DNA from: Bacteroidota bacterium
GTDB lineage: Bacteria; Bacteroidota; Rhodothermia; JANXDC01
Reading direction: 5' to 3'
Assembly: GCA_025059945.1 (NCBI GenBank)
Contig: JANXDC010000004.1
Location: 310,001 to 374,000 of the forward strand
DNA: 64,000 nucleotides
The notes beneath the pieces are model-generated. The model did no database searches and was not told where the DNA came from. It saw nothing but the letters and a program-made list of their open reading frames with translations. Shown here piece after piece: positions 1 to 64,000 of the stretch; the stretch's first letter is position 1; each line of letters begins with the position of its first letter. A program made the position numbers and the translations under genes.

Positions 1-152
1 TACGGTATCTGGCGTCCGATGGGGAGCGCGCTGTGGTGCTCGGTCGGCTTTGCGAGGCGGACACGCAGGGCTGCGTGCTGGAGACGTCGGCGGGTCCCAT
101 GCGGCTCCCCTATGAGGACATTGAAGAGGCGGTAGTCCAGATAGAATTCTGA
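1..152 (+). CDS. rimP: Ribosome maturation factor RimP, C-terminal fragment
   Basis: Only the last 49 codons are in the window; the reading frame begins at base 3 and stops with TGA at 150-152. The fragment ends MRLPYEDIEEAVVQIEF, which matches the usual end of the RimP C-terminal SH3-like domain (a P-Y/F-E-D-I motif before a short beta strand). RimP assists maturation of the 30S subunit. Its place directly upstream of nusA, 36 bases away, is the standard bacterial order and supports the call. The 5' part lies outside the window. Confidence 0.85.
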   Translation, partial: RYLASDGERAVVLGRLCEADTQGCVLETSAGPMRLPYEDIEEAVVQIEF

Positions 153-188
153 GGCGCGCCGCATCAGCGCAAAGTCGGATTGGGCGTC

Positions 189-1442
189 ATGAAAAACGAA
201 CTGGTATCCTTATTTGCTGAACTGGCCCGGGAAAAGGGGATCGACCGGGACACGCTGCAGACGATCATCGAAGATGTGTTCCGGCTCATGTTGCGCAAAC
301 GCTTCGGCAACGAGGAGCCCTTCGACGTGATCGTCAACTTCGACAAGGGTGATCTGCAGATCTGGCATGTGCGCGAGGTCGTCGAGGATGGGGCCGTTGA
401 GGATCCGGTTTTGCAGATCCCCCTCTCCCAGGCTCGCCAGATCGATCCAGAATGCGAACTAGGGGAGGAGGTGGCCGAAGAGATCCAAATGAAAGCCTTC
501 GATCGCCGCCTCATCCTCATGGCCAAGCAGCTCCTAAGCCAGAAGATCCGGGACATCGAGAAAGACAATATCTTCGAGGAATACTCCAAGATGATCGGCG
601 AGATCGTCGTGGGCGATGTCTATCAGGTTCGCCGCGACGAGGTGCTGGTCAATCACGGTCGCACGGAGCTTATTCTGCCGAAAAAGGAACAAATCCCCAA
701 GGATCGCTATCGCAAGGGGGATACGATTCGCGCCGTGATCAAGAGCGTGGAGCGCATCAACGGCAACCCACGCATCGTCATCAGCCGAGCCGATCCTTTG
801 TTCCTGCAGCGTCTTTTTGAGATCGAGGTGCCGGAGATCTACGACGGGATCGTGGAGATCAAGAAGATCGTCCGGGAGCCCGGGGAGCGGGCCAAGGTGG
901 CCGTGCTCTCCCACGATGACCGGGTCGATCCTGTGGGCGCCTGTGTGGGCATGAAGGGCGTGCGTATCCACGCCATCGTGCGAGAGCTCAACAACGAGAA
1001 CATCGACGTAATCGCCTGGACGGACGATCCCGTTGAGCTCATCCGGCGCGCCCTGCAACCGGCCAAAGTGCTGCAGGTGGAGCTCGATCAGGCTAACCGG
1101 CGTGCTCGGGTGCTAGTCAAGCCCGATCAAGTGGCGCTGGCCATCGGCAAGGGGGGGCAGAACATTCGCCTGGCTTCGGCGCTGACAGGCTATGAGATCG
1201 ATGTGTATCGCGACATCGACCAGAGCGAAGAGGACGTGCCTCTGGAGGAGTTTGCCGACGAAATAGCTCCCGAGATCATCGAACGGCTTAAGGCGATCGG
1301 CTGCGACACCGCCCGCTCTGTGCTGCAGCTCAGCCAGGTTGAGCTTGAACGCCGCACGGGGCTTCCGGCCAGCGTGATCCAAGAGATCTACCGGATCTTG
1401 GAGGAGGAGTTCGAGGAGGGCGAATACGAGGAGGAAGCGTAA
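189..1442 (+). CDS. nusA: Transcription termination/antitermination factor NusA
   Basis: This 417-residue protein binds RNA polymerase and nascent RNA and modulates pausing, termination and antitermination. The order is an N-terminal polymerase-binding domain (about 1-125), an S1 domain (about 130-200), KH1 with a GMKG loop near residue 252, and KH2 with GKGGQNIR near residue 319. An acidic tail with a helix-hairpin-helix-like segment follows and ends in a run of Glu. The length fits FCB-group NusA, which lacks the long acidic repeats of enterobacteria. I chose the ATG at 189 because the open frame reaches a TTG at 180 only three codons further upstream; that TTG cannot be excluded. infB follows after 9 bases. 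Confidence 0.95.
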   Translation: MKNELVSLFAELAREKGIDRDTLQTIIEDVFRLMLRKRFGNEEPFDVIVNFDKGDLQIWHVREVVEDGAVEDPVLQIPLSQARQIDPECELGEEVAEEIQMKAFDRRLILMAKQLLSQKIRDIEKDNIFEEYSKMIGEIVVGDVYQVRRDEVLVNHGRTELILPKKEQIPKDRYRKGDTIRAVIKSVERINGNPRIVISRADPLFLQRLFEIEVPEIYDGIVEIKKIVREPGERAKVAVLSHDDRVDPVGACVGMKGVRIHAIVRELNNENIDVIAWTDDPVELIRRALQPAKVLQVELDQANRRARVLVKPDQVALAIGKGGQNIRLASALTGYEIDVYRDIDQSEEDVPLEEFADEIAPEIIERLKAIGCDTARSVLQLSQVELERRTGLPASVIQEIYRILEEEFEEGEYEEEA

Positions 1443-1451
1443 CGGACGCCT

Positions 1452-4169
1452 ATGGCCCAAGTGCGTTTATTTAAAGTCGCCCGCGAGCTGAACCTGGGCA
1501 CCGATACCATCGTGGCCCACTTGCGGAAGAAGGGCTTCGACATCGAGAACAACCCCAATGCGAAGCTCACCGACGAGATGTACGTGGAGATCCTGACGCA
1601 TTTCCGCAAGGATAAAGAGGCCTTCGAGCGGCATCGGCGCAAGGAGCAGCTGTTTCGGGAGCGCGAGGAGCAGCGCAAGCGCCTCCGGCATGAGGTGGTG
1701 ACCGTGGACTCTGAGGTGGGCGAGGTTGTGGTGGCCGAACCCCCCGCAGCCCCTGAACCCTCTGTGGGGGCGCCAGCCGAGCTCGAGCCCCCTACGGAAC
1801 CCGTTGAGGTCCTAGAGGCCGCTCTTGAGGAGCCTCAAGAGGCCCCTCCGGTGGTGTCCGAAGAGGTGGCCTCAGAGCCCGCTGGTGAGGTCCCGTCCCC
1901 TTCGCAAGAGCCTGAGCCTCTTGCTGAGCCTGTCTCCGCTTCTGAGGAGCCCCACGAATCGGTTTTGTCCCCTCCCTCTGGTGAGGTCATTCGGGCTAAG
2001 GATCGGGTGCGGCTGCCCGGTCTTACGGTGGTGGGCAAGATCGAATACGACAAGGGTAAGCTCAAGCCGGAGGCGGCACCCGGAGAGAAGCCCGAGCAGA
2101 AAGTCGAGGAGGAGCCAGAGAAGAAGAAAAAGAAGAAACGCAAACGCATCGCCGCGCCGATGAGCGTCGAGGAAGAGGAGCTGCCGCTGGTGAAGAAGGG
2201 CGCCATACTGGCCCGAGAGCCCGTGGCCAAGAAGAAGAAAAAGAAAAAGGCGCCCGTGGTCGACGAGGAAGAGGTGGCGCGGATGCTGCGCGAGACCATG
2301 GCCGAGATGGAGCGCTCTGCGGGTGGCCGCCGGGGCAAACTACGCCGGGCCAAGCGTGAGGAGCGCGCCGCGCAGCGCGAGCTGGAACGGCAGCAGGCTG
2401 AGCTGGAGGCCGGTCTGTTGCGGGTAAGCGAGTTTGTAACCGCCCGTGAGCTAGCCGAGCTCATGCACGTGGACGTGGGCGAGGTCCTGACAAGATGTCT
2501 GGCCTTGGGGCTGCCCGTCTCGATCAACCAACGCCTGGACGCCGACACGATCACCCTACTGGCCGACGAGTTCGGCTATCAGGTGCAATTTGTCGACACC
2601 ACGGAGCTGCTAGAGGTCAGCGAGGAGGCCCCAGATAAGCCTGAGGATTTGCGAACGCGTCCGCCGATTGTGACCGTTATGGGGCACGTCGATCACGGGA
2701 AGACCTCCCTGCTGGACTACATCCGCCACACCAACGTTGTGGCCGGGGAGGCAGGGGGCATCACCCAGCACATCGGCGCCTACGAGGTCACGCTTCCAGA
2801 CGGGCGCCAGATCACGTTCCTGGATACGCCCGGACATGAGGCCTTTACGGCCATGCGCGCCCGCGGGACCCAGGTCACGGATATCGTCGTGCTTGTGGTG
2901 GCAGCCGATGACCAGGTTATGCCCCAGACCGTGGAGGCCATCAATCACGCCAAGGCTGCTGGGGTGCCGATCGTGGTGGCCATCAACAAAATCGACAAGC
3001 CGGAAGCCAATCCGGATCGGATTCGCCAGCAGCTGGCCGAACACGGGGTGCTGGTCGAAGAATGGGGCGGACGATATCAGTGCGCCGAGATCTCGGCCAA
3101 GACGGGCCAAAATGTGGACGCGCTACTGGAGAAGATCCTGCTCGAGGCCGAGTTGCTTGAACTCAAGGCCAATCCGAATCGCAAGGCCCAAGGCACGGTT
3201 ATCGAAGCCAAGCTGGACAAGGGCCGCGGGGTAGTGGCCACGGTGCTCGTACAAAACGGTACCCTGCGTCCGGGCGACCCGTTTGTGGCTGGGCTTACCC
3301 ACGGCAAGGTGCGCGCTCTTTTCAACGAGCGCGATCAGCGCGTGGAAGCCGCCGGTCCATCCACGCCGGTGCAGGTGCTCGGTTTTGAAGATTTGCCTCA
3401 AGCTGGGGATCGCTTCTTGGTGGTTTCCGATGAGCGGGAGGCCCGTGAGATCGCTCTTAAACGCCAACAAATCAAGCGCGAGCAGGATCTGCGGCGGCGC
3501 AAGCATCTGTCCCTGGAGGATGTCTCCCGGCAGATGGCCGCTGGCCAACTGCAGGAGCTCAACATCATCCTCAAAGGCGACGTGGCCGGATCGGTTGAGG
3601 CCCTCGGAGATGCGCTTCATAAGCTCTCCCGCGACGAAGTGCGGGTGCACATCATCCACAGCGGCGTCGGGGCCATCACGGAATCCGATGTGCTGTTGGC
3701 CTCAGCTTCTAACGCCGTGATTATAGGTTTTCAGGTGCGCCCGTCGGCTGCAGCGCGCAAGCTGGCCGAACAGGAGCAGATCGACATCCGGCTTTATTCG
3801 ATCATCTACGATGCGATCAACGACGTCAAATCCGCTCTGGAGGGGCTGCTGGCCCCCGAGCGCAAGGAACAGATCGTCGGCACGGCCGAGGTGCGGGCTA
3901 CGTTCAAAGTCCCCAAGGTGGGCACGGTGGCCGGCTGTTACGTAAGCGAAGGGCGCATCCGCCGCAGCGATCGCATTCGCCTGATTCGCGATGGGGTGGT
4001 CATTTACGAGGGCCGGTTGGCCTCGCTGAAGCGCTTCAAGGACGACGTTCGGGAGGTCGGCGCAGGCTACGAATGCGGTATGGGGATCGAAGGGTATAAC
4101 GACATCAAAGTAGGCGATCTTATCGAAGCCTACGAGATCGTGGAAACCAAGCGCACTTTGGATGCATGA
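1452..4169 (+). CDS. infB: Translation initiation factor IF-2
   Basis: IF-2 is the GTPase that places initiator tRNA on the 30S subunit and promotes subunit joining. The 905 residues begin with an IF2_N segment ([21 protein letters not shown]), then about 270 residues of low-complexity Pro/Glu/Ala sequence with two poly-Lys stretches near residues 225 and 265. A second IF2_N-like segment follows around 325-375. The G domain shows GHVDHGKT from residue 411, DTPGHEAF near 458 and NKID near 512, followed by domains II to IV. The long disordered N-terminus is typical of high-GC lineages. Its stop overlaps the rbfA start in ATGA, which suggests translational coupling. Confidence 0.97.
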
Positions 4170-4564
4170 GCAGCGAACGCCGTGTTGAGCGCGTCAGCTC
4201 CCTCATCAAGCGGGAGCTGGCCGACATCTTGGAGACGGAGTTCCGAGAGGTCTCGCATGCTTTGGTGACCGTGACCAAGGTGCAGATGCCGCGCGACTTG
4301 AGCCTTGCGCGCGTATACGTGAGCATTATGGGGGATCCGGCTACGCAGCGGGTGGCGCTGGAGCGCTTGCGCGAGCAGACCCCTGAGATCCGGCGTGCGC
4401 TCTCAGCCCGCATCCGGCACCATCTGCGCGCGATGCCGGAACTTCAATTCATACACGACGACACCCAGGACTACGTCGAACGTCTTGAGGCGCTCTTCGC
4501 CCAAATCCACCGACAACGTTCCCCTCGATCCGATGTCTCTTCCTCGGGTGATACGCTCCCATGA
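4166..4564 (+). CDS. rbfA: 30S ribosome-binding factor RbfA
   Basis: This 132-residue single KH-type domain protein is needed for late maturation of the 16S rRNA 5' end. Recognisable are the N-terminal R-V[12 protein letters not shown] segment, the V-T-K-V-x-M-P-R-D-L-S-x-A-R-V-Y-V-S strand, and P-E-L-x-F-I-x-D near the end. The ATG overlaps the infB stop by four bases. The 3' end overlaps the chosen truB start by about 30 bases, which is unusual within this operon and leaves some doubt about the truB start rather than about rbfA. Confidence 0.93.
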
Positions 4565-5252
4565 GGGCGCTCTGCGGCCGGTTCCGGATACCGGCTATGT
4601 GCTGCCGGTGGACAAACCCATAGGCTGGAGTTCTTTTGACGTGGTGCGTTGGCTGCGGCGCCGGCTCCCTGTGCGCAAGATCGGGCACGCCGGTACGCTC
4701 GATCCCATGGCCACGGGCTTGTTGCTGTGCGGCGTGGGTCGGGCTACCCGATCTTTAGGTGCCTTTATGGCCTTGCCTAAAACGTACCAAGGCCGGTTTC
4801 GGCTGGGCGCCATCACGCCCAGCTACGATGCGGAGACCCCTATTACGGAAGAACGCCCCTGGGAGCATGTGCGACTTGAAGCGGTGCGCGCAGCCGCGCA
4901 ACGGTTCGTGGGGCGGATCGCGCAGGTGCCCCCTCCGTATTCGGCTGTCAAGCAGCAGGGGACTCCGGCCTACCTGCGGGCGCGGCGGGGGGAGGCCGTG
5001 ACCTTGGAGCCTCGCTTGGTCGAGGTGTATGCATTTGAGATACTGCAGATGTCAGGCCCTGAGGTCGTCTTTTGGGTGCACTGCGGCAAGGGCGTCTACG
5101 TGCGTGCTCTGGTGCACGAGCTGGGCCAGATCTTGGGGGTGGGCGCCTATCTTACGGAACTACGTCGCACCGCGGTCGGGCCCTATCGGGTTGAAGAGGC
5201 TTGGACGATCCCGGATCTGGAGCGCGCCTTAGCGGCGGAAAAAACCCCATGA
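4533..5252 (+). CDS. truB: tRNA pseudouridine(55) synthase TruB
   Basis: This 239-residue enzyme converts U55 of the tRNA T-loop to pseudouridine. The conserved N-terminal motif DKPxGWSSFDVVRWLR and the catalytic motif GHAGTLDPMATGLL (Asp57 in this numbering) are present, followed by TYxGxxxLG and the V-x-C-x-x-G-x-Y-V-R-A-L segment. The open frame extends upstream to 4395 inside rbfA, but ATG 4533 gives the normal short lead before the first motif. A GTG at 4548 is another option. The TGA overlaps the ribF ATG. Confidence 0.93.
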   Translation: MSLPRVIRSHEGALRPVPDTGYVLPVDKPIGWSSFDVVRWLRRRLPVRKIGHAGTLDPMATGLLLCGVGRATRSLGAFMALPKTYQGRFRLGAITPSYDAETPITEERPWEHVRLEAVRAAAQRFVGRIAQVPPPYSAVKQQGTPAYLRARRGEAVTLEPRLVEVYAFEILQMSGPEVVFWVHCGKGVYVRALVHELGQILGVGAYLTELRRTAVGPYRVEEAWTIPDLERALAAEKTP

Positions 5253-6196
5253 CCGCTCCGTATATTTGGTTAGATGAGCTGACGGAATCCCAACCGTCTG
5301 TGGTGACCGTGGGGACCTTCGACGGCGTGCACCGGGGGCATCAAGTGATCCTCGGGCGCGTCCGAGAGCGCGCCCGATCCTTGGGCCTCCGCAGCGTAGC
5401 CTTGACGTTTCACCCGCATCCCCGGCAGGTTCTGCATCCCGAAGTGGGCCCCCATCGACTTCTGAGCACCCTTTCGGAACGGGCTGGGCTCATTCGAGAG
5501 CTGGGCATCGATGAGGTCGTGGTGGTGCGCTTTACCCATGAGTTCGCGCAGATGGACTCCGAGACATTTGTACGCCAGATGCTTTTGGATCGCCTGGGGA
5601 TGCGTCAGATGGTTGTGGGCTACGACCATCATTTCGGCAGGGACCGTCAGGGGGATCCCGAGACGTTGTGGCGCTTATCGAAGCGCTGGGGTTTTCATCT
5701 GGAGGTCATACCCCCGCAGCAGGTGCACGCTTTAACCATAAGCAGCACCCAAATTCGTCAGGCGCTCGCGCAAGGGGACGTTCTGTTGGCCTGGGAGCTC
5801 TTGGGGCGTCCGTACTGGATCTCCGGCACCGTAGTGCCGGGTCGGGGGCGCGGTCGGATGCTAGGCTTTCCCACAGCCAACTTGTCGATACCTCCGGAGA
5901 AGTTTCTGCCTGCCCAGGGGGTCTATGCCGTCGACGTAACCCTCCCCAACGGGGCATCCTATCGGGGTATGCTTAACCTGGGTCATCGGCCCACGTTTGG
6001 GGATTCAGAGTGCGTGCCCGAGGTGCATCTGCTGGGGTTCTCGGGGGAGCTTTACGGGGAGGTGTTGTGGGTGGAATGCCTGGCGCACCTGCGTCCGGTG
6101 CAGCGTTTTCCGGACGCTGAAGCCCTGCGCCGGCAATTGGAGGCGGATCGGGCCCGTTGCGCAGCGCTTCGCCGTGATGTACTTTTGCACGCTTGA
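5249..6196 (+). CDS. ribF: Bifunctional riboflavin kinase / FAD synthetase
   Basis: RibF phosphorylates riboflavin to FMN and adenylylates it to FAD. The N-terminal nucleotidyltransferase domain shows TVGTFDGVHRGH near residue 20 and the later I-S-S-T-x-I-R motif. The C-terminal flavokinase domain shows GFPTANL near residue 206 and the Y-G-x-x-L family core. Its 315 residues are normal for the family. The ATG at 5249 overlaps the truB stop (ATGA); an open frame continues upstream to 5201 but those codons encode no conserved sequence. Placement between truB and rpsO is the common bacterial order. Confidence 0.95.
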   Translation: MTAPYIWLDELTESQPSVVTVGTFDGVHRGHQVILGRVRERARSLGLRSVALTFHPHPRQVLHPEVGPHRLLSTLSERAGLIRELGIDEVVVVRFTHEFAQMDSETFVRQMLLDRLGMRQMVVGYDHHFGRDRQGDPETLWRLSKRWGFHLEVIPPQQVHALTISSTQIRQALAQGDVLLAWELLGRPYWISGTVVPGRGRGRMLGFPTANLSIPPEKFLPAQGVYAVDVTLPNGASYRGMLNLGHRPTFGDSECVPEVHLLGFSGELYGEVLWVECLAHLRPVQRFPDAEALRRQLEADRARCAALRRDVLLHA

Positions 6197-6239
6197 AGAG
6201 TGTTTGCGATTCTATTTTCGCTGAGGAGCTGCTACTCTG

Positions 6240-6506
6240 ATGCTGACAAAAGAGGAAAAAAGGGCCATATTTGAGCGCTTTGGAAGGGGGCCGAGCGACA
6301 CGGGGTCGCCCGAAGCGCAAATCGCGCTCTTTACCGAGCGCATCAACCGTTTGACCGAGCACCTGAACACGCACAGGAAAGATCACGCTACGCGCCTGGG
6401 GTTGCTCAAACTCGTGGGCAAGCGTAGACGGTTGCTCGAATACCTCAAACGTAAAGATTACGACCGATACAAGGCCCTGATCGAAACGCTTAATTTGCGC
6501 AAATAA
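6240..6506 (+). CDS. rpsO: 30S ribosomal protein S15
   Basis: S15 is a primary 16S rRNA-binding protein of the 30S platform. The 88 residues are a full-length match to the family: the [14 protein letters not shown] segment, the LTEHL-x-x-H-x-K-D-H-x-x-R-x-G-L-L-x-L-V-x-K-R-R-R-L-L-x-Y-L-K core, and Y-x-x-L-I-x-x-L-x-L-R at the end. A GAGGAG ribosome binding site lies 12-17 bases before the ATG. In many bacteria S15 represses its own translation through an mRNA leader; I do not see a diagnostic leader here. A strong hairpin begins right after the stop codon. Confidence 0.97.
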
Positions 6507-6540
6507 CCAAGGGGCACCGAGCGCTATCGGTGCCCCTTGG
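6507..6540. terminator. Perfect 14-bp hairpin between rpsO and pnp
   Basis: The arms CCAAGGGGCACCGA (6507-6520) and its exact complement (6527-6540) enclose a 6-base loop. In the plus direction no T tract follows, so it is not a textbook terminator for rpsO; it could instead be an RNA processing or stability hairpin, as known between rpsO and pnp in enterobacteria. Read on the minus strand the stem is followed by TTATTT, so it may terminate transcription coming from the right. Confidence 0.6.
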
Positions 6541-6565
6541 CGTAAAACCAGGGTCCTTCAGAGTA

Positions 6566-6721
6566 TTACAAGAGAAAATCTAAACGCCCGTCTGCCGTCC
6601 GCGTGGTGGGGCCGTAGAGCGCCGCGTACAGGGGCGCCTCCCGCGCAAGCGCTGTCCAACGCGCAGGGTCTGCAAGTGCTCCAACAGGCGGATCGTCAGT
6701 TCGGGGGGAGTAAGCGAGCAT
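6566..6721 (-). CDS. Possible 51-codon antisense ORF opposite the pnp leader
   Basis: An ATG at 6721 (sharing its CATG with the pnp start codon) opens 51 codons ending LYAALYGPTTRTADGRLDFLL. I do not recognise the product. Support is limited: the only hairpin downstream on this strand (6507-6540) is followed by a T-rich stretch, and the composition looks protein-like. Against it are the absence of a clear ribosome binding site and full overlap with the pnp leader. Treat it as a hypothesis rather than an established gene. Confidence 0.22.
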   Translation of the reverse strand: MLAYSPRTDDPPVGALADPARWTALAREAPLYAALYGPTTRTADGRLDFLL

Positions 6722-9080
6722 GCACAAGCCGACGCTATGGACCACGACGGTGGAGCTTGAACCGGGCCGGCCGCTGCAGGTCGAGACCGGGCGCCTGGCT
6801 CGCCAGGCCGACGGATCGGCCGTGGTGCGTCTGGGGGATACGATGGTGCTCTGCACCGTATGCGCTAGCCCCTCGCCCAGGGAGGGCCAAAGCTTCTTTC
6901 CGCTCACGGTAGAGTACCGGGAGAAGTACTACGCCGGCGGGAAATTCCCGGGCGGCTTTATCAAACGCGAAGGCCGGCCCAACGAGAAAGAGATCCTATC
7001 GGCTCGGCTTATCGACCGGGCCATCCGGCCCCTGTTCCCAGAGGGGTTTTTAAACGAGGTGCAGGTGATCTGTACCGTGATCTCCTCTGATGGCCAAAAC
7101 GATGCAGACGTGTTGGCCGGCATCGGCGCATCGGCCGCCATCCTGCTATCCGATCTGCCCTACAACGGACCCATGGCGGAGGTGCGCGTAGGCCGCCTCG
7201 GAGGGCGCTGGGTGCTGTTTCCCACGATTGCGGAGCTGGAGCAAAGCGATTGCAACATGGTCGTGGCCGGCACCTCGGAGTCTATCATCATGGTCGAGGG
7301 CGAGCTCAAGGAGGTCTCCGAATCCGATATGTTGGAGGCCATCGCTTTCGCGCACGAGGCGATTCGTCGGATCTGTCAGGCCCAGCTCGAGTTGGTCCAC
7401 CAGCGCTTCGGCGGCCCTCGGCCGGTCCGGCCCTTTGAGGTCCCGGTTTGGGATGAAGCGCTCTGGAATCGTGTGGAGGAGCTGGCCCGCCCCCGTTTGC
7501 GTGAGATCTTGCGGCGTCCGTACGTCAAGGCCGAATACCAGGAGGCCATTAGAGCCCTTAAGGAGGAGGTCATCGAGCAGCTTACCGGCCTGCCGGTGGC
7601 CGTGCCCGAGACCGAAGAGGGCCCACCCGTAGAGGTGCGCACGCCCGTCGAGGAGGAGGTAGGGCTTGAGGGCGTGTTGCCGGAGCAGGAGATCATCGTG
7701 CGGGCTCCGGAGTTCCCGGATCGGGCCGCGGAGGTGGCGCGCGCCTTCGACGAGCTCGAATATCGGGAGATGCGCCGCATGATTCTAGAGGAGAACCGTC
7801 GGCTCGACGGACGGCGCACAGACGAGATTCGGCCCATTTGGTGCGAGGTCGGGCTGTTGCCCCGGGTGCATGGCTCAGCCCTCTTCACGCGGGGCGAAAC
7901 CCAGGCGCTGGCCTCCGTTACGCTCGGCACCAAACTCGACGAGCAGATCATCGATGAGCTTTTCTACGACACCTCTAAGAGCTTCATGCTGCATTACAAC
8001 TTCCCGCCCTTCTCGACGGGAGAAGTCAAACCCATTCGCGGCGTCTCCCGTCGGGAGGTGGGCCATGGCAACTTAGCCGAACGGGCCCTGCGGGCCGTTT
8101 TGCCCTCCCGTGAGGTCTTTCCGTATACGATCCGTGTCGTATCCGAAATCCTGGAATCCAACGGGTCCTCCTCTATGGCCACCGTTTGCGCCGGCTCCCT
8201 AGCGCTCATGGACGCCGGCGTGCCCATACGTAAGGCTGTGGCCGGCATCGCCATGGGGCTCATCAAGGAGCAGGGCCAGGTGGCGATCTTAAGCGACATT
8301 TTGGGCGCCGAAGACCATCTGGGGGACATGGACTTCAAGGTCGCCGGCACGCGGGATGGCATCACGGCCTGTCAGATGGATATCAAGATCTCAGGCATTT
8401 CGCTGGACATTCTGGCGCGCGCTCTGGAGCAAGCCCGCCAGGGTCGGTTGCAGATCCTGGATCTCATGGATCAGGTGCTGGCTGAGCCGCGTCCGGATCT
8501 GTCACCGCATGCGCCGCGGCTGACCACATTAGAGATCGACGTATCCGACATCGGGGCCGTGATCGGGCCGGCCGGTCGGGTGATCCAGGAGATCCAGCGC
8601 GAAACCAAGACGGAGATCGTGGTGGAGGAAAAAGACGGGAGGGGGCTTGTTACGATTGCGGCTACGGATGCGGAAGCCGCCCAACGGGCCATAGAGTGGA
8701 TCAGTCGGATCACGGCCAAGCCCGTCGAGGGGCAGATCTACGAGGGAGTGGTGCGCAGCATCCAACCCTTCGGCGCGTTCGTGGAGATTCTGCCCGGTAA
8801 AGACGGCCTGTTGCACGTGAGCGAAATCGCCCACCGGCGCGTGGAGAATGTCTCCGATTACCTCAAGGTGGGCGATAGAATCCGTGTGCAACTGATCCGG
8901 ATCGAAGAGGGCGGCAAATTGCGCCTGAGCATGAAGTCGCTTCTGCCCAAGCCCGAGGGGGAGCAGCTGGGCCCTGAGCGTCGCCCCGCAAATGGTGGAA
9001 GCGGCAGGCCCTCGCAAACCCCTCCGCCCAGAGGAGGCAGATCTCCGCATCGTGGGGGACCGCCCAAGTCCCGACGCTGA
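6720..9080 (+). CDS. pnp: Polyribonucleotide nucleotidyltransferase (PNPase)
   Basis: PNPase degrades RNA 3' to 5' by phosphorolysis. The 786 residues contain two RNase PH-like core domains; the second holds [16 protein letters not shown] with the catalytic Asp residues. A KH domain ([11 protein letters not shown]) and an S1 domain ([18 protein letters not shown]) follow. The helical linker between the cores carries about 50 extra residues, rich in Glu, Pro and Val (roughly 290-345), and the protein ends in a basic Gly/Pro/Arg tail, so it is longer than the roughly 700 residues usual for the family. A GGGGGAG ribosome binding site lies about 9 bases before the ATG. Confidence 0.97.
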
Positions 9081-9112
9081 GATGGGCTATATGCGAGAAG
9101 GCCAATAGGTCC

Positions 9113-10411
9113 ATGCGAGCCGCAGCGGGGTGTGAGATGCGCACGGATCGGGAGGGTATTGTAGCGGAGTTCGAGGAGCCCACCACGACCGAACGCATAG
9201 AGCTCGCTAATGGCCTGCGCGTGCTGGTTGAGTTTGTGCCCGGCGTGCGCACCGCCTCCGTGGGCCTCTGGATCGAGACGGGTAGCCGCGATGAGCCAGA
9301 GCCTTGGCAGGGGATCTCCCATTTCCTGGAGCATGCCGTTTTCAAGGGCACGCGCAAGCGCCGCACACACCAGATCGCGCAATACTTGGAGTCTGTGGGC
9401 GGCTATGTAAACGCTTTCACCACGAAGGATCACACCTGCTTTTACGCTCGCCTCCTGGACGCACACCTGGAACGCGCCGTGGACCTGTTGGCGGACTTGG
9501 CCTTGCATCCGACGTTTCCGGAGCGCGAGGTGGCCAGGGAGCGCCAAGTTATCCTGGAGGAGATGCACCTCTACGAGGACACCCCCGATGAGCTTGCGCT
9601 CGATCTCTTTGATGAGGTGCTCTTCGAGGGACATCCGCTGGCCCATCCCATCGTAGGCAGACCGGATACGGTGAGCGCTCTGGGGCCAGAGGAGCTGCAC
9701 GCCTACAAGGCCCGCCAGTACCGGCCGGGACGCATGATCTTAACCTTTGCCGGCCCGTTCTGCCTCTCGAAGGTATTGCCTCTGGTGGAGCGCTACTTTG
9801 GGGAGGCGGACAATGCGGGGCCGGCTCCCCTCGAACGGCTTCCCGTAAACGGCTACAACCCTTATTGGCGAGAGCGCACCCGAGCCATCGGGCAGGCGCA
9901 TTTGGTCATGGGCACACGCGCCCCCGGTATGCGAGATGCCGAGCAACATGCGCTGGCCGTGCTCGCCGCGCTGCTGGGAGGCGGCATGAGTTCAATCTTG
10001 AACCAGCGCATCCGAGAACGCTATGGCTTCTGTTACGCCATCTACGCCTTCTATCACGGCTGGTCTGACGTGGGCCAATTCGGTATTTACGCCGGAGTAG
10101 AGGCGGCTAAGCTTGAGCGTCTGATAAAGCTCATCTGGCAGGAACTGGACCGGCTGCGTCAGGCGCCGCCCAAGGCGCGCCTGCTCGAGCAGGCCAAAGC
10201 CCAACTTAAAGGGTCGCTTTGGATGGGGCTAGAGGGCACGCAGGCCCGCATGATGCGTCTCGGCAAAGACGAGCTCTACTATCGACGCCCAGTTCCCTTA
10301 AGCGAGGTCCTGGCCGGTATCGAGGCCGTAACGCCCGAGGCGGTGCAACGGCTGGCGCAGGAGCTCTTTCGGGAAGAGCGCTTCTCGGGGGTTCTGCTCA
10401 AGCCCGAGTAG
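9113..10411 (+). CDS. M16-family zinc metallopeptidase (processing-peptidase type)
   Basis: A 432-residue single-copy M16B peptidase. The inverted zinc motif HFLEH is at residues 70-74, with the downstream Glu pair (E149/E150 in ILEEMH) that supplies the third ligand. The C-terminal half has the GGGMSSxLNQRIRERYGFCYAI signature. No signal peptide is visible, so it is probably cytoplasmic, like the M16 proteins that follow pnp in many genomes. ATG 9137 (MRTDREG) is an alternative start. It ends 9 bases before the convergent sigma54-type regulator. Confidence 0.9.
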   Translation: MRAAAGCEMRTDREGIVAEFEEPTTTERIELANGLRVLVEFVPGVRTASVGLWIETGSRDEPEPWQGISHFLEHAVFKGTRKRRTHQIAQYLESVGGYVNAFTTKDHTCFYARLLDAHLERAVDLLADLALHPTFPEREVARERQVILEEMHLYEDTPDELALDLFDEVLFEGHPLAHPIVGRPDTVSALGPEELHAYKARQYRPGRMILTFAGPFCLSKVLPLVERYFGEADNAGPAPLERLPVNGYNPYWRERTRAIGQAHLVMGTRAPGMRDAEQHALAVLAALLGGGMSSILNQRIRERYGFCYAIYAFYHGWSDVGQFGIYAGVEAAKLERLIKLIWQELDRLRQAPPKARLLEQAKAQLKGSLWMGLEGTQARMMRLGKDELYYRRPVPLSEVLAGIEAVTPEAVQRLAQELFREERFSGVLLKPE

Positions 10412-10420
10412 GCGAGCTCT

Positions 10421-11824
10421 TTAGGAGGACAGCACCCGGTACTTCTTCAGCAGCCGATACATGGTCGCCCGGCCGATGCCGAGCTCGACGGCGGCGCGGT
10501 CCACGTTGCGGCCGCAGGACTCGAAGGCGTGGATGACCGCCTGTCGTTTGATCTCCTCTAAGGGCACGATCTCCCGGATGACCGAGCCTGAACGCAAAGG
10601 AACGCCGGAAGCTTCTCCGTTGGAAACGGGCTTGGGTTCGTGAGCTTCTAAGAACAAGTCCGCCGCCGTGATCTCCGGCCCCTCGGCCATGAGCACGGCC
10701 CGTTCGATGGCGTTTTTGAGCTCCCGCACGTTTCCGGGCCACGTATGGCGGGCGATGGCCTGCAGCGCTTCGCGGGAAAATTTTTTCGGACCCTCCGGAT
10801 GCTCGCGCAGGGCCTGCTTAAGGAAATGTCGGGCGAGCAAGAGCACGTCTTGGCCTCGCTCCCGCAGAGGGGGCAGGTAGATGGGAAAGCTAAAGAGTCG
10901 GTAGTAGAGATCTTCTCGGAATTCGCCTTTGTGCATGGCCTCGCGCAGGTTGCGGTTGGTGGCCGCAATGATGCGTACGTCTACATGGATCGTCTCATGC
11001 CCCCCTACGCGTTGGATCTCCCGGTTTTGCAGCACGCGTAGCAGCTTCACCTGAAGCGCGGGCTCCATTTCGCCGATCTCATCCAGGAAAATGCTGCCGC
11101 CGTGTGCCTGCTCAAACTTGCCGATTTTGCGCGCATAGGCCCCCGTGAAGGCCCCCTTTTCGTGGCCGAAGAATTCGCTCTCTACGAGCTCTTTAGGAAT
11201 GGCCGCGCAGTTGACCACCACAAAGGGCCCGTTGCGTCGGGCGCTGTTGTAGTGGATGGCGCGCGCCACGAGTTCCTTGCCCGTTCCGGACTCCCCGTGA
11301 ATGAGCACAGTGATTTCGGAGCGAGCGGCCTTCTGGACGAGCCGAAAGACCTGCTGCATAGGCTCGCTTTCGCCCACGATTTCCTCAAAGCGGTAATGCT
11401 GGGGTAGCTCTTCCCGCAGACGCCGGACCTCGTTCTGAAGCGCGTAGGCTTGCAAGGCGTTTTTTACGGTGGTCTCGAGCTTACTCAGGTCATCTTGGCC
11501 CTTAACGAGGTAATCGTAGGCCCCGAGCTTCATGGCCTCGATAGCCACGTTGAGCGCCCCCTGGGCAGAGACCATGATGACGGGCACATCCGGAAGCGCT
11601 TGCTTGACCTGCCGGAGCACCTCGATGCCGCTCATGCCAGGCATCATGATGTCCAGCAGGATCACTTCGGGTCCCTCCTCTAGGCGTTCCAGCATGGCCT
11701 CGCCGCTGTGGAAGACCTCCACCGCTAGCTCGGAGTGCTGCGAGAGCCGGTAGCTGATCAAACGCGCATAATGCCGGTCATCGTCCACGAGGAAGACCCG
11801 ATGTTGCCGAGATCGCTGCTGCAT
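10421..11824 (-). CDS. Sigma54-dependent response regulator, NtrC family
   Basis: The 467 residues comprise a receiver domain (acidic triad D14-D16, phospho-acceptor D58, S86, K108), an AAA+ domain with Walker A GESGTGKE near residue 168, the sigma54-contact motif GAFTGA and FLDEIGEM, then a Fis-type helix-turn-helix at the end. It should activate sigma54 promoters after phosphorylation. The ATG at 11824 is favoured over a GTG at 11830 because an AGG ribosome binding site sits 7 bases ahead of the ATG and would abut the GTG. No cognate kinase is next to it; the adjacent kinase pairs with the OmpR-type regulator on the other strand. Confidence 0.93.
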   Translation of the reverse strand: MQQRSRQHRVFLVDDDRHYARLISYRLSQHSELAVEVFHSGEAMLERLEEGPEVILLDIMMPGMSGIEVLRQVKQALPDVPVIMVSAQGALNVAIEAMKLGAYDYLVKGQDDLSKLETTVKNALQAYALQNEVRRLREELPQHYRFEEIVGESEPMQQVFRLVQKAARSEITVLIHGESGTGKELVARAIHYNSARRNGPFVVVNCAAIPKELVESEFFGHEKGAFTGAYARKIGKFEQAHGGSIFLDEIGEMEPALQVKLLRVLQNREIQRVGGHETIHVDVRIIAATNRNLREAMHKGEFREDLYYRLFSFPIYLPPLRERGQDVLLLARHFLKQALREHPEGPKKFSREALQAIARHTWPGNVRELKNAIERAVLMAEGPEITAADLFLEAHEPKPVSNGEASGVPLRSGSVIREIVPLEEIKRQAVIHAFESCGRNVDRAAVELGIGRATMYRLLKKYRVLSS

Positions 11825-11926
11825 GAGCACACCTGTTCGGAGGCTATGGGTTCCTCACCCTCTCTTGCCAGGCTCATGCCAAGAGGCCAGCGGCGTCGCT
11901 TCGGGACTTTGGGGGCAGCAGGACCG

Positions 11927-11959
11927 GGTAATTTCGTATCAATTTGATACGAAATTACC
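11927..11959. promoter_or_regulatory. 33-bp AT-rich palindrome between divergent regulators
   Basis: Two 16-base arms, GGTAATTTCGTATCAA and its exact complement, flank a single central T. Beyond a short mismatch, CAGGA and TCCTG continue the dyad on either side. It lies 103 bases before the sigma54-type regulator start and 90 bases before the PhoB-like regulator start. The lack of a T tract on either strand argues against a terminator; a protein-binding operator controlling one or both genes is the simplest reading. The binding protein is unknown. Confidence 0.55.
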
Positions 11960-12048
11960 TGCTCCTGAGGAAGAGGCTTTAACAATGCCCTAATGCTGCG
12001 GGCGCGCGAGGCACGCTAACTTTATGGCGGCTTTGCGTGGGGGCAGTC

Positions 12049-12726
12049 ATGGCCGCCAAGGTCCTTCTTGTCGACGACGAGCCGGATCTTTTGGAATTTC
12101 TGCGCTATAATCTCGAAAAGGCCGGTTACACGGTGCTAACGGCCTTCGACGGGGCTTCCGCGATGCGCATCGCCGAGGCGGAGAAACCCGACGTGGTGGT
12201 GCTCGATATCATGATGCCCCATCTGGATGGCCTGGCCGTCTGCGAGCGGTTGCGCGCGCATCCGGAGCTACGCCATGTGCCGATCGCTTTTTTGACGGCT
12301 CGTAACACGGAGACGGATGAGATCATGGGGCTAGAGGCGGGGGCCGATGATTACATCCCCAAGCCCGTAAGCCCGGCTCTGTTGCTCAGCCACATCCGGG
12401 CTCTTCTGCGCCGCTCCGTTTTCCCCACCAACGCTCCGCGGCGCATTCGGATTCATGACCTGGAGATTGACCGGGATCGCTACACGGTCCGGCAGGGTGC
12501 CACGGAACATCAGCTGCCCCGCAAGGAATTCGAGCTGCTCTTCTTCTTGGCCTCTCGTCCCGGGGTGGTCTTCTCGCGGCAGGAACTCCTGGACCATGTC
12601 TGGGGTACCGATGTGTACGTGGTGGATCGCACCGTGGACGTCCATGTGCGCAAGATCCGGGAGCGACTTGGATCTCATTACATTGAGACCATAAAAGGCG
12701 TCGGATACCGATTTCGCGCCCCTTAA
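12049..12726 (+). CDS. PhoB/OmpR-type response regulator
   Basis: The 225 residues contain a receiver domain with acidic pocket D9/D10, phospho-acceptor D53 in VVVLDIMMPHLDG, the T in FLTARN and a Lys in DDYIPKP. The C-terminal winged helix has the OmpR pattern (LPRKEFELLFFLASRPGVVFSR through DVYVVDRTVDVHVRKIRERL and IETIKGVGYRF). ATG 12049 is preceded by GGGGG; an in-frame GTG at 12037 is less likely. The histidine kinase follows after 9 bases, so the two form one operon and should be cognate partners. The signal sensed cannot be told from sequence; phosphate is only one option. Confidence 0.92.
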   Translation: MAAKVLLVDDEPDLLEFLRYNLEKAGYTVLTAFDGASAMRIAEAEKPDVVVLDIMMPHLDGLAVCERLRAHPELRHVPIAFLTARNTETDEIMGLEAGADDYIPKPVSPALLLSHIRALLRRSVFPTNAPRRIRIHDLEIDRDRYTVRQGATEHQLPRKEFELLFFLASRPGVVFSRQELLDHVWGTDVYVVDRTVDVHVRKIRERLGSHYIETIKGVGYRFRAP

Positions 12727-12735
12727 AAGAAGCTC

Positions 12736-13752
12736 GTGTATCGCCGGACAGCTTGGACGCTCGCCCTGTGGACGGGTGGGATAACCGCGCTCGGGGGAAT
12801 GTTTGTGAGCTGGGCTGCGGGGATTTCCGTGCTTTGGGGGCTACTATTGGGTCTAGTGGCCGCCGCCGGTCTGTATGGCGCTTACCTAAAAGTCGTAGAG
12901 CCTATCCTCAAGCACCTTAGGAGTGCGGTGCAACGCACGCGTTCTCTGGTGGAGAGCGCCGTCGAGCTGCCGAAGGGGATCAACGAAGATACCCTGCAGG
13001 CCCTTGAGCGGGAGCTGGAGGCGCTACACAGGAGCGTACGCGCTGAGGTCGAGCGGTTGCGTAAGCTCGAAACCTATCGGCGCGAGTTTTTGGGTGACGT
13101 CTCGCATGAGCTCAAGACCCCCATCCATGCCATTCAGGGGTATCTAGAGACGCTGCATAACGGGGCTTTGGAGGACCCCGAGGTGAACCGCCGATTCTTG
13201 GAGCGGGCGCTCTTTCATGTGGGGCGTCTGACAAACCTGGTCTCGGATCTGATCGCGATCTCCTGCATCGAAACCGGTGAGCGCCGGATGAATTTGCGCT
13301 ATTTCCGGCTGGAGCCCTTGCTGCAGGAGACCGTGGAGACCTTTGAGCTGGCGGCCCAACAGAAAGGCCTCCTGTTGTATTATGAGCCGTGCGCTCCCCA
13401 GCTCACGGTTCTGGGGGATCGGGATCAGATTCGACTGGTATTGCAGAACCTGCTCGACAACGCGATCAAGTACACGGATTCCGGCGGAACGGTGCGCCTT
13501 TTCGTACGGCCTGAGCCCCCCGGAAAGGTCACCGTCTACGTACAGGACACCGGATGTGGCATACCGCCGGAGCACCTGCCTCGCATTACGGAGCGCTTCT
13601 ACAGAGTGGACAAGAGCCGCTCCCGGGGGCTGGGAGGGACAGGCTTGGGCCTAGCCATCGTCAAACACATCATCGAAGCCCATCGGCAACAGCTCCTCAT
13701 CGAGTCCGAGCCCGGTCGCGGCAGTACGTTCGGTTTTACCCTTTCGCTTTGA
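12736..13752 (+). CDS. Membrane sensor histidine kinase, PhoR-like
   Basis: The 338-residue kinase starts with GTG. Two adjacent hydrophobic segments (about residues 6-55) are separated by only a few residues, so there is almost no periplasmic sensor. A short linker leads to the HisKA domain with H124 in DVSHELKTPIHAI. The ATPase domain shows the N box (NLLDNAIKY), G1 (DTGCGIP), F box (ERFYRVD) and G2 (GGTGLGLAIVKHI). There is no PAS domain, unlike typical PhoR. It should autophosphorylate H124 and pass phosphate to D53 of the upstream regulator. Confidence 0.92.
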   Translation: MYRRTAWTLALWTGGITALGGMFVSWAAGISVLWGLLLGLVAAAGLYGAYLKVVEPILKHLRSAVQRTRSLVESAVELPKGINEDTLQALERELEALHRSVRAEVERLRKLETYRREFLGDVSHELKTPIHAIQGYLETLHNGALEDPEVNRRFLERALFHVGRLTNLVSDLIAISCIETGERRMNLRYFRLEPLLQETVETFELAAQQKGLLLYYEPCAPQLTVLGDRDQIRLVLQNLLDNAIKYTDSGGTVRLFVRPEPPGKVTVYVQDTGCGIPPEHLPRITERFYRVDKSRSRGLGGTGLGLAIVKHIIEAHRQQLLIESEPGRGSTFGFTLSL

Positions 13753-13845
13753 TCGGCCTCCTCTCGGTATCCCTTGCTTTTGAGGATCGGGATGTTCTAA
13801 TTGCCCAGGAAGCCACTCTGCGCCAAATAGAGGGGGATCCCGGCC

Positions 13846-14463
13846 ATGGAGCCCATGGGCCATACCTCGTATACCGAGGTAGATCACGACAACAAGCTAG
13901 GGCTTACCGACCCGGAGGCGATTAACCGAGCTGAGTTAGAGGGGATCGCGCGCGCTCAGCACTTCTTGTTCTCCCTATCTCCGGAACACCCCATTACTGC
14001 GGAGCTCATCCGACGTATCCATTATGAAGCCTTCCATCATCTCTACCATTGGGCCGGTCAGTACCGGCGGGTCTCGGTCGTGGTGGGCGGTTTTGAGCCC
14101 CCGCCCCCGGCGCAAGTGCCTCTGCTTATGTATCAGCTGGAGAAAAATCTGGAGTTGCGCCTGCCTTATGCGGCCCGAGGGCTAAAGGAGCTTGTCGAGG
14201 TGATCGCAGAGATCCACCATCGGCTCACCTTTATTCACCCCTTCCGAAACGGGAACGGCCGCACCGCGCGTCTGGTCAGCGATCTGATCTCGCTTCGCTG
14301 TGGGGGTCCCCCCGTCGTATTATACGTCCGAGAGGGTGATTTGCGGCGCGCCTACATCGAGGCGCTCCGTCAAGCCGATCAAGGCCGCATGGAGGCCTTG
14401 CAAAGGCTTATCCGCGCCGCTATCGAACGGCAGGCGGATCGGTACCGGGAGCTGGTGGGATAG
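13846..14463 (+). CDS. Fic-domain protein with HPFRNGNGR active-site loop
   Basis: Fic enzymes usually transfer AMP from ATP to a target side chain. This 205-residue protein has the Fic core: YHWAGQYR, the substrate-flap region, and the active-site loop HPFRNGNGRTAR starting at H131. The position that normally holds the Mg2+-binding Asp or Glu is N135. I see no clear inhibitory (S/T)xxxE(G/N) helix in the protein and no adjacent antitoxin-like gene. A GAGGGGG ribosome binding site precedes the ATG. Family membership is secure; activity and target are unknown. Confidence 0.85.
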   Translation: MEPMGHTSYTEVDHDNKLGLTDPEAINRAELEGIARAQHFLFSLSPEHPITAELIRRIHYEAFHHLYHWAGQYRRVSVVVGGFEPPPPAQVPLLMYQLEKNLELRLPYAARGLKELVEVIAEIHHRLTFIHPFRNGNGRTARLVSDLISLRCGGPPVVLYVREGDLRRAYIEALRQADQGRMEALQRLIRAAIERQADRYRELVG

Positions 14464-14466
14464 GCT

Positions 14467-14688
14467 TTACGAGCAGGTCGCGGGGGTGGGGGCGGAGGTA
14501 AAGCGCCCCTCTGCGGCTCGGGCTTCCAGAAAGGTCTCCACCAAGGCTTCTACCTGCACGCGAGGCACGGTTTGCTCTTCGATGTACATCGTCACAAACC
14601 AGGCCTCCAGAAGCGCCTGGCGCAGATACGCGCGGTGCTGCAGGTAGGGGTTTGTGTCGTAAAGCGATATGCGGTTGCGGCTATCCAT
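14467..14688 (-). CDS. Small hypothetical protein downstream of mgtE
   Basis: This 73-residue ORF starts MDSRNRISLYDTNPYLQHR and continues with an amphipathic, Glu/Ala-rich helix (QALLEAWFVTMYIEEQ). I do not recognise a family. It is co-directional with mgtE, 76 bases downstream of it, and ends four bases from the convergent Fic gene. The frame extends upstream to a TTG at 14715. There is no convincing ribosome binding site, but the protein-like composition makes it more plausible than the antisense frames elsewhere. Confidence 0.42.
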   Translation of the reverse strand: MDSRNRISLYDTNPYLQHRAYLRQALLEAWFVTMYIEEQTVPRVQVEALVETFLEARAAEGRFTSAPTPATCS

Positions 14689-14764
14689 CGCAGTAAAGAT
14701 AGGGCCCTTGTGCAATCGGATGCCACCACAAAGACGGTGCCGCTATTTGCTTAACAGGAGACCA

Positions 14765-16135
14765 TTACAGACCAAAGAACCAAGAGGCCACGGTAAAGTA
14801 GATCACGATACCGGTCACGTCCACAAGCGTGGCCACGAAAGGCGCCGAAGAGGCGGCCGGATCGAAGCCCAGCCGACGCAAAACGAACGGCAACATGGAG
14901 CCGATCAGGGTGCCCCAGAGCACGATCCCGATCAAGGCCACCCCCACGGTGAAGGCAAGGGGTATCCACCGGGGTCCGTATAGATCAAACAAGAACTCCC
15001 ACGCGACAACCCGCAGAAATCCGATCGCCCCCAAAATAGAACCCAAGGACAAGCCGGATAGCAGCTCGCGTCGGATAACGCGCCACCAATCCCGCAGCGT
15101 GATCTCGCCTAGAGCCATAGCGCGAATGACGAGCGTGGCCGCCTGAGAGCCGCTATTGCCTCCGCTGGCGATCACCAAAGGCACAAAGAAAGCCAACAGC
15201 ACGACGCGCTCAATGGCGTGTTCGAAAACGGCCATAGCCGAGGCGGTAAACATTTCGCTGATAAAAAGCACAGATAGCCATCCGGCCCGCTTCTTAACCA
15301 TTTCCCCAAACGGGGTGGCCATGTAGGGGGTATCGAGCGCCTCCATACCCCCGAACTTTTGGATGTCCTCGGTGGCTTCTTCTACGGCTACATCCAGAAC
15401 GTCGTCTACGGTCACGATCCCCACGAGCACCCCTTCTTGATCGACCACCGGGAGCGCGGTGCGGTCGTATTCGCGCATGAGCGCAACGGCCTGCTCTTGG
15501 CTGTCCGTGGTGCGCAGGGCGACCGCCCGATAGTCCAGCAGGGACCGCACAAGGGTCTCAGGATCGGCCAGGATGAGTTTCTGCAGCGGGATCTCATCCA
15601 GCAGCTTCCACCCCTCGTCTACGACGTACACCGTGTTGATCGTCTCCGCCCGTCGGGCCATGCGTCGGATGTGGCGCAGCGCCTGATCCACGGTCCAATG
15701 GGGCCGTACGGCCACGTAGTCCGGGGTCATGAGTCGGCCGACGGAGCCCTCTGGATAGCCCAGCAGGCGCAGGGCTTCTTGGCGCTCTTCGGCCGAGAGC
15801 AGATTCAGCAGCCGTTGGGTGACCTGACCGGGCAGCTCCTCAAAAAGAGCTGTGCGATCGTCCGGGTCAAGCTCCTCCAGCAGGGTGCGGATCCGGTCGC
15901 TGGTCAGCTGCGCCAGCAGCTCCTGTTGTAGCTCTGAGCTTAAGTAGGCGAACACGTCCGCGGCTTGGGCGCGGGGCAGCAGCCGAAAGAGCACGATCCG
16001 CTCCTCCGGAGGTAAGGCTTCGACCAGACGCGCCACCTCCGGCGGCTCCCACTCGACCACGGTGTCTCGCACCTCGGCTAGCCGGCGCTGCTGCAACAAG
16101 AGTTGAATTTCGGGGCCCAGAAGCTCCCTTAGCAT
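14765..16135 (-). CDS. mgtE: Magnesium transporter MgtE
   Basis: MgtE is a Mg2+-gated channel in the inner membrane. The 456 residues comprise the N-terminal MgtE_N superhelical domain (repeated L-L-x-x-L-x-P-x-D/E-R units), two CBS domains (about 135-255) that bind Mg2+ in homologues, the plug helix, and a C-terminal pore of about five membrane helices including the conserved ASGGNSGSQAATLVIRAMALGE segment. A GAGGAGG ribosome binding site lies 8 bases upstream of the ATG. A 23-codon upstream ORF overlaps its start codon, and a structured leader precedes that; both suggest post-transcriptional control. Confidence 0.95.
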   Translation of the reverse strand: MLRELLGPEIQLLLQQRRLAEVRDTVVEWEPPEVARLVEALPPEERIVLFRLLPRAQAADVFAYLSSELQQELLAQLTSDRIRTLLEELDPDDRTALFEELPGQVTQRLLNLLSAEERQEALRLLGYPEGSVGRLMTPDYVAVRPHWTVDQALRHIRRMARRAETINTVYVVDEGWKLLDEIPLQKLILADPETLVRSLLDYRAVALRTTDSQEQAVALMREYDRTALPVVDQEGVLVGIVTVDDVLDVAVEEATEDIQKFGGMEALDTPYMATPFGEMVKKRAGWLSVLFISEMFTASAMAVFEHAIERVVLLAFFVPLVIASGGNSGSQAATLVIRAMALGEITLRDWWRVIRRELLSGLSLGSILGAIGFLRVVAWEFLFDLYGPRWIPLAFTVGVALIGIVLWGTLIGSMLPFVLRRLGFDPAASSAPFVATLVDVTGIVIYFTVASWFFGL

Positions 16136-16200
16136 GGACGTGTCCTCCTCGGGATCCGTTTGGACCCGGCATGCGGGTGGCGTACAAGAATCCGCGACAT
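16129..16200 (-). CDS. Leader-peptide ORF (23 codons) overlapping the mgtE start
   Basis: The ATG at 16200 is preceded by a perfect AGGAGG (16208-16213) with 7-base spacing. The peptide has 6 Arg, 3 Pro, 1 Lys and 2 His in 23 residues and ends SKRIPRRTRPC. Its TAA (16131-16129) overlaps the mgtE start region as ATGCTAA, so a ribosome finishing the leader would sit on the mgtE initiation site. This geometry suggests translational coupling or Mg2+/amino-acid-responsive control, as Pro/Arg-sensitive leaders do for Mg2+ transporters in enterobacteria. There is no sequence relation I can claim; function is inferred. Confidence 0.5.
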   Translation of the reverse strand: MSRILVRHPHAGSKRIPRRTRPC

Positions 16201-16447
16201 CTACAAGCCTCCTAGGGGCTAGAGAGGCGTGCTCGACAGCCCCCGGAGGCCCGAAAGGCTCAGGGCAAGATGGGCAGGGCTGTGCCGGGCACGCCTCGCA
16301 ACCGATCCGGTTGCGGTGCTGCAGCCTGAGGTCGATTACTGTCGGAGAAATCCATAAGCTTTGCGCGGCTCAGCTGCTTCGCCTAAGGCGGCCCAAGATA
16401 CGCAATGAGGGGGAGAAAAGAAAGCCTCCCGTCGGAGACGGGTGCGG
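16201..16447 (-). promoter_or_regulatory. Multi-helix leader region upstream of mgtE
   Basis: This gene-free stretch holds several complementary arms. A 9-bp stem joins 16224-16232 to 16289-16297 and encloses a 7-bp stem joining 16236-16242 to 16277-16283. An adjacent 8-bp hairpin lies at 16297-16315 with a 3-base loop. A GCAGC(C)TGAG / CTCAGCTGC stem spans about 16321-16371. Farther upstream is the terminator-like hairpin listed separately. I do not find the conserved bases of the M-box, cobalamin, TPP or yybP riboswitches, nor of SRP, RNase P or tmRNA. It may be a Mg2+-responsive leader of mgtE or an independent RNA. Confidence 0.45.
16411..16442 (-). terminator. Terminator-like hairpin within the mgtE leader region
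   Basis: Arms CCCGTC (16428-16433) and GACGGG (16437-16442) form a 6-bp stem with a 3-base loop. On the minus strand it is followed by AGGCTTTCTTTTCTCCC, a U-rich stretch. It would act on transcripts reading leftward toward mgtE, so it could attenuate a long mgtE leader or stop antisense transcription from efp. The stem is short, so strength is uncertain. Confidence 0.35.
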
Positions 16448-16480
16448 TTTGCGCCGAGCCAAAGCCTCGTCATATATTTA
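16448..16480 (+). promoter_or_regulatory. Candidate Bacteroidota-type promoter of efp-accBC
   Basis: TTTG at 16448-16451 is separated by 21 bases from TATATTTA at 16473-16480, close to the TTTG-N19-21-TAnnTTTG consensus of Bacteroidota primary sigma factor. It lies in an AT-rich patch of otherwise GC-rich DNA about 70 bases before the efp start, and no other promoter-like sequence is evident in this gap. Confidence 0.4.
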
Positions 16481-16550
16481 GTTTGACCCGTGTGCTGAAG
16501 GCGCCGGGCGTTTTTTGTACCTGTCCTGTATCAAGTCGGTGCTGTTGCGT

Positions 16551-17120
16551 ATGGCCACCACCGCTGATTTTCGTAATGGCATGACCCTGGTCCTGGACGG
16601 GGAGCTGTACACTATCGTGGAATTTATGCACGTCAAACCCGGCAAGGGGGGGGCCTTTGTGCGCACCACGCTGAAGCACGTCAAAACGGGCCGAGTCGTG
16701 GATCGCACTTTTCGGGCCGGGGAACGCGTGGAGACGGCTCGGGTCGAACGGCGGCCCCATCAGTTCCTCTACGAAGACGACCTGGGGCTGCATTTTATGA
16801 ACTTGGAAAGCTACGAGCAGATCGTGGTGCCTGCTGAGCTGGTTCAAGGACGGGAGTTTTTAAAGGAAGGGGGGATGGCCGAGGTGCTCGTGCACGCGGA
16901 AACCGAGACTCCGGTCCTGGTGGAACTGCCCGTGCACGTGGAGCTCAAGGTCGTCGAGACGGACCCCGGCGTGCGGGGCGATACGGCCACGGGCGGCACC
17001 AAGCCGGCTCGGCTGGAGTCCGGAGCCGTAGTGCAGGTGCCGCTCTTTGTTGAGGTGGGCGATGTGATTCGCGTAAACACGGAGACGCGGACCTACATCG
17101 AGCGCGTGCGTCAGAGCTAG
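16551..17120 (+). CDS. efp: Elongation factor P
   Basis: EF-P relieves ribosome stalling at consecutive prolines. The 189 residues give three OB-like domains; the loop V-K-P-G-K-G-G-A-F places K32 at the tip that enters the peptidyl-transferase centre, so this is the lysine type. Whether it is modified cannot be told here. The end D-x-I-R-V-N-T-E-T-R-T-Y-I-E-R is the family C-terminus. The open frame runs upstream to 16515, but MATTADFRNGM at 16551 matches the family start. It heads an operon with accB (18 bases away) and accC. Confidence 0.95.
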   Translation: MATTADFRNGMTLVLDGELYTIVEFMHVKPGKGGAFVRTTLKHVKTGRVVDRTFRAGERVETARVERRPHQFLYEDDLGLHFMNLESYEQIVVPAELVQGREFLKEGGMAEVLVHAETETPVLVELPVHVELKVVETDPGVRGDTATGGTKPARLESGAVVQVPLFVEVGDVIRVNTETRTYIERVRQS

Positions 17121-17138
17121 CCCGGCCGGAGGCGCATC

Positions 17139-17642
17139 ATGGACCTTAAGCTGATCCGCCAGATTCTCAGACTGGTCGAGTCCAGCCAAGTAGCCGAAGT
17201 GGAGATCGAGGAGGGAGGGTTTCGGATCGCGGTGCGCAAGCAGAGCGCTCCGGAGCCTCTAAACGGCCCTCCGCAGGTCTGGTGGATGCCCCCTTCCGCT
17301 CCCGCCTCGGCGCCCCCGGCGCCTGCGGCTCAGCCCGTGGCGCCTGAGAAGCCCCCCCCTCAGGCTGAAGCGCCCGCTCCAGAGGCGGAGGCGGGCAAAA
17401 AGCTTCATGAGATCCGATCCCCGATCGTGGGCACCTTTTACCGGGCCCCCGCTCCGGATAAGCCCCCCTTTGTGCAAGTGGGGGATGTGGTCTCAGCCGG
17501 GCAGACGCTCTGCATTATCGAGGCCATGAAGATCATGAACGAGATCCCAAGCGACATCTCGGGCCGGATCGTGAAGATCTTGGTCGAAAACGCCCAGCCC
17601 GTCGAGTACGATCAGCTCCTGTTTCTGCTTGAGCCCACCTGA
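17139..17642 (+). CDS. accB: Biotin carboxyl carrier protein of acetyl-CoA carboxylase
   Basis: AccB carries the biotin that shuttles CO2 in the first step of fatty-acid synthesis. The 167 residues show an N-terminal helix, an Ala/Pro-rich linker (about 50-88) and a C-terminal biotinyl domain with [10 protein letters not shown]131 being the biotinylated lysine. [10 protein letters not shown] is also a family signature. A GGAGG ribosome binding site precedes the ATG. accC follows after 9 bases. Confidence 0.97.
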
Positions 17643-17651
17643 AGGGAGTCC

Positions 17652-19013
17652 ATGTTCCGCAAGATCCTCATCGCCAACCGCGGCGAGATCGCGCTGCGCA
17701 TCATCCGCACCTGCAAGGAAATGGGGATTCGCACCGTAGCCGTCTACTCGACGGCCGATCGGGACAGCTTGCACGTAAAGTTCGCCGATGAGGCCGTCTG
17801 CATCGGCCCGGGCCCCAGCAAGGAGTCGTATCTGAAGATCCCGCGCCTGATCGCGGCCGCCGAGGTGACGAACGCCGACGCGATCCATCCCGGTTACGGG
17901 TTTTTGGCCGAAAACGCCCAGTTCGCCGCCATCTGCGCCGAGCACGGCATCAAGTTCATCGGGCCTAGCCCCGAGGCTATTCGGCGCATGGGCGACAAGG
18001 CCGAGGCCAAACGCACCATGCGCTCGGCCGGGGTGCCCACAATCCCGGGATCGGAGGGCACGATCGAAGATCCGCTGGAGGCGTTTCGCATCGCGCAAGA
18101 GATCGGCTTTCCCGTGATCATCAAGGCCGCAGCCGGCGGTGGCGGGCGCGGCATGCGCGTGGTTTGGGAGCGGGAGGACTTCATTCCGCAGTTCAACCTG
18201 GCCCGCGCCGAGGCCGAGGCCGCCTTCGGAGATCCGTCCGTGTATCTGGAGAAATACCTGGAAAGCCCACGCCACATTGAGGTGCAGGTCCTGGGCGATC
18301 AATATGGAACCGTTATCCACTTGGGCGAGCGGGACTGCTCTATTCAACGTCGTCATCAGAAGCTGGTCGAGGAGGCCCCCTCTCCGATCATGACCCCGGA
18401 GCTTCGAGCCCGCATGGGAGAGGCAGCCGTGCGCGGGGCCGCCGCCGTGGGCTACGAGGGGGCGGGCACGATCGAATTCCTCGTGGACAAAGACGGGCGC
18501 TTCTACTTCATGGAGATGAACACCCGCATCCAAGTCGAGCACCCGGTAACGGAGGAGGTCACCGATCGCGATATCGTGCGCGAGCAGATCCTCATCGCCA
18601 TGGGGGAGCGCATCAGCCCCGACATTCCCGAACTCCGCGGACATGCGATCGAGTGTCGGATCAATGCCGAAGACCCCTTTAACGGGTTTCGGCCCTCTCC
18701 GGGGCGCATCAGCGCCTTCCATATGCCGGGCGGCCACGGGGTGCGCGTCGATACGCACGCCTACGCGGGCTACGTCATCCCCCCGTATTACGACTCCATG
18801 ATCGCCAAGCTCATCGTGCGAGGCAAGACGCGACAAGAGGCCATCGCCAAGATGGAGCGGGCTTTAGAGGAATTCATCATCGAAGGGGTGCATACGACCA
18901 TCCCGTTTCACCGGCGTCTGATGCAGGATACCCGCTTTCGCGCCGGGGACTTTACTACGAAGTTCCTTGAAAGCTTCGATTTATCGCCTGAGCCGGCACA
19001 GGCTGCCGGATAA
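17652..19013 (+). CDS. accC: Acetyl-CoA carboxylase biotin carboxylase subunit
   Basis: AccC is the ATP-dependent biotin carboxylase. The 453 residues are full length: N-terminal [23 protein letters not shown]-grasp domain with [12 protein letters not shown], the [17 protein letters not shown] segment, the [19 protein letters not shown] motif, and the catalytic [14 protein letters not shown] stretch. A GAAGGGAG ribosome binding site precedes the ATG. The carboxyltransferase subunits accA and accD are not in the window. gcvH follows 17 bases later on the same strand, so cotranscription with the glycine genes is possible. Confidence 0.97.
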
Positions 19014-19030
19014 AAAGGGGGAAGCTGGCT

Positions 19031-19417
19031 ATGCATTTTCCGGCGGAGCTGCGCTATACGCGCGAACACGAGTGGATCCGGCTGGAGTCCGATGGAACGG
19101 CCGTGGTGGGCATTACGGATTTCGCCCAAAGCGAACTGGGCGACATCGTCTTCGTGGAGCTCCAAGCCGTGGGAACGGCGCTGGAGCAAAACGCGGTCTT
19201 CGGAACCGTGGAGGCCGTCAAAACCGTTTCTGAGCTTTACCTTCCCGTGGCCGGAGAGATTTTGGAACACAACGAGGCCGTGCTGCGCGATCCGAGCCTG
19301 CTCAACCGCGACCCGTACGGGGCGGGATGGTTGGTGCGCATCCGGCCGCGCGACGTGGCGCAGCTGGAACTCTTGCTGGATGCCGAAGCCTACAAAGCCA
19401 TGATCGGGGTGAGCTGA
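19031..19417 (+). CDS. gcvH: Glycine cleavage system H protein
   Basis: GcvH carries the lipoyl arm that links the P, T and L proteins of glycine cleavage. The 128 residues show YTREHEWI, the [19 protein letters not shown]-like segment and [12 protein letters not shown], with K64 as the lipoylation site, then a canonical N-D/E-P-Y-G-x-G-W-L/M end. The GTGAGCTGATGG junction places its stop over the start of gcvPA (TGATG), so the two are likely translationally coupled. Confidence 0.95.
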
Positions 19418-20751
19418 TGGTGTTCGTGCCCCATACCGAAGAAGACCGCCGGCAGATGCTGCAGGCCATCGGAGTGGCCGATTTCGAGGAGCTGCTGGAG
19501 CCCATACCCGAGGCCCTTCGGCTTCGGGAGCCCCTCCGGCTTCCGCCCGCGCTCTCGGAGTGGGAGGTGAGCCGGCTCGTCACGGGCCTTTCGGAGCAAA
19601 ACCTCGGGGCCGAGCAGCTGATCTGCTTTGCGGGCGCCGGCGCCTACGACCACATCATCCCAGCCGCCATCGGGGCTTTGCTATGCCGCTCGGAGTTCTA
19701 CACGGCCTATACGCCCTATCAAGGCGAAGTATCCCAGGGCACGCTGCAGGCCATCTACGAGTTTCAGACCATGCTCTGTAGGCTTACGGGCATGGACGTG
19801 GCCAACGCCTCCATGTACGATGGAGCCAGCGCCCTGGCCGAAGCCGTCCTGCTGGCCTGCGGGCACACGGGCCGATCGCGCGTGGTGATCGCCGGCAAGG
19901 TGCATCCCTTGTATCTGGAAGTGGTGCGCACCTACGGCTATGGCCAAGGCATTGAGCTCCTGCAGGCCCCCCTGCAGGAGGGGCGAACGGACCTTAAGGC
20001 CTTAGAGGAGCTGGTCGACGCCTCCGTGGCCGCCGTCGTGGTGCAGCAGCCCAATTTTTACGGGCTTTTGGAGGAGGTGCGCCTGATCGAGCGCATCGCG
20101 CACGCCGATCCCCAGCGCCTATACATCGTCGTAGCCGATCCCATATCGCTGGGCCTTTTAGAAGCTCCGGGCTTTTACGGGGCCGACATTGTGGTGGGTG
20201 AGGGACAACCCCTGGGCATCCCCTTAAACTTCGGGGGGCCTTATCTGGGGCTCTTTGCGGCCAAGGCCGCTTTGCTGCGTAAGCTCCCCGGCAGGCTGGT
20301 GGGCATGACTGTGGATGCGTGCGGGGAGCGCGCCTTTGTCCTTACGCTGCAAACCCGCGAGCAACACATCCGGCGCGATAAGGCCACATCGAACATCTGC
20401 ACCAACCAGGGGCTTATGGCCCTAGCGGCCACCATTTACATGGCCCTTCTGGGCAAGGAGGGGCTGCGCGAGGTGGCCGAGCAATGCTATCATCGCGCCC
20501 ATTACTTGGCTCGGCGCATCGAAGAGCTTCCCGGTTACGGGCTGCTGTATCCGGGGCCGTTTTTCCGGGAGTTCGTCGTGCGTACTCCCCGAGCCGCCTC
20601 CGAGGTCGTGGAGCGTCTGCTGGAACAGGGCTTTCTAGCGGGCGTACCCCTGGATCGGTGGGGCGAGCCCGGTTTGCTTGTGGCCGTAACGGAGAAGCGC
20701 TCGCGCGAGGAGATGGACCGCTTCGTGGAGGCCCTGCGCGCGCTGTCCTGA
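19417..20751 (+). CDS. gcvPA: Glycine dehydrogenase (decarboxylating) subunit 1
   Basis: GcvPA is the N-terminal half of the two-subunit P protein, which with GcvPB decarboxylates glycine. The 444 residues fit the family, with [15 protein letters not shown] near residue 69, [21 protein letters not shown], and the N-x-S-x-Y-D-G-A-S-A motif. The PLP lysine belongs to GcvPB, which is not in this window, nor is gcvT. The open frame starts at 19327, but ATG 19417 within TGATG is the family start. Confidence 0.93.
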
Positions 20752-20823
20752 GCCAAGGCAAAGCTTGCACCGGCTCCGGGACGGAACGCAACTTTGCGCG
20801 TAACCTTGCGTTTTTGCGATCCC

Positions 20824-22383
20824 ATGCTCGGCTCCGATCCCCACGACGAGAAGATTCTTATCTTGGACTACGGTTCGCAGTATACCCAACTCATCGCCCG
20901 GCGCATTCGAGAGGCCCGGGTCTATTGCGAAATACACCCCTGCACGCTCTCCGCGGCCGAGATTCGGGCCCTGCGTCCGAAGGGCATTGTGCTCTCCGGT
21001 GGTCCCATGAGCGTATATGACCCCGGAGCGCCGCAGCTGGAGCCCGAGTTGCTCGAGCTCGGCGTTCCGGTTCTGGGCATCTGTTATGGGCTTCAGGCGC
21101 TGGCTCAAGCCTTAGGAGGGCGCGTAGAGCGCGCTCATCGGCGCGAATTTGGCCGAGCCGAACTCATCCTAGATAATCCCAACGGGCTCTTTGAAGGCCT
21201 GCCCGATCGCTTCACGGTCTGGATGAGCCACAGCGATCACCTGACGGCACTGCCCGAGGAGTTCGAGGTGCTTGCCCACACGGCCGGCGCCCCCGTGGCT
21301 GCCATACGCAGCCGTACAAGGGCCATCTACGGGGTGCAGTTTCACCCCGAGGTCGCGCACACGGAGTACGGGTCTCAGATCCTGGAGAACTTCGTACGCC
21401 GTATCTGCGGCTGTCGAGGCCTCTGGACCCCAGAGGCCTTTGTGGAGGCCGCGATCGCGCGCATCCGGCAGGAGGTGCAACGAGACGAACACGTCGTCCT
21501 GGCTTTGAGCGGAGGGGTGGATTCGACCGTGGCGGCTGTGCTGCTGCATCGGGCCATTGGGGATCGGCTTCATTGCGTATTTGTCGACAACGGCCTGCTG
21601 CGCCTGGGGGAGGCCGAACAGGTCGTGCGCACCTTTCGGGAGCATTTCCGCATTCCGCTGCATCACGTTGAGGCGCAAGCGCCGTTTCTGGAGCGGCTCC
21701 GGGGCGTCCTGGACCCCGAGACCAAGCGGCGGGTGATCGGGCGTACCTTCATCGAGGTCTTCGAACGGGCCATTGCCGAATTGGGCCATCCCGTAACGTT
21801 CTTGGCCCAGGGCACCCTGTATCCGGATGTGATCGAAAGCACCGCGTTTCGGGGCCCCTCGGCCACCATCAAAACGCACCATAACGTGGGAGGGCTGCCC
21901 GAGTGCATGCGCTTGCGGCTTCTGGAGCCGTTTCGGGAGCTTTTCAAGGATGAAGTCCGCGCCGTGGGCCGCACCTTGGGGGTGCCCGAGGAGATCCTGG
22001 GACGGCATCCGTTCCCCGGGCCTGGTTTGGCCGTGCGGATACTGGGGGAGGTGACCCAAGAGCGTCTGGAGCTGTTGCGCCGGGCTGATGCCATCTTCAT
22101 CGAGGAGCTGCGCCTTTGGGGGCTTTATGAGCGCGTCTGGCAGGCCTTCGCCGTTTTCGTGCCTGTTCAGACCGTGGGTGTCATGGGAGATGGACGTACC
22201 TATGAACACCTGATCGCTCTGCGGGCCGTAACGAGCGTTGACGGTATGACGGCCGATTGGGCCCGGCTGCCGCATGAGTTCCTGGCGCACGTCTCCACCC
22301 GCATCACGGGCGAGGTGCCGGGCGTCAACCGGGTGGTCTACGACGTCACCTCCAAGCCGCCGGCCACGATCGAGTGGGAATAA
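20824..22383 (+). CDS. guaA: GMP synthase (glutamine-hydrolysing)
   Basis: GuaA aminates XMP to GMP. The 519 residues contain a class I glutamine amidotransferase domain (C87 in [22 protein letters not shown] with the catalytic His/Glu), an ATP-pyrophosphatase domain with P-loop [11 protein letters not shown], and the C-terminal dimerisation domain ending [10 protein letters not shown] start at ATG 20824; a TTG at 20794 would add ten non-conserved residues. It is 72 bases after gcvPA and 8 bases before the next gene. Confidence 0.97.
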
Positions 22384-22391
22384 AGGCGTAG

Positions 22392-24128
22392 ATGCGCGCG
22401 CAGCCTCTTGTCGCGCTCTGTCTAGTGGGGGCCTTAGCATGGCCGGTTGCGGCCCAAACCGATGCGGCGGCGCCTGAGTCGCTTTTCGTGCGTGCTCTAG
22501 AGGAGTTTCGCTTGGGCCGCTACCCGGAGGCCTTCGGGCGCTTTGAGGCCCTCTACCGACAGGGCTCACATCCCCGCACCACGGCCGCCGGGCTCATGGC
22601 CGGCCGCGCCCTGGTCGCCCTGCGCCAATATCGGCCTGCTGCCCAGTGGCTTGAGGCCTTCGTGCGGGCGCATCCGGGCTCTCGTTACGCGCCCGAGGCC
22701 CTGTGGAGCCTGGGATACACGTATTGGGCCTTGCACGAGGAAGGACGCGCCCTAGAGGCCCTCTTCCGGGCTTGGCAGCTGGCCGAGGACGGGCTCAGGG
22801 CGCAGTCGGAGGAGCGCTTCTGGGCCTTGTGCGCGGTCTTGGGTGTGCGGGAACTCGATTCGATAGCGGCTCAGGCCTCAGATCCCGTACTAGGGGCCGC
22901 CTTGCGCTTGGCCGCAGCGCAACGCGAGGCCAACAGCCTGCGCTTCGAAGAGGCCCTGCGGCGCCTGGAAGCCCTGCGCCCCCCCCCGAACGCCCTGCGG
23001 GAGCGCTACGCGGAGTTAGAGGCGGCTCTTAAGATGCGGCGCCTGTTGCCGTCTGAGGACGCGGTCCCAAGTGCTCCCTATCGGGTCGGGGTCTTGCTGC
23101 CCATAGGGCGAGGAAGGGATCCGGATAGGCGCTACAGCCGTGAGCTGCTGGCGGGCTTAAGGCTGGCCGTAGAGGAGCACAACCGGGCCCGGCCCGATCG
23201 GCCCATTCAGCTGCTTTTCCGGGACGCCGCCTCTCCGGAAGGGACGATCCAGAGCGCCCTACAGGAGCTTCTGGGGCCAGAGAGCGTGGACCTGGTCGTG
23301 GGACCCCTGTACAGCCGCGAGGCCGCCGAAGTGGTGGACGTAGCCGAAGAGGCGCGCGTACCCCTGGTGCTGCCCCTTGCCAACGAGGAGCAGCTTGTCG
23401 ATGAGCGGCAATGGGTTTTTCAGGTGAATCCGCCGGCCTCTGCGCACGCGCGCGCTATGGCCCGTTTCGCTGCTGAGCGGCTCCGGCTGCGTCGGGTGGC
23501 CGTGCTTTTCCGGCCATCGGAACGTGAGGCCTGGTTGGCCGACGTATTTGCGACCGAATTCGAAGCCTCTGGCGGGACGATCGTGCTGCGTCAGCCTCTG
23601 AGCGCGAGCCGACAGCGCGTAACGGCTGGACTTGTAGAGCAGCTGCGCGCCGTTGCGCCCGAGGCCCTGTATATCGCCCTGGCCGGAGAGGATACGGAGA
23701 ACGCGATCGAGAATATCCTGGGCCGCTTTGATGAGTTGGGCTACCGGCCGCCCCGCATCCTGGGCGGGCCGGCCTGGCATGAGTTGCGCTCCAGCTGGAG
23801 CCGGCTTGCCCTGTTTCGGGTAACCTACACGGCCGAAGGGCTCCCCGAAGCCCGTGGGCCCGCTTATACGGCTTTCCGATCCGCCTTTCGCGCCCGATTT
23901 GGCGAAGAGCCGGGCCCTCTGGCCTTGACCGGATACGATCTGGGCAAGTGGCTGGCGCAGGCTCTGGCGGCGCGCGCGCCGGCAGAACCGGTGCGCGCTG
24001 TGCTGGTCCGGACCGGGCCTTTTCGGGGGATGCGGCTTGCGCTCGACTTCCGATATGGCAACATCAACAGCCTGGTGCAGGTTCTGCAGTATCAAGGCGG
24101 CCGCATCGTGGAGGCCGAGGGCCTATAA
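22392..24128 (+). CDS. Exported TPR plus periplasmic-binding-fold protein (LpoA/LppC-like)
   Basis: The 578-residue protein starts with a signal peptide ending PVAAQTDA. Residues about 25-210 are helical TPR-like repeats (E-F-R-L-G-R-Y-P-E-A-F-x-R-F, then Y-A-P-E-A-L-W-S-L-G-Y-T-Y). Residues about 220-575 have a type I periplasmic-binding fold (YRVGVLLPIGRG, DLVVGPLYSREAAEVVDVAEE, VPLVLPLANEE). The same two-part architecture is found in LpoA, which activates a peptidoglycan synthase, and in amino-acid-binding proteins. There is no Cys lipobox, so it would be soluble in the periplasm unless retained otherwise. Role in cell-wall synthesis is an inference. Confidence 0.75.
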   Translation: MRAQPLVALCLVGALAWPVAAQTDAAAPESLFVRALEEFRLGRYPEAFGRFEALYRQGSHPRTTAAGLMAGRALVALRQYRPAAQWLEAFVRAHPGSRYAPEALWSLGYTYWALHEEGRALEALFRAWQLAEDGLRAQSEERFWALCAVLGVRELDSIAAQASDPVLGAALRLAAAQREANSLRFEEALRRLEALRPPPNALRERYAELEAALKMRRLLPSEDAVPSAPYRVGVLLPIGRGRDPDRRYSRELLAGLRLAVEEHNRARPDRPIQLLFRDAASPEGTIQSALQELLGPESVDLVVGPLYSREAAEVVDVAEEARVPLVLPLANEEQLVDERQWVFQVNPPASAHARAMARFAAERLRLRRVAVLFRPSEREAWLADVFATEFEASGGTIVLRQPLSASRQRVTAGLVEQLRAVAPEALYIALAGEDTENAIENILGRFDELGYRPPRILGGPAWHELRSSWSRLALFRVTYTAEGLPEARGPAYTAFRSAFRARFGEEPGPLALTGYDLGKWLAQALAARAPAEPVRAVLVRTGPFRGMRLALDFRYGNINSLVQVLQYQGGRIVEAEGL

Positions 24129-24569
24129 GGCCTTCTCAAAGCGCATCTTAAAGTCCCGAAAATCCGGGTTCCAACGCACCTCCACCACCCGAAAGCCCTC
24201 CACAAGCCCCAGGATGACCATGGCGGGATAGCGATTAGGGAAGGAATCGTAGGCGAAGACCCTATAGCCCCGGCGGCGCGCCAGCTGCATCATCTCATAT
24301 AGCATGGCGCGCGCGATGCCCCTGCGGCGATAGCCCTCTAGGACCCCGCCTTTGGCGCTGTAAAAGACCTCCCGCGACTCCCCATAGCCGATCTTGAAGC
24401 CCACTGGAAGCCCGTCTACGCGGGCTAACAGCATGCACAGATCGGGCCGATCAAAGCGGTTGATGATGCGCTCTTCGCCGAATATCCGCCAGTTGAGGTC
24501 CCGGATGAGCGCAAGCGCCTCAAGGCCAACGGATTCGATCTGCGCCGGCGATTCCCGGTTACAGGACAT
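24123..24569 (-). CDS. GNAT-family N-acetyltransferase
   Basis: The 148-residue protein has the GNAT core: a substrate strand region, the acetyl-CoA-binding motif A (EGYRRRGIARAMLYEMMQLAR) and a final strand pair before FRDFKMRF. The substrate is not predictable. It overlaps the tail of the upstream plus-strand gene by six bases. I start at ATG 24569 (MSCNRES); the frame also reaches a TTG at 24608 behind a G-rich stretch, so the start is uncertain. Confidence 0.82.
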   Translation of the reverse strand: MSCNRESPAQIESVGLEALALIRDLNWRIFGEERIINRFDRPDLCMLLARVDGLPVGFKIGYGESREVFYSAKGGVLEGYRRRGIARAMLYEMMQLARRRGYRVFAYDSFPNRYPAMVILGLVEGFRVVEVRWNPDFRDFKMRFEKAL

Positions 24570-24731
24570 ACTGGGTCGTAAAAAAGCACAACCAGACCCT
24601 GGCGTCAAGACCCCCCTCGCTTCCAGTCCGGGCGATTGTTCTCCTCCCCCTGTGAAAGGGCCTTTCTGCTTTGCCTTAATGGCTTCGGACGTCGCTATTT
24701 AAGACGAGCTTTTGTGCAGGAGGAACGCCTC

Positions 24732-26897
24732 ATGATGGCGATACGCGGCTTGCTGCCGGGGCTTCTGGTGCTCTGGGTGAGCGCCTCTTCGTGGAGCCAG
24801 TTGCGTCCTATGGAGGTGCGCGACGTGGTGGCCCTGCGCACAGCCGAAACGCCCGTGTGTTCGCCCGACGGCCGATGGGCCGTATTCGCCCTCCAGCAGC
24901 TAAACTGGGGCAGAGGTGAACGATATACGGATCTGTACCTGGTCTCCTTATCCGGAGGCCCGACTCGGCGCATGACGTTTACTGAAGACCACTCGGAATC
25001 GCAGCCCGCCTGGCACCCCGACAGTCGGAGCTTCTTTTTTGTCTCCAACCGGGAGGGACGTCCGCAGCTATACCGCATGGCCCTGGACGGAGGCGAAGCG
25101 CAGCGGCTGACCAACGAGCGCGACGGCATCGGCGTGTATCGGGTCGATCCCCGGGGCCGGTACGTGGCCTACACGGGTGGGGATCGCAATCGGCGTCAGC
25201 TCTACCTCTACGAGCTCAGCACGGGTCGCGCGGAGGTCCGCACGCGCTTTTCCGCTGCGGTCGAGCAATTAGCCTGGAGCGCCGACGGCCGGTTTGTGTA
25301 CGTGCTTGTGGCCGACACCTTGGATCCCGTCCAGATTCGGAGACGCGAACAGGGCTTTGACGTGCGTCGCATGGACGAGCCCGAGCCGCCCCGGCACCTA
25401 TGGCGCGTACCTGTTCCGGAAGGCGAGCCCGAGCGCGTCACCGAAGGACCGTGGCGCATCGTGCAGTTTCGGCTTTCTCAAGATGGCCGTTATGCGGCCG
25501 TCTTGGCCGTCGCGGCCGACCGCTACGTGGAGCCGCCCGTAGATACGGAGCTTTTTCTGGTGGAGCTATCGGAACGCCGCATGCAGCGGCTCACCACAAA
25601 CCGGGTCTCGGAGTCCAACCCCAGCTTCTCCCCCGACGGGCGCTATCTTGCTGTCCAGGCCCCTCGGAACTTCGCCCTTTACGATGAAGGCAAGCTCCAT
25701 CTCTTTGAGCTGCCCTCTGGACGCTGGCTGCGCGCCTTGCCTGAGGACTTCCCCTACGACGCCGACTTGGCCTTTTGGAGCCCGGATGGCCGGCGTCTTT
25801 ATTTTACGGCCGGCGAGGGGGTTCGAGAGAACCTGTTCTCCGTTTCCGCGGAGGGCGGCCCCGCGCGGCGGGAGACAAACCTAGAAGCCACGATCACCGG
25901 GGTGCGCGATGAGGCCAGCGGTCAGATCCTGATCCGCTACAGCGATCCGCAAACCCCCCCTGATTGGTATGCGGCGCGCTTGCAGGAGCTTGGGCGCCGG
26001 GATCGCTGGGTGCGGCTTTCGGATGCTAATCCGGAGGCTCGCAACTGGCGGCTGGCCTCAGTTGAGGTGCTGCGCTGGAAAAGCACCGACGGGCAGATGG
26101 TCGAGGGGCTGGTGGTCAAGCCCTTGGACTTTCAGCCCGGGCGGCGTTATCCGCTTATCGCGCAAATCCACGGAGGCCCCGCCTCGGCCTATACGCTTTC
26201 GTTTCCGGGATCCTGGAGCAATTTCGTGCACGTTTGGGCCGCGCGTGGATATCTTGTTTTTATGCCCAACTACAGGGGCTCTTCGCATTACGGGGAGCGC
26301 TTCCGCAGGCAGATCGCCGGGGACTACTTTCGGCAGGCCTTCGACGACATCATGACCGGCATCGACACGCTCATCCAGCGCGGCTGGGCCGATCCGGAGC
26401 GGCTGGGCATCATGGGTTGGAGCGCCGGCGGGCATTGGTCGAACTGGGCCCTCGTGTCCACGGATCGCTTCCGGGCCATCTCCACCGGCGCGGGGGCCGT
26501 AAACTGGATCTCCCTGTATGCGCAGACGGACGTGCAGTTTACGCGCGAGTTTTACTTTCAAGGGACGCCCTATGAGCGCTGGGACCACTACCTGGAGGTC
26601 TCCCCGCTTCGCTACATCCGCCGCGCCCGCACGCCCACGCTGATCCACTTTGGAGAGGAGGACGAGCGCATCCCCCTGCCGCAAGGGCAGGAACTCTACA
26701 TGGCGCTGAAAAAGTTGGGCGTGCCGGTCGAGTTTTTCATCTACCCCGGCATGGGGCACGGCATTACGCGGCCCAAATATCAGTTCATCAAGATGCTAGC
26801 CGAGCTGGACTGGTTCGATTACTGGCTGCAGAACCGGCGCCCCTGGCCCGACTGGGGCGCCTGGTTACAGGCCTGGGAACAAGCCGCCAAGCCGTAG
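24732..26897 (+). CDS. Exported S9-family serine peptidase
   Basis: The 721 residues start with a signal peptide (hydrophobic LLPGLLVLWVSASSWSQL). A beta-propeller with repeated S-P-D-G-R blades precedes an alpha/beta-hydrolase domain carrying the nucleophile S564 in GWSAGGHW, the Asp in GEEDERIPLPQGQ and the His in GMGHGITRPK. These are dipeptidyl or oligopeptidases; the length and GWSAGG motif fit the S9C-like group. AGGAGGAA lies 6 bases before the ATG. It probably works in the periplasm on short peptides. Confidence 0.92.
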   Translation: MMAIRGLLPGLLVLWVSASSWSQLRPMEVRDVVALRTAETPVCSPDGRWAVFALQQLNWGRGERYTDLYLVSLSGGPTRRMTFTEDHSESQPAWHPDSRSFFFVSNREGRPQLYRMALDGGEAQRLTNERDGIGVYRVDPRGRYVAYTGGDRNRRQLYLYELSTGRAEVRTRFSAAVEQLAWSADGRFVYVLVADTLDPVQIRRREQGFDVRRMDEPEPPRHLWRVPVPEGEPERVTEGPWRIVQFRLSQDGRYAAVLAVAADRYVEPPVDTELFLVELSERRMQRLTTNRVSESNPSFSPDGRYLAVQAPRNFALYDEGKLHLFELPSGRWLRALPEDFPYDADLAFWSPDGRRLYFTAGEGVRENLFSVSAEGGPARRETNLEATITGVRDEASGQILIRYSDPQTPPDWYAARLQELGRRDRWVRLSDANPEARNWRLASVEVLRWKSTDGQMVEGLVVKPLDFQPGRRYPLIAQIHGGPASAYTLSFPGSWSNFVHVWAARGYLVFMPNYRGSSHYGERFRRQIAGDYFRQAFDDIMTGIDTLIQRGWADPERLGIMGWSAGGHWSNWALVSTDRFRAISTGAGAVNWISLYAQTDVQFTREFYFQGTPYERWDHYLEVSPLRYIRRARTPTLIHFGEEDERIPLPQGQELYMALKKLGVPVEFFIYPGMGHGITRPKYQFIKMLAELDWFDYWLQNRRPWPDWGAWLQAWEQAAKP

Positions 26898-26933
26898 GGT
26901 GTACTTGCAACACCAAAGCGAAGGAGGTGCGCG

Positions 26934-27575
26934 ATGAAGTTCAGGCTGTTGACCCTGCTGGGTCTTCTGTTGGCGGTCACGTCGACCCTTCGAGCGCAGG
27001 TAGAGTTTCGCACGGCGCCCAACGATCGGCGCAACGTGCTCACGTTCAAAAGCGAGGCCCCGCTGGAGACGATCGTGGGCACGAACAACACGCTGCGCGG
27101 CTCTTTCCGGTTTGATCCCCAGAATATCACCGGCCGGCCCGCGGCCGCGGAGTTCATCGTAGATGCGGAGGCCTTCAAGACCGGAATCGAGCTGCGTGAT
27201 CAGCACCTGCGGGAGAACTACCTGGAGACGGCCAAGTATCCCCAGATCCGCTTCACCTTGGATCGGATCGTGTCGGCCTCCAAGAACGCGCTTCGAGACG
27301 GGGAGACGGCCGAACTCCTCATCGAAGGCACCTTTGAGCTACACGGGCAAAGGCGCCGAGAGCAGCTCAGGGCGCGCATCACCTACATGGCGGCCTCGGA
27401 GGCCACGCGGTCCCGGCTTCCCGGAAACCTGCTGCGCGTGGTGGCGGAGTTCCCGATTAAGTATGTCGATTACGGCATCCAGCGGCCTCAAGTGCTGCTG
27501 CTCAAGCTAAGCGAGGTCGTGACGATCAACGTGGACATGATTCTCTCGGACGCCAAATTCGAAGCGACCAACTGA
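26934..27575 (+). CDS. YceI-like exported protein
   Basis: The 213-residue protein has a signal peptide (LLTLLGLLLAVTSTLRAQ) and a YceI-type lipocalin-like barrel: an N-terminal strand region with LRGSFRFDPQN, R-D-Q-H-L-R-E-N-Y-L-E-T-A-K-Y-P-Q-I-R-F (the family hallmark around D-x-H-L-x-S-x-x-F-x-x-x-x-Y-P), then ELHGQRR. Family members bind isoprenoid-like lipids. AAGGAGGTG precedes the ATG by 5 bases. It lies 36 bases after the S9 peptidase gene and may be cotranscribed with it. Confidence 0.85.
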   Translation: MKFRLLTLLGLLLAVTSTLRAQVEFRTAPNDRRNVLTFKSEAPLETIVGTNNTLRGSFRFDPQNITGRPAAAEFIVDAEAFKTGIELRDQHLRENYLETAKYPQIRFTLDRIVSASKNALRDGETAELLIEGTFELHGQRRREQLRARITYMAASEATRSRLPGNLLRVVAEFPIKYVDYGIQRPQVLLLKLSEVVTINVDMILSDAKFEATN

Positions 27576-27586
27576 AGCGCATTTGC

Positions 27587-27659
27587 GGAACCGGATCAGC
27601 CTGCCCTACAATCTCGGGACTGGGAGGCAAAGGGGGCCTGAGCGGGCCGATCCGGTTCC
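27587..27659. repeat. Inverted repeat between yceI-like gene and DUF971 gene
   Basis: GGAACCGGATC (27587-27597) and its perfect complement (27649-27659) are separated by 51 bases that include further GCC/GGC arms. It fills the convergent gap after the YceI-like gene and the DUF971 gene. There is no T tract on either side, so it is a weak terminator candidate; a structured 3' end shared by both convergent transcripts is possible. Confidence 0.4.
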
Positions 27660-27677
27660 CTATGCGTGGGCTCTGCC

Positions 27678-28037
27678 CTACGGAGGGCGCCGCGCATAGC
27701 CGGCTTCGGCAAGCCGTCTGAGGTAGTCGGCCCAATAGCGATCTTGCTCCCGGCCCAACGCGTAGAGGTACTCCCAGGTGTAAATGCCCGAATCATGGCC
27801 GTCGCTAAAGAAAATCCGCACGGCGTAGTGTCCGACGGGGTGTAAATCCACGATCTCGACGTCCTCCTTGCCCACCTGAAGCACCTCTTGGCCGGGGCCA
27901 TGCCCCTTGACCTCTGCCGATGGGGAGTAGACGCGCAGGTACTCGGCCGTATAGGTGAACGTGGCGCCATCGGAGAAGTGGATCTCTAGCTTACGCTCGG
28001 CGCGGTGGTAAGTGATCCGTTGGGGCCGGATGTCCAT
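27678..28037 (-). CDS. DUF971-domain protein
   Basis: The 119 residues match the DUF971 domain (the N-terminal domain of gamma-butyrobetaine hydroxylases, also found alone): a first strand with P-x-x-I-x-Y-H, L-E-I-x-F-S-D-G, the L-R-V-Y-S-P-S-A-E-V segment, and the S-D-G-H-D-S-G-I-Y-T-W-E-Y-L end. Stand-alone members are often linked to iron-sulfur cluster metabolism; that link is from family knowledge, not from these neighbours. It is the last gene of the lepA-lepB group, 31 bases after the small gene. Confidence 0.85.
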   Translation of the reverse strand: MDIRPQRITYHRAERKLEIHFSDGATFTYTAEYLRVYSPSAEVKGHGPGQEVLQVGKEDVEIVDLHPVGHYAVRIFFSDGHDSGIYTWEYLYALGREQDRYWADYLRRLAEAGYARRPP

Positions 28038-28068
28038 CGCGGGTCTCCCCCCGCTCAGGGGTTCGTCG

Positions 28069-28293
28069 TTATAGTTCCACCTCTACGAGCTTTCCGTAGG
28101 GCAGTGTGCGGATGAGAGTGGCCAAGCGCGCTTTGGCTTCTGGGCTCAGGTTCGGCACGCGCTCTAGGCCTTGCTCGGGCCGATCGGCGCGGAAATAAGC
28201 CAGTAAGCTTTGCCGTTCATCCCGGACTTGCACGTAGTCCGGGATCTTGACGCGGCCTTGTACTTTGAGCAGGAACAGCCGGCGGCGACTCAT
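28069..28293 (-). CDS. Small basic hypothetical protein coupled to lepB
   Basis: The 74 residues begin MSRRRLFLLKVQGRVKIPDYVQVRDE and are basic at the N-terminus, with a predicted helix LSPEAKARLATLIRTL. I do not recognise the family. The ATG at 28293 overlaps the lepB stop in ATGA, which strongly supports it as a real, translationally coupled gene. No signal peptide or membrane segment is visible. Confidence 0.7.
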   Translation of the reverse strand: MSRRRLFLLKVQGRVKIPDYVQVRDERQSLLAYFRADRPEQGLERVPNLSPEAKARLATLIRTLPYGKLVEVEL

Positions 28294-29336
28294 CGGATAA
28301 AGTACAGCATGCGCCCCAGACGGGGCAGGTTGCGGTCCGTATCCCAAGAGAAGTAGATAACCAACGCCCTGCCCACCAGATGATCCTCGGGCACAAAGCC
28401 CCAGAACCGGCTATCCTCGGAATCGTCTCGATTATCGCCCATAACGAAGTAGTAGTTCTGCCGAAACGTGTACTGCGTAGCCGGTTGTCCATCAAGCAAA
28501 AAGACCCCGTCGGGTCCGCGCTCCAGCCGATGCCCTTCGTAGCGGTTGATCGTCCACGCATAACGCCGGTAGGTGTCCTCCGTAAGGGCGATGGAGGCGC
28601 CTTTGGCGGGGATCCACAGGGGGCCAAAGTTATCGCGGTTGTACCCCATCCCCTCCGGAAACGTATCAAAGGCGAAGCGGCCGTCTCCGGCGGGAAAGAC
28701 CTCTGGCTCCACAGCGAGCACCCCGGGCCAGGTGCGGACCTCTTCAATGGCCTTTTGCGTGGCGTTGACCAGCAGGCGGTTGCCGATCAGGCGCAGCTGC
28801 TGCACGCCGAGCTCTTCAAGCCGAATAGTGGAGATGCGTATGCGCTCATCGAGCGTAAGCCACCAGTGCCATTGCATGCCGGGCGGGTTCTCCAGGGGGT
28901 GGCCGTTGATGTAGACCTGTTTCTGTCGGATCTCCAGGGTGTCCCCAGGCAGGCCCACGGCTCGCTTGATGTAATGGGGTTTGCGGTCGATCGGCGCATC
29001 CAGGCGCGGGTAGTTGAACACGATCACGTCGTTGCGTTTTACCTGGGTAAAGCCCGGCAGGCGCACAAAGGGTAACTCTAGACCCGGAATGTAGAGGTCC
29101 GTAAAGGGCACCCCCAGGGTGATCGGGGTGCGCGCTCCGTAATGGAGCTTGCTTACGAGCAGAAAATCCCCTACAAGAAGGCTTTTCTCCATTGAGGGGG
29201 TGGGGATGCGAAAGGCCTCCAGCAAGAACGTCCGAATCAGCAGCGCCGCCACGAGCGCGAACAGTAGCGCATCGATCCATTCGCGCAGCTTGCTTCTGGG
29301 AGGGCGAGGCTTCTTGCGCAGACGCAAACGTTTCAT
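28290..29336 (-). CDS. lepB: Signal peptidase I
   Basis: LepB cleaves signal peptides at the outer face of the inner membrane. A membrane anchor (about 21-38) is followed by catalytic S48 in TPSMEKSL and general base K124 in HYIKRAVGLPGD; the C-terminal GDNRDDSEDSRFWGFVP box is intact. A roughly 150-residue insertion lies between the two halves of the catalytic domain, which is common in FCB-group enzymes. The start is uncertain: a GTG at 29438 overlaps the upstream stop as GTGA and would add 34 Pro/Arg-rich residues. Confidence 0.92.
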   Translation of the reverse strand: MKRLRLRKKPRPPRSKLREWIDALLFALVAALLIRTFLLEAFRIPTPSMEKSLLVGDFLLVSKLHYGARTPITLGVPFTDLYIPGLELPFVRLPGFTQVKRNDVIVFNYPRLDAPIDRKPHYIKRAVGLPGDTLEIRQKQVYINGHPLENPPGMQWHWWLTLDERIRISTIRLEELGVQQLRLIGNRLLVNATQKAIEEVRTWPGVLAVEPEVFPAGDGRFAFDTFPEGMGYNRDNFGPLWIPAKGASIALTEDTYRRYAWTINRYEGHRLERGPDGVFLLDGQPATQYTFRQNYYFVMGDNRDDSEDSRFWGFVPEDHLVGRALVIYFSWDTDRNLPRLGRMLYFIR

Positions 29337-29434
29337 GAGACGCCACCAAGGCCGTTCTGAGGGTTGCGGGACGGGGCGGCGCGTAGCTGTGGAGGTGGAA
29401 AGGGCCAAGGTGCTCGGTCCTTTGGGGTTGGGTT

Positions 29435-30046
29435 TCACTGCAACTGCGGGCGTTCCAGGCGGCTTGGGTAGCCGGTAGGCTCGATAAAGTAGCGTTGCCC
29501 GTCGTATCCGACCCGGTACCACCGGCGTCGCTCCGGGCTGTAATAATAATCTACGTACGGGGCGGGTTGGGCCTCCAACAGAAGCCGCACGAGCTCGCGT
29601 TTGATCTCGCGCTGTCGGTCTACGTGGGCTAGCAGGCCTCCGTAGACGAGCCCCCGTCCGAAGGGGCCATCTACGTCGAGCAGCACTATCGGAATTGCCC
29701 CATCCACCATGAACCAGTACTCAAACTGCACATACAGGGGAGCCCGCACAGAGCCCCGCTCGCGCAGAATTTCGATGATCGTCTGCGTAGGGGGGCCGAA
29801 GACGGCCTCCAGTCGGGCCCGGATCTCGAGGGTGCGCATCGTATCAAGGGCCGTGCGCTCATAGAAACCCTCGCCGGACATCTCGTATGCCTCCAACCAG
29901 CGGCGGTTGTACTCGGATCGGGCCTCTACGGGGATCTTCTGCCACTGCATGCTTCGCAGCAGCCCCTCTATGTTCTGCGTTTGGCCGGCGGAGGGGAAAG
30001 GGCACAGCCCCAAGATCAGCCACAGCCAACCGATCGTTTGCCGCAT
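29435..30046 (-). CDS. Exported protein, GWxTD-like
   Basis: The 203-residue protein begins with a signal peptide (IGWLWLILGLCPFPSAGQ). The central part (RLEAVFGPP, then a strand-rich YVQFEYWFMVDG and FVxLLDVDGPFGRGLVYGG) resembles the GWxTD domain of Bacteroidota exported proteins, but the GWxTD signature itself is missing, so I hold the family loosely. A GGAG ribosome binding site precedes the ATG, 15 bases after lepA. The linked LepB may process it, as any exported protein would be. Confidence 0.6.
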   Translation of the reverse strand: MRQTIGWLWLILGLCPFPSAGQTQNIEGLLRSMQWQKIPVEARSEYNRRWLEAYEMSGEGFYERTALDTMRTLEIRARLEAVFGPPTQTIIEILRERGSVRAPLYVQFEYWFMVDGAIPIVLLDVDGPFGRGLVYGGLLAHVDRQREIKRELVRLLLEAQPAPYVDYYYSPERRRWYRVGYDGQRYFIEPTGYPSRLERPQLQ

Positions 30047-30061
30047 GGGAAGTTGCTCCGG

Positions 30062-31864
30062 CTACTTAGTGGGACTTTCCATGGAGAGCACGGCCAAAAA
30101 GGCCTCTTGGGGTACCTCGACACGCCCGATTTGCTTTAGTCGTTTCTTGCCCTCTTTTTGTTTCTCCAGCAGCTTGCGTTTACGCGTCACATCCCCACCG
30201 TAGCATTTGGCCAGCACGTTTTTGCGAAGGGGCTTGATCGTCTCTCGTGCGATCACCCGTGAGCCGATGGCCGCCTGTACGGCCACCTCGAATTGTTGTC
30301 TGGGGATGAGCTCTTTAAGGCGCTGGCACAGGCGGCGGCCCCATTCGTAGGCCTTGGATCGGTGCACGATCGTGGAGAGCGCATCCACCGGCTCGCCGTT
30401 AAGCAGGATGTCGAGCTTGACCAAATCGGACTCCCGGTACTCCAATAGCTCGTAGTCGAAGGAGGCGTATCCCCGAGAGATGGATTTGAGCTTATCGTAG
30501 AAGTCAAAGATCACCTCGGCCAAGGGTAGCTCGTAAGTAAGATCGGCCCGTTCCGGGGACAAGTAGTGCGTGTTCACATAAAGCCCACGCCGCTCTTGAC
30601 ACAACTGCATGATGGGGCCGATGTAGCAGCTGGGGGTGATGATTTGAGCTCGGATGTACGGTTCTTCGATGTGATCGATCTCTCCAGCCGAGGGCATTTC
30701 GGCCGGGTTATCGACGAACACCACTTGGCCGTTGCGTTTTACGACGCGGTATTCGACGTTCGGCACGGTGGTGATGATATCGAGTCCGAATTCTCGCTCC
30801 AGGCGCTCCTGCACGATTTCCATGTGCAACAAACCTAGAAAGCCGGCCCGGAAGCCGAAGCCCAGAGCCGCGGAGGTTTCTGGCATAAACTGTAGTGCGG
30901 CGTCATTCAGCTGCAGCTTCTCTAAGGCTGCTCGCAGGTTCTCGAACTCCTCCGAGGCCGTTGGGTACAAGCCACTGTACACCATGGGCTTTACCTGTCG
31001 AAACCCCGGGATGGGTTCGGAGGCGGGCCTTTCGGCGTGCGTAATCGTATCCCCCACGCGGGCGTCCTTAAGCTCCTTAACGTTGCCGATAACGTAGCCG
31101 ACCTCGCCGGCTCGCAGCTCCTCCACGGGCTGATGGCCTAGTCGCAGTACCCCGATCTCCTCGGCCACATACTCCTTGCCTGTGGCCATGAAGCGGATCC
31201 GGTCCCCGCGACGCAGCGTGCCGTCAAAGAGGCGACAGTAGACCACGGCTCCCCGATAGGGGTTAAATACCGAGTCAAAGATGAGCGCCTTTAAGGGGGC
31301 CTCCGGGTCCCCCTGGGGGGGCGGGATGCGGGCGATAATAGCCTCCAGCAGGGCCTCGATCCCCTGACCGGTTTTGGCGCTCACGCGCAGGATTTCCTCC
31401 GGCTTTCCTCCGATGAGGTCTAGAATTTCCTGGGTGACACGTTCGGGTTCGGCGTTGGGCAGATCGATCTTATTTAACACGGGCACGATCTCGAGATCAT
31501 GCTCTAAGGCCTGATACAGGTTGGCGATCGTCTGTGCCTCCACGCCCTGAGAGGCGTCCACCACCAGAAGCGCCCCTTCGCAGGATTTAAGGGCGCGCGA
31601 GACCTCATAGGCGAAATCCACATGTCCCGGTGTGTCGATGAGGTTGAGCACGTAATGTTGCCCCTGCTGGGTGATGTACTCCATGCGCACCGGGTGGCTT
31701 TTGATCGTGATGCCTCGCTCGCGCTCCAAATCCATCGAGTCTAGCACTTGCTCTACGCGCTCTCGGGCCGAGATCGTCCCGGTGTACTCTAGAAGCCGAT
31801 CGGCTAGGGTGCTCTTGCCGTGATCGATGTGGGCGATAATGCAGAAATTACGGATGCGCTCCAT
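30062..31864 (-). CDS. lepA: Elongation factor 4 (LepA)
   Basis: LepA is a ribosome-associated GTPase affecting 30S biogenesis and elongation. The 600 residues match the family length. Motifs include AHIDHGKST (G1), ERGITIK (G2), DTPGHVDF (G3), NKIDLP (G4) and the LepA-specific C-terminal domain ending with K[14 protein letters not shown]. I start at ATG 31864 ([15 protein letters not shown]); the frame continues to a TTG at 31900 without conserved sequence. It leads a minus-strand group with lepB. Confidence 0.96.
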
Positions 31865-31966
31865 GCCGTCTCGGTGCACAAATCCCCGCGGGCGTTGCAA
31901 GCTCCCGAAAAATACGATCTAAGGGAGCCTCAGGGAAACCTCCGATTGTCCCCGGATGAGCGTGCG

Positions 31967-31995
31967 TTGACAAGCCCGGCGGGGGAGCGTAAATT
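31967..31995 (+). promoter_or_regulatory. Near-consensus TTGACA-17-TAAATT promoter
   Basis: TTGACA at 31967-31972 and TAAATT at 31990-31995 are 17 bases apart, an almost ideal primary-sigma promoter of the classical type. Transcription would start near 32002, about 195 bases before the YbbR-domain gene and at the left edge of the structured region. Its strength contrasts with the TTTG/TAnnTTTG type seen before efp. Confidence 0.5.
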
Positions 31996-32000
31996 CGGAA

Positions 32001-32194
32001 GCCCGCTTCTACAACGGTGGCCGGCCCTCAAGGGATCGACGCGATACCGCCCATAACATCCGGAACAGCCATCCGAAGAGGGCTTCAAAGTAACAAAAGA
32101 TCATCAGGCCCCAAGTCCCGAGTGCGAACGTATTGGCACGTATGCACAGGGGTCTACCCTAGCCAGGGAGTGAGCGCGGGCTTCCCCCCTTTTT
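32001..32194 (+). ncRNA. Candidate structured RNA or leader upstream of the YbbR gene
   Basis: Starting just after the promoter, GGAAGCCCGC (31997-32006) is exactly complementary to GCGGGCTTCC (32176-32185), so the 5' and 3' ends can close. Inside are AGGCCCC/GGGGTCT (32106-32112 with 32149-32155), CCCT/AGGG with a 4-base loop (32057 region counterpart at 32157-32168), and a GGTGG/CCGCC arm pair near 32017-32052. A run of T follows at 32190-32194, directly before the ATG at 32198. It could be an sRNA or a cis-acting leader. The conserved bases of 6S RNA and the c-di-AMP riboswitch are not apparent. Confidence 0.38.
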
Positions 32195-32197
32195 GCC

Positions 32198-33196
32198 ATG
32201 TGGCATAAGCTACGAGCGCCTCTTCGTCCCCGGGACCCCGAAGACCCCTCTGGGGGGATGAGACGGTGGGTGCCGGTGCTGGTTTCTTCGGTTCTAGCCG
32301 TCTTGTTGTGGTTGGGGATTCGGCTTAACCGGGACTATACGGTCGAGTTTTCGGTGCCCTTGGAGTTGGAGTACTCCGGTTCAGGTTGGGCCCCAGCAGA
32401 GCCCCCTCCGGATCGAGTCCGAGTGGTGTTTCGCGGTGAGGGCTGGCACCTACTGCGGCTCTACCTAAAGCGTCCGCGATTGCGCCTCGAGGTGCAGCCG
32501 GGGCGGATACGCTTGGATCAGCTCGCCTCCCAGGGTTGGCATCCCCCTTTGCCGCCAACGGTCACGGCGGTGCGGTTTGGGCCGCGGGAGCTTGAGTTTC
32601 CCCTGGAGCCGGTTCTCAGGCAACGTTTGCCCCTGGAAGTGGAAGTGTATGCGCAAACCGACCCTCGTATGGGGCTCCTGGAGCCTCCGCGCCTAGAGCC
32701 GGAGTCCGTTCTCGTGACAGGTCCCGCCTCTCTAGTGCGAGCTCTGCGCAGTTGGCGCCTTCCTCCGGTGCGTTTGGAGGGCTTGACGCGTTCTGTGGAG
32801 CGTTGGCTGACGACAACCGATCCCGAGCGTCCGCATGTGCGCGTTATGCCCGAGCGTGTTCTGTTGCGGGTGCGCGTAGCGGAATTTACGGAGGCCACAC
32901 GCCGCGTTTCGATTGAGCTGCGCAACCGGCCCGAATCGGCGCCCCTGTATCGGCTCATTCCCGAGCAGCTGTGGGTGACGTTTCGGGTGCCGCTGGAGGA
33001 ATTCGAGATCGCCGACACCACGCGGGCCCTCGTGGCCTATGTCGATTACGAGGAGCTGCGACGCAACACCACCGGGGTGCTTGTGCCCACTCTGGAGTTG
33101 CCCCCCTTTTTGCACTTGAAGGTCGTCCGGATTGAACCTCCGAGCGTACGCTTTTTGCGCGTAGTGGTGGACACGCTTCGGGAGCAATATCCGTGA
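32198..33196 (+). CDS. YbbR-domain membrane protein
   Basis: The 332 residues have one N-terminal membrane anchor (about 24-41) and a periplasmic part made of repeated beta-rich YbbR-like domains with the P-E-S-V-L-V-T-G-P motif near residue 165. In several phyla YbbR proteins (CdaR) regulate the diadenylate cyclase CdaA and are encoded next to it; here cdaA is not adjacent. Start ATG 32198 has no ribosome binding site; ATG 32258 is an alternative that would keep the anchor. The TGA overlaps the next gene's GTG. Confidence 0.78.
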   Translation: MWHKLRAPLRPRDPEDPSGGMRRWVPVLVSSVLAVLLWLGIRLNRDYTVEFSVPLELEYSGSGWAPAEPPPDRVRVVFRGEGWHLLRLYLKRPRLRLEVQPGRIRLDQLASQGWHPPLPPTVTAVRFGPRELEFPLEPVLRQRLPLEVEVYAQTDPRMGLLEPPRLEPESVLVTGPASLVRALRSWRLPPVRLEGLTRSVERWLTTTDPERPHVRVMPERVLLRVRVAEFTEATRRVSIELRNRPESAPLYRLIPEQLWVTFRVPLEEFEIADTTRALVAYVDYEELRRNTTGVLVPTLELPPFLHLKVVRIEPPSVRFLRVVVDTLREQYP

Positions 33197-34443
33197 ACTA
33201 TCGGGTCCTCCTAGCGCGCCGTTATCTGTTTAGCCCCCGCCGATGGCGTTTCATTTCGGTTCTAAGCGGCATCTCCGTGCTGGGAGTGGCGATCGGGGTG
33301 ACGATGCTCATCGTGGTCTTGTCCGTTTTCAACGGCTTTTACACCCTGGTGCGCGATCTGCTGCTCAGTTTTGACCCACACGTGCGCCTTGTGCCCGCTC
33401 AAGGCCCTTATCTGCGGGAAGTGGCGCGCTGGCGGGCTTTGGCCGAGGGGGCTCCCTACGCGCGCCAGGTGAGCCCATACATAGAGGGGAAGGCCCTGCT
33501 GCTGTACGGTTCGGGTCCGGGCCGCGTGGTGTTGGTGCGCGGCTTAGATCCCCGGGCTCTGCCTCAGGGGCTTACGCCAGACCTCGGGCCCGGACTGCGC
33601 GCACCCGCTTCCGCGGGTCTACTGACCCCCTCCGGCGCCCCACCGCCTGTGTTGGTGGGCCTGAGTTTGGCTTCCGAGATGGGGTTTTTCCGAGGCGATA
33701 CCGTGCACCTGCTCGGCACAGCGGGGGTCGCCGAGGCCCTTGCTCGCCTGGGGCTACCGGCTCCGCGTCCGTTTCGGGTGATGGGCCTCTATGAGATCTA
33801 TCGCGTTTTCGATCAAGCGCACGTGTTCACGTCCCTGGAGGCGGCCCGTAGCCTGCTGCGCTTTCCCGAGGGAGCGGCCTCCGGTATCGAGATGCGTCTA
33901 AGCGATCCGGATCGCGCCCGAGAGGTGCAACGCTGGTTGGAGGCGCGCCTGGGCGATGCGCCGGTTCGGGTGGAGACGTGGTATGACCTGCAGCGCACCC
34001 TCTATGAGGTGATGGCGCTGGAAAAGTGGGCCTCGTATCTGATCCTGTCCCTTATCATCGGGGTGGCAGCTCTGAACATTCTAGGCTCGCTCACCTTGCT
34101 CGTACTGGAGAAGCGCCGCGAGATCGGCTTGCTTATGGCTCTGGGGGCCTCAGCGCGCGATGTTCGGCGTCTTTTCTTGTACGCGGGCCTCTGGATCGGA
34201 ATCATAGGGGGGATATGCGGGCTGGTCCTGGGTTGGGGCCTCTGTGAGCTCCAAGCTCGCTATGGGCTGGTGCGGCTCAAAGGCGCGGACGCCTTTCTGG
34301 TGGAGGCCTATCCGGTTCGCGTGGAATGGTTTGACGTTGGGATAATCCTTCTGGGAGCATGGCTGCTGTGTCTGCTAGCCGCTTGGTACCCCGCCTGGCG
34401 AGCCGGCCGTATCTGGCCGGCCGAAGCGCTCCGGTACGAGTAA
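33193..34443 (+). CDS. LolC/LolE-type lipoprotein-releasing ABC permease
   Basis: The 416 residues fit the FtsX/LolCE permease family: an N-terminal membrane helix (ISVLSGISVLGVAIGVTMLIVVLSVFNG in part), a large periplasmic domain with MGLYEIYRVFDQAHVFTSLE, and three C-terminal helices with the EKRREIGLLMALGAS coupling motif. With LolD it would release outer-membrane lipoproteins from the inner membrane; lolD is not in the window. GTG start within GTGA, overlapping the YbbR gene stop. Confidence 0.88.
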   Translation: MNYRVLLARRYLFSPRRWRFISVLSGISVLGVAIGVTMLIVVLSVFNGFYTLVRDLLLSFDPHVRLVPAQGPYLREVARWRALAEGAPYARQVSPYIEGKALLLYGSGPGRVVLVRGLDPRALPQGLTPDLGPGLRAPASAGLLTPSGAPPPVLVGLSLASEMGFFRGDTVHLLGTAGVAEALARLGLPAPRPFRVMGLYEIYRVFDQAHVFTSLEAARSLLRFPEGAASGIEMRLSDPDRAREVQRWLEARLGDAPVRVETWYDLQRTLYEVMALEKWASYLILSLIIGVAALNILGSLTLLVLEKRREIGLLMALGASARDVRRLFLYAGLWIGIIGGICGLVLGWGLCELQARYGLVRLKGADAFLVEAYPVRVEWFDVGIILLGAWLLCLLAAWYPAWRAGRIWPAEALRYE

Positions 34444-34508
34444 AAAAGTAGCGCCCTCCCCGTGGGTCGGGAACGTTAGAGTCCTGTGGGAGGGTTAAGG
34501 GGTATGCG

Positions 34509-34745
34509 ATGTGGTATTGGATGGCCATAGTTATCGCGTACGGGGTCATCGCGTTGCTCTGGTGGCGCGAACAGCAGGCGCAGCGCCGCTTGAAGCGGTA
34601 CTTTTACGAGGCCGGTCCCGATACGCTATCGCCTAACGCACGCGTCCCACGAGGGAGTCCAGCAACGCCTCCAGGGCGGCTGAAGCCTGCGAGGGGGGAA
34701 GCGTCCGCACAGCCGATTGGGCCTCTGCATAGTACCCTATCGTGA
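34509..34745 (+). CDS. Possible small single-span membrane protein
   Basis: The 78-codon ORF starts with a clear membrane helix (MWYWMAIVIAYGVIALLWW) followed by a basic segment (QRRLKRYFYEAG), and has a purine-rich AAGGGG ahead of the ATG. Its last 113 bases overlap the convergent polyprenyl synthase gene, where the protein becomes low-complexity. The N-terminal half looks genuine; the true end of the functional gene is unclear. No family is recognised. Confidence 0.38.
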   Translation: MWYWMAIVIAYGVIALLWWREQQAQRRLKRYFYEAGPDTLSPNARVPRGSPATPPGRLKPARGEASAQPIGPLHSTLS

Positions 34746-35625
34746 GGGAGCGGACTTCCTCGAAGACCCCAAGGCGTTCATACAGCGCCCGCACGCGGGG
34801 TACATCCTCAGGGGTTGCTTGTCGGGCCAAGACGCGTCGGAGCAGTCTGCGATCGGCTTCTTCGGCGGCCCGCTCCAACGCAGAAAGCAGCAAATACGTT
34901 CGTTTCCCCTCTAGCACGTCTTGTCCGATCGGCTTGCCCCAGTTCTCGGGGTCGGCGGCCAGATCCAACCAGTCGTCTTGAAGCTGAAAGGCTCGTCCGA
35001 GGGCCCGGCCGATGGCCCGAAATAGGACGATCTGGGCCTCGGAGGCCGATCCGAGGCGAGCGCCAATCTCAAGAGCTCCCGCAAGCAGAGCGCCCGTTTT
35101 ACGATCGACCATGTCCCAGTATTCATGGGGGGACACATCCTGGCGCGTCTCGAACTGCTTGTCGAGCGTTTGGCCTTCGCACAGTCGGAGCATTACCTCA
35201 TGCAGGCAGGCCAGCAGAGGCCGGATGTCGGTTTCGGGTACCCGGCTGAGCTCAAAGTAGCTTGTGCCCATGAGCAGATCGCCGGTCAGGATGGCCGCTT
35301 CCAATCCCCAGCGCACATGTACTGTGGGCCGGCCTCGGCGCGTGGGGGAACGGTCCATGATGTCGTCGTGAACGAGCGTGAAGGTATGGAATAGCTCCAT
35401 GGCCACGGCGGCCGGCAGGGCTTGCTCGGCGCGCCCTCCGCAGGCCTCACAGGCCAGCAGCAGAAGCAGGGGCCGAAGCCGTTTACCACCGGCTTCGAGC
35501 ACGTAATGCGCCGGGGCGTAGAGCAGCTCCGGTTCCCCGGCGGGGATGCTGCGGCGCAGGTGGGCTTCCAGTTGCGTTTGCAGGCGCTCCAGATACTCCG
35601 AATGCGCCCGAGCAATAGGGGGCAT
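34633..35625 (-). CDS. Polyprenyl diphosphate synthase (trans-isoprenyl transferase)
   Basis: This 330-residue enzyme condenses isopentenyl diphosphate with allylic diphosphates. The first Asp-rich motif reads DDIMD and the second DDWLD (in FQLQDDWLD); GGKRLRP and the K-x-G-x-L signature (RKTGALL) are present. Chain length cannot be fixed with certainty; the bulk of residues before the first motif is HTFTLV, which would suit a medium or long product, such as the side chain of menaquinone. ruvB lies upstream with 14 bases between. Confidence 0.88.
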   Translation of the reverse strand: MPPIARAHSEYLERLQTQLEAHLRRSIPAGEPELLYAPAHYVLEAGGKRLRPLLLLLACEACGGRAEQALPAAVAMELFHTFTLVHDDIMDRSPTRRGRPTVHVRWGLEAAILTGDLLMGTSYFELSRVPETDIRPLLACLHEVMLRLCEGQTLDKQFETRQDVSPHEYWDMVDRKTGALLAGALEIGARLGSASEAQIVLFRAIGRALGRAFQLQDDWLDLAADPENWGKPIGQDVLEGKRTYLLLSALERAAEEADRRLLRRVLARQATPEDVPRVRALYERLGVFEEVRSLTIGYYAEAQSAVRTLPPSQASAALEALLDSLVGRVR

Positions 35626-35639
35626 GCAAAGGTCTCGGC

Positions 35640-36662
35640 TTATTGGGAAAACAACCCCGGTTGTCGGCTGGGGGGAACGGGCAGTCGAAAGTGCCGGTAA
35701 GCTTTGCCGGTGGCGATCCGGCCGCGTGGGGTGCGCTCCAAAAAACCCTCTTGGAGCAGGTAGGGCTCGTAGACCTCCTCCAAGGTGCCCGGATCTTCGC
35801 TGAGCACGGCGGCCAGCGCGTTTAGGCCCACAGGCCCTCCGCCGAAGCGCTCGATCAGGGTGCGAAGCAGCCGCTGGTCCATTTCGTCCAGCCCCTCTTC
35901 GTCCACTTCAAGGGCGCGCAGTGTATGCCGCGCGATCTGGGCCGTGATGCGCCCATCTCCGTAAACTTGAGCGAAATCGCGCGCCCGACGCAGCAATCGG
36001 TTCGCGATGCGCGGGGTGCCTCGGCTGCGGCGGGCGATCTCCAAGGCCCCCGATTCCTCCAGCTCTACGCTTAAGAGGTGGGCGGAGCGTTTCAGGATGC
36101 GCTGGAGGACTTCGATAGCATAGTATTCAAGTCGAAACTGGATCCCAAAGCGGCTTCTTAAGGGCGCGCTAAGCAGTCCGGCCCGCGTCGTGGTGCCGAC
36201 CAAGGTGAAAGGGGCTATCCGCAGGCGCACCGTGCGGGCATGAGGACCGGAGTCGATGAGGATGTCAAGCCGAAAGTCCTCCATGGCCGTATAGAGGTAT
36301 TCCTCCACGAGCGGAGACAACCGATGGATTTCATCGATCAGCAATACGTCGCCCGGCTCGAGGTTTGTGAGCACGCCCGCTAAATCTGCTGGTTTGCTCA
36401 GCACGGGTCCTGCGCTCACCACTAGACGCGTTCCCATCTCATGGGCGATCAGGTAAGCCAGCGTGGTTTTGCCCAGCCCAGGGGGACCGGCAAGCAGCAC
36501 GTGATCCAACGCCTCCCCCCGGCTCCGGGCAGCCTCTACGAAAACGCGCAGATTGGCTACGACCCGCTCCTGTCCCAGAAACTCCTCGAAGCACGCAGGC
36601 CGCAGTCGGGCCTCAAAGTCCCGATCGACGAGGTAGGGATCTGTGATGCGTTCGCGCGTCAT
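35640..36662 (-). CDS. ruvB: Holliday junction branch migration helicase RuvB
   Basis: The 340 residues match Ruv[20 protein letters not shown], Walker [12 protein letters not shown], Walker [10 protein letters not shown], arginine-finger region and the C-terminal winged helix ([32 protein letters not shown] family motif). RuvB is the AAA+ motor acting with RuvA. I start at ATG 36662, which gives the family length; an ATG at 36725 would overlap the preceding gene. ruvA and ruvC are not in the window. Confidence 0.95.
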
Positions 36663-36708
36663 GGCTTGCGCCCAAAGATAGGCCCGCGCCGCGACCCTGG
36701 CCAAGGGC

Positions 36709-37212
36709 CTAGAACTGGGATTCATCCCGCCAGCGCAGCAGCTTCCAAGGCAAATCGCTGCGGCGCCGGGTGAGGGTAAAGTTTACGTTGCCCTCGCCCC
36801 GCAATACATCGCCCTGGCGCAGCACCACGCTTAAGCTAAATTGGCGCACTACTTGGGCCCTTAGGCTATCCTCCTCCTGATACAGGATTTGACGCCAGAT
36901 TAAGCGTAGATTCTCGGCCGATTGAAACAGCCCGCCCGTTGTTTTGAGTTCGGTGCTGAAGCCCCAGGTCCGCTCCGTGCCCGTGTCGAAGTCGTAATAG
37001 ATGAAGACGAAATTCGAGTCTAGCAGCGGCTCATAGAGCCGAATATCCCGCAGTTCGTAGGCGGACTTAAAGCGCGCGAAGAACCCCTCCAGGGTGCGCG
37101 GATCCCCAAGCGAGCCCTCCAGGGGATCCCCAGGTCGATAGGCCGGCGCGAAAGGGTTCAGGCAGGCGGCCAAGCCAAGCAGCATCCAAGGGATGTAGCG
37201 GGTAGGCCTCAT
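36709..37212 (-). CDS. Lipoprotein with NTF2-like fold, second of a tandem pair
   Basis: The 167 residues begin with a lipoprotein signal peptide and lipobox LAAC (C17). The mature part is strand-rich and ends [23 protein letters not shown], resembling the final strand of NTF2/SnoaL-like domains, where a W-x-I/L-x-x-W/W-x-D pattern recurs. The ATG overlaps the stop of the upstream lipoprotein in ATGA. The shared organisation (signal, helix pair, long sheet, W-rich end) suggests duplication with its neighbour. Function unknown. Confidence 0.65.
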
Positions 37213-37772
37213 CGAAGGAAAGCCGCGCGCAGATCGCTCCAGGAGAAGCGGTTCTCCAAGGCCGCGTCCGTCCATTCCAGGATCCGCCACAAGCCATCGC
37301 GCTCCCGCACGAGCGTAAGACTCATCCGCCCCTCGGCCACGGTGGGCACGTCGGGGCGGCGGTGCTGCACCTGTAGCACATAGCGGGCCGTGATCTGGTA
37401 GCGTTCGGATCCGGCCTCGGCTTGGCGTTCGCTTAAGGAGATCCGATGCCCGGTTTGGCCCTGCGCGCTCAGCCGAAGGTTCTGAAAGTAAGCGCTCTCT
37501 TGTTCTACGCCCCAGCCGGCCCAGAGCGCCGGATTGCGAGCCAGGGCCGGGGTTGCGGGGCTGTAACGAAATCCGCTGGAGAGGCCTCGCACGTAATCCT
37601 GCACGTTCAGCGTGGCTATGGCGGCCTCTAGGTTGGCCAGAGCGATATCCGGCGTCTCGGGAGGGCGGTAGCGATTGGCCTCTGCGGTCGCAGGCGCCTC
37701 AGGAGTGCGGGTTTGAAACAGCCCGCACCCCATCAACAGCAAAAGGCCCAGAAGACCGCTTTGTACCCGCAT
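37209..37772 (-). CDS. Lipoprotein with NTF2-like fold, first of a tandem pair
   Basis: The 187 residues have a lipobox ending LMGC (C16), a Pro/Thr-rich linker, then a domain ending MSLTLVRERDGLWRILEWTDAA, again like an NTF2-type final strand. It overlaps the next gene (ATGA), so the two are translationally coupled and may act together in the periplasm or at the outer membrane. Remote-homology detection is needed to confirm the fold; I infer it from the pattern of strands and the W-R-I-x-x-W ending. Confidence 0.65.
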   Translation of the reverse strand: MRVQSGLLGLLLLMGCGLFQTRTPEAPATAEANRYRPPETPDIALANLEAAIATLNVQDYVRGLSSGFRYSPATPALARNPALWAGWGVEQESAYFQNLRLSAQGQTGHRISLSERQAEAGSERYQITARYVLQVQHRRPDVPTVAEGRMSLTLVRERDGLWRILEWTDAALENRFSWSDLRAAFLR

Positions 37773-37869
37773 GTGGCGCTTAACAAAAATACACCCTGGG
37801 GGCGACTGGCGCCCACTTGCGCCGAAAACCGGGTGCGCGTATCATTGCGGCGTTGCGTGCGGGCGAAAT

Positions 37870-38649
37870 ATGGCGTATCGGCTGTTGTTGGTGGAGCGCT
37901 ACCCCGAAGACGGGGTAGCGCTTGTGCGCCTCAACCGGCCCGAGGTGCTCAATGCCCTCAGTCTGGCCCTGATGCAGGAGCTCGTCGAGGCGTTGGAAGC
38001 CCTAGAGGCCGACCCCGAGGTGCGGGCTATAGTGCTGACCGGAAACGAGCGGGCCTTCGCCGCCGGGGCCGATATCACGGAAATGGTTGACGCCTCCGTA
38101 GTGCGCATGGTGCTCTTAGATCAGTTCCAGAGGTGGGATCGCATCAAGCGCATCTACAAGCCCTTGATTGCGGCCGTAAGCGGATACGCGCTCGGCGGAG
38201 GATGCGAGTTGGCCATGAGCTGCGACATGATCGTGGCCAGCGAGACGGCCCGCTTCGGACAACCGGAAATTAACATCGGCGTTATGCCCGGTGCGGGCGG
38301 CACACAGCGGCTAGCGCGCGCCATCGGCAAAGCGCGCGCCATGGAGATGGTTCTTACGGGCCGGCTGATCACGGCCGAGGAGGCCTACCGGGCGGGTCTA
38401 ATCAACCGCGTTGTGCCCGTGGAACTTTATCTCGATGAGGCGTTAAAGCTAGCCCGCGAAGTGGCTGCTCGGCCCCCGCTGGCCGTACGCCTGGCCAAAG
38501 AGGCCGTCTTGAAGGCTTTTGAGCTGCCCCTCAGCGCGGGGTTGGAGTTTGAGCGCAAAAATTTCTACCTCCTGTTCGGCAGCGAGGACCAAAAAGAGGG
38601 TATGCGGGCGTTTCTGGAAAAGCGCCCCCCTATCTGGAAAGGCAAATAA
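37870..38649 (+). CDS. Enoyl-CoA hydratase (crotonase family)
   Basis: Crotonases hydrate 2-enoyl-CoA to 3-hydroxyacyl-CoA. The 259 residues contain both catalytic Glu positions: GGGCELAMSCD and GQPEINIGVMPGAGGTQ, plus the oxyanion-hole stretch AFAAGADI. It is therefore likely an active hydratase. The frame extends upstream to 37771 but ATG 37870 begins the conserved domain. It starts a cluster of four CoA-ester genes and one small acidic protein, consistent with beta-oxidation or phenylacetate-type degradation. Confidence 0.9.
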   Translation: MAYRLLLVERYPEDGVALVRLNRPEVLNALSLALMQELVEALEALEADPEVRAIVLTGNERAFAAGADITEMVDASVVRMVLLDQFQRWDRIKRIYKPLIAAVSGYALGGGCELAMSCDMIVASETARFGQPEINIGVMPGAGGTQRLARAIGKARAMEMVLTGRLITAEEAYRAGLINRVVPVELYLDEALKLAREVAARPPLAVRLAKEAVLKAFELPLSAGLEFERKNFYLLFGSEDQKEGMRAFLEKRPPIWKGK

Positions 38650-38668
38650 CCCGCACTTGGAGGGACCT

Positions 38669-39055
38669 ATGTCGGAGATCGATCTACCCGATCGGGTCAA
38701 GGAAGAAGCCGCCGAGGCGGTGGCCACCGTGATCCGCAACACCGGCGGGTTCGATCTGGATAGCTTCCGGGTCGAGATTGAGCCGCTCCTGGCCGAAGGG
38801 CACAAGTTTGAGACCATCCTCCACTACATCGTCAGCGAGGAGGGGATGGATGAGATCTACAACCGCGTGCCCGAGGATCTCTACGATGCGGTCGATGAAG
38901 TCCCCGTTATCCTGGCCGAGGAAGGCTTGATCGACCCCGATGAGTTGGGCATCGATCTGAGCCAGTACGACTACGACTACGGCTTGGATGAGGACGACGA
39001 GGACTTCGAGGACTTCGACGAGTACGACGACTACGACGAAGAAGACCGCTGGTAA
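38669..39055 (+). CDS. Small acidic-tail protein between two crotonases
   Basis: The 128 residues have a helical N-terminal part (KEEAAEAVATVIRNTGGFD) and a C-terminal tail of Asp, Glu and Tyr (QYDYDYGLDEDDEDFEDF and beyond) with almost no basic residues. A GGAGGG ribosome binding site precedes the ATG, and the gene sits 19 bases after one crotonase and 15 before the other, so it is part of the operon. I do not recognise a family. A role as a scaffold or regulator of the CoA enzymes would be a guess. Confidence 0.8.
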   Translation: MSEIDLPDRVKEEAAEAVATVIRNTGGFDLDSFRVEIEPLLAEGHKFETILHYIVSEEGMDEIYNRVPEDLYDAVDEVPVILAEEGLIDPDELGIDLSQYDYDYGLDEDDEDFEDFDEYDDYDEEDRW

Positions 39056-39070
39056 GGACGGAACCCTGCC

Positions 39071-39859
39071 GTGCCGGCTTACGCGACCCTGCACTATGAA
39101 CAACCCGAAGCGGGCATCGGGTGGCTGGAGCTAAACCGACCCGAACAGCTTAACGCCTTTGACGAGGTGCTCACACGGGAGCTGCAAGAGGTCCTGAGGA
39201 GCCTGGAGCGTGCCCCGGATTTGAGGGCGCTTGTGCTCACAGGAGCCGGAAGGGGCTTCTGCGCGGGTCAGGACCTCAAAAGTCTGGATATGGAGCGGGA
39301 GCGCTCATTAGGGGAGTCTTTGGAACGCCGCTACAATCCGATCATCCGACGCCTGCGCGCGCTGCCCGTTCCGGTGATCGCAGCCGTAAACGGCGCCGCA
39401 GCGGGGGCCGGCATGAGCTTGGCGCTGGCCTGCGATGTGCGCATCGCGGCCGAATCGGCCTTTTTCGTACAGGCTTTCGTGCGCATCGGGCTGGTGCCGG
39501 ATTCGGGCTCCAGCTTCTTTCTGGTCCATTTGCTCGGGTACGCCCGCGCTTTTGAGATCGCCACTTTAGGGGAGCGTATTTCGGCTGCCGAGGCGTTGCG
39601 CTTGGGGCTGGTCAACCGCGTCGTGCCCGATGAGGCGCTGCGCCAGGAGGCGCTCGACTGGGCGCGTCGCTACGCGAGCTTGCCCCCTAAGGCGCTAGCC
39701 CTCACGAAGCGCCTGCTGGCGAAAGCCACGCATGCTTCCTTGGACGAAATGCTCGACTACGAACGTTACTGCCAAGAAATCGCGGGCCGCACCGAGGACT
39801 ACCGCGAAGGCGTAGCCGCCTTTCAGCAAAAACGTCCCCCTGTGTTCAAGGGGCGCTAA
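39071..39859 (+). CDS. Crotonase-family isomerase, PaaG-like
   Basis: The 262 residues begin at GTG. The fold is crotonase (FCAGQDLKSLD oxyanion region), but the first hydratase Glu is replaced (AGAGMSLALACD) and the second is also missing (FVQAFVRIGLVPDSGSSFFL); the retained Asp in GLVPDSG is typical of PaaG-type isomerases. It may therefore isomerise an enoyl- or epoxy-CoA rather than hydrate. The product ends 5 bases before the next gene. Confidence 0.85.
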   Translation: MPAYATLHYEQPEAGIGWLELNRPEQLNAFDEVLTRELQEVLRSLERAPDLRALVLTGAGRGFCAGQDLKSLDMERERSLGESLERRYNPIIRRLRALPVPVIAAVNGAAAGAGMSLALACDVRIAAESAFFVQAFVRIGLVPDSGSSFFLVHLLGYARAFEIATLGERISAAEALRLGLVNRVVPDEALRQEALDWARRYASLPPKALALTKRLLAKATHASLDEMLDYERYCQEIAGRTEDYREGVAAFQQKRPPVFKGR

Positions 39860-39864
39860 CGCGC

Positions 39865-40770
39865 ATGTCCACCCCTCGTCCTGTAACGCGCATCCACACG
39901 ATCGGCATTGTGGGGGCCGGTACCATGGGCTCCGGCATCGCCCAGGTCGCCCTCATGGCTGGGTTGCGCGTCCTGCTCTACGATCTTAAGCCCTCTCAGG
40001 TGCAGCGCGCCACGGAGACCCTGCAGAAGAACCTGCGTCAAGCCGTAGAAAGGGGGAAAATCTCCGAAGAAGCATTCCAGCAGGCCTTGGAGCGTTTTGA
40101 GGGCACAACGCATTTTAGCCGTCTGGCTGAGGCGGACTTCGTGCTAGAGGCCGTTGTGGAGCAGCTGGAAACCAAGCAGGCGCTCTTTGAGAACCTCGAT
40201 CAGGTTTGTCCGCCAGATGTGGTGTTGGCTTCCAACACCTCTTCGCTTCCGATTACGGGGATCGCCGCCGCCACGCGCCGAGCTGAGCTTGTGGTGGGCA
40301 TGCACTTCTTCAACCCCGCCTACACGATGAAACTCGTCGAGGTCGTGCGCGGACACCTGACCAGCCCCGAAACGATCTCCTGTACGTGCGCCTTGGCCGA
40401 ACGCATGGGCAAGGTGCCCGTGGTCGTGCAAGACACCCCGGGGTTTCTCGTCAACCGGGTGGCGCGGCCCTTCTACGGAGAGGCGCTCAGAATAGTGGGC
40501 GATGGAATCGCCACGGTCGAGCAGGTCGACCGCTTGGTGCGCGCAGCCGGTTTCCGAATGGGGCCCTTTGAGCTCATGGACCTCATCGGGATTGACGTGA
40601 ACCTGGCTGTGACGCGCTCCGTATACAACGCCTACTTCCATGAGCCGCGCTACCAGCCTCATCTCATCCAACACCGTATGGTGCAGGCGGGCTTGTTGGG
40701 GCGCAAAAGCGGACGCGGCTTTTACTGGTACTCCGAGCCCGACTCGGAAAAGGAGGTATCCTCCCCATGA
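39865..40770 (+). CDS. 3-hydroxyacyl-CoA dehydrogenase
   Basis: The 301 residues oxidise 3-hydroxyacyl-CoA with NAD+. The Rossmann motif G17-x-G19-x-x-G22 (IGIVGAGTMGSGIAQ) is intact, followed by SNTSSLPI, HFFNPAYTMKLVEVV with the catalytic His, and the C-terminal domain D-x-P-G-F-x-V-N-R. It is a PaaH/Hbd-type monodomain enzyme. The stop overlaps the next start in ATGA. It completes a hydratase-isomerase-dehydrogenase set. Confidence 0.93.
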   Translation: MSTPRPVTRIHTIGIVGAGTMGSGIAQVALMAGLRVLLYDLKPSQVQRATETLQKNLRQAVERGKISEEAFQQALERFEGTTHFSRLAEADFVLEAVVEQLETKQALFENLDQVCPPDVVLASNTSSLPITGIAAATRRAELVVGMHFFNPAYTMKLVEVVRGHLTSPETISCTCALAERMGKVPVVVQDTPGFLVNRVARPFYGEALRIVGDGIATVEQVDRLVRAAGFRMGPFELMDLIGIDVNLAVTRSVYNAYFHEPRYQPHLIQHRMVQAGLLGRKSGRGFYWYSEPDSEKEVSSP

Positions 40771-41465
40771 ACGCCCCGCGCATCTGGGTTGGGGGGCCGG
40801 AGGCGCTGGTGCGCGAATTCCAGGAACAGCTTCCGGACGCCTCCTTTTCGGATCCTGCCGAGGCCGAGCTGCTGGTCGTGCTGGACCTGGAGCCCCAGGA
40901 GCTTTGGGCCCATTGGCGGGAGCTACCTCCCACAAAGGCAACAAGACTTGTCAACAGCACTACGGTGCTCGCCTTGGAACTTGCCCTGGCTGCGCCCCAC
41001 CCCGATCGGGTGGTGGGGCTGCACGCGCTACCCGGCCTGCTAAGTCTGGAGCGCTGGGAACTGGTGCGCACGGAGATAACGGAGGCATCGGCCGTCGCGC
41101 AGGTGGAAGCGCTGTGTCGGCGCGTGGGCAAGACAGCAGAGTGGGTGCTCGATCGAATCGGCGGGGTGTTGCCTCGTCTGCTGTGCGGGCTCATCAACGA
41201 AGCTTGTACCGCTGTGCAAGAGCAGGTAGCCGGTCCGGAGGAGATCGACCTGGCCATGCAGCTGGGCACCAACTATCCCAAGGGCCCCTTTGGCTGGATG
41301 CGCCAATTCGGGGCGCGCAACGCACTGCTTGTGTTGGAGGCGCTCTTCGAGGACTTACGCGAACCCCGTTATAGGGCCTCACCTGTGCTGCGCCGATATG
41401 CCCTGTTGGAGCGCTTAGGGCTTCCCTTGTGGGGCGCTGATCGTGGCTCGCAGTCGGGCCCGTAA
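40767..41465 (+). CDS. 3-hydroxyacyl-CoA dehydrogenase-like protein lacking the NAD-binding motif
   Basis: The 232 residues retain a shortened N-terminal Rossmann-like half (IWVGGPEALVREF, then LVVLDLEP) but no GxGxxG, and a better preserved C-terminal dehydrogenase domain (VLDRIGGVLPRLLCGLINEA, EIDLAMQLGTNYPKGPFGWM). It probably cannot bind NAD in the usual way. Translational coupling to the intact dehydrogenase (ATGA) suggests that the two form a hetero-oligomer. Its 3' end overlaps the convergent fliA by 51 bases. Confidence 0.8.
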   Translation: MNAPRIWVGGPEALVREFQEQLPDASFSDPAEAELLVVLDLEPQELWAHWRELPPTKATRLVNSTTVLALELALAAPHPDRVVGLHALPGLLSLERWELVRTEITEASAVAQVEALCRRVGKTAEWVLDRIGGVLPRLLCGLINEACTAVQEQVAGPEEIDLAMQLGTNYPKGPFGWMRQFGARNALLVLEALFEDLREPRYRASPVLRRYALLERLGLPLWGADRGSQSGP

Positions 41466-42203
41466 ATACAACAGCAGCTTGCCTAGGATCTGGGAGATGC
41501 GGGCCTCCGTAAGCCCCATGAGTTGGGCGATCTCCTTTAGGGTCAAGTCCTCATAGTAATAGAGCGCCAGAATGGTGCGCTCCCGCTCCGGAAGCTCCGC
41601 GATCCAGCGCTCTAGGCGCTCGATCAGAAGCCCTTGGTCAACGGCCTCCTCCAGCTCGGCGCCGTCGCCGCCGGACAGGCGCGCCTCCAGGGGTTCGCCA
41701 ACGCCTTCTTCCTCATCCTCCCAGGGCTCTTCCAGGCTAAGCACAAAGCGGCGCTGCACCTCCATAAGAAGGTTCTGGTACTGGCTCAGCGAAAGCCCCA
41801 GGCGGTCGGCCACCTGCTGGTCCGTGGGCTCGGTGCCCAGCTCCTGACGCAGCTGCTCCAGGGCCTCTTGCAGCTGGCCATAGCGTTGGCGTTGGCCGCG
41901 GGGCAAGGCGTCGATCTGCCGCAGGTAGTCGATGATCTGACCTCGGATACGCTGATAGGCGAAGGTGTGAAACTGAGCCGCGCTGCTTTGCGGATTATAT
42001 GCCTCAAGCGCCTGCAGAAGCCCTATGATGCCCGCGCTCTCCAGATCGGCCTGCTGTGCCAACGGGTGGGCAGGGACGGTGATCTTGCCCACGATGCGCC
42101 GTACCAGGGGGATCGCGGCCAGTATCACGGCCTCCCGTAGCGTTTCGTCGCCACGACGGCGGCTGTAGGCTTCAGCAAGCGCTTGTAGGCGGGCCAGGTT
42201 CAT
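41415..42203 (-). CDS. fliA: Flagellar sigma factor FliA (sigma28)
   Basis: The 262 residues match the FliA/WhiG sigma family: region 2 (ADLESAGIIGLLQALEAYNP, FHTFAYQRIRGQIIDYLR), region 3 and region 4 (LPERERTILALYYYEDLTLKEIAQLMGLTEARISQI). It should direct late flagellar gene transcription. It is the last gene of the flhB-flhA-flhF-flhG group. No FlgM-like anti-sigma factor is visible in the window. Its 3' end overlaps the convergent dehydrogenase-like gene by 51 bases. Confidence 0.93.
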   Translation of the reverse strand: MNLARLQALAEAYSRRRGDETLREAVILAAIPLVRRIVGKITVPAHPLAQQADLESAGIIGLLQALEAYNPQSSAAQFHTFAYQRIRGQIIDYLRQIDALPRGQRQRYGQLQEALEQLRQELGTEPTDQQVADRLGLSLSQYQNLLMEVQRRFVLSLEEPWEDEEEGVGEPLEARLSGGDGAELEEAVDQGLLIERLERWIAELPERERTILALYYYEDLTLKEIAQLMGLTEARISQILGKLLLYLRARLRATISAPQGKP

Positions 42204-42218
42204 CCCCCAAGACTCCTA

Positions 42219-42482
42219 TCAGGCGGCGGCGGAGGTAACGTCGGCCTTCTGTTCAGGGTTCGAGGGGGATCGAGGGGACGGCTCCTGGGCCTTCCGTTGC
42301 CCGCTTGCTGTCTGTTGCGCCCAGCGGTAGAGCAGATGTCCCAGGGCCAAAGCACTCCAGACGAACAGAAAGGCGATCGCCGCCCTCAACGTCGACTCGA
42401 TGACGGAGCGATCCCCCAGTAAGCCGATCACAAAAAAGCAGATAGCCACGAGCAGGCTCCCGTACCAGATCGTGGCAGGCAT
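42219..42482 (-). CDS. Small two-span membrane protein in the flagellar operon
   Basis: The 87 residues contain two hydrophobic helices (SLLVAICFFVIGLLG and AIAFLFVWSALALGHLLY) and a hydrophilic Pro/Ser/Gln-rich tail. I do not recognise a family. It lies 3 bases after flhG and 15 bases before fliA, so it is surely cotranscribed with both. A role in flagellar assembly or its placement is suggested by context alone. Confidence 0.75.
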   Translation of the reverse strand: MPATIWYGSLLVAICFFVIGLLGDRSVIESTLRAAIAFLFVWSALALGHLLYRWAQQTASGQRKAQEPSPRSPSNPEQKADVTSAAA

Positions 42483-42485
42483 GGT

Positions 42486-43274
42486 TTATACCTCCCGTGT
42501 ATACGCCGAGGATGGCTCCCAGTCATGGACCTTGACCAAGAGCGCTTGACGCCAGGCTAGCAATCGGTCGGCCAGGGCTCGGAAGCAGTTCGCCGTGGGA
42601 TGCTCCGGCTTGCTTCGCACCAGCACTTCCTGGGCCAAGGCGGCCCGGCGCAGCTCCGGATCATAGGCGATGTACCCCGCGTAGGGGAGGGTGCGACCCA
42701 AAAAGTGCTCCAGGATCGCGTTAAAACGGGTCCCTATCTGTTGGGCCTCCCCTTCGGATTCGGCTCCATTGACCACTAGGGCAAAAGGGTATTCGGGATC
42801 CAAACTGTAGACATGTTTGACCAGCCGGTAAGCGTCCGCCACGGCCGCTGGATCGCCCAAGAGCACGATGAGCCCCATGTGGGCGCGTTCCAGGGCCCAG
42901 AATACCGGCGTCTCCATACCGGCCGGGGTGTCCAAGAGCACAAACTCCGCCTCCCTCTGGGCCGTCTCTAGGGCCATATCCAGGGCCTCCAGCATGGTCT
43001 CCGGATCCGCCAAGGGGCCACCCCGTGAGGCGGTCAGGAGCGTAAAGCCTCCGGCGGTCTTGTGAAAGACATCCTCCAATCCGCAACGCCCCATGAGATA
43101 GTCTTCCAGCACCCAACGGGGGCTTTCGTTGAGCAGCATAGCGCAATTGGCCAGGTTCCAATCCCCATCGAGTAGCACCACGCGCCGGCCCAGATGAGTC
43201 AGCGTTTCGGCCAGGTAGGTGGCGATGAGCGTTTTCCCGGTTCCGCCTTTTCCGCTTGCGATGGCGATGATCAT
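42486..43274 (-). CDS. flhG: MinD-like ATPase FlhG
   Basis: FlhG (YlxH/FleN) controls flagellar number and opposes FlhF. The 262 residues carry the deviant Walker A SGKGGTGKT near residues 7-15, Walker A' VVLLDGDWNLANC and Walker B VLLDTPAGMETP. There is a short polar N-terminus before the P-loop and no separate FleQ-type motif. It follows flhF after 15 bases, the usual pairing. Confidence 0.9.
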   Translation of the reverse strand: MIIAIASGKGGTGKTLIATYLAETLTHLGRRVVLLDGDWNLANCAMLLNESPRWVLEDYLMGRCGLEDVFHKTAGGFTLLTASRGGPLADPETMLEALDMALETAQREAEFVLLDTPAGMETPVFWALERAHMGLIVLLGDPAAVADAYRLVKHVYSLDPEYPFALVVNGAESEGEAQQIGTRFNAILEHFLGRTLPYAGYIAYDPELRRAALAQEVLVRSKPEHPTANCFRALADRLLAWRQALLVKVHDWEPSSAYTREV

Positions 43275-43289
43275 GGGGGCCTCCAGCGA

Positions 43290-44519
43290 TTATGCATCTT
43301 CCGCGAGCACGAGTGCACGGGCGGGGGCCTCCAGGAGCCGTTCTACGAGCCAGCTGGGGCTAAAGGCCAACAGGTCCTCGGGGATTTTGCGGCCTGTGCT
43401 AACAAAACGCACAGCCCGCCCCCAGGCCCTGAGCATTGCGTATACGGCCCCGAAGCGGTCCAGCTCCTCCACGTGCGTTAGGGCCACAAAATCGATCGGC
43501 AGCGGGCTTGAACTCCATAGGCCCGGATCGGCATAATGGGGATGCAGGGTGGCGTTCTGCACCCAGTGCACCTCTAGTGGGGTGAGCAGGGCTAAGAGCT
43601 CAGAGATTTGCCACAGCCGGCGGAAGGTGCTAGGTCCCCGCAACGGCACGGGCGGGGTATCGATGAGCAGGTGATCGAAACCCTGCAAGAGTTCGAGGGC
43701 CTTTTGCATCTTGGCCGGACTGTCCACGGTGAGCACGGGCAGCCGATAGCGTCCGGCTAGCTCCTCTAGGCTGTTGTGCACCGGTTCACCGTCCTTGGGC
43801 TCCAGCGCGATGAGCGCGACTTTGCGGCCGGCGAAGAAATGCGGATGCCGGGCTAGTTTGACGATCAGCGAGGATTTCCCACTGCCGGCCGGTCCGATGA
43901 AGGCGATATTGGGCTGGGGGCGCTTTGCGTTCGCGCTGGGCAGGCCGTCGCGGATGCGGCGCCCAACCTCCCAGGCGAAAGCCTCCGGCTCCTGATGCGG
44001 GTCTAGCCCGCTAGAGGCGGCCTCCCGGAGCCAGCTGTGTACGAGCGAAAAGGGTAAGCCTTGTCCGAGGAGCTGCCGATATAGGGGCAGCTCGACGAGT
44101 TCAAGCGGGGGATCCCATAGGCTTTCCCGGATTAGCCGCTCCAAGCGTTCGAGCCTGCGCTGCAGGCCTTCTAGGCCCGTCGCGGAAGGCGCGCCGCTAC
44201 CCTGGGAGGGTTCCGGTCGGGCGGCAGGCAAAGCAGCTGGCCGCTGGGCTCGGGGTGGGGGGGGCGCGGGGCGCCCGGCGGCCTCCAGGGCCGACTGCCT
44301 TCGGTAAAGCAGGCTGCGAAAGTCCGGCGTCGCTTGGGTTTGTTCGTGCGCCGACTGAGACGACCCAGAACTTTCATCCGCCATCACGATCACCCGAGCC
44401 GGCTCGCCGGGCTCCTTGGGGGAGATGGACTCCAGCAAGTAGAAATCCCCTCCCAGGGCTTTTCGTGCGGCCTCTAGGGCCTCCTTGAGCGTTGTCCCTG
44501 TGAAAGTGCGCAGCGTCAT
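43290..44519 (-). CDS. flhF: Flagellar biosynthesis GTPase FlhF
   Basis: FlhF is the SRP-type GTPase that marks the pole or site of flagellar assembly. The 409 residues contain an N-terminal basic/flexible region (Pro-rich about 60-110), the N domain and a G domain with FIGPAGSGKSSLIVKLA near residue 220, DTPPVP for G3 and THVEELDRFG for the G4/G5 region. The ATG overlaps the flhA stop (ATGA), coupling it to flhA. Confidence 0.92.
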   Translation of the reverse strand: MTLRTFTGTTLKEALEAARKALGGDFYLLESISPKEPGEPARVIVMADESSGSSQSAHEQTQATPDFRSLLYRRQSALEAAGRPAPPPPRAQRPAALPAARPEPSQGSGAPSATGLEGLQRRLERLERLIRESLWDPPLELVELPLYRQLLGQGLPFSLVHSWLREAASSGLDPHQEPEAFAWEVGRRIRDGLPSANAKRPQPNIAFIGPAGSGKSSLIVKLARHPHFFAGRKVALIALEPKDGEPVHNSLEELAGRYRLPVLTVDSPAKMQKALELLQGFDHLLIDTPPVPLRGPSTFRRLWQISELLALLTPLEVHWVQNATLHPHYADPGLWSSSPLPIDFVALTHVEELDRFGAVYAMLRAWGRAVRFVSTGRKIPEDLLAFSPSWLVERLLEAPARALVLAEDA

Positions 44520-46627
44520 GGCTGTAGCCCAATTCGGTCTATGGCCTTAATCTGGGTGTCTACGGTCAGGTCGTTGTAGCTCAGCACGACCACATCGGGC
44601 CAGATCGGAGAGAGAAATTGATACAGCGTCGGGCGCAGCACCGGGGAGGTGAGCACGATAGGCTGCAGCCCATTGGCCATCATGCGCCGGAAGGCGCGCG
44701 AGGCCGAGGTGTAGATCTTCTCGACCACCTCAGGCGAAAAGCCCAACGTGTTCGGGTTCAAGATGCCCTTTTGCGCGTGCTCCATGAGCTGGGCCTCCAG
44801 TGAGGGGTCAAGCGTGAGGCACTTGACCTCGCCGAATTCGTCCCGATACTGGCGCGTGATTGTGGGTGCAAGCGCGGCTCGTACGTATTCGGTGAGCACG
44901 TCGACGTTTTTCGTCGTATTGGCGTAATCGGCCAAGGTCTCCAAGATCGTCACCATGTCCCGAATCGGGACCTTCTCCCGAAGCAGGCGTTTGAGCACCT
45001 TCTGGATGTCGCCAATCGTTAACAGGTTCGGCACAAGCTCCTCGATCAGGGCGGGCATAGCCTCGCGCACGTTGTCGATGAGCTTTTTGACCTCTTGACG
45101 GTCCAGCAGCTTGTAGGCGTTGCGGCGCAGGACTTCCAGCAAATGGGTGGTGATGACGGCCGGAGCTTCGACCACGGTTAGGCCTTGCGCCTCAGCCTCC
45201 TCTTTGTGGCGTTCGTTGATCCATATCGCGGGCAGGCCAAAGGAGGGATCCGTGGTTCGGATGCCTTGCACGGGCAGCGAGCCGGATGCGGCCAATTCCT
45301 CCGGCAGCAGGGCCAGGTAATAGCCGGGCAGGATCTCGCCCTGGCCGATGGGATTACCCCGGAGCTTGATCATGTAGTGATTGCCCTCCAGCTGCATGTT
45401 GTCTCGGATCCGGATGGGCGGGATCACGATGCCCAGCTCCATGGCCAGCTGCTTGCGCAGCGTGGTGATGCGGCCCAGCAAATCCCCTTTTTGATTGGGG
45501 TCAACCAGGGGGATCAGGTTGTATCCGATCTCTAGCTCTAGGGGATCGACAAGCAGGTAGTCCTGCACGCGCTCTGCGCGTTTGGCTTCGGCCGTGGCGG
45601 CCTCCAATTCGCGTGCGGCCTCCTGCTGACGGTGCGCCTCGGCCCGCAGGAGGGCGCGCCGGCTCCAGTGGGAGGCCAGGAGGAGCAGAAGGGCCAGAAG
45701 CCAGAAGGGCACAAGGGGAAGTCCGGGGATAAGCCCGAAGACGCCCAAGAAAGCCGCCGCCACGTGCAGCACCCGAGGGTGTCCAAAGAGCTGTTGCGAG
45801 AAGTCCGCAGCCAGGTTGGACTCCGCCGCCGCGCGGGAGACGATAATACCGGCCGCGGTCGAAACGAGCAGAGCGGGGATCTGCGATACTAGCCCATCGC
45901 CCACGGTGAGCACAAGGTACGTGGAGGCCGCCTCCGCCAGGGGCATGCCCATCTGCAAGGTGCCGATGGCCAGCCCGCCTACGATGTTGATACCCGTGAT
46001 CACAAGCCCGGCAATGGCGTCGCCTCGGACGAATTTGCTCGCTCCGTCCATGGCCCCGTAGAAGTCGGACTCGCGCGCGATCTCCTCCCGTCGGCGTCTG
46101 GCCTCCTTGTCGTCGATGAGCCCGGCGTTGAGGTCGGCGTCGATGGCCATTTGCTTACCGGGCAGGGCATCGAGCGTAAAGCGCGCCGAGACCTCGGCAA
46201 TGCGCCCCGAACCCTTTGTGATGACGACGAAGTTGATGATCACGAGCACCAAGAAAATGATCAGCCCCACGACGTAGTTGCCCCCCACGACAAATTGCCC
46301 AAAGGCCTGGATGATGGCCCCGGCCGAGGCTTGGGACAGGATCAGGCGCGTGGAGGCCACGTTGAGGCTCAGCCGAAAGAGCGTAAGCACGAGCAAGAGG
46401 GTCGGAAAGACGGCGAACTCCAGCGGCCGACGTGTGTAGAAGGCCACCAGCAGCACCAGCAGCGACAGCGAAATATTGAGCGCCAACAGGACGTCCAACA
46501 GAAACGAGGGCAGCGGCACAAGCATCACCAGCAGGATCAGTACGATCCCGCCGGCAATGGCCCCTTCGCCGCGCAGCCCGATCGGCGCTTGCACAAGAGT
46601 CTGGCTCAAGGCGGACTGAGAAGCCAT
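44516..46627 (-). CDS. flhA: Flagellar export protein FlhA
   Basis: FlhA is the main export gate of the flagellar type III apparatus. The 703 residues comprise an N-terminal membrane domain with about eight helices, the FHIPEP-like motif region with KGSGRIAEVSARFTLDALPGKQMAIDADLNAG, and a large cytosolic C-domain (from about residue 350) that binds substrates and chaperones. The length and motifs match the family fully. Three bases separate it from flhB. Confidence 0.97.
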   Translation of the reverse strand: MASQSALSQTLVQAPIGLRGEGAIAGGIVLILLVMLVPLPSFLLDVLLALNISLSLLVLLVAFYTRRPLEFAVFPTLLLVLTLFRLSLNVASTRLILSQASAGAIIQAFGQFVVGGNYVVGLIIFLVLVIINFVVITKGSGRIAEVSARFTLDALPGKQMAIDADLNAGLIDDKEARRRREEIARESDFYGAMDGASKFVRGDAIAGLVITGINIVGGLAIGTLQMGMPLAEAASTYLVLTVGDGLVSQIPALLVSTAAGIIVSRAAAESNLAADFSQQLFGHPRVLHVAAAFLGVFGLIPGLPLVPFWLLALLLLLASHWSRRALLRAEAHRQQEAARELEAATAEAKRAERVQDYLLVDPLELEIGYNLIPLVDPNQKGDLLGRITTLRKQLAMELGIVIPPIRIRDNMQLEGNHYMIKLRGNPIGQGEILPGYYLALLPEELAASGSLPVQGIRTTDPSFGLPAIWINERHKEEAEAQGLTVVEAPAVITTHLLEVLRRNAYKLLDRQEVKKLIDNVREAMPALIEELVPNLLTIGDIQKVLKRLLREKVPIRDMVTILETLADYANTTKNVDVLTEYVRAALAPTITRQYRDEFGEVKCLTLDPSLEAQLMEHAQKGILNPNTLGFSPEVVEKIYTSASRAFRRMMANGLQPIVLTSPVLRPTLYQFLSPIWPDVVVLSYNDLTVDTQIKAIDRIGLQP

Positions 46628-46630
46628 AGG

Positions 46631-47701
46631 CTAGCGCATCCGGTTGCGTTCCCGAAACACACGGGCTAGGATCTCGGCCACCGCTTCGTACAGGCTTACG
46701 GGGATCTCCTGACCCTCCTCGACCAGCGCATACAGGGCGCGTGCCGTAGGAGGGTCCTCTACGACCGGGATGCCGGCCCGCTGCGCTAGCTGCCGGATGC
46801 GCAGCGCCATTTTGCGGATCCCCTTGGCGAGCACGACCGGGGCGCGGTGCCGGTCCGGATCATAGGCCAACGCCACCGCATAGTGCGTGGGGTTGGTGAC
46901 GACCACGTCGGCCGATAGGACGGCATGATCTAACCTCCGCTTGCGTCGACGCTGGCGCATAAGGGTGCGCAGACGGGCCTTGATCTGCGGATGCCCCTCG
47001 AGCTCTCGGTATTCGTCCTTGAGCTCCTGGCGGCTCATGCGCAGCTCGCGTCGGTGCTTCCAACGCTGAAAGGCGTAATCAAAGCCTGCGATAACGGCCA
47101 GGGCCAAAACAGCCTGTCCCAGAAGCGCTAGCAGCCATCCCCACGTGGTCTGAGCGATCTGGGATAGCCCGAGCAGGGGGAGCTGAAAGAGTCCCTCTAG
47201 ACGGTCTCGGATAAAGAACCACGCGATCAGAATGAGCACGAACAGCTTAAGCAAGCTTTTGAGCAGCTCCATGAGCCCGCGGCTGGAGAAAAGACGCCGA
47301 AAGCCCGCTATGGGGCTGATTCGGGAGAGCTTAGGCTCCAAGGGTTTGAGCGTGACATGCACCCCTCCCTGCAGAAAGCCCACAAGCAGGCCCGAGGCCA
47401 TGAGCAGCGCCAACATCGGCAGCAGGGCCCCCAGCGTCTGCCAGCCCCAGTCTTGCAAGAGCGTCAACGCGGCTCCGCTCTCCTCCGGTGGGGAACCCAC
47501 CCGCTCGTAAGCCTCTAGCACGAGCCCTAGGAGCCGACGCACCAAGTCCCATCCCAGCAAGCTCAATGCACCCAGCGCGGCCGCGAGCACCACAATAGAG
47601 TTGAGCTCCGCGCTGCGCGCGACCTGTCCCTCCTGCCGCGCTCGCTCTAGCCGTCTTGGGGTGGGTTCTTCGGTGCGTTCTTGGAAATCCCGTTCCGCCA
47701 T
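46631..47701 (-). CDS. flhB: Flagellar export switch protein FlhB
   Basis: FlhB switches substrate specificity of flagellar export. The 356 residues show the N-terminal TEEPTPRRLERARQEGQVARSAEL, four membrane helices, and the self-cleaving NPTH site in VVVTNPTHYAVALAYDP. I begin at ATG 47701 (MAERDFQERTEEPTP); the frame goes on upstream to 47800 without conserved sequence. fliP, fliQ and fliR are not in the window, so the operon lacks the rest of the gate. Confidence 0.96.
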   Translation of the reverse strand: MAERDFQERTEEPTPRRLERARQEGQVARSAELNSIVVLAAALGALSLLGWDLVRRLLGLVLEAYERVGSPPEESGAALTLLQDWGWQTLGALLPMLALLMASGLLVGFLQGGVHVTLKPLEPKLSRISPIAGFRRLFSSRGLMELLKSLLKLFVLILIAWFFIRDRLEGLFQLPLLGLSQIAQTTWGWLLALLGQAVLALAVIAGFDYAFQRWKHRRELRMSRQELKDEYRELEGHPQIKARLRTLMRQRRRKRRLDHAVLSADVVVTNPTHYAVALAYDPDRHRAPVVLAKGIRKMALRIRQLAQRAGIPVVEDPPTARALYALVEEGQEIPVSLYEAVAEILARVFRERNRMR

Positions 47702-47884
47702 CGGAAAGTTTGCCTCGCCGGACTCGGCAACTTTTGCCCGCCTTGGGTTTCGGCGTTCCCTTTCGGCGCCCTCTGGTCTTGTCCTCCCCTCGAGGTGCAC
47801 AGGGTGTGCCGAGCGCCTGAAAGACCGGTTTTGTGAAAAATCGGTGAAGGGGTTCCCTTAGCCAGCGATCGGGAACTTGGCTGC

Positions 47885-47957
47885 TTAAGCGGGTCGTATA
47901 AGGGGGTGCGATCGGGTAAAACCCGACGCGATACAGTACACTTCTTAACCTCCTCCC
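47885..47957 (-). CDS. Possible 18-codon leader ORF upstream of flhB
   Basis: On the minus strand GGAGGAGG (47956-47949) stands 7 bases before GTG 47941, which opens MYCIASGFTRSHPLIRPA ending at TAA 47885 (the feature includes the ribosome binding site). It ends 183 bases before the flhB start. The perfect spacing is the only evidence for translation; it may be a regulatory peptide for the flagellar operon or chance. It overlaps the candidate RNA on the other strand. Confidence 0.28.
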
Positions 47958-47973
47958 TGAACACAGACGACAC

Positions 47974-48010
47974 CAGGAGCGGGCCCTGACCGGTCCGCTC
48001 CTGTTTTTTT
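47974..48010 (+). terminator. Intrinsic terminator facing right
   Basis: CAGGAGCGG (47974-47982) pairs perfectly with CCGCTCCTG (47995-48003) around a 12-base loop, followed by seven T. It has the correct T tract only for plus-strand transcription, though no plus-strand gene lies upstream; the convergent minus gene stops immediately after the T tract at 48009. Confidence 0.75.
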
Positions 48011-48911
48011 AGCGCACGGTGAGCTGCACCCCCACTTGGGGTGCGCTGGAGCCTTGTAGAGAATGTCGATAGACCGGAATAGCCAGATAGCCCCCTACTA
48101 TCCAGAGGGGACGGGCCCAGCGGCCCCCGAGCCGTAGCCAGAGCTGGCCGCCTAGTATTTCTCCCCACGCGGGGGCGGAGTTGGAGTCCGGGACCGCCTG
48201 CCGTTGCAGGGTCGAATATCGGCCTGCTGTAGCTTGCAGGCCCACGAAGAGCGCGCTTCGGGCTGGGTCTAGGTAGGCCCAATACGTTTGCTGTAGGTGT
48301 ATCTCGCGACCGATTGTCACGCTCAGATCCGAGGGCGGGGCAGGGTTCTCTAGGTTCAGTCCGGGCAAGGGAGCGCGCGCGCTATCGGAAAGCTGCACGT
48401 ATTTGCGCCGGTCCCAGAGAGAACGCAGGCCGAGGGCGAAATCGCTTGCCATCCAAATCGACAGAGGCATGCTGCTTATGAAGGCCACGTCTACGCGCCG
48501 AAAGCCCGTTGGGCCCAGGGCCGGATCGAAGGCCAATCGAAAGGCGTAGTCTGTGTCCTCGTTTCGCCAGTGGTAGCGGGCCCACAACCAGGTGGGCAGG
48601 GGAGTGGAGAGCGATATGGCGCGCACCAGATCCCAACTAGCCCCCCAGGTGCTGCGCGCCTTGAGCCGGCCCTCTAGTTGCAGGTTGAGCAGCAGGGGAA
48701 CCTTCAAGGCGAGCCGATCCGCTACTAGGGGCCATGTCCCCACGGGGGCCAGCCCCACTTCCGCGCGCACCAAGAGCGCATCGAAGAATTCCGGGCAGGC
48801 CCTTTCTTCGCGATAAAACGGTTCCTGAAGGCGCCCAGGCTGGGCTGCGACAGAAACGGCGCCCAGGGCGATAAGATACAATGGGCCCCATGAGAGGAGT
48901 CTGGCTAACAT
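48009..48911 (-). CDS. Exported beta-rich protein, possible outer-membrane barrel
   Basis: The 300 residues have a signal peptide (LLSWGPLYLIALGAVSVAAQ) and then alternating hydrophobic/polar strands with many aromatic residues (TWLWARYHW, YWAYLDP, RPLWIVGGYLAIPVYRH), as seen in outer-membrane barrels. It ends VGVQLTVR without a C-terminal aromatic residue, so insertion by BAM is not certain. GAGGAGGTG lies 5 bases before the ATG. No family recognised. Confidence 0.65.
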   Translation of the reverse strand: MLARLLSWGPLYLIALGAVSVAAQPGRLQEPFYREERACPEFFDALLVRAEVGLAPVGTWPLVADRLALKVPLLLNLQLEGRLKARSTWGASWDLVRAISLSTPLPTWLWARYHWRNEDTDYAFRLAFDPALGPTGFRRVDVAFISSMPLSIWMASDFALGLRSLWDRRKYVQLSDSARAPLPGLNLENPAPPSDLSVTIGREIHLQQTYWAYLDPARSALFVGLQATAGRYSTLQRQAVPDSNSAPAWGEILGGQLWLRLGGRWARPLWIVGGYLAIPVYRHSLQGSSAPQVGVQLTVR

Positions 48912-48953
48912 CCCGCACCTCCTCGGCGGGCGAGCCAAGGCGCGGCCGCTGCG

Positions 48954-49634
48954 CTAAAGCGAGAACCCTTCTCCTGGCCGCAGCGGACGCGCCGCGATGC
49001 CCTTTTCCTCTAATCGCCGGACGAAGGCCTCTACGTCGATCTCGATTACGGGGAAGGTGTTGTAGTGAATGGGCACGACCAAGCGCGGGCGCAGCCATTC
49101 GGCCGCGATCACCGCATCCTCAGGGCCCATCGTAAAGTTATCTCCTACCGGCAGAAAAGCCACATCGATGCGGTAGCGTTCGCCAAGCATCTTCATCTCG
49201 TACGTGAGCGCTGTGTCCCCGGCGTTGTAGAAGACCTTGCCCTCCGACTCGATCAAGAAGCCGGCCGGATGCCCTCCGTAGGTGCCGTCCGGAAACGAGG
49301 AGCTATGATGCGCGATCGTCATGGTCACTCTGCCGAAGGGGAAATCCCGCCGTCCCCCTAGGTTCATGGGGTGGGCATTGGAGATGCCTTGTTTCTGCAG
49401 GTAATCGTAGATCTCCCATATGCCGATCACCGTAGCCCCGGTACGACGGGCGATAGCCAGCGTATCGCCCCAGTGATCCCCATGCGCGTGCGTAAGCAAT
49501 AGAAAATCCGGATGCAGATCCTCCGGCTTGACCGGGCATAAGGGGTTGCCCGACAGAAAGGGATCGAACAGAAGCCGATATCCGGCTGTCTCCAACCAAA
49601 TCACGGAATGCCCGTAGTAGCGAATCTCCGCCAT
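48954..49634 (-). CDS. UPF0173-type metal-dependent hydrolase
   Basis: The 226 residues belong to the metallo-beta-lactamase superfamily, UPF0173 group: YYGHSVIWLE, LTHAHGDHWGD as the HxHxDH metal site, H in TIAHHSSS, and GDTALTYEMK with the bridging Asp. MAEIRYYGHS at ATG 49634 is the usual family start; the frame runs upstream without conserved residues. The substrate is unknown for this family. Confidence 0.9.
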   Translation of the reverse strand: MAEIRYYGHSVIWLETAGYRLLFDPFLSGNPLCPVKPEDLHPDFLLLTHAHGDHWGDTLAIARRTGATVIGIWEIYDYLQKQGISNAHPMNLGGRRDFPFGRVTMTIAHHSSSFPDGTYGGHPAGFLIESEGKVFYNAGDTALTYEMKMLGERYRIDVAFLPVGDNFTMGPEDAVIAAEWLRPRLVVPIHYNTFPVIEIDVEAFVRRLEEKGIAARPLRPGEGFSL

Positions 49635-49762
49635 GATCCCGCAAGCCTCCATGCTCCCTACGTAGCGTCTCAAAGTAACGCCCGGCCCTTGCTGTGGTTC
49701 AAGTTGACCCTCGCCCGCTGGCTCCGCATATTGGAGGGCCGTATCAGCAAGGAGCACGACCC

Positions 49763-50260
49763 ATGGAGATCTCCCCTCTTGTGCATCCCAAAGTGGTGCA
49801 TCTGGCCATAGGCTGGACCTTGGCCGGGGTCGGTTTTACGCTGGCCTGGCTGGTGTGGAACCGGACGTGGCTGCGCGCGGCAGCTTTGGTTTTGGCCGTA
49901 GCCGGCGCGGCGAGCTTATCAGGCGCTCGGCAGACCGGCGAGGCTGCCGAAGGCGCCTTTGAGAAGACAGGCCGCATGACGGAGGCGGTGCATGAGGCCA
50001 TCGAAACCCATGAGGCTTGGGGCACGCGCGCCTGGATCGGCAGCCTCTTGTGGGCCGCTTTTCTCGGACTGAGCGCCTGGAGGCGCTGGAGCGCGCTCTG
50101 GGCGCGCGGTCTGGCGGCCGCCCTGGGGTTGGTGTTGGCCTATATGCTCTACCTGACCGGCGAGCTGGGCGGGGAGCTAACTTACCGATATGGGGTTAAC
50201 GTCGAGGTCCAACATGGCTCGCCCGGCCCTGCAACGGAAGAGGAGGAGATCGGGCCTTAA
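49763..50260 (+). CDS. Membrane protein, DUF2231-like
   Basis: The 165 residues contain about four membrane helices (IGWTLAGVGFTLAWLVW, AAALVLAVAGAASL, WIGSLLWAAFLGL, GLAAALGLVLAYMLYLTG). The H-P-K/x-V-V-H-x-A-x-G start and the G-G-E-L-T-Y-R-Y-G-V end fit the DUF2231 family. AAGGAG precedes the ATG. It ends just before a bidirectional terminator. Function unknown; such proteins are often near redox or c-type cytochrome genes, not seen here. Confidence 0.72.
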   Translation: MEISPLVHPKVVHLAIGWTLAGVGFTLAWLVWNRTWLRAAALVLAVAGAASLSGARQTGEAAEGAFEKTGRMTEAVHEAIETHEAWGTRAWIGSLLWAAFLGLSAWRRWSALWARGLAAALGLVLAYMLYLTGELGGELTYRYGVNVEVQHGSPGPATEEEEIGP

Positions 50261-50263
50261 GAG

Positions 50264-50298
50264 AAAAAAGGGGGGCTTCAAGAAAGCCCCCCTTCTTT
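50264..50298. terminator. Bidirectional intrinsic terminator
   Basis: AAGGGGGGCTT (50268-50278) and AAGCCCCCCTT (50284-50294) form an 11-bp stem with a 5-base loop. A tract of six A before and TTCTTTA after allow it to end both the membrane protein gene (plus) and the convergent S9 peptidase gene (minus), whose stop is at 50316. Confidence 0.85.
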
Positions 50299-50315
50299 AC
50301 CGCCAAGGGCTTCTC

Positions 50316-52697
50316 TTATGGGGCGCCCGCGCCTCTAAGGTGGCGCTCGAAGAGCTTGAAGATGCGCTTGTACTGATCCATCCAGCTTGTGGGCTCGACA
50401 AAGCCATGGTCTTCTACGGGGTAGACGGCTAGTTCCCAATTCTCTTTGCGCAGCTCGATAAGCCGCTGCACAAGCCGCACCACGTCTTGAAAGTGCACGT
50501 TCACGTCCACCATGCCGTGGCAAATCAACAATCCCCCTCGCAGCCCTTCGGCGTGATAGATCGGCGAGCTGCGCACGTAGGCCAGGCTGTCGGCGTAGGG
50601 GAGGTTGAGGATGTTCGCCGTGTAGGGGTGATTGTAGTGCGCCCAATCCGTAACGGGTCGCAGGGCGGCCCCGGCGGCGAAGACGTCCGGCCGTGTAAAC
50701 AGGGCCATAAGCGTCAAGAACCCCCCATAAGAGCCCCCATAGATGCCGATGCGCTTGGGATCGATCCCGTGCTCGCGCACCAGATATTGCGCGGCATCGA
50801 CGTAGTCGTCGAGGTCTCGACCGCCCATGTGCCGATACACGGCCGTGCGCCAGTCGCGCCCGTATCCGGCTGAGGCCCGATAGTCTACATCGAGCACCGT
50901 GTAGCCGTGATCAGCTAGGAAGTTGTGAAACATGTACTCCCGGAAATAGGAGCTCCACCACCGGTGCACATTCTGCAAGTATCCGGCCCCGTGTACAAAC
51001 AGCACAGCCGCTCCGTTGGGTCGCTCCGGCTTATATAGGCGCGCGTACACGAGTGCCCCATCCCGGGCTCGGAAGGTGACGATCTCGGGATCGCGCCACG
51101 GGTAGGCCTTGAAGGCTTCGCTTCGGGAGTCGGTGATCTGCTGCGGCTGCGCTCCCGGCCGGTTCTCCTGCAGGAAAAGCTCCCAGGGGCGGTTGCTGTA
51201 CGAGTGCCGTATGGCGAGCATTCCTTCATCCGGGGAGAGCACGACCTCGTTGTTGCCCGCCATGCTGGTCAGTTGCAGACGTGTCCCTCCCTCCACGGGT
51301 ATGCGGTAAAAGTGACGCTCTCCAGGGTGTACTTCGCTGGAGGTGAAGTAAAAAAACCGGCCATCGCGCGACAGAAAGGGCGAGAACACCTCAAAGCGGC
51401 CCGAGGTGAGGGCCCGTTTTTGCCCAGATTCCACATCCAGCACGTATAGGTGGCTGTAGCCGCTCTCCTCGGACTGAAAGAAGATCCGACGGCTATCGGG
51501 AAGCCAGCCGATCACGCCGGCGCTGAAGGCGCCTCCGATACCGGGCCCGCCGATCCAGGCTTCATCGCGCTGCCGATCCAACAACCGCACGGTGGCCGTC
51601 TCGGGGAAGAGGCGCAGGATCCAGCGATCCTTGTTGTCTTGGGAGGCGGCGACCACGACGGCCCGCTGGCCGTCGGGTGACCAGAAAGGTCCGTGCACGA
51701 CGATCGGTCTGGGCTCTCGGTAGCGGCTGCTGGTGTCGCCGCGCGCCAGACGCCGTTCGCGCTCGTAATCGGGCAGATCATATATGCCTGGGATCAGTTC
51801 GCGGCGCAACAGGAGGATCGTATCCCGCTCAGTGTCGTAGATGGCGAATTCATAACGCGGCTGCGGGGAGCCGACCTTGGGTCGGGCCCGCAGCTGGTCC
51901 GTGTAGCCCGTTTCCGTGACGTAGTTGGGCACTTGGGTGGGGCGGTTGTCCTCCGGTTGCGTGACGTACTGGAAGGTGATGTAGCGGCCGTCGGGAGAGC
52001 TTTGCAGGTTCTGTACGCTTCGACGTCCCAGATAGACCGTCTTGGGCGGTCGTTGCGCGCGCTGCTCCCGCTCTTGCCAGCGCTCCGCCGCCTGTCGACG
52101 GTCTCGGCGCTGCCGAAGCACCTCGAAGAGCTGCAGTTGTTGATCTTGTAGCCAGCGCTGTTGTTCATCCAATCGGGGGCTGCTCGGAGGCTGGCCCGTG
52201 CGAAAGTCCGTCCGCTGGCGCAGGGCGCCTGTGCGCAGATCCAGCTCAAAGAGGTTGTTTTCGCGCACAAACGTGATGCGCTCCTCATCGAGCAGGAAGC
52301 GCGGATCGGACTCACGCTCCACGGTTTGCGTCAGGCGCACAAGGCGCTCCGCCCGGATGTCGTAGAGGAAAACGTCGCCGTCGCGCACGAAAAGCTTGCG
52401 GGTACGGGCCCTGTTGTACACCCCTCCCGGAGGCGGCAGCCGGCGTCTTTCCTCGGGGCTGACCTTCAGCGGCTTGCCTCCGGTGCGCGGCACTTTGTAG
52501 AGCGAATCATCGGGTGCACCATCAGGATTCCAGTAGAAGTACAGCCAGCGTCCATCTTCGGACCAAAACGGGTTGTTGGGGAAAGAGCCCATCCAGCGCG
52601 GATCGTCCATGATGCGCTCGATCGTAAGTCGACTTTGCGCCGCCGCGCCGGAACTCACAAAAAGCAGCAACGCCCACAGCGTGAATTGGGTGCGCAT
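50316..52697 (-). CDS. Exported dipeptidyl-peptidase IV-like S9 peptidase
   Basis: The 793 residues have a signal peptide (LWALLLFVSSGAAAQ), a propeller with SPDGRYITFQ and SPDGQRAVVVA blades, a coiled charged segment about 185-215 (LRQRRDRRQAAERWQEREQ), and a hydrolase domain with S656 in YGGSYGGF, the Asp in HGMVDVNVHF and the His in PVEDHGF. The architecture is that of the DPP4-like S9B group. AAGGAGG lies 9 bases before the ATG. Likely periplasmic peptide degradation. Confidence 0.92.
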   Translation of the reverse strand: MRTQFTLWALLLFVSSGAAAQSRLTIERIMDDPRWMGSFPNNPFWSEDGRWLYFYWNPDGAPDDSLYKVPRTGGKPLKVSPEERRRLPPPGGVYNRARTRKLFVRDGDVFLYDIRAERLVRLTQTVERESDPRFLLDEERITFVRENNLFELDLRTGALRQRTDFRTGQPPSSPRLDEQQRWLQDQQLQLFEVLRQRRDRRQAAERWQEREQRAQRPPKTVYLGRRSVQNLQSSPDGRYITFQYVTQPEDNRPTQVPNYVTETGYTDQLRARPKVGSPQPRYEFAIYDTERDTILLLRRELIPGIYDLPDYERERRLARGDTSSRYREPRPIVVHGPFWSPDGQRAVVVAASQDNKDRWILRLFPETATVRLLDRQRDEAWIGGPGIGGAFSAGVIGWLPDSRRIFFQSEESGYSHLYVLDVESGQKRALTSGRFEVFSPFLSRDGRFFYFTSSEVHPGERHFYRIPVEGGTRLQLTSMAGNNEVVLSPDEGMLAIRHSYSNRPWELFLQENRPGAQPQQITDSRSEAFKAYPWRDPEIVTFRARDGALVYARLYKPERPNGAAVLFVHGAGYLQNVHRWWSSYFREYMFHNFLADHGYTVLDVDYRASAGYGRDWRTAVYRHMGGRDLDDYVDAAQYLVREHGIDPKRIGIYGGSYGGFLTLMALFTRPDVFAAGAALRPVTDWAHYNHPYTANILNLPYADSLAYVRSSPIYHAEGLRGGLLICHGMVDVNVHFQDVVRLVQRLIELRKENWELAVYPVEDHGFVEPTSWMDQYKRIFKLFERHLRGAGAP

Positions 52698-52778
52698 ACG
52701 GTGATCCTCCTTCGAGGCAGGCAGGGGGAAAAATACAGCGCCTCGGGTCCAGGCGTTGTAGCGAAGTTGTTACTTGGC

Positions 52779-53945
52779 TCAATCGCCGGGCAGGGCGGCT
52801 ACGGTTTCCCATCGGGTTTCGATTTGTAGCCCCCGTTCGCGCATAGCCTCAAGAAAGGCGGTCTTCGGGACGACCTGTTCGGGAGCTGCGGCTCCGGAGC
52901 CGGGGATCTGTCCCATGGCCAACATTTGGCCGATAACGGAAATGGGGAAGGCCGTGGCGCGCATCATGGCCGAAAGCCCGTGAGCTTCGTCGTAGCGGTC
53001 CACAAGCGTATAGTAGAGGCTCTGGATCTGGCCACCGCGGCGTCCGCTGATGTGGATGTAGACCAATACGGCGTCCGGGTCCCGAAAAGCCAGCGCCTTG
53101 CGCAGCCGACGCAACAGCAGATCCCGGTACGTCAGCGTTGAGCGCACGTCGATAAGCCGGGATTCGGCTAGCCCCAAGGCGAACAGCATGCGCATCATGT
53201 CCCGGTGACCGGGATAGCGCAGCGTTTTGTAATCCAGTTGTCGCACACGTCCCAGTAGCAACCGAGGCAGGGTTGAGAGGCTGCCGGCGGTCAGGAAGGC
53301 CTCAAGACGCCCGAAGGGCTCGGGGAATTCGAGGTACTCCAGTTCGTTTAGGGGTTCCACCGCGAGCAGCTGTCCGTTTCGGATGATCTCCACGGGGCGC
53401 GTGTATTCGTCCAAAAGTCCCTCGGCGGAGAAGGTGAGTTGAAAGTAAAACGGCGGGCGGAGGGTTAAGGGAAGGCTCCCCACCCGGATGGCGATCGCGT
53501 CGACCTCATCGAACTGCTCCACCCCATGCATGACCAAGATATTCGTCAGCCCCGGGGCCAGCCCGCAGTTGGGGAGCACCCAGACCCCGGCTGTTTGGGC
53601 CTCTTCGTGCAGGGCCAGCTCCTGGGCGGCAGCCACATCGCTACCCCCCAGGTCGCAGAAGGGGACCCCGAGTTCAACGGCCATGCGGGCCATGCTTGGG
53701 TTGAGCGTATAGGGGAGGCAGCTGATGATGACCTCAGAGCCCCGCAATAGGGTCTGCATGGCGGGTTGGTCTTTGGCGTCGACCCGATAGAGGTGCAGGC
53801 GGGGGTCGCTGAAGCGCTCTCGGATTTCGTTGAGGCGCGTGACGTGGTTATCAAAGAGCCGAATCTGCGCAACAGCAGGGTTGCGTAAGAGGTCAAAGAG
53901 CACAGCCCGACCCATCTGGCCGGCACCTAAGAGGGCGATCTTCAT
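52779..53945 (-). CDS. Saccharopine dehydrogenase-like oxidoreductase
   Basis: The 388 residues start with KIALLGAGQMGRAVLFDL, a Rossmann motif, then CLPYTLNPSMARMAVELGVPFCDLGG typical of the saccharopine dehydrogenase family, and VLPNCGLAPGLTNIL. Members reduce or oxidise lysine-pathway intermediates or related substrates; which one applies here is not clear. The ATG overlaps the stop of the upstream lipoprotein gene (ATGA). The frame extends upstream to 54062 inside that gene. Confidence 0.85.
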   Translation of the reverse strand: MKIALLGAGQMGRAVLFDLLRNPAVAQIRLFDNHVTRLNEIRERFSDPRLHLYRVDAKDQPAMQTLLRGSEVIISCLPYTLNPSMARMAVELGVPFCDLGGSDVAAAQELALHEEAQTAGVWVLPNCGLAPGLTNILVMHGVEQFDEVDAIAIRVGSLPLTLRPPFYFQLTFSAEGLLDEYTRPVEIIRNGQLLAVEPLNELEYLEFPEPFGRLEAFLTAGSLSTLPRLLLGRVRQLDYKTLRYPGHRDMMRMLFALGLAESRLIDVRSTLTYRDLLLRRLRKALAFRDPDAVLVYIHISGRRGGQIQSLYYTLVDRYDEAHGLSAMMRATAFPISVIGQMLAMGQIPGSGAAAPEQVVPKTAFLEAMRERGLQIETRWETVAALPGD

Positions 53946-54607
53946 AGGGAGGCGGATTCTAGTAGGCGAAGGTCCTCCAGAAGCAGGCGTACGTAGGGGG
54001 GATGCCCCCCGGGACGGGGCATAAGCTGCAGGATCACGCGCTGCGGACCCGGTAGCTCCCATTGATACAGCCCATAAGCTGTTGTGGCGGCTGTAAAGGT
54101 GACGGCCTCGGGATCAAAGCGCCTCTTGAGGGCTCTAGAGAGGCGTTCTAGCCAGAAGTACTCGATCGCCAAAGCCTCCGTCTGGTTGCGTGCCTCCACC
54201 AACAGACGCACCCGGACCAAGCGGTTGTGCACGAAGTCCAGGCTAAGCCGAGCCGCATACGGGTATTTGTCTACAACGGATAGCGGGGGGGTTATGAGCG
54301 TGACGGATGCTGAGGGTCTGTTGCGCAGCGCGGCCTCAAACCGTCCCCGCAGCTCCGGGCTCAGCTCCTCGAGCCGCTCGGTGATGAACTGCGGAAGGCT
54401 ATCGGCTATGGCGTCTGGAAAGCGGTCGCGAAATTCCGCTTGCGACATGCCGAAGCGAAGCCCTTGGAAGGCTGGGAGCGCGGCGCCTAGCAGCTGCCCT
54501 GGCAGATCCAGTCCGGAAACCTTTTCGGCCCGTTCCAGGGTTCTGCTGCAGCCCAGCGCCAGAAGGGTGCTGAGCAAAACCCCGTAGCCGATGACGAGGC
54601 GAGGCAT
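53942..54607 (-). CDS. Predicted lipoprotein coupled to the saccharopine dehydrogenase-like gene
   Basis: The 221 residues begin MPRLVIGYGVLLSTLLALGC with lipobox LALGC (C20). The mature part has a charged helix (RFGMSQAEFRDRFPDAIADS) and later strands, ending RLLLEDLRLLESASL. No family recognised. Its divergent neighbour is the ECF sigma gene (54753), with 145 bases between start codons that must contain both promoters. Confidence 0.72.
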   Translation of the reverse strand: MPRLVIGYGVLLSTLLALGCSRTLERAEKVSGLDLPGQLLGAALPAFQGLRFGMSQAEFRDRFPDAIADSLPQFITERLEELSPELRGRFEAALRNRPSASVTLITPPLSVVDKYPYAARLSLDFVHNRLVRVRLLVEARNQTEALAIEYFWLERLSRALKRRFDPEAVTFTAATTAYGLYQWELPGPQRVILQLMPRPGGHPPYVRLLLEDLRLLESASL

Positions 54608-54752
54608 GGTTGAGATCTGCTCGGAGTCGCGCCCAAATATAGGACAAACCCCCCTTGTGCGGCCAACCCGCTCCGTCCCGGAGCAAGCGGCTTGTGCAGA
54701 AGATACGCGCTCCGTAACTATACGCGATCTTGCTTCATGCCTTGGGTCGTCC

Positions 54753-55355
54753 ATGCCGAGCCACGAACCGCACGCCTTCGACAAGGCCCGTCAGCAGGCC
54801 TTTGAGGCCGAAATGCTGCCTTACATGAGGGCCCTGTATGGCTTCGCTCTTCGCCTCTGTGGCAATCCAGAGGACGCAGCGGATCTGGTTCAGGAAACCT
54901 ATCTGAAGGCGTACCGCTTTTTTGATCGCTACGAGACGGGAACGAATGCCAAGGCATGGCTGTTTCGGATTTTGAAAAACAGTTTTATCAACCGCTACAG
55001 GCGCCGGGTCCGAGAGCCGGACAGGGTGGACCTGGAGGAGATCCAGGAATATTACTATAGCCTACGCGACGAGACGCTTTCCGAATCGACAGATTTAGCG
55101 GAGCTGCTAGATCGGCAATTGTTGGATGACGAAGTCACAGCGGCCTTGCAGAGTCTGCCCGTGGATTTCCGCACGGTGGTCATTCTCTGCGACCTGGAAG
55201 GCTTCACGTATGAAGAGATTGCGGATCTGCTGGAGATTCCAATCGGCACGGTGCGTTCGCGTTTGCATCGGGGTCGTAAGCTGCTGCGACTGCGGCTGCT
55301 AGAGTACGCACGCCAGCGAGGATACAAAGTCGATGAGCACGATGCAGAGCGCTGA
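54753..55355 (+). CDS. ECF-type sigma factor
   Basis: The 200 residues contain sigma region 2 (ALYGFALRLCGNPEDAADLVQETYLKAYRFF, AWLFRILKNSFINRYRR) and region 4 (LPVDFRTVVILCDLEGFTYEEIADLLEIPIGTVRSRLHRGRKLL). It resembles RpoE/SigW-type regulators. I choose ATG 54753; the open frame continues upstream to 54591. It overlaps the anti-sigma gene by 23 bases, and the pair is presumably co-regulated and autoregulated. Confidence 0.92.
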   Translation: MPSHEPHAFDKARQQAFEAEMLPYMRALYGFALRLCGNPEDAADLVQETYLKAYRFFDRYETGTNAKAWLFRILKNSFINRYRRRVREPDRVDLEEIQEYYYSLRDETLSESTDLAELLDRQLLDDEVTAALQSLPVDFRTVVILCDLEGFTYEEIADLLEIPIGTVRSRLHRGRKLLRLRLLEYARQRGYKVDEHDAER

Positions 55356-56175
55356 TCTCCCCTGCCCACAGGCGCAAGAGCTCATCACAGCTCTCATCGA
55401 TGAGGCGCTATCGGAACAGGAGCGCGCGCTGTTAGAGCTTCACCTGGCTCAATGTCGAAACTGTCGCTGGGAGCTGGAGCTGGAGCGCGCGCAGAAGCGC
55501 TACCTAGCCCGCAGGCATGCGCCACCGGAACCACCTGCGGAGCTCCTAGAGCGTGTTCGCATTGCGCTGCAAGAGGCTGCTTCCCCACCGGCAAAGGCGG
55601 CGCGAATAAGGCCAATTCGAACTTGGGCCATGGCGGCCGCTGTAGCGGCGCTCGGTTTCTTTTTCCTCTATCTGTTCTCCAGAGGTCCCGACACCGTTTC
55701 AGCGCGAAGCGTAAGCGAGCTCACGCTGCAGCACTTTCAGACCACGCTCACCCGCCAGTTGCCCTGGGTGCGTGTAGCCAGCCGAGAACAGGCCTGGCAG
55801 GTAATCCGAGATCGCATGAGGTGGGATGTGCGCATCCCCCCGATACAGCATGCGGATCTGGTGGGGGTGTGGATCGGCCCCTATTTGCCTGAGGTCGAGA
55901 TTCCCGTGCTGAAATACATCGACCGCCGAAATGGCGAGCCGATCTATGTATTCATCTTCGCCCCGGAGTGTCTACGGCAGCATTCCGACCGGTTGAACGT
56001 GGAGCCTGAAATCTTGCGCCATCTCCCCACAGACCAAGATTTCTATGTCCAGGAGGTGCGGGGTCGAGACGTGGTAAGCTGGCGCTGGAGAGGAGTATTC
56101 TATCAGGCCATTTCCAATCATAATGGCCATGCTCTTCGCGCCCTCATTGTGCCCCCCAATGCTGAAGAAGGTTGA
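55333..56175 (+). CDS. Membrane anti-sigma factor with zinc-binding N-terminus
   Basis: The 280 residues start with an anti-sigma domain whose H37-x3-C41-x2-C44 (HLAQCRNC) and C11 fit a ZAS zinc site. One membrane helix follows near residues 97-115 (AMAAAVAALGFFFLYLF), then a roughly 160-residue periplasmic domain ending with a region around YIDRRNGEPIYVFIFAPE and GVFYQAISNHNGHALRAL. It would hold the upstream sigma factor inactive until proteolysis or redox/zinc change. ATG 55342 is an alternative start. Confidence 0.88.
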   Translation: MSTMQSADLPCPQAQELITALIDEALSEQERALLELHLAQCRNCRWELELERAQKRYLARRHAPPEPPAELLERVRIALQEAASPPAKAARIRPIRTWAMAAAVAALGFFFLYLFSRGPDTVSARSVSELTLQHFQTTLTRQLPWVRVASREQAWQVIRDRMRWDVRIPPIQHADLVGVWIGPYLPEVEIPVLKYIDRRNGEPIYVFIFAPECLRQHSDRLNVEPEILRHLPTDQDFYVQEVRGRDVVSWRWRGVFYQAISNHNGHALRALIVPPNAEEG

Positions 56176-56186
56176 TACGCTGGCAT

Positions 56187-56214
56187 AAAAATGGCCCCTC
56201 ACGGGGCCATTTTT
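56187..56214. terminator. Bidirectional intrinsic terminator
   Basis: AAAAATGGCCCC (56187-56198) and its exact complement (56203-56214) form a 12-bp stem with a 4-base loop and T/A tracts on both sides. It terminates the anti-sigma gene (plus) and the 89-codon gene (minus). Confidence 0.88.
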
Positions 56215-56231
56215 CGTTACCAACTTCGTTT

Positions 56232-56501
56232 TCAGTCTTGAAGCCAGATGTACAATTTGTTTCGCTGGGGGTCGAAACGGCTTCTGATTTTACCTTGTAT
56301 ATGTCCCTTGGCATGGCGGCGAATAGTGCCCACTATCCGCTGTGCTGCGGATTTGGGTCTCTGCTCATCAGATATGTCCAACATAAGGGCTTCATCAGGA
56401 GATGTGTTCTTCAACTCCTCTACGATTTCGGCGTACTTTGAGGTGCGTGAAACACGAATAATCGGAATATCCGATCGAAGAATACGACCTTCTACACGCA
56501 T
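56232..56501 (-). CDS. Small basic protein in a locally AT-richer segment
   Basis: The 89 residues (MRVEGRILRSDIPIIRVSRT at the start) are basic, with a helical middle (YAEIVEELKN) and a K/R-rich segment (AAQRIVGTIRRHAKGHIQGK) before RNKLYIWLQD. This resembles small nucleic-acid-binding proteins of phages or plasmids. AGGAGAAATCGCC precedes the ATG. The DNA here has clearly lower GC than its neighbours and terminators close both ends, suggesting an acquired single-gene unit. Function unknown. Confidence 0.65.
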   Translation of the reverse strand: MRVEGRILRSDIPIIRVSRTSKYAEIVEELKNTSPDEALMLDISDEQRPKSAAQRIVGTIRRHAKGHIQGKIRSRFDPQRNKLYIWLQD

Positions 56502-56587
56502 GGCGATTTCTCCTTTTCTCTTTAGAGGACAGAAGCTATGCTTGCATAGAAAATATATGCGCTTCTCTCAGCACAAAGCAACACCCC

Positions 56588-56623
56588 AAAAAAAAAGCCC
56601 GACATAGCAGATATGTCGGGCTT
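56588..56623 (-). terminator. Intrinsic terminator of the large M16 gene
   Basis: The 12-bp stem AAGCCCGACATA (56595-56606) with TATGTCGGGCTT (56612-56623) has a 5-base loop. On the minus strand it is followed by nine T. It lies 22 bases after the M16 stop codon. Confidence 0.88.
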
Positions 56624-56645
56624 GTCAGGGATATAAACTATGACT

Positions 56646-59399
56646 TTACTTCGGGCGCACCGGCGCCAATTCCGTCTTCCAATCTTCTACCGTTCCGGCC
56701 GCCACGATCAATAACCTATCGGGGTGAAAGTATTTGCGTATGACTTGGTTGATCTGATCCACTGTCAAGCGCTGGATCTCTAGCGGATAGCGATCCAGAT
56801 AGGTTACCCCAAGACCCAGTTCCTCGTAGTTGAGAATTGTGCTGGCCAGTCCACTTGAGGTAGCCAAGCCCACTTTGAAGTTGCCGATCAGCGTGCTTTT
56901 TTTAGCCTCTACCTCTTCAGAGCTCACCCCACCCTGAACGAATTTGCGTAGCTGTTCCTGTGTGGCCTCGATGCCGCGCCGGGTGTTCTCCGGGGCCAAG
57001 GTGACGGTGATTTGCCAATGCCCCTGCGTCCAGGGCGTAATACCCGATAGGCTTGAGCCGATCCCGTAGGTGAGCCCCAGGGAATCGCGGACGGTTTGCA
57101 TAAGACGGGCCGAGAAATTCCCACCTAGGATGAAGTTGGCTAGAAACACGGGCATGTAGTCTGGGTCGGTTCGGGTAAGCGCTAGCGGGTGCGCTAGGTA
57201 TACGTCCACGTTGGCCTTGTCCGGCATATAACGCGTAAGCACCCCGCTTGGCGTCTGGCTTCGAACGCGACCGACGAAGGTGGCCTTCAGCGTTTTGCTG
57301 GCCCAGCCGCCGAAGAGGCGGCGCACGGAGCGGGCCAGGCTCGCCTCGTCTACGTCGCCCACGGCGACCAAGATCATCCGTTGCGGGCCATAGTGTGTTT
57401 CATAAAAGCGTCGCACGTCTTCAAGGGTAAGGGCCTCCAAAGAGCGAAGCTGCTCCTCCAGGTCGGGCTCGTAGTTGGGATGTTGCGGATCATATAGCTG
57501 GCGTAGCAGCACGTTGCGGGCCACGGCAGCCGTTGATTCCAGCGCGCGTCGCAGCCCGGCCAGCGCCTGAAGCTTAACCTTCTCGAACTCCCCCGCATCA
57601 AAGGCGGGCTCTCGCAGTTGTTCGGCCAGCAGCTCCAGGACCGCTTCTTGGTCTTGTTTGAGAAAGCGAGCGCTAAAGCCCAACCGGAAGGTGCCAGCCG
57701 AAAAGCTCAGCTGCGCGCCTCGGCGTTCCAGTTCCTGGGCGATTTGGAACTTATCGCGCCGACGGGTGCCCTTATCGAGCATCTGGGCGGTGATAGAGGC
57801 CAAAAGCGGATAGCCCGCGTAGGCCGTCCCGCCCCCCTCAAAGCTACCCCGCAGCGTGATCACCCCCTCCACGTTGGTGCGCACGGTTATGAGTCGAATG
57901 GGACCGAGCTGTTGTATGCGCACCCGGCTGGCCCAATGCTGCGGAGCGCCCCGAGAGGCCGAACGTATCCTGCTGACGTCTTCTTGCAGATACCAGGGGC
58001 CGTATCGTGGAGGAGCAGTGCCGTCAGAAGTAGCCCCCGCACGCGCCATGCGGGCCGGGGTGGGGACGTAGTACCCCACGGTCATCTGGTCCTCTACCAG
58101 GTAACGGGCCGCCACGCGCCGTACGTCATCGGCCGTTACAGCCTGAATGCGTTCTAAGTAGGCCGTGTAAAAAGTCCAGTCCCCCATAGCGATGGCTTCG
58201 TTAAGCTGGCTAGCGATCGCCAGCGGCCCGTCGCGGCTGAAAAGGTATTGCGTGCGAAGTTGGTTTTTGGCGCGCTCTAGCTCCTCAGCGGAGACGCCTT
58301 CTTGTGCAAGGCGCGCATACTCGGCCAGCACCACGGCCTCCACCTTGCCGTGATCCGCACCGGGGGCCAGGGAGACGAACGTCGTAAACAGCCCGGGGTC
58401 TCGAAAACGGGATACGTTGCAGGAGACCGAAGAGGCGAGGTTCTGATCCACGAGGGCCTTGTAAAGCCGGCTGCTTTTGCCCTCCGAGAGGATCGTGGCC
58501 AATACTTCGAGCGCGTCCGTGTCCCGCTCTAGCCCGGCCGGCGACTTGTGCCCGATGAGGACGGCCCCCAGCTGCCCGGCGCGTTTGACCGTAACGCGCC
58601 GCGGGCCCTGTTGGGGAGGCTCAGCGGTGTATACATCTGGGAACGGATGCGGGGCCTTGGGAATAGGCTCAAAATAGCGCCGGATCAGGGCCAGGGCCTC
58701 TTCAGCCCGGAAGTCTCCGATTACGGTCACCGTCGCGTTGTTGGGCCAGTAGTACGTTTCGTAGAACCAGCGCAGCCGCTCAATCGGCACGTTTTCGATG
58801 TCCGAGCGCCATCCGATTGTGGGATGGTGATAGGGATGAGCCCAGTAGGCCGTAGCCCAGACGGCCTTTGAGAGGGCCTGGAAGGGGGAGTTTTCCCCTC
58901 GCTCGAATTCGTTACGTACCACGGTCATCTCCGATCGAAGGTCCTCTTCGAGCAGAAGCGCGTTGCGCATGCGATCGGCCTCCAGGTGCACGGCCAGCTC
59001 AAGCCGATCGCTCGGCAGAACGGCGAAGTAGTTGGTGCGGTCGTTCCAGGTCGTGGCGTTCATGATGGCGCCCGCGTTCTGCAGCACGGCCGGAATAGCC
59101 GTTCCCCGCTGCTTGTTGAACGTAGGCGTGCCCTTGAACATGAGGTGTTCTAGCAGGTGCGTAGCGCCCGTATAACCAGGGGCTTCGTTGCGGGAGCCGA
59201 CCCGATAGGTGATCATAAAGCAGACGACGGGGGCGGAGCGGTCCTCCAAGAGCAACACCTGCAGATCGTTGCTCTTCAGGCGATATTCCCAAATGCCCCC
59301 CGAGGCGCGCACGAACGCAAACCCCTCGACGGCGGGCTGCCCTGAAGCCTGAGAACTCAGTCCGGCGGCCAGAGCTCCGATGATCAGCGCATCTCGCAT
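56646..59399 (-). CDS. Exported two-domain M16 zinc metallopeptidase
   Basis: The 917 residues have a signal peptide (LIIGALAAGLSSQASGQ) and two M16 units. The N-terminal one has the active zinc motif HLLEH at residues 81-85 with the Glu about 70 residues on (VVRNEFERGEN). The C-terminal one (from about residue 495) lacks the motif and would form the clamp. It is the pitrilysin-like form found in Bacteroidota and is probably periplasmic. I start at ATG 59399 before the signal peptide; the frame continues to 59570. Confidence 0.92.
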   Translation of the reverse strand: MRDALIIGALAAGLSSQASGQPAVEGFAFVRASGGIWEYRLKSNDLQVLLLEDRSAPVVCFMITYRVGSRNEAPGYTGATHLLEHLMFKGTPTFNKQRGTAIPAVLQNAGAIMNATTWNDRTNYFAVLPSDRLELAVHLEADRMRNALLLEEDLRSEMTVVRNEFERGENSPFQALSKAVWATAYWAHPYHHPTIGWRSDIENVPIERLRWFYETYYWPNNATVTVIGDFRAEEALALIRRYFEPIPKAPHPFPDVYTAEPPQQGPRRVTVKRAGQLGAVLIGHKSPAGLERDTDALEVLATILSEGKSSRLYKALVDQNLASSVSCNVSRFRDPGLFTTFVSLAPGADHGKVEAVVLAEYARLAQEGVSAEELERAKNQLRTQYLFSRDGPLAIASQLNEAIAMGDWTFYTAYLERIQAVTADDVRRVAARYLVEDQMTVGYYVPTPARMARAGATSDGTAPPRYGPWYLQEDVSRIRSASRGAPQHWASRVRIQQLGPIRLITVRTNVEGVITLRGSFEGGGTAYAGYPLLASITAQMLDKGTRRRDKFQIAQELERRGAQLSFSAGTFRLGFSARFLKQDQEAVLELLAEQLREPAFDAGEFEKVKLQALAGLRRALESTAAVARNVLLRQLYDPQHPNYEPDLEEQLRSLEALTLEDVRRFYETHYGPQRMILVAVGDVDEASLARSVRRLFGGWASKTLKATFVGRVRSQTPSGVLTRYMPDKANVDVYLAHPLALTRTDPDYMPVFLANFILGGNFSARLMQTVRDSLGLTYGIGSSLSGITPWTQGHWQITVTLAPENTRRGIEATQEQLRKFVQGGVSSEEVEAKKSTLIGNFKVGLATSSGLASTILNYEELGLGVTYLDRYPLEIQRLTVDQINQVIRKYFHPDRLLIVAAGTVEDWKTELAPVRPK

Positions 59400-59465
59400 G
59401 GCATCCTCCGAGTTAGCACAGGGTCGATGGCTCATGGTAAGAGCAAGAGACTCCACGGTTCGGGT

Positions 59466-59501
59466 GAAAAATAAAAAAACGGGGCGGAGAAACTCCGCCC
59501 C
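59466..59501 (-). terminator. Intrinsic terminator of the S9 peptidase gene
   Basis: GGGGCGGAG (59481-59489) pairs with CTCCGCCCC (59493-59501) around AAA. On the minus strand GTTTTTTTATTTTTC follows. It separates the S9 gene from the M16 gene downstream on the same strand. Confidence 0.88.
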
Positions 59502-59521
59502 CTCCAGTACGCGTGGGAGGG

Positions 59522-61543
59522 TCATGAGCCCGAAGGGGCTTGAGGTTTGCGCGCCCACTTTTGAAACCAATGATGTAGGTACGCCTGGGTGCGCAGCCAG
59601 TTCGAGGGTCGGGAGCCTGTGCCGTGAAACTCGTCGTTAAAGCGGATCATGGCCGTGGGCACCTTGCGCAACTTGAGGGCTTGATAGTACTCCTCGGTTT
59701 GCGCGATGGGGGTCCGCAGGTCGTTTACGCCGGTCATGAGCAGCGTGGGGGTCTTCACATTGCCCACGTACATAAGGGGCGAACGCCGCAGGTGCTCGGA
59801 GGGGTCCTCCCAGGGCAGTTTTTGGAAGTTGCGATACCAGGAGACCCCGTCGGTGGTGCCGACGAAGGAGAGCCAGTTCGTGACCGGATACAGCACCGCG
59901 GCCGCGGCGAACCGGTCTGTGTGCCCGATGATCCAGGCCGTGAGCACGCCGCCCCCTGAGCCGCCGTAGACGAACAGGTTCTGCTCGTCGATGTAGCCGC
60001 GCCGGATGACCTCGTCGACCCCCCGCATCAAGTCGTCGTAATCCTTGCCCGGGTAGTTGTATTTGATCGCGTTGCCAAAGGCCGACCCGTAGCCGGTCGA
60101 GCCGCGCGGGTTGGTGTAGAGCACCACGTAGCCTTCGGCCGCATGCAGCTGCCAGGCGAAGTTGAAAGCCACCGAGTACATCGCGTGCGGGCCGCCGTGG
60201 ATGACCAAGATCAGCGGGTACTTTTTGGTGGGGTCGAAATCCGGCGGCTTGATGATCCAGCCCTGAATGCGCAGATTATCCGTAGAGGTATACCAGATCT
60301 CCTCCACTTCGCCGAGCTTGACCCCTTGCAGGATGTCCTCGTTGACGGCGGTCAGAAACTGGGGCTCGGGCCGACGCAGCTCAAAGCGCACCACATCCGG
60401 AGGTCGGTGATAGCTCGTATAGACGCCCACAAACCAACCCGATGGATGCATGTCGGTCACGGTCAGCATATGGTTGCCGCGCGTGATCTGGCGGATCTCC
60501 CCCCGCAGGGAGACGAAGTAGAGGTTGCGCGTGCCCCGATCGTCGACCGTAAAGTAAATGCCGGAGTTGTCGGGCGCCCACTGTAGGTTTTGCGGCGTGC
60601 GATCTAGCGCCGAGGTCAGATCGCGCACGTTTCCGCCGTCGATGTCCATCACGTAGAGCCGAGCGTCGATCCAGGTGTCGTCCGTCCAGTCGTAGCCCAG
60701 ATAGGCCACGTAGCGGCCGTTGGGGGAGACGACCGGGTTGTAATCCGGCCCCTTACGCCGGGTGAGCTGCCGTATCGCGCCCGTCTCTACGTTTACGGCG
60801 TAGATCTCCGATTCCCGCCAGGCGTATTCGGCCTCCGGCTCCCGCAGCGAGGAGAACAGGATCTCTTTGCCGTCCGGCGTCCAGGATATCCCCCCTTGTC
60901 CGTGGTTCCAGTCCCCCGAGGTGATCTGCCGGGGGGTGCCGCCTGTGGCGGGCACTACGAAGATGTGCGTATAGCCGGGCTCTAGAAACCCGATGCCGTC
61001 GCGGCGGTATACGAGCTCCTCTACGATCCGAGGCTCCTCGGTCCAACGCGCCCCTTCAGGCCGCGCCGGCAGCCGGATGGGCCAGTTGTTGCGTTTGGGC
61101 ACCAGCATCGTGAAGGCCAGATACCGGCCATCTGGAGACCAGGTCACATTTGCGGGGGTCCGGTCCAGGCGCGTGACCTGGAGCGTGGCCCCTTCGGCGT
61201 CCATGTAGCGCACGAATAGCTGCGTGCCGCGCGGCTCACCCTGAGCCAAGTATGCGATGCGCGTCCCGTCAGGCGACCAGCGGGGGTTTGAGCCCCGCAC
61301 CAGAAAGCGCTGTTTGGACCCGTCGGCGTTCATGATCCAGAGGTCGCTCACGCGTCGGTCGTTGACCTTGTCGATCCATTGCCGGGTGAAGAGGATCTGT
61401 TGCCCATCTGGGGAGATCTGCGGATCGGATACGGTCTCATACTCCAGGTACGCCTCCAAGGTGAGTTTTTTGGGTGCCTGGGCTGCGCTTAGCGAGGCCA
61501 GCGCTAGCCAAAGGGCCGCAATCGGTAGCCAACGGATGCGCAT
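59522..61543 (-). CDS. Exported acylaminoacyl-peptidase-like S9 peptidase
   Basis: The 673 residues begin with a signal peptide (WLPIAALWLALASLSAAQA). A propeller with ISPDGQQILFTRQ, WSPDGTRIAYL and WSPDGRYLAFT blades precedes the hydrolase domain with S529 in YGGSGGGVLTAW, Asp in GVNDLRTP and His in NDEFHGTG. The length and the PRGSTGYG segment place it in the S9C group. AGGAGGGAACCGCC precedes the ATG. It shares its periplasmic peptidase role with two other S9 proteins in the window. Confidence 0.92.
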   Translation of the reverse strand: MRIRWLPIAALWLALASLSAAQAPKKLTLEAYLEYETVSDPQISPDGQQILFTRQWIDKVNDRRVSDLWIMNADGSKQRFLVRGSNPRWSPDGTRIAYLAQGEPRGTQLFVRYMDAEGATLQVTRLDRTPANVTWSPDGRYLAFTMLVPKRNNWPIRLPARPEGARWTEEPRIVEELVYRRDGIGFLEPGYTHIFVVPATGGTPRQITSGDWNHGQGGISWTPDGKEILFSSLREPEAEYAWRESEIYAVNVETGAIRQLTRRKGPDYNPVVSPNGRYVAYLGYDWTDDTWIDARLYVMDIDGGNVRDLTSALDRTPQNLQWAPDNSGIYFTVDDRGTRNLYFVSLRGEIRQITRGNHMLTVTDMHPSGWFVGVYTSYHRPPDVVRFELRRPEPQFLTAVNEDILQGVKLGEVEEIWYTSTDNLRIQGWIIKPPDFDPTKKYPLILVIHGGPHAMYSVAFNFAWQLHAAEGYVVLYTNPRGSTGYGSAFGNAIKYNYPGKDYDDLMRGVDEVIRRGYIDEQNLFVYGGSGGGVLTAWIIGHTDRFAAAAVLYPVTNWLSFVGTTDGVSWYRNFQKLPWEDPSEHLRRSPLMYVGNVKTPTLLMTGVNDLRTPIAQTEEYYQALKLRKVPTAMIRFNDEFHGTGSRPSNWLRTQAYLHHWFQKWARKPQAPSGS

Positions 61544-61629
61544 GGCGGTTCCCTCCTGTTCTGCCACGGATACTAATACGTCGGCCTAAAGGCAAGCCGC
61601 AACCAGAGCCGGATGCGGTCAAAAGAACG

Positions 61630-62772
61630 TTACAAGTCCGCGTAAGCGCGCAACAGCTCTAGCCACCCATCTCGGATCCGGCCCGGATCGAAGTGGGCTT
61701 CAAAGTAAGCGCGCGCCGCGCGGGCCTGGGCCCTCCAGTGCGCTCTATCTTGGTAGGCGAGCAAGGCCTCCGCGAGCGCTTCGGGATCTCCGATCGGCAC
61801 AAGGGCGCCGTGTTGGCCCGGCAGCACAAGCTCCGGGATCCCGCCTACAGGCGTGCTCACGACCGGACAGCCGGAGGCCAGCGCCTCCAGCACAACCAAG
61901 GGCTGGCTCTCCCAAGGGTAGCGCGTCGGAAACAGCAGCACGTGATGTTCCAGGTACAGCCTAAGCAGGCAAGAGCGGTCCCGAACCTCGCCTAACAGCC
62001 GAACGCAAGCCGAAAGCCCGTGGCGCTCCAGCCAGCTCCGCCAGCCCTCCGCCTCTTGCGCCGCCGGCCAGGGACCTACGCAGGTGAGCACAGCCTGCAG
62101 GCCGCGGGCGCGCAATCGCGCCAGGGCTTCGAGGGCGAGATCAACCCCTTTTTCTTGACCTAAACGGCCGACAAAGAGTAAGCGCAAGAGCCGATCGGGT
62201 TCAGCTTGGGCGATCTTCCGGGCTAGCGCCTCTTGATCCGGGATAAGCGCCTCCTCGATGGCGTTTGGGATGATGCGTATGCGACTTGTTGGAACCTCTC
62301 CAACGCGTAGATCCTGGAGCATGGCGCGGTTTAAGGCGATCCAATGCGCCGCGCGTCGACCGAGAGCCCGCGCCGAGGGTCCCAGAAGCGGGTTTCGAAA
62401 GAGCGCGCCCAGGGCGTTGTGCGGCCAGATGAGCACGATCCGATTCCGGGGGATCGCCCAGCGAAAGGTGAGCACGTCTCGCAGGTGGCCTAGCGGGGTA
62501 CCGGAGAAGTTGGCGTACAGGATGGGATACGGATGGGCTCGCAGCGCGTCCCGAGCTTGCCGCACGTAGTGCAGCACTTCGCGCAGGCGCCCCAAGCCGA
62601 AGCGGTTGGCGGCGCGCACGCCCGGCCCCCGGGGCGAAGAGCTGACCACAAGGAACCGCACCTCCGGATCCAGAAGCTCCAGAAGCCTGCGTGTCGCAAG
62701 CGCCTGTCCATCAAACGGCGGGGGTGTTTTGCCCAGCAGCGCCCAGCGCACGCTATAGCTCCCGCATCCCAT
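61630..62772 (-). CDS. GT4-family glycosyltransferase
   Basis: The 380 residues are a GT-B fold glycosyltransferase: the N-terminal K-T-P-P-P-x-D-G acceptor-domain start, IRIIPNAIEE, LLFVGRLGQEKGVDLALEALARL, and the E-x7-E motif in ESQPLVVLEALASGCPVV with STPVGGIPELV. It probably adds a sugar to a cell-surface polysaccharide or lipid. ATG 62772 overlaps the upstream gene by 20 bases; a GTG at 62751 (VRWALLGKT) would remove the overlap. Confidence 0.9.
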   Translation of the reverse strand: MGCGSYSVRWALLGKTPPPFDGQALATRRLLELLDPEVRFLVVSSSPRGPGVRAANRFGLGRLREVLHYVRQARDALRAHPYPILYANFSGTPLGHLRDVLTFRWAIPRNRIVLIWPHNALGALFRNPLLGPSARALGRRAAHWIALNRAMLQDLRVGEVPTSRIRIIPNAIEEALIPDQEALARKIAQAEPDRLLRLLFVGRLGQEKGVDLALEALARLRARGLQAVLTCVGPWPAAQEAEGWRSWLERHGLSACVRLLGEVRDRSCLLRLYLEHHVLLFPTRYPWESQPLVVLEALASGCPVVSTPVGGIPELVLPGQHGALVPIGDPEALAEALLAYQDRAHWRAQARAARAYFEAHFDPGRIRDGWLELLRAYADL

Positions 62773-64000
62773 GAAACGAGTTCGCCCGGAGGGCCACGTG
62801 TTGCAGGGCCCACAGAAGCGGGCAGGCTAAGGCCGAAAAGGGCCTATCCCGTCTTTCAAGGGCCGCCTCGATGGCCTCCTGTAGTCCTTGGGCGAAGCGC
62901 TCCGGCCCCCATTGGGCGATGATCGCCTCGGAGCACCGGCCCAAAGCCGCTCGATCCGTATCCGGGGCGCTTATCCACTGCAGGCGTCGGGCCAACTCTT
63001 CGGGGTCGTGGGCGTCAAAAGTGGCCCCGTTTTCGCCCTCTCGTACCAGATCCTGCGCACAGCCGGACTGGCGCGAAACAAGCACGGGCAGGCCCGAGGC
63101 CATGGCTTCGTTCACCACAAGGCCCCATTGCTCCTGTAGGGCTGGATGCACGAAGGCCCCGGCGTAGGCGTAGTAGGCGACCAGTTCGCCTCCGGTGCGC
63201 AAGCCGGCTAACACCACATCGGCTCCCATAGGCCGAGCTCGGGCCTCTAGCTCAGCGCGCATCGGTCCGTCTCCCAGGAGCACAAGCCGCCAGGGCTGAA
63301 GAGTGCGCTCCCGGTAGCGGGCGTAGGCTTCGAGCAACTCTGGGTAGCCTTTTCGTCGCAGCAGGCGGCCCACAGCCAGAAAAAACGGCCTGCGGTCCTC
63401 TAATCCCGGCAGCTTGGGCCTTCGCTCTGGGCTTGAGCGCAGGCTCTGCGCCAGCTGAGCGAAGGCCGCGTTGTCGACCACGTTCAGCCCGAAGCGGATG
63501 CGGCTCTCTGGAAAGCCCAGGCTCTTCAGATAGGCCGCATGGGGCGTTCCGGCTACGAGGGCCGCGTCGGCCGACCGGATCAGATGGGCCTTGAGCGCCT
63601 CGCGCAGGCGCGATCGGGGTAGATCATCGCGTTTTGAATCGCTCATCAAAACGACCGGGCGGCCGTTTCGGAGGCCCCAGTAGAGCAGCGCCCGCGCATC
63701 GGGCAGGCTGTATCCGTTTACGACCACTAGATCCGGGCGCAACCGTTCAAGCAGCCGCTGCAGGCGCCGGTGCACCCTCCAGGGCCGGAGCTCCTCAAAG
63801 ACCGCCCCCGGGAAGGCCTGTACGTGTTCTACGGCCCGCGGCGGCGGCTCCGCCCCCCACCAACCGTAGCGGGCTTCCCGGCCCGCCGTTTCCAGCACGA
63901 GCACCTGAACGCCCTCGTGCTGCAACGCATGGGCCGCAGCCTGCACCCGCACCCAATGATACGGGCCCAGTTTGGGCCACTGCAGAAGCACGCGGCGCGG
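62753..64000 (-). CDS. GT4-family glycosyltransferase, start possibly outside the window
   Basis: At least 412 residues of a GT-B enzyme: RVLLQWPKLGPYHWVR at the N-terminal end, FFLAVGRLLRRKGYPELLEAY, LVLLGDGPMRAELEARA, and the E-x7-E motif EQWGLVVNEAMASGLPVLVS. A GTG at 63991 is the first in-window start, but the frame stays open to the edge and the family start often reads M-R-V-L-L-x-W-P, so the true start may lie a few codons beyond 64000. Together with the next gene it forms part of a polysaccharide or glycolipid locus. Confidence 0.88.
   Translation of the reverse strand, partial: PRRVLLQWPKLGPYHWVRVQAAAHALQHEGVQVLVLETAGREARYGWWGAEPPPRAVEHVQAFPGAVFEELRPWRVHRRLQRLLERLRPDLVVVNGYSLPDARALLYWGLRNGRPVVLMSDSKRDDLPRSRLREALKAHLIRSADAALVAGTPHAAYLKSLGFPESRIRFGLNVVDNAAFAQLAQSLRSSPERRPKLPGLEDRRPFFLAVGRLLRRKGYPELLEAYARYRERTLQPWRLVLLGDGPMRAELEARARPMGADVVLAGLRTGGELVAYYAYAGAFVHPALQEQWGLVVNEAMASGLPVLVSRQSGCAQDLVREGENGATFDAHDPEELARRLQWISAPDTDRAALGRCSEAIIAQWGPERFAQGLQEAIEAALERRDRPFSALACPLLWALQHVALRANSFHGMREL

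Follow-up and report, generated by a model that had tools for sequence, protein, structure and literature searches.

The locus described here raises the question of whether a short open reading frame (ORF) that ends on the start codon of mgtE, the gene of a Mg2+ transporter, governs the translation of that gene, and by which of its elements. It lies in a window of 64,000 nucleotides from a Bacteroidota bacterium of the class Rhodothermia. The original prediction held that an ATG with AGGAGG 7 nt upstream opens 23 codons whose stop overlaps the mgtE start as ATGCTAA, that translation of this leader is coupled to or competes with initiation at mgtE, and that its Arg and Pro codons sense Mg2+ through ribosome stability. 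On direct reading the ATG, the AGGAGG and its spacing, the codon count and the overlap are all exact: the leader runs on the minus strand from ATG at 16200-16198 to TAA at 16131-16129, and the ATG of mgtE occupies 16135-16133 (Table 1). The leader peptide, MSRILVRHPHAGSKRIPRRTRPC, consists of 23 sense codons, of which 6 are Arg and 3 are Pro. The gene that follows is a genuine, ordinary mgtE, as indicated by the Pfam domains of its product and by its solved relatives, the best of which is the full-length MgtE structure 2yvx; its start position agrees with the starts of its homologues. Downstream of mgtE the same strand carries an 82-aa ORF with no Pfam match (14467..14715, -), and a Fic/DOC family protein is encoded convergently with the mgtE 3' end (13846..14463, +).

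Table 1. Positions of the features discussed, numbered as in the window. SD, Shine-Dalgarno motif; G001, sister genome.
Feature	Position	Strand	Basis
mgtE, 456-aa Mg2+ channel/transporter	14765..16135	-	domains MgtE_N, CBS, MgtE
Leader ORF (uORF2), 23 codons, stop over the mgtE ATG as ATGCTAA	16129..16200	-	sequence read directly; G001
SD of the leader ORF, AGGAGG, 7 nt from the leader ATG	16208..16213	-	G001: GGAGG, 6 nt
SD of mgtE itself, GAGGAGG, within the leader ORF, 8 nt from the mgtE ATG	16144..16150	-	G001: GGAGG, 9 nt
Predicted hairpin, 3' arm contains the leader SD	16204..16253	-	predicted fold and SD-opening energies; G001 counterpart
uORF1, candidate second upstream ORF, 31 codons MDFSDSNRPQAAAPQPDRLRGVPGTALPILP, no SD	16260..16355	-	G001 ORF at equal offset
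Conserved block GGCTTTCTTTT...TATCTTGGGCCGCCTTAG, probable mgtE promoter region	16387..16427	-	conservation and position only

Two genomes are available for the order to which the window belongs, that of the window itself (G000) and KatS3mg041 (AP024675.1; G001), and the tests applied to this pair were picked once the data had been seen. The MgtE proteins of the two genomes are 86% identical. The G001 gene is likewise preceded by a leader ORF, with its ATG at -65, its stop ending at +7, 23 codons (MPRLVIALPAPANGFLSGGIRPC) and GGAGG 6 nt before the ATG. Judged from the sequence, in both genomes the leader thus has the layout of a coupled upstream ORF, with an SD of its own and a stop over the downstream start; the identical geometry in the sister genome argues that the leader ORF is real and is positioned for translational coupling to mgtE, as had been proposed.

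That an SD should matter in this lineage is not a matter of course. SDs are reported to be generally absent from the Bacteroidota, Rhodothermus marinus included (PMC3155529), and Bacteroidia ribosomes are described as not recognising them (PMC9976891). Among 102 unambiguous starts of G000 and G001, chosen without an SD-based criterion, an SD motif is found at about 45%, versus 14% at a control position; because of this enrichment, SDs are expected to matter in this Rhodothermus-like lineage, unlike in Bacteroidia.

How much weight the shared geometry can bear depends on the divergence of the two genomes. Nucleotide identity is 40% for the leader DNA and 48% for the fourfold sites of mgtE, with about 28% expected by chance, so that neutral sequence is close to saturation. 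When neutral divergence is simulated at 45-50% identity, about 0.1% of runs retain all three of ATG, GGAGG and open frame, and 4-6% retain the ATG and open frame; the former figure should not carry weight alone, because the hairpin described below may also preserve the SD. An empirical control is provided by 172 orthologous starts scanned in 286 kb of G000 and 400 kb of G001. Short ORFs preceded by an SD and lying over the start occur at 6/172 genes in G000 and at 10/172 in G001, and only 2/172 have identical ends in both genomes: mgtE and a conserved small membrane-peptide gene. At L141 (about 9676-9786, +), a conserved 36-codon gene with a GTG start and GGAGG overlaps the start of the gene downstream in both genomes; it weakly resembles MaAIMP_sms, below the Pfam cut-off. 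The leader stop depends in both genomes on CTA as the second codon of mgtE, a codon that accounts for 8% of Leu codons in G000 and 2.8% in G001 (15% and 8.5%, respectively, among early codons); a stop at the same position is seen in 2/172 genes of G000 and 4/172 of G001.

Within the leader, identity at codon positions 1, 2 and 3 is 7/21, 13/21 and 5/20 (P = 0.012-0.014), an order that would be expected of weakly constrained coding DNA read in the leader frame, not in the mgtE frame; for leader and uORF1 combined the signature has P = 0.001. The N-termini share the similarity R-[IL]-[LV]-[VI] (P = 0.005). Over the whole peptide the BLOSUM similarity is 0.11 per residue in the leader's own frame versus 0.26 in the mgtE frame, and since it is no better in the former, the peptide sequence appears to be at most weakly constrained. 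We also considered an upstream extension of the mgtE frame, which is open to -237 in G000 and to -261 in G001, but in G000 this stretch contains no start codon, and the nucleotide class of highest identity in the leader would be the third codon position; this extension was rejected.

Outside the order, the nearest mgtE genes, 64-66% identical, belong to a genus (g3) presumed to be Rhodothermus, as a 63% identical gene (L033) comes from a Rhodothermus MAG. The leader arrangement is absent from Rhodothermus and from the other mgtE loci fetched, most of which have no SD at mgtE. A blastn search with the 5' UTR against 245 genomes of the class gave a good match only to the window's own genome, G001 being too diverged to match and three matches of 33-34 nt being at noise level; no mgtE was found in viral contigs.

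These data bear on the possibility that the leader is a chance frame in a GC-rich 5' UTR, kept by the kinship of the two genomes and with an SD maintained by other constraints. The absence of the leader outside the order, a peptide that is not clearly conserved, and some 3 other genes with non-SD upstream ORFs of matching ends are all compatible with this view. We nevertheless consider it rather unlikely, because with fourfold sites near saturation (48%) the ATG, SD, frame, length and stop are all preserved, and so are a codon-position signature with P of about 0.01 and a rare CTA.

The proposal that the Arg and Pro codons sense Mg2+ fares worse. The excess of Arg over composition is mild (P = 0.03), that of Arg and Pro together is not significant (P = 0.075), and Arg richness is not conserved, with 6 residues in MSRILVRHPHAGSKRIPRRTRPC versus 2 in MPRLVIALPAPANGFLSGGIRPC. 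Neither peptide contains an acidic residue (D/E) or adjacent prolines. In MgtL the ribosome-destabilising motif is EPDP, whose acidic residues are required (PMC11282234); an N-terminal acidic/proline motif of this type was looked for in both leader peptides and is not present. A peptide that itself senses Mg2+ by ribosome instability would suit a position before a Mg2+ transporter gene, and scattered prolines do occur in both peptides; the unequal Arg counts, the want of acidic residues and of Pro-Pro, and an Arg/Pro content mostly explained by GC content make it extremely improbable. What the two genomes have in common is the layout, which suggests translational control of mgtE rather than an Arg/Pro Mg2+ sensor.

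A better candidate for the control point than the Arg/Pro codons is a structure that the original prediction overlooked. In both genomes the leader SD is predicted to sit in a stable hairpin, with a folding energy at 37 °C of -32.4 kcal/mol in the window and of -29.4 kcal/mol for its G001 counterpart. At 65 °C, a temperature that is relevant because G001 is presumably derived from a hot-spring metagenome, judging by the name of the KatS3mg series, the values are -16.8 and -15.8 kcal/mol, respectively. The calculated cost of opening the leader SD at 37 °C is 10.4 kcal/mol in G000 and 12.2 kcal/mol in G001, to be compared with medians of 4.2 and 3.4 kcal/mol for the SDs of other genes; the leader SD ranks 1-2 among 65 for occlusion in G000 and 1 among 58 in G001, and at 65 °C no other SD is as occluded in either genome. 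By the same measure the SD of mgtE itself, at 5.1 and 7.0 kcal/mol, is ordinary to moderately occluded. Comparison of the two hairpins reveals no double compensatory change, two sequences being uninformative on covariation, and for the 201-nt region as a whole the predicted fold is no more stable than those of shuffled sequences (z = -0.31 and -1.36). The conservation of the 5' arm, where a block is identical at 15/16 positions, was dropped as evidence, as blocks of 15-16/16 are common in other upstream regions. In the minimum-energy fold of G001, uORF1 alternatively pairs over a long range with the loop of the hairpin; we do not claim this pairing, whose version in the window was drawn by eye only and lies in a different register.

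These elements can be assembled into a single scheme, in which the leader ORF is translated, coupled to mgtE and gated by the hairpin, and to which we give about even chances as one joint reading. The mgtE transcript would bear a short leader ORF that is translated. Because the leader stop overlaps the mgtE start, ribosomes terminating on the leader would find themselves on the SD and AUG of mgtE and could re-initiate there, with a coupling that is presumably positive. Translational coupling by re-initiation is an established mechanism, and in our model a ribosome placed at the leader stop raises the accessibility of the mgtE SD from 0.19-0.31 to 0.72-0.75. Since the strong leader SD is locked in the hairpin, translation of the leader is the likely control point: whatever opens the hairpin would gate the leader, and with it much of the translation of mgtE. 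Candidate signals that may act on the hairpin are Mg2+, ribosomes on uORF1, temperature or a protein. The exact leader peptide would be of little importance, what is kept being its position, SD, stop and hairpin. Against this scheme stands the strong SD that mgtE has of its own, whose ordinary to moderate accessibility means that coupling may be dispensable for mgtE.

The same layout can be read in another way, with a leader that is translated and coupled but constitutive, and that helps ribosomes onto the moderately structured start of mgtE in a GC-rich mRNA, with no regulation involved. Both the opening cost of the mgtE SD and its exposure by a modelled ribosome at the leader stop agree with this idea, as does the identical leader geometry in both genomes. 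A helper ORF, however, should have an open SD, and in either genome few if any of about 60 SDs are more occluded than that of the leader; constitutive help is thus an explanation to which we assign a minor share of the probability.

If the scheme of a hairpin-gated, coupled leader holds, the gate could be operated from the region upstream. A second ORF, uORF1, starts at -220 in both genomes, with 31 codons in the window (MDFSDSNRPQAAAPQPDRLRGVPGTALPILP) and 30 codons in G001 (MELADSSRRTPAPKARSRIRGCRSAPSPLP); in the window it ends 6 nt from the hairpin. A one-gap alignment of the two peptides scores 41, versus -0.7 +/- 8.3 for shuffled sequences, and is above all 2000 shuffles. Identity by codon position is 12/30, 18/30 and 10/30 (P = 0.03), and the peptides start as MDFSDS and MELADS, acidic at positions 2 and 5, and have PxLP-type ends. 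Because uORF1 lacks an SD, and because upstream ORFs without SD whose ends match turn up also at about 3 of some 90 further genes, these similarities are suggestive only, and we regard uORF1 as a lead rather than a finding. It could be an MgtL-like sensor, in which drop-off at the acidic start under low Mg2+, or pausing at the Pro-rich end, refolds the hairpin and so switches the leader and mgtE. Modelled ribosomes in the middle of uORF1 tighten the hairpin over the leader SD, whose unpaired probability at 37 °C falls from 0.07 to 0.000 and from 0.13 to 0.005 in the two genomes, which, like the shared start, similar length, acidic positions and ends, speaks for such a sensor. Set against this are the non-SD coincidences just mentioned and the chance that a motif at the DNA or RNA level accounts for the nucleotide identity; the similarity is also 0.7 per residue in the mgtE frame, versus 1.1 in the uORF1 frame. 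We hold a sensor of this type to be quite unlikely. The fuller version is a two-uORF attenuator, in which uORF1, with its acidic start and Pro end, would sense Mg2+ or the state of the ribosome and switch the hairpin on the SD of a leader that is coupled to mgtE; it is a long shot. An observation that may be added here is that efp, encoding elongation factor P, a factor that rescues stalling at Pro, is the divergent neighbour of mgtE in both genomes of the genus (16551..17120, +, in the window, where mgtE runs on the minus strand from 16135) and was not found at the remaining fetched mgtE loci; its place beside Pro-containing leader ORFs is curious and could be coincidence.

Alternatively, the hairpin may be the expression platform of an undescribed riboswitch, for Mg2+ or another ligand, with an aptamer between -220 and -118. 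A hairpin that sequesters an SD is a standard translational platform, and precedents exist in the M-box and uORF of M. tuberculosis (PMC12810186) and in the mgtE-motif candidate of Thioalkalivibrio (PMC11109978). An Rfam scan of 15900-16700, however, yields no match up to E = 10, M-box RF00380 included (nor does the whole window at gathering score), upstream identity is low and the fold stability is not significant, so that we see only a slim chance for a riboswitch. Both the riboswitch and the uORF1 sensor would be special cases of gating, overlapping with the joint reading of a hairpin-gated leader. Farther upstream, the conserved block of Table 1, probably the mgtE promoter region, gives no match to the sigma-70 consensus. 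A terminator-like match at 16442-16424 was set aside, as the stretch is missing from G001 and lies upstream of the inferred promoter.

Leader ORFs that control Mg2+ uptake are known from mgtA, mgtCBR and corA of enterobacteria and from the Mbox leaders of mycobacteria; our literature search found no report that mgtE is controlled in this way in this region of the tree. Among described systems, the pe20 leader of M. tuberculosis (Mbox - uORF1 - uORF2 Rv1805A) comes closest to the present locus; there, pairing between SD and anti-SD lets the M-box control a small uORF (PMC12810186). The two are alike in preceding an operon related to Mg2+ transport and in having two upstream ORFs, with the SD of the second sequestered and a small ORF gated, but the pe20 leader has an Mbox aptamer and Rho termination, whereas the leader in the window matches no Rfam family and its stop overlaps the mgtE start. 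MgtL of enterobacterial mgtA is likewise a short ORF that precedes a Mg2+ transporter gene within its 5' leader (PMC11282234); it acts on Rho-dependent transcription termination via EPDP, whereas the leader considered here has no EPDP or acidic residue and overlaps the transporter start. The mgtE motif of Thioalkalivibrio, an uncharacterised riboswitch candidate (PMC11109978), is similarly a structured RNA before mgtE that includes an SD, but its P4 stem holds the main gene's own SD and AUG, while in the window the hidden SD is that of the upstream ORF and the lineage is unrelated.

Overlapping cistrons coupled in translation are a general mechanism, and the leader shares with them a start/stop overlap within a few bases and the placement of the second cistron's SD within the first; unlike in the general case, the first cistron here is a poorly conserved 23-codon peptide, predicted to be gated by a hairpin. 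From its sequence the leader appears to behave as a gated, coupled leader ORF, one that falls outside the MgtL and M-box families. Should Mg2+ prove to act on the hairpin, gating of a small ORF before a Mg2+ transporter would have evolved more than once without an M-box aptamer; the two-uORF attenuator, if true, would be the counterpart, of independent origin and with no aptamer, of mgtL and the Mbox-uORF systems in a Rhodothermus-like lineage where SDs are used. Whether control depends on SDs in a branch near the Bacteroidia could also be clearly tested on this leader. A different element is present at the Rhodothermus mgtE loci (L004-L008 and L033), where the conserved motif GGAAACTT-N13-GTACTTTG lies about 35-65 bases before the ATG. 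It is absent in the window's lineage; each of the three genomes that match it exactly has a single copy, at mgtE, and it is possibly a dedicated promoter or operator.
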